NCBI GenBank assembly: GCA_031272615.1
Contig: JAISTL010000263.1
Span: forward strand, 1-7,582
DNA length: 7,582 bases
From: Methylobacteriaceae bacterium
Lineage (GTDB): Bacteria; Pseudomonadota; Alphaproteobacteria; Rhizobiales; Beijerinckiaceae
Direction of reading: 5' to 3'
Shown here: one piece after another, positions 1-7,582 of the stretch
How the letters are laid out: every line of letters begins with the position of its first letter
Numbering within the stretch: the stretch's first letter is position 1
Made by a program: the position numbers and the translations under genes
Notes under the pieces: model-generated
Seen by the model: only the letters and a program-made list of their open reading frames with translations
Told to the model about the DNA's origin: nothing
Database searches by the model: none

Positions 1-290
1 CCGTATTCGTCACGGACAGCGATGCCGTACCACTTTTCGCTTCTCCCGTCCCGGAACCGCCGCGTCATCGTGTACCGCAGCACGTTCACCCGGGTTCCGT
101 CCGGAAGATAGGACGTCGCTGCCGGATATTCCTCGACGGACTGGCGCTCAACGATCTCACCCGGGCAGTTACCCGGAACGTAACAGGCGCGCGCCGAGCC
201 GGAAAACACGGCAAGCGCAAGGAGAAACACCAGCGCGACAAATGCCGCGGGCTGTTTATACGTTCTGAAACCCGTCTCAATCATTCCCAT
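1..290 (-). CDS. Exported protein of unknown function, 5' part only (tandem paralogue of 437-1672)
   Basis: The gene runs off the left edge, leaving 96 codons. From the start the protein reads MGMIETGF, then a hydrophobic signal segment (about residues 15-31) ending in Ser-Ala-Arg-Ala before Cys. This suits signal peptidase I (A-x-A) rather than a lipobox, because no Leu/Val sits at -3. The mature part keeps the motif VERQSVEEYPAATSYLPDGT and a TRRFR...YGIAVRDE stretch almost identical to the neighbouring paralogue. It lacks 6 residues (18 bp) just after the Cys-Pro-Gly motif. The start is well fixed: an in-frame TAG at 309-311 rules out any upstream start, and GGGAGG (296-301) lies 5 nt before ATG 290. 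A second ATG at 284 is an alternative. Whether it keeps the membrane C-terminus of its paralogue cannot be seen. Function is not recognised. Confidence 0.75.
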   Translation of the reverse strand, partial: MGMIETGFRTYKQPAAFVALVFLLALAVFSGSARACYVPGNCPGEIVERQSVEEYPAATSYLPDGTRVNVLRYTMTRRFRDGRSEKWYGIAVRDEY

Positions 291-295
291 CTCCG

Positions 296-301
296 CCTCC
301 C
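296..301 (-). promoter_or_regulatory. Shine-Dalgarno GGGAGG deciding the start of the left paralogue
   Basis: GGGAGG on the minus strand ends 5 nt before ATG 290. With the in-frame TAG at 309-311 immediately upstream, it restricts the start to ATG 290 or ATG 284. The same site precedes the second paralogue at 1678-1683. Confidence 0.65.
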
Positions 302-349
302 GGTCGAGCTATCGGAATACCCCGGACACAACAGTTTCCGGCGCTTTGA

Positions 350-369
350 CTCCTGAGACGCATCAGGAG
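350..369. promoter_or_regulatory. Inverted repeat upstream of left paralogue (possible operator or terminator stem)
   Basis: Perfect 7-bp arms CTCCTGA and TCAGGAG flank a 6-bp spacer GACGCA. An identical copy lies at 1732-1751, the same distance (60 bp) upstream of the other paralogue's start. It lies between the upstream gene's stop and the start codon, with no T-tract, so an operator or a leader hairpin is more likely than an intrinsic terminator. It may also be conserved only because the duplication is recent. Confidence 0.4.
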
Positions 370-436
370 CGGATTTCCTTGGCGGACTGTTGAATAAATT
401 TGCGGGAAAGCGGCGCGCCGCCGGCCGCGCCTGTTC

Positions 437-1672
437 TCAGAGCGCCGCCGGCGGAATGCCGGTGTCGATGACCTGCCGGTCGCGTTGCGCCCGGGTGCGG
501 CGGCGGATGAAGCCGAAGACCAGCAGCACCGGCAGCAGGGCCAGCTCGAAGTCATACAGCAGGTAGAGGAAGGCGAACAGGTCCGGCAGGCCGTTGCCGC
601 GGCGTATGGCTCCGGCAAGCAGATGACCGGAGGACACGGCAAAGGTCACGGCGGCGGAAAGGACGACAATCCAGTAGAACGTGACCAGCCAGTCTTCATA
701 GTTCCGCCGCAACGCGTAACGCACGAGAATGACAACCAACAGGCTGAAAATGAAGGCCGAATATCCGTTACCCAACGAAAACCCCGACGCCTCCCGCGCC
801 GAACTCCAGGCGCTGGTCAAAAACCCCACCGTCGGCAGGAAAACCAGCGCCGGCCACAGCGCCGAGGGCTGGTACAGGCGGAAGAACAGCTTGATCGGAG
901 CCGGGGCGGCAAGGAGAATGGCGGCCATGATCAGCACAAGTGAGATATAATCCCATGACGTCAGCAGCCGGCGCATGGCAGCCCGGATGTGGTCCGGCGA
1001 CGCCGGCTCGCTGATGAACCCGTCCAGGTTCTCCTCCGGGACGAAGACGCGGCGCGCATCGCCGCGCCGGGCGAAGGTCATCTCACCCGCCGGTTCGCCG
1101 ACCACCGGAACCTCGGGCTCCGCAGCGCGCGGAGCGCGCACTGTCGCCAGAATCCGCGCCAGCTCCCCGGCGTCGGGCTTCAACACCAGGTCGTCGTCCG
1201 GCGAGTAGAACCAGCACGACAGGTAATCCGCCCCGCAGTCGCCGAGGATATACGGTTCGTTTCGTTCCACCGACATGGAACTGCTCTCCACCATGGACCT
1301 TGTTCTATTTATAAAATATTCGCTGAGTCGCGCCGACGCGGGGAAGGTCTCGGAAATGGTGCGGCCGTGTTCGTCACGGACAGCGATGCCATAACGCTTG
1401 TCCGTTCCTCCGTTCCGGAACCGCCGGGTCAGCGTGTATCGCAGCACGTTCACCTTGGTTCCGTCCGGAAGATAGGACGTCGCCGCCGGATATTCCTCGA
1501 CGGACTGGCGCTCAACGGTGTTGGCGTAGACCTCGTCGGGGCCCGGACAAAAATCAATGGCCATACAGGCGTGCGCCGAGCCGGGAAACGCCGCAAGCAC
1601 CAGGAAAAACACCAGCGCGACAAATGCCGCGGGCTGTTTATACGTTTTGAAACCCGTCTCAATCATTCCCAT
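437..1672 (-). CDS. Exported domain plus five-helix membrane protein, unknown function
   Basis: This 411-aa protein is of no family I recognise. Residues about 15-35 form a signal peptide ending Ala-His-Ala before Cys36. A roughly 200-residue exported domain follows with four cysteines (Cys36, Cys42 and the pair in DCGADYLSC), enough for two disulfides. A Pro/Glu-rich linker leads to five predicted membrane segments at about 242-260, 271-289, 303-320, 328-352 and 365-388, then a basic tail (RRRTRAQRDRQ). An Arg-rich end after the last helix suggests a cytoplasmic C-terminus. The frame is open upstream to a GTG at 1711, but I prefer ATG 1672: GGGAGG lies 5 nt before it, and the paralogue has an in-frame stop where the longer reading would begin. 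ATG 1666 is also possible. It lies 154 bp downstream of the Sel1-repeat gene and 146 bp upstream of its paralogue, all co-directional. A sensor or transport-accessory role would be guesswork. Confidence 0.8.
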   Translation of the reverse strand: MGMIETGFKTYKQPAAFVALVFFLVLAAFPGSAHACMAIDFCPGPDEVYANTVERQSVEEYPAATSYLPDGTKVNVLRYTLTRRFRNGGTDKRYGIAVRDEHGRTISETFPASARLSEYFINRTRSMVESSSMSVERNEPYILGDCGADYLSCWFYSPDDDLVLKPDAGELARILATVRAPRAAEPEVPVVGEPAGEMTFARRGDARRVFVPEENLDGFISEPASPDHIRAAMRRLLTSWDYISLVLIMAAILLAAPAPIKLFFRLYQPSALWPALVFLPTVGFLTSAWSSAREASGFSLGNGYSAFIFSLLVVILVRYALRRNYEDWLVTFYWIVVLSAAVTFAVSSGHLLAGAIRRGNGLPDLFAFLYLLYDFELALLPVLLVFGFIRRRTRAQRDRQVIDTGIPPAAL

Positions 1673-1677
1673 CTCCG

Positions 1678-1683
1678 CCTCCC
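1678..1683 (-). promoter_or_regulatory. Shine-Dalgarno GGGAGG for the 437-1672 gene
   Basis: GGGAGG ends 5 nt upstream of ATG 1672. The alternative GTG at 1711 has no comparable site, so this site favours the shorter protein. Confidence 0.6.
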
Positions 1684-1731
1684 GGTCGAGCCATTGGAAT
1701 ACCCCGGTCACAACAGTTGCCGGGTCTTTGA

Positions 1732-1751
1732 CTCCTGAGACGCATCAGGAG
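1732..1751. promoter_or_regulatory. Inverted repeat upstream of right paralogue
   Basis: CTCCTGA-GACGCA-TCAGGAG, identical to 350-369 and 60 bp upstream of ATG 1672. No clear -35/-10 pair was found beside it on the minus strand, so operator function is only a possibility. It could equally end the transcript of the Sel1 gene upstream. Confidence 0.4.
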
Positions 1752-1826
1752 CGGATTTCCTTGGTGGACTGTTGAAAAAATCTATGGAACAGCGGCGCGC
1801 CCGCCGACGAACCCGCCGGCAAAGCC

Positions 1827-2915
1827 TTACCGATCAACGAGATTCAGCAGGTCCCGCGCCAGGCTGTCGCCCTGCTCCGCCGCCTTGCTCAGCCAGTAGA
1901 ACCCCTGTTCCTCATCCTTGGCGACGCCCTCGCCTGAATAGCAGGCCACCGCCAGATTGTACTGGGCGGTGGCCAGGCCCTGCTCCGCCGCCCGGCGGAA
2001 CCACACCGCCGCCCGGGCGTAATCACGCTTCAGCCCCAAACCCTTGGCGTACATGATGCCGAGGCGATCCTGCGCCTCGGGGTTGTTCTGCTCCGCCGCC
2101 CTGCGCAGCCACGTCACGGCCTTGTTGAAATCCTGCCGCACCGGCCCGTCTTCCAGATACATGAGGCCGAGCTTGAACTGCGAGGCCGCGTCGCCGGCCG
2201 TCGCCTGCTGCTGCAGAGCGTAGAAGGCCTGCTCCTCTTCGGAGGAAACGGTCGTATCCTTCAGGTCCTGCCCGTAGCGCAACCGCAATCGGGCAGTGTC
2301 GGCGTCCATGCGTTCGGCCGCCTTGCCCAGCCAGTAGTCCGACTGCGCCTTGTCCCGCGGCACGCCCCGGCCTTCGGCATACATCAGGCTGAGGGCGATT
2401 TGAGCCTGGAGCACGCCCCGTTCCGCCGCCTTGAGAAACCACTCCGCCGCCTGCCTGTCATCCCGCGGCACCCCTTTGCCCTCGGCGTAACGTTGGGCCA
2501 GATAGGTCTGGGCTTCGGCATTGCCCTGCTCGGCGGCCTTGCGATACCAGAACACCGCCTGCGCGTCATCGCGGGGAATGCCGCGGCCTTCGGCATACAT
2601 GACTCCGAGATTGCGCTGCGCCAGGGCGACATTGCGCTCGGCGGCGCTGCTGAACCAGTTGAACGCCTGCTCGTCGCTTTGCGGAACATCCAGGCCCTGC
2701 TGATAAATCACACCGAGATTGTACTGCGCCTCGACGCTGCCCTGGTCGGCGGCCCGGCGGAACCAGAACGCCGCCTGCCCGTTATCCCGCGGCACGCCGC
2801 GCCCGCGGGTGTATCTCAGCCCGAGGTCCAACTGCGCGGTCAATTCCCCTTGCTCCGCCCTGGTTTCCAGAGCCGCGATCTCGGGAGAGAGGGAACGTTT
2901 GATGCTGTTCCCCAT
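1827..2915 (-). CDS. Sel1-like repeat (SLR/TPR-type) protein
   Basis: This 362-aa protein consists almost entirely of 36-residue Sel1-like repeats, each close to AQ-x-LG-x-MYAEGRGVPRD-x-x-QA-x-x-WF-x-KAAEQG. Full repeats start near residues 25, 61, 97, 133 and 169. A degenerate one covers about 205-242 (acidic TTVSSEEEQ), and three more start near 243, 279 and 315. Such repeats build a curved alpha-helical solenoid that binds other proteins. There is no signal peptide or membrane segment, so a cytoplasmic location is likely; many Sel1 proteins are exported, so this is a point of difference. The start ATG 2915 is supported by AAGGTG 5 nt upstream. The gene is read in the same direction as the two membrane paralogues downstream, with a 154-bp gap, so co-transcription is possible but not shown. 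Partner and pathway are unknown. Confidence 0.9.
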   Translation of the reverse strand: MGNSIKRSLSPEIAALETRAEQGELTAQLDLGLRYTRGRGVPRDNGQAAFWFRRAADQGSVEAQYNLGVIYQQGLDVPQSDEQAFNWFSSAAERNVALAQRNLGVMYAEGRGIPRDDAQAVFWYRKAAEQGNAEAQTYLAQRYAEGKGVPRDDRQAAEWFLKAAERGVLQAQIALSLMYAEGRGVPRDKAQSDYWLGKAAERMDADTARLRLRYGQDLKDTTVSSEEEQAFYALQQQATAGDAASQFKLGLMYLEDGPVRQDFNKAVTWLRRAAEQNNPEAQDRLGIMYAKGLGLKRDYARAAVWFRRAAEQGLATAQYNLAVACYSGEGVAKDEEQGFYWLSKAAEQGDSLARDLLNLVDR

Positions 2916-3071
2916 GGCATCACCTTTCTGGTCTCAAGGGCGAACCCCGGCGCGGCGAGCCCATTCCCCAAACCTGCCGGAATGCCTTGAACCATTTGGC
3001 TTTCCGGGGCCACGAGCCTTGACCGTCAGCCGGAACAGCCGCTCCGTCCTCAGTGCATGAGCCATAACACA

Positions 3072-3094
3072 TGAAACAATAATAATCGGTTTCA
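3072..3094. promoter_or_regulatory. AT-rich dyad upstream of the Sel1-repeat gene
   Basis: TGAAAC and GTTTCA arms (6 bp, perfect) flank 11 bp of mostly A/T. The dyad lies in the only AT-rich stretch of the spacer (about 3064-3112), 157 bp or more upstream of ATG 2915. A TTGAAA at 3095-3090 on the minus strand could be a -35 element, but no matching -10 at normal spacing is seen. Operator or promoter function is tentative. Confidence 0.25.
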
Positions 3095-3199
3095 ATTGTA
3101 TAAAAAAATCAAGCGGCAAGTGAAAAACCGACACTTCCCACCGGATGCCGCCGGATTTTCGTGTTTGACTTCGCGCGTCACAGCAGCGCCCCGGGGTAC

Positions 3200-3343
3200 A
3201 GGTGACAGACCGGGTCACAGACCAGGTCACAGACCGGGTGACAGACCAAGTCACAGACCAGGTCACAGACCAGGTCACAGACCAACTGACAGACCAAGTC
3301 ACAGACCAAGTCACAGAGCAGGTCACGGGACAGGTCGCGGACG
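3200..3343. repeat. 12-bp tandem repeat (minisatellite), about 12 copies
   Basis: The unit consensus is AGGTCACAGACC. Nine units are close copies and three at the right end are degenerate. Each GGTCACAGACC carries a small internal dyad, GGTC-ACA-GACC. Differences between units fall largely at the third positions of the frame GTC-ACA-GAC-CAG (GTC/GTG, CAG/CAA), giving Val-Thr-Asp-Gln with Arg, Leu or Glu variants. That pattern suggests a coding past. The frame has only a GTG inside the array as a start and meets a TGA just upstream at 3166-3168, so I do not call a gene. Such tandem units are prone to slippage, so copy number may vary. Confidence 0.9.
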
Positions 3344-3348
3344 TCGGC

Positions 3349-3362
3349 CGGGTTTCAACCCG
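3349..3362 (-). terminator. Possible hairpin downstream of the MerR-type gene
   Basis: CGGGTTTCAACCCG can fold as a 5-6 bp stem with a tiny loop, 30 nt after the stop of the minus-strand regulator gene. No T-tract follows; the tandem array does. It is weak as an intrinsic terminator. Confidence 0.25.
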
Positions 3363-3391
3363 TCGTTGCCCTGTGTCCCGATGAGTCCGCC

Positions 3392-4180
3392 TCAGTCCCC
3401 GGCCACTTGAATCTCCACGTATCGGCTGTCGAAATGCTGCGTATCCCTCAGCATGTTGGACAGGATGACGGGCCCGTCGCCGACAGACGGGAAGTTCTCC
3501 CGGATCAGCTTCGGGAAATCCATCTTCGGCGTCAGTTCAGTCTGCAGACACGAGAACGTTCCCTTCGGGATGCGAAGGACCGACTGCTCACAAACCTCGG
3601 GCTGCAGAACCTGGACAAAAAAGGAGTAGGTCGCCGGCGTCCGTCCGGGATGCACCAGCATCCCCGCCGGGAAAATGGGGAGCAGGCCCATCTCCTTGGT
3701 TTTCCAGAACAGCGCCATGATTTCCCTCTCCCGTCTGGCGGGTTCCTCCCATTCTCCATGGAACGGCGCCACCACAAAGAACCGCTCGCCGATTTCCCGG
3801 GTAAAAACCCCTTCCTGCTCGTTGCACCAGCGGTTCTGTTCCAGATTCATCAGGTCGAATTCCGTCACCGCAAGCTTTTCCTTCATGGATGCGAGTTTGT
3901 CTTCTATCGCTTTTTTCCCATCCTTCAGCACCCGCCGCTGATCCAGGTTCCCGTCCTTGTTGATGTAGTTTTTCAGCGTATTCAACGGCAGCCCCACCTC
4001 GATGAAGAAAAGGATTGTATCCAGGGTCGCGATTTGCTCCAACCGGAAATACCGGTATTTTGTCTTGGAGTCGATCCACGCCGGCTTCAGAAGGTTCAGC
4101 TTCTCGTAATAGCGCAGCGAGTTGAGATTCACGTTGCGCAGTCCGGCAAATTCCCCGCTGGTCATAAAATCTTTCGGCAT
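3392..4180 (-). CDS. MerR-family transcriptional regulator, BmrR-like with GyrI-type effector domain
   Basis: This 262-aa protein has an N-terminal MerR winged helix-turn-helix (residues about 5-75) with the hallmark SLRYYEKLNLLKP and the wing YRYF, followed by LEQIATLDTILFFIEVGLPL. A charged helix (about 80-115) is the usual antiparallel coiled-coil dimerisation segment. The C-terminal 145 residues resemble the BmrR/GyrI small-molecule binding fold, with a PAGMLVHPGR loop and RIPKGTFSCLQTE. Cys119, Cys197 and Cys211 do not form a metal-sensor CxxC pattern, so an organic effector is likelier than a metal. I chose ATG 4180 because AAGGAG precedes it (11 nt, rather long) and it fits MerR N-termini. 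The frame stays open to ATG 4231 or 4222, which would add 17 or 14 residues. The gene is divergent from the operon starting at 4363, and its promoter overlaps the operon promoter. That layout implies direct control of the operon and autoregulation. Confidence 0.9.
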   Translation of the reverse strand: MPKDFMTSGEFAGLRNVNLNSLRYYEKLNLLKPAWIDSKTKYRYFRLEQIATLDTILFFIEVGLPLNTLKNYINKDGNLDQRRVLKDGKKAIEDKLASMKEKLAVTEFDLMNLEQNRWCNEQEGVFTREIGERFFVVAPFHGEWEEPARREREIMALFWKTKEMGLLPIFPAGMLVHPGRTPATYSFFVQVLQPEVCEQSVLRIPKGTFSCLQTELTPKMDFPKLIRENFPSVGDGPVILSNMLRDTQHFDSRYVEIQVAGD

Positions 4181-4273
4181 ATCGGTGACGGCTCCTTCCG
4201 CCTGTTCGATGAAACCGGGCATTCGGCACATTCCCGCCCGCTCGTATTGCTGGAATTTTGATCCGAATTCCCC

Positions 4274-4304
4274 TTGACCCTATTATTATAATAGACCTTA
4301 TAAC
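4274..4304 (+). promoter_or_regulatory. MerR-type promoter of the operon (19-bp spacer)
   Basis: TTGACC (4274-4279) and TATAAC (4299-4304) are exactly 19 bp apart. Good hexamers with a 19-bp rather than 17-bp spacer are the signature of MerR-activated promoters, where effector-bound regulator distorts the DNA to realign the hexamers. The start site would be near 4311, leaving a leader of about 52 nt before ATG 4363. Confidence 0.75.
4280..4294. promoter_or_regulatory. Predicted MerR-type operator palindrome
   Basis: CTATTAT-T-ATAATAG is a perfect 15-bp palindrome lying wholly inside the 19-bp spacer. Its centre (4287) is 2 bp nearer the -35 than the spacer midpoint. MerR regulators bind such dyads between -35 and -10. 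The site also contains the regulator gene's own -10 on the other strand. Confidence 0.65.
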
Positions 4305-4312
4305 CGTTGCAA
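4285..4312 (-). promoter_or_regulatory. Promoter of the MerR-type regulator gene
   Basis: On the minus strand TTGCAA (4312-4307) and a perfect TATAAT (4290-4285) are 16 bp apart, a good sigma-70 match. Transcription would begin near 4278. It overlaps the opposing operon promoter almost completely, so regulator bound there could repress its own gene. Confidence 0.65.
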
Positions 4313-4348
4313 AGCCGATTTCAACATCATTCACTTGAACCTGTAGGC

Positions 4349-4354
4349 AGGAGG
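4349..4354 (+). promoter_or_regulatory. Strong Shine-Dalgarno AGGAGG for the first operon gene
   Basis: A perfect AGGAGG lies 8 nt before ATG 4363, fixing the start of the 427-aa protein and implying efficient translation. Confidence 0.75.
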
Positions 4355-4362
4355 AATTTATT

Positions 4363-5646
4363 ATGACAATTCAAGTTGGTATCCCCGAAGCGGCGTGGGT
4401 TTTTCTTTCCGACATGGTCGACAATGTCGTCGCCATGAACGATTCCTGCAAGGAAGTCGTTATCCTGGCTCACAAGGACGGGCTGTACAACGGTCAAAAC
4501 CTGGTTGACGAAGAGGCCGTCGCCTGGGTGTCCACCGCGTTCGCCTCCCGCGGCCACCATGTTTCCATCCTGTGGGTCGATGAGCCCCAGAGGGTACACG
4601 AGTGGCGTTATCCCCCCGTGGTCAGGAAAGCCGTCGAGGGCTGCGACCTGCTGATCAACACCTCGTGGCAGATGCCCGTGGAAGAGATCGCCGATTTCCG
4701 CCAGCACGCCGAGGAGTCCCACAAAAACGACCCGTACCGCATGAGCGCGGAAGGCAGGAAGCATTTCCCGCATCATCCGGACAGGCAGCCGAAAGACTGC
4801 ACCGATTACGACTCCGGCACCTGGTTCGTCCGGTTGTTCCCGGTCACCGCCGCCTTGATGATGACGGAATGGGCCCAAACTCCCTCCGAGCTGGTCTACA
4901 TGGTCCGCCACATCTCCTCCGAGCCGTTCATGGCGCTGAACGAGCCCACCCTGTTCACCATGACCGACCCCAACGGCACGATTCTGACCGGATACACCAT
5001 CAATCCCACCAAGCGCGAAGGCATTCCCGGCATGCCCTATGACTCATGGCGCAAGGACTCCTCCCACTATCTGCCGGTGCCCGAGTGGGTCCATCCTCCC
5101 ATCAACTGCACGCATGTCAACGGCGAGCTGTATTTCGACTGCATGCTGCCGTGGTGGAGCATGTATATCGGCATCGAGCCCTACTGGGAAGAACCCATCC
5201 ACGTCACGGTCGAGGACTCCCGGATGGTCGCCATCACGGGCGGTCTGGAGGCCAGAAAGCTGTACGCTTTCCTGAAGGAGATGGAGACGAAGGTCGGCGA
5301 CAAGATCTGGCTGTTCGACACCTTCCACTTCGGCATCCATCCCAACGCCCATGTCACCAGGTACGAGTGTCCGCACGACATCTACCGCCGCACCATCGAG
5401 CATTCCGATTGCTGCAACGTTCACTGGCACATCGGCTCCGCCGGCGGCCGCCCGGGATACAACTTCTATCCTCACATCACCGGCGATCTCCGTCACTGCA
5501 CCCTCAAGGTCGGCGACAAGATGGTGTATGACAACGGTTGGCTGTGCTGCCAGGATGACCCCCGCCTCGCCGAAATCATGAAAAAATATCCCGGCCGTCC
5601 CGGTATCCCGGTGAACCCCAACACGCTGACGGAGATGAAGCGGTAA
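4363..5646 (+). CDS. M29 aminopeptidase / NicX-like metalloenzyme, divergent member
   Basis: This 427-aa protein has no signal peptide or membrane segment. The C-terminal half has the arrangement of the M29 aminopeptidase (AmpS/AmpT) and 2,5-dihydroxypyridine dioxygenase (NicX) fold: GELYFDCMLP, then EDSRMVAITGGLEARKL (about 284-300), HFGIHPNAH (322-330), HWHIGSAGGRPG (354-365), and YPHITGDL (369-376) before KVGDKMVYDNG. In that fold the last block usually reads H-x-D, with both as metal ligands; here it is His371-Ile-Thr373. Candidate ligands are His326, His354, His356 and His371. There are eleven Cys, including vicinal pairs 350-351 and 395-396. Cell location should be the cytoplasm. It is the first gene of the MerR-controlled operon, followed 128 bp later by a lactonase. 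Family placement is by remembered motifs, so peptidase, ring-cleaving dioxygenase or another metal-dependent activity all remain open. Confidence 0.7.
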   Translation: MTIQVGIPEAAWVFLSDMVDNVVAMNDSCKEVVILAHKDGLYNGQNLVDEEAVAWVSTAFASRGHHVSILWVDEPQRVHEWRYPPVVRKAVEGCDLLINTSWQMPVEEIADFRQHAEESHKNDPYRMSAEGRKHFPHHPDRQPKDCTDYDSGTWFVRLFPVTAALMMTEWAQTPSELVYMVRHISSEPFMALNEPTLFTMTDPNGTILTGYTINPTKREGIPGMPYDSWRKDSSHYLPVPEWVHPPINCTHVNGELYFDCMLPWWSMYIGIEPYWEEPIHVTVEDSRMVAITGGLEARKLYAFLKEMETKVGDKIWLFDTFHFGIHPNAHVTRYECPHDIYRRTIEHSDCCNVHWHIGSAGGRPGYNFYPHITGDLRHCTLKVGDKMVYDNGWLCCQDDPRLAEIMKKYPGRPGIPVNPNTLTEMKR

Positions 5647-5664
5647 AGCGCCTCTTCCGCCCTG

Positions 5665-5684
5665 TCCGGCAAAACCCGGATTTT
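5665..5684 (+). terminator. Weak terminator-like hairpin after the first operon gene
   Basis: TCCGG (5665-5669) pairs with CCGGA (5676-5680) around a CAAAAC loop, followed by TTTT. The stem is only 5 bp, so partial termination or attenuation is more likely than a full stop. Confidence 0.35.
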
Positions 5685-5700
5685 CAACGAACGCAACGGC

Positions 5701-5727
5701 GCATGCGGCCCTTTCGCGGCCGTGTGC
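5701..5727 (+). other. Intercistronic RNA hairpin
   Basis: GCATGCGGCC (5701-5710) pairs with GGCCGTGTGC (5718-5727) as a 10-bp stem with two G-U pairs and a 7-nt loop. No T-tract follows. It lies 47 nt before ATG 5775, and could protect or process the mRNA so that the two flanking genes are expressed at different levels. Confidence 0.4.
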
Positions 5728-5774
5728 CCGTCTGCGGTATGCCGAAATTTCTGATGATATAAGGAGAGATTCCC

Positions 5775-6938
5775 ATGAGTAGAACAATTGCTTATGTCGG
5801 CCGCGGCAACGGCGGTATCGACGTTTTCGAGATCGGCGAGGGCAGCAAAACCATCACCCCGTTGAACAACGGCAGCGTCGGGACTCCCGGTTACGCCGGT
5901 TTTCTGGCGTATGCCAAGGGCACAAGAACCCTTTATGCCGTTGACGAGCGCAAGGATGCCGGCCGCAATGCGCCGAACCCCACTACCGTCATGGCGTTCA
6001 GAGTCGACCCGGAGACCGCGGCTCTGACCTTCCTCAACAAACAGCCCACCATCGGCTGTTCCTGCGCGTCCGTCTGCGTCGGTCCTGACGAAAAATATGT
6101 GTTCACCGCCAACCACGGCAAGTTCGATTTTGTCATCAAGGCGGTGGAAACGACCGACGGCAAGTGGACCAACCGGTTCGTCTATGATGACTCCACGGTT
6201 GTCCAGTATCCGGTGGCCGAAGACGGCTCGTTGGAGCCCGCGTGTGACTGCTTCGTCCTGACCGGCCACGGCCTGGACCCCAACAGCTCGCCTCAGGCGG
6301 GCGGCCACTCTCAGGCGAGTGCTCACGCCCACATCGCCATCGTCGACCCCTCCGGCAAGTTCCTGCTGGTGTGCGAGAAGGCGAGCGAGAAGGTCTATGT
6401 CTTCCGTTTGGGCAGCGACCGGCTGGTTCCGGTATCCATCTATCAGGCGCCTCTGGGCACCGGCCCGCGTCACTGCGCATTCGACCGGAACGGTCATATG
6501 TTCATGACCTCGGAATTTTCCTCCGAGATCTGGGGCTTCGATTTCAATGACGAAAGCGGCATCCTGACGTTCAACAACAAGCAATCGACCATCGCCCCCG
6601 GCTTCACCGGGCGCAATGAACTGGCGACCCTGCAGATTACTCCCGACGGGAAGATGGTTTTCGTCAACAACCGCGGCGAGGACACCATCGCCGGTTTCGG
6701 CATCGCCGCCGACGGCTCCCTGACCAAACTGTCCGCCACTCCCGTCGGCAAGTGTCCCGCCGACCCGAAGGACGCCGTTCGCGACCTTCAGCTCATGCCC
6801 GACGGCAAAGTGCTGCTGGTTCCCGTTCGTCCCGACGATGTCCTGCGCGCCTACGCGATCGGCGAAGACGGCACCTTGACCCCCATCACGGAGGCCCCGG
6901 TCTCCGACCCGGTCAACATATGCCTGGTGGAACTGTGA
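5775..6938 (+). CDS. YbhE/CMLE-type seven-bladed beta-propeller lactonase family protein
   Basis: This 387-aa protein has the usual length of the lactonase (6-phosphogluconolactonase YbhE / 3-carboxymuconate cyclase) family. Blade-like repeats end in phrases such as YVFRLGSD, WGFDFNDESGILT, IAGFGIAADGSLTKL and RAYAIGEDGTLTPI. Family hallmarks are present: SAHAHIAIVDPSGKFLLV (182-199), GTGPRH (228-233), TSEFSSEIWGF (245-255) and NNRGEDTIAGF (298-308). His184, Arg232, Glu247 and Arg300 match the His/Arg/Glu/Arg set proposed as the active site of the fungal muconate cyclase. An insertion around 115-145 and the Cys-rich GCSCASVC (94-101) are unusual. There is no signal peptide, so it is cytoplasmic. 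AAGGAG lies 8 nt before ATG 5775. Its place after a possible ring-cleavage or hydrolytic enzyme suggests opening or closing of a lactone in the same pathway rather than the pentose phosphate step; that is inference. Confidence 0.88.
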   Translation: MSRTIAYVGRGNGGIDVFEIGEGSKTITPLNNGSVGTPGYAGFLAYAKGTRTLYAVDERKDAGRNAPNPTTVMAFRVDPETAALTFLNKQPTIGCSCASVCVGPDEKYVFTANHGKFDFVIKAVETTDGKWTNRFVYDDSTVVQYPVAEDGSLEPACDCFVLTGHGLDPNSSPQAGGHSQASAHAHIAIVDPSGKFLLVCEKASEKVYVFRLGSDRLVPVSIYQAPLGTGPRHCAFDRNGHMFMTSEFSSEIWGFDFNDESGILTFNNKQSTIAPGFTGRNELATLQITPDGKMVFVNNRGEDTIAGFGIAADGSLTKLSATPVGKCPADPKDAVRDLQLMPDGKVLLVPVRPDDVLRAYAIGEDGTLTPITEAPVSDPVNICLVEL

Positions 6939-7396
6939 AACTGCCGCAGCGGCCGGGCGTGACGGACCGGGTCCTGTTCGAGTGCATCCAGGACTTTCTG
7001 GTATCCCATGTCATCACGGTGGCGGGTACTCTGAAGGCGGGCGGCTTCACCACGGCAGGCGCGTTTTACCGGGAAGTGCTCCTTGCCTGGTGCGTCAACC
7101 TCGTGGTGGCCTGGCTCATTCCGGAAAGCCGCCTGGCCGGGTGGCTCTGCCGGCAAATCGGCGTGCAGGAGACGCCCGCTCCCCGATTCCTGCTGACGTT
7201 GGCGGTCATCGTCCTTATCAACGTCACCTGCATCCTCGCCTGCGTCCTGCTCTGGAAAGTCGGACCGACGCCCCTCTACCCCGTCATGTTCGGGAGGCTG
7301 TTTCCGACCCTGCTGCTCGCGGGCTATATCGGCGGATGCCTGCTGTTTCCCGTCACGGCGTGGTTGGTGAAACGCATTCTGAAGGAGACCGCCTGA
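6935..7396 (+). CDS. Four-helix integral membrane protein, DUF2798-like duplicated
   Basis: From GTG 6935 the protein is 153 aa, with predicted membrane segments at about 12-32, 45-66, 85-108 and 119-143 and a basic end (KRILKETA). The two halves look alike: a helix, then F-x-x-x-F-x-R/G-x-x-L...A, then a second helix ending P-x-x-x-x-W-L-x-x-x-I. This is the layout of two DUF2798-type two-helix units fused. GTG overlaps the lactonase stop as GTGA, the pattern of translational coupling, and GGTGGA is just upstream. ATG 6920 in the same frame (158 aa) is the main alternative; a still longer open frame reaching 6752 is Arg-rich shadow of the lactonase gene. Its job in the operon could be substrate entry or membrane anchoring, but nothing in the sequence shows a transported ligand. 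Confidence 0.75.
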   Translation: MKLPQRPGVTDRVLFECIQDFLVSHVITVAGTLKAGGFTTAGAFYREVLLAWCVNLVVAWLIPESRLAGWLCRQIGVQETPAPRFLLTLAVIVLINVTCILACVLLWKVGPTPLYPVMFGRLFPTLLLAGYIGGCLLFPVTAWLVKRILKETA

Positions 7397-7433
7397 CGGT
7401 GTTTCAAGGACGCGCTTCGCCCGGATATCAACA

Positions 7434-7460
7434 ACAGCCGGCCTGAAAGAGACCGGCTGT
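7434..7460 (-). terminator. Hairpin between the operon and purH, possible bidirectional terminator
   Basis: ACAGCCGG (7434-7441) and CCGGCTGT (7453-7460) form a perfect 8-bp stem around an 11-nt loop. It lies 32 nt downstream of the purH stop and 37 nt downstream of the operon's last stop, where two convergent transcripts meet. On the minus strand TGTTGATAT follows, a modest T-rich tail; the plus-strand side has none. It therefore suits purH best. Confidence 0.55.
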
Positions 7461-7492
7461 GAAACCTCCCCGATGCGGCGCGCCCGCCCCGC

Positions 7493-7582
7493 TCAATGCC
7501 GGAAGTGGCGGTATCCGGTGAACACCATGGCGATGTTGTGGGCGTCGGCGGCGGCGATGACCTCCTGGTCGCGCATGGAGCC
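7493..7582 (-). CDS. purH: PurH, bifunctional AICAR transformylase/IMP cyclohydrolase, C-terminal 29 residues
   Basis: Reading the minus strand gives GSMRDQEVIAAADAHNIAMV followed by FTGYRHFRH and TGA. The GS-x-RD-x-EVI-x-AAD...GIAM-x-FT-x-x-RHFRH ending is the highly conserved C-terminus of PurH, the enzyme of the last two steps of IMP synthesis. The gene continues past the right edge. It converges on the operon, so it is probably an unrelated chromosomal neighbour. Confidence 0.93.
   Translation of the reverse strand, partial: GSMRDQEVIAAADAHNIAMVFTGYRHFRH

What the first reader, a model, noticed from the sequence alone, without database searches (positions are those of the whole stretch)
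4274..4312. Complete divergent MerR control region with 19-bp spacer and perfect palindrome
Seen: TTGACC-19 bp-TATAAC facing the operon, a perfect 15-bp palindrome inside the spacer, and TTGCAA-16 bp-TATAAT on the other strand facing the regulator. Known: MerR activators work at promoters with 19-20 bp spacers by twisting the DNA. Inferred: effector binding to the regulator switches on the operon and the regulator controls itself. This gives an unusually precise link between an unknown pathway and its sensor. The AT-only operator half-site CTATTAT is not one I recognise.
Basis: partly seen in the sequence, partly recalled or inferred. Interest (0 to 1): 0.7.

Follow-up and report, generated by a model that had tools for sequence, protein, structure and literature searches.

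The report
Drug-sensor switch rewired to enzymes
A two-way bacterial promoter with a 19-base gap and a mirror-image site inside it also occurs, nearly letter for letter, beside related regulator genes in other bacteria, where it mostly faces drug-export pumps; here it would likely let a predicted drug-sensing protein switch on two predicted breakdown enzymes instead.

Summary
TTGACC (4274-4279), a 19-bp spacer and TATAAC (4299-4304) face the operon; CTATTATTATAATAG (4280-4294) is a 7+1+7 bp dyad in the spacer; TATAAT (4290-4285) faces the regulator. The architecture occurs once in the window and in 1 of 20,000 simulated regions.

So this is a BmrR-like MerR switch, with an operator string not found in the one text search made, facing a NicX-fold protein and a lactonase-type protein. 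Binding, start sites, ligand and substrate are untested. A known kind of switch with an unusual target.

The parts
4274..4279 (+). -35 hexamer TTGACC of the operon promoter
   Evidence: sequence; TTGACT 15, TTGACC 3, TTGAAC 1 in 19 sites
4280..4294 (.). operator dyad CTATTAT-T-ATAATAG, predicted regulator binding site
   Evidence: conserved in 18 relatives' loci
4280..4298 (+). 19-bp spacer between -35 and -10
4299..4304 (+). -10 hexamer TATAAC of the operon promoter
4285..4290 (-). -10 hexamer TATAAT facing the regulator gene, inside the dyad
   Evidence: exact TATAAT at the same offset in 12 of 19 sites
4307..4312 (-). -35 hexamer TTGCAA (or TTTGCA 4308-4313) facing the regulator gene
3392..4180 (-). 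BmrR-like MerR regulator gene, probable start ATG 4180 (ORF open to ATG 4231), 262 aa
   Evidence: Pfam MerR_1; model resembles BmrR; start by alignment and ribosome-binding site
4192..4199 (-). GGAAGGAG, probable ribosome-binding site of the regulator
4349..4356 (+). AGGAGGAA, probable ribosome-binding site of gene 1
4363..5646 (+). gene 1, NicX/M29-fold protein of unknown activity, 427 aa
   Evidence: homologues, model, fold match to NicX
5775..6938 (+). gene 2, 7-bladed beta-propeller lactonase-type protein, 387 aa
   Evidence: Pfam PF10282, E 3e-57; PDB sequence relatives

Best explanation
Window 4274-4304 is a MerR-type promoter-operator (TTGACC, 19 bp, TATAAC, with a 7+1+7 bp dyad at 4280-4294) that the divergently encoded BmrR-like regulator is predicted to bind and, when it binds an as yet unknown ligand, would likely untwist so as to switch on gene 1 and the lactonase gene. 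Shown here: the architecture, its conservation with this regulator subfamily, the subfamily's usual exporter neighbours, and the BmrR-like predicted fold with a GyrI-like C-terminal domain. Inferred: that a dimer sits on the dyad from one face of the DNA, holds the over-long spacer inactive without ligand, and bends and under-twists it with ligand so that the -35 and -10 become readable (the mechanism shown by others for BmrR and EcmrR). Inferred too: that the same bound dimer covers the regulator's own promoter, whose TATAAT lies inside the dyad, so that the regulator limits its own synthesis. The controlled genes differ from the relatives': instead of an efflux pump the switch faces a NicX-fold metalloenzyme-like protein and a beta-propeller lactonase-type protein, so the likely output is chemical breakdown of the sensed compound or of a related metabolite.
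Against: No binding, transcription-start or ligand data exist. 8 of 26 regulator loci show no such site (scores 13-16, as in shuffles): one upstream stretch is cut by the contig end, the others are mostly the more distant regulators. Among 26 further Lachnospiraceae loci not in the first set, 4 score 21 or more, and the rest, mostly more distant regulators, do not. The consensus used was drawn from the same loci and contains the TTTA after the spacer, so the 19 bp is partly built into that scan. The regulator-facing TATAAT follows in part from the operator letters themselves, so its conservation is not independent evidence. The window's right outer arm and its -10 (no T at position 6) are weaker than the relatives'. 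DNA of the window's closest relatives (54-71% identical regulators) could not be reached, so conservation of the site at gene-1 operons themselves is untested.
Confidence: 0.86

Rival explanations
1. The regulator binds the dyad but mainly as a repressor of both divergent promoters; ligand simply releases it, and the 19-bp spacer is read weakly without activation.
For: The dyad overlaps both promoters, so steric repression is possible. PMC1526738 reports a MerR-type palindrome with a classical 17-bp promoter in one genome and suggests repression without activation there (passage seen).
Against: The 19-bp distance holds in 18 of 19 sites; a plain repressor would not need it. PMC7722741 states that all 28 surveyed promoters of known MerR regulators have long spacers, with DNA distortion as the common mechanism (passage seen).
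Confidence: 0.08
2. The site is real but belongs to a mis-binned contig: the window would then come from a Bacillota or other bacterium, not from the Alphaproteobacteria-like bin, and no transfer between phyla happened.
For: Gene 1 is found in 1 of 100 relatives searched and 1 of 349 genomes of the phylum, the own bin each time; the neighbouring membrane protein in 1 of 60, again the own bin; site-bearing regulator relatives of known origin are Bacillota. The window is a 7.6-kb contig of a 344-contig bin that is 78% complete with 2.6% contamination.
Against: G+C 0.611 and tetranucleotide profile (correlation 0.954 with 11 readable contigs of the bin) fit the bin; the Sel1-repeat gene has weaker relatives on two other contigs of the bin.
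Confidence: 0.4
3. The dyad is a chance AT-rich sequence and the promoter letters are coincidental.
For: AT-rich promoter regions often hold short dyads.
Against: 1 of 20,000 simulations, conservation in 18 relatives' loci, co-occurrence with the regulator.
Confidence: 0.01

Closest known systems
BmrR / bmr promoter (Bacillus subtilis)
   Different: Regulator 20% identical in the structural alignment; operator core CTATTAT, whereas BmrR's core is GC-rich (recalled, not from a call); here it faces two enzyme-like genes, not an MFS pump; regulator and target are divergent.
EcmrR (Escherichia coli)
   Different: 16% identical; different operator; unrelated targets.
Site-bearing regulator loci of Bacillota (L011-L016, L018-L027, L029, L032)
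   Same: Same operator and spacing, same divergent arrangement, 29-47% identical regulators.
   Different: Facing gene is MATE in 10, MFS in 1, ABC in 1 of 18; gene 1 and the lactonase are in none of the 80 loci.
ZntR and MerR operators
   Same: Palindrome inside a 19/20-bp spacer; ZntR's ACTCTGGAG shares the outer ACTCT (PMC1526738, passage).
   Different: Different inner half-site, metal-sensing C-terminus, 20-bp spacer for ZntR.
NicX, 2,5-dihydroxypyridine 5,6-dioxygenase (for gene 1)
   Different: 15% identical; profile E 0.12 only; in that short alignment NicX His265 falls on a Thr two residues before gene 1's invariant His322, so the iron site is not shown to be shared.

Membership tests
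MerR family | N-terminal MerR winged-helix DNA-binding domain | tested here: met
   PF13411 36.6 bits against a cut-off of 21.6
MerR family | long helix for antiparallel dimerisation | tested here: met
   predicted helix 98-136 in a model of mean pLDDT 88.6; dimer itself not modelled
MerR family | target promoter with 19-20 bp spacer | tested here: met
MerR family | palindromic operator within the spacer | tested here: met
MerR family | regulator binds the operator and activates on effector binding | not testable with these tools
   needs footprinting and in vitro transcription
BmrR-like multidrug-sensing subgroup | GyrI-like C-terminal ligand domain | tested here: met
BmrR-like multidrug-sensing subgroup | binds several drug-like ligands | not testable with these tools
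   no ligand data; the sequence profile aligns to BmrR only as far as BmrR residue 235, so BmrR's ligand glutamate at 253 (number from the PDB titles, role recalled) could not be compared
NicX family (gene 1) | NicX fold | tested here: met
NicX family (gene 1) | iron ligands His265, Ser302, His318, Asp320 (PMC7910607, passages) | tested here: inconclusive
   only residues 220-277 of NicX align by sequence, at E 0.12; His265 falls on a Thr there
7-bladed lactonase family (gene 2) | PF10282 match | tested here: met
   E 3e-57 over residues 10-381

The most novel reading that the evidence does not exclude
A multidrug-efflux switch of Bacillota, regulator and operator together, was captured by another lineage and rewired from pumping a compound out to breaking it down: the sensor's ligand is the substrate, or a close relative of the substrate, of an undescribed NicX-fold enzyme and its partner lactonase.
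Probability: 0.27. Interest if true: 0.62.

Novelty: new member of a known kind. Interest (0 to 1): 0.46.

Why it matters
It ties an uncharacterised enzyme pair to a sensor whose structural class is well understood, so the sensor can be used as a handle to find the pathway's compound. It also defines an operator class (TTGACTCTATTATTATAACAGAGTTTAnnAT) for a BmrR-like subfamily, with which these regulators and their targets can be found in genomes, and shows the switch keeping its DNA code while its facing gene varies from exporter to enzyme.

Tried and rejected
Chance dyad: rejected. Multi-gene regulon: not supported; in 13 of 18 regulator genomes the operator is found once at up to 3 mismatches, and in 5 of 18 not at all because their sites differ by 4 or more. 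The exception found is L014, which has two sites 221 bp apart, the second before a small ORF. Idea that gene 1 travels with the regulator in sequenced genomes: not seen; 0 of the 80 loci encode gene 1 or the lactonase, and gene 1 is in 0 of 391 Clostridia genomes at E 1e-30, an answer that the tool warns proves little without a positive control. Plasmids: no match for gene 1. Viral contigs: gene 1 none; regulator one HTH-only match. The 21-mer pattern hit six viral contigs, but they lack the regulator, gene 1 and lactonase, and the hits are inside a coding frame in three and upstream of a small gene in three, so I set them aside. 16S to name the organism: none in the bin; rpoB used instead. 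A printed record of the operator: one text search for four strings, no paper; that library holds open-licence PMC papers only.

Footprint limits: I examined the 26 best of the 80 loci; the other 54, most of which match little beyond the DNA-binding domain, were dropped before the count. The regulators' tree used 60 rows; the fragments P0135 and P0143 and loci L017, L034, L035, L036 were left out, and the root is a midpoint for drawing only.

Full report
What is there. The window holds a minus-strand regulator (3392-4180, probable start ATG 4180), a plus-strand pair of genes (4363-5646 and 5775-6938), and between them the control region 4274-4312. The regulator matches Pfam MerR_1. Gene 2 matches the lactonase beta-propeller family (E 3e-57). 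Gene 1 has no Pfam or NCBIfam match at E 0.001; some of its homologues bear the precomputed Pfam accession PF26233, a model that did not appear when I scanned such a homologue here and whose name I do not have from any call.

The observation. TTGACC 4274-4279, 19 bp, TATAAC 4299-4304; dyad 4280-4294; TATAAT 4290-4285 with TTGCAA 4312-4307 on the other strand. In the whole window a 19/20-bp-spaced promoter with at least 5 of 6 matches in both hexamers occurs once, here. In order-1 Markov copies of 4181-4362 such a promoter arose in 370 of 20,000 and one with a 7-bp dyad inside in 1 of 20,000. With up to 3 mismatches the 15-mer is found nowhere else in the window, and in the own bin one other place matches with 2 mismatches.

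Conservation. The regulator search in the protein database gave 41 proteins including the window's own; 39 of them plus the window sequence were aligned. A scan of named genomes with that alignment returned 84 relatives, of which the best 80 were kept. I took the best 26 (L011-L036), which match most or all of the regulator, and scanned the stretch upstream of each regulator gene. In 18 of 26 the best match to TTGACTCTATTATTATAACAGAGTTTA had 21 to 27 of 27 letters; the remaining 8 had 13 to 16; in 1,040 shuffled stretches the mean was 14.3 and the largest 19. By record title 17 of the 18 are Bacillota and one is just 'bacterium'. The consensus came from these loci, so I made three further checks. 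First, spacing: over the 18 sites and the window, 19 bp is the best or joint-best distance to a -10 in 18 of 19 (sole best in 12), and A at position 2 with T at position 6 occurs in 18 of 19 at 19 bp, 8 of 19 at 22 bp and 0 of 19 at 17 bp; the exception at 19 bp is the window itself, TATAAC. The A is partly built into the scan, the T is not. Second, specificity: in the 18 regulator genomes the motif is found once in 13 and not in 5 at up to 3 mismatches, with no hit of the reversed control. In 391 Clostridia genomes it is found in two, G436 and G443, both already known holders, at the regulator's site; the reversed control had one hit. Third, more loci: of 30 loci from 397 Lachnospiraceae genomes, four repeat known sites; of the other 26, four have a site of 21 or more (L136, L149, L156, L157) and 22, mostly more distant regulators, do not. 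L138 and L139 show a different inner half-site with the same 19-bp frame.

Dyad. Pairing about the centre holds in 19, 19, 18, 18 and 18 of 19 sites at distances 2, 3, 4, 6 and 7, in 17 at 9 and 18 at 10, but in only 14 at 1, 8 at 5 and 11 at 8. Some changes are two-sided (L011, L014, L029), as expected of a dimer site; the sequences are related, so these are few independent events.

The regulator's own promoter. On the regulator strand an exact TATAAT lies at the same offset inside the dyad in 12 of 19 sites. Part of this follows from the operator letters. Better evidence is that in nine relatives the regulator match starts 19 to 24 bases from the TTGAC edge, so its transcript must begin in or before the operator. 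Self-repression is inferred from the overlap.

Descent. In a 60-row tree the window's regulator and 12 metagenome homologues, the three above included, form a clade with 100/100 support and a long stem (0.81), in the same half of the tree as several MATE-linked Bacillota regulators. The root is a midpoint, and forks around the clade are partly open, so descent from an exporter-linked ancestor is likely, not shown.

Host. The bin's rpoB is closest, among named hits, to Microvirga and other Hyphomicrobiales (82-83%), so the bin is Alphaproteobacteria-like. Composition fits, yet gene 1 was found in no other genome of 100 relatives or 349 of the phylum, and the regulator only as weak matches to its DNA-binding part in 6 others of 100. 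Transfer between phyla and mis-binning both remain open.

Verdict. A genuine BmrR-like MerR switch with an operator class for which the one text search made found no printed record, facing an uncharacterised enzyme pair. The kind of system is known; the target is unusual.

Noticed in passing
window 3199-3326: Tandem array of a 12-bp unit (CAGGTCACAGAC), 10.7 copies, between the Sel1 gene and the regulator gene, downstream of both.
   Followed up: partly
window 3-326 and 440-1711 (-): Two tandem copies of an unnamed membrane protein gene; the first, cut by the window end, is 78% identical to the start of the second, and the match contains one TAG. No match in 59 other relatives.
   Followed up: partly
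window 1827-2915 (-): Protein with 8 matched Sel1 repeats; weaker relatives on contigs C148 and C137 of the same bin.
   Followed up: partly
L014 4313-4343 and 4534-4564 (-): Two copies of the operator-promoter 221 bp apart beside one regulator, each before a short ORF.
   Followed up: partly
L106-L111: Six viral contigs hold TTGACYCTATTATTATAAYAG exactly; three inside a coding frame, three upstream of a small gene. Probably unrelated to the regulator.
   Followed up: partly
L011, L012, L021, L025: A gene that looks like a cytidylate kinase by its start follows the MATE gene in L011, L012 and L021; in L025 a Cytidylate_kin2 protein faces the operator directly.
   Followed up: no
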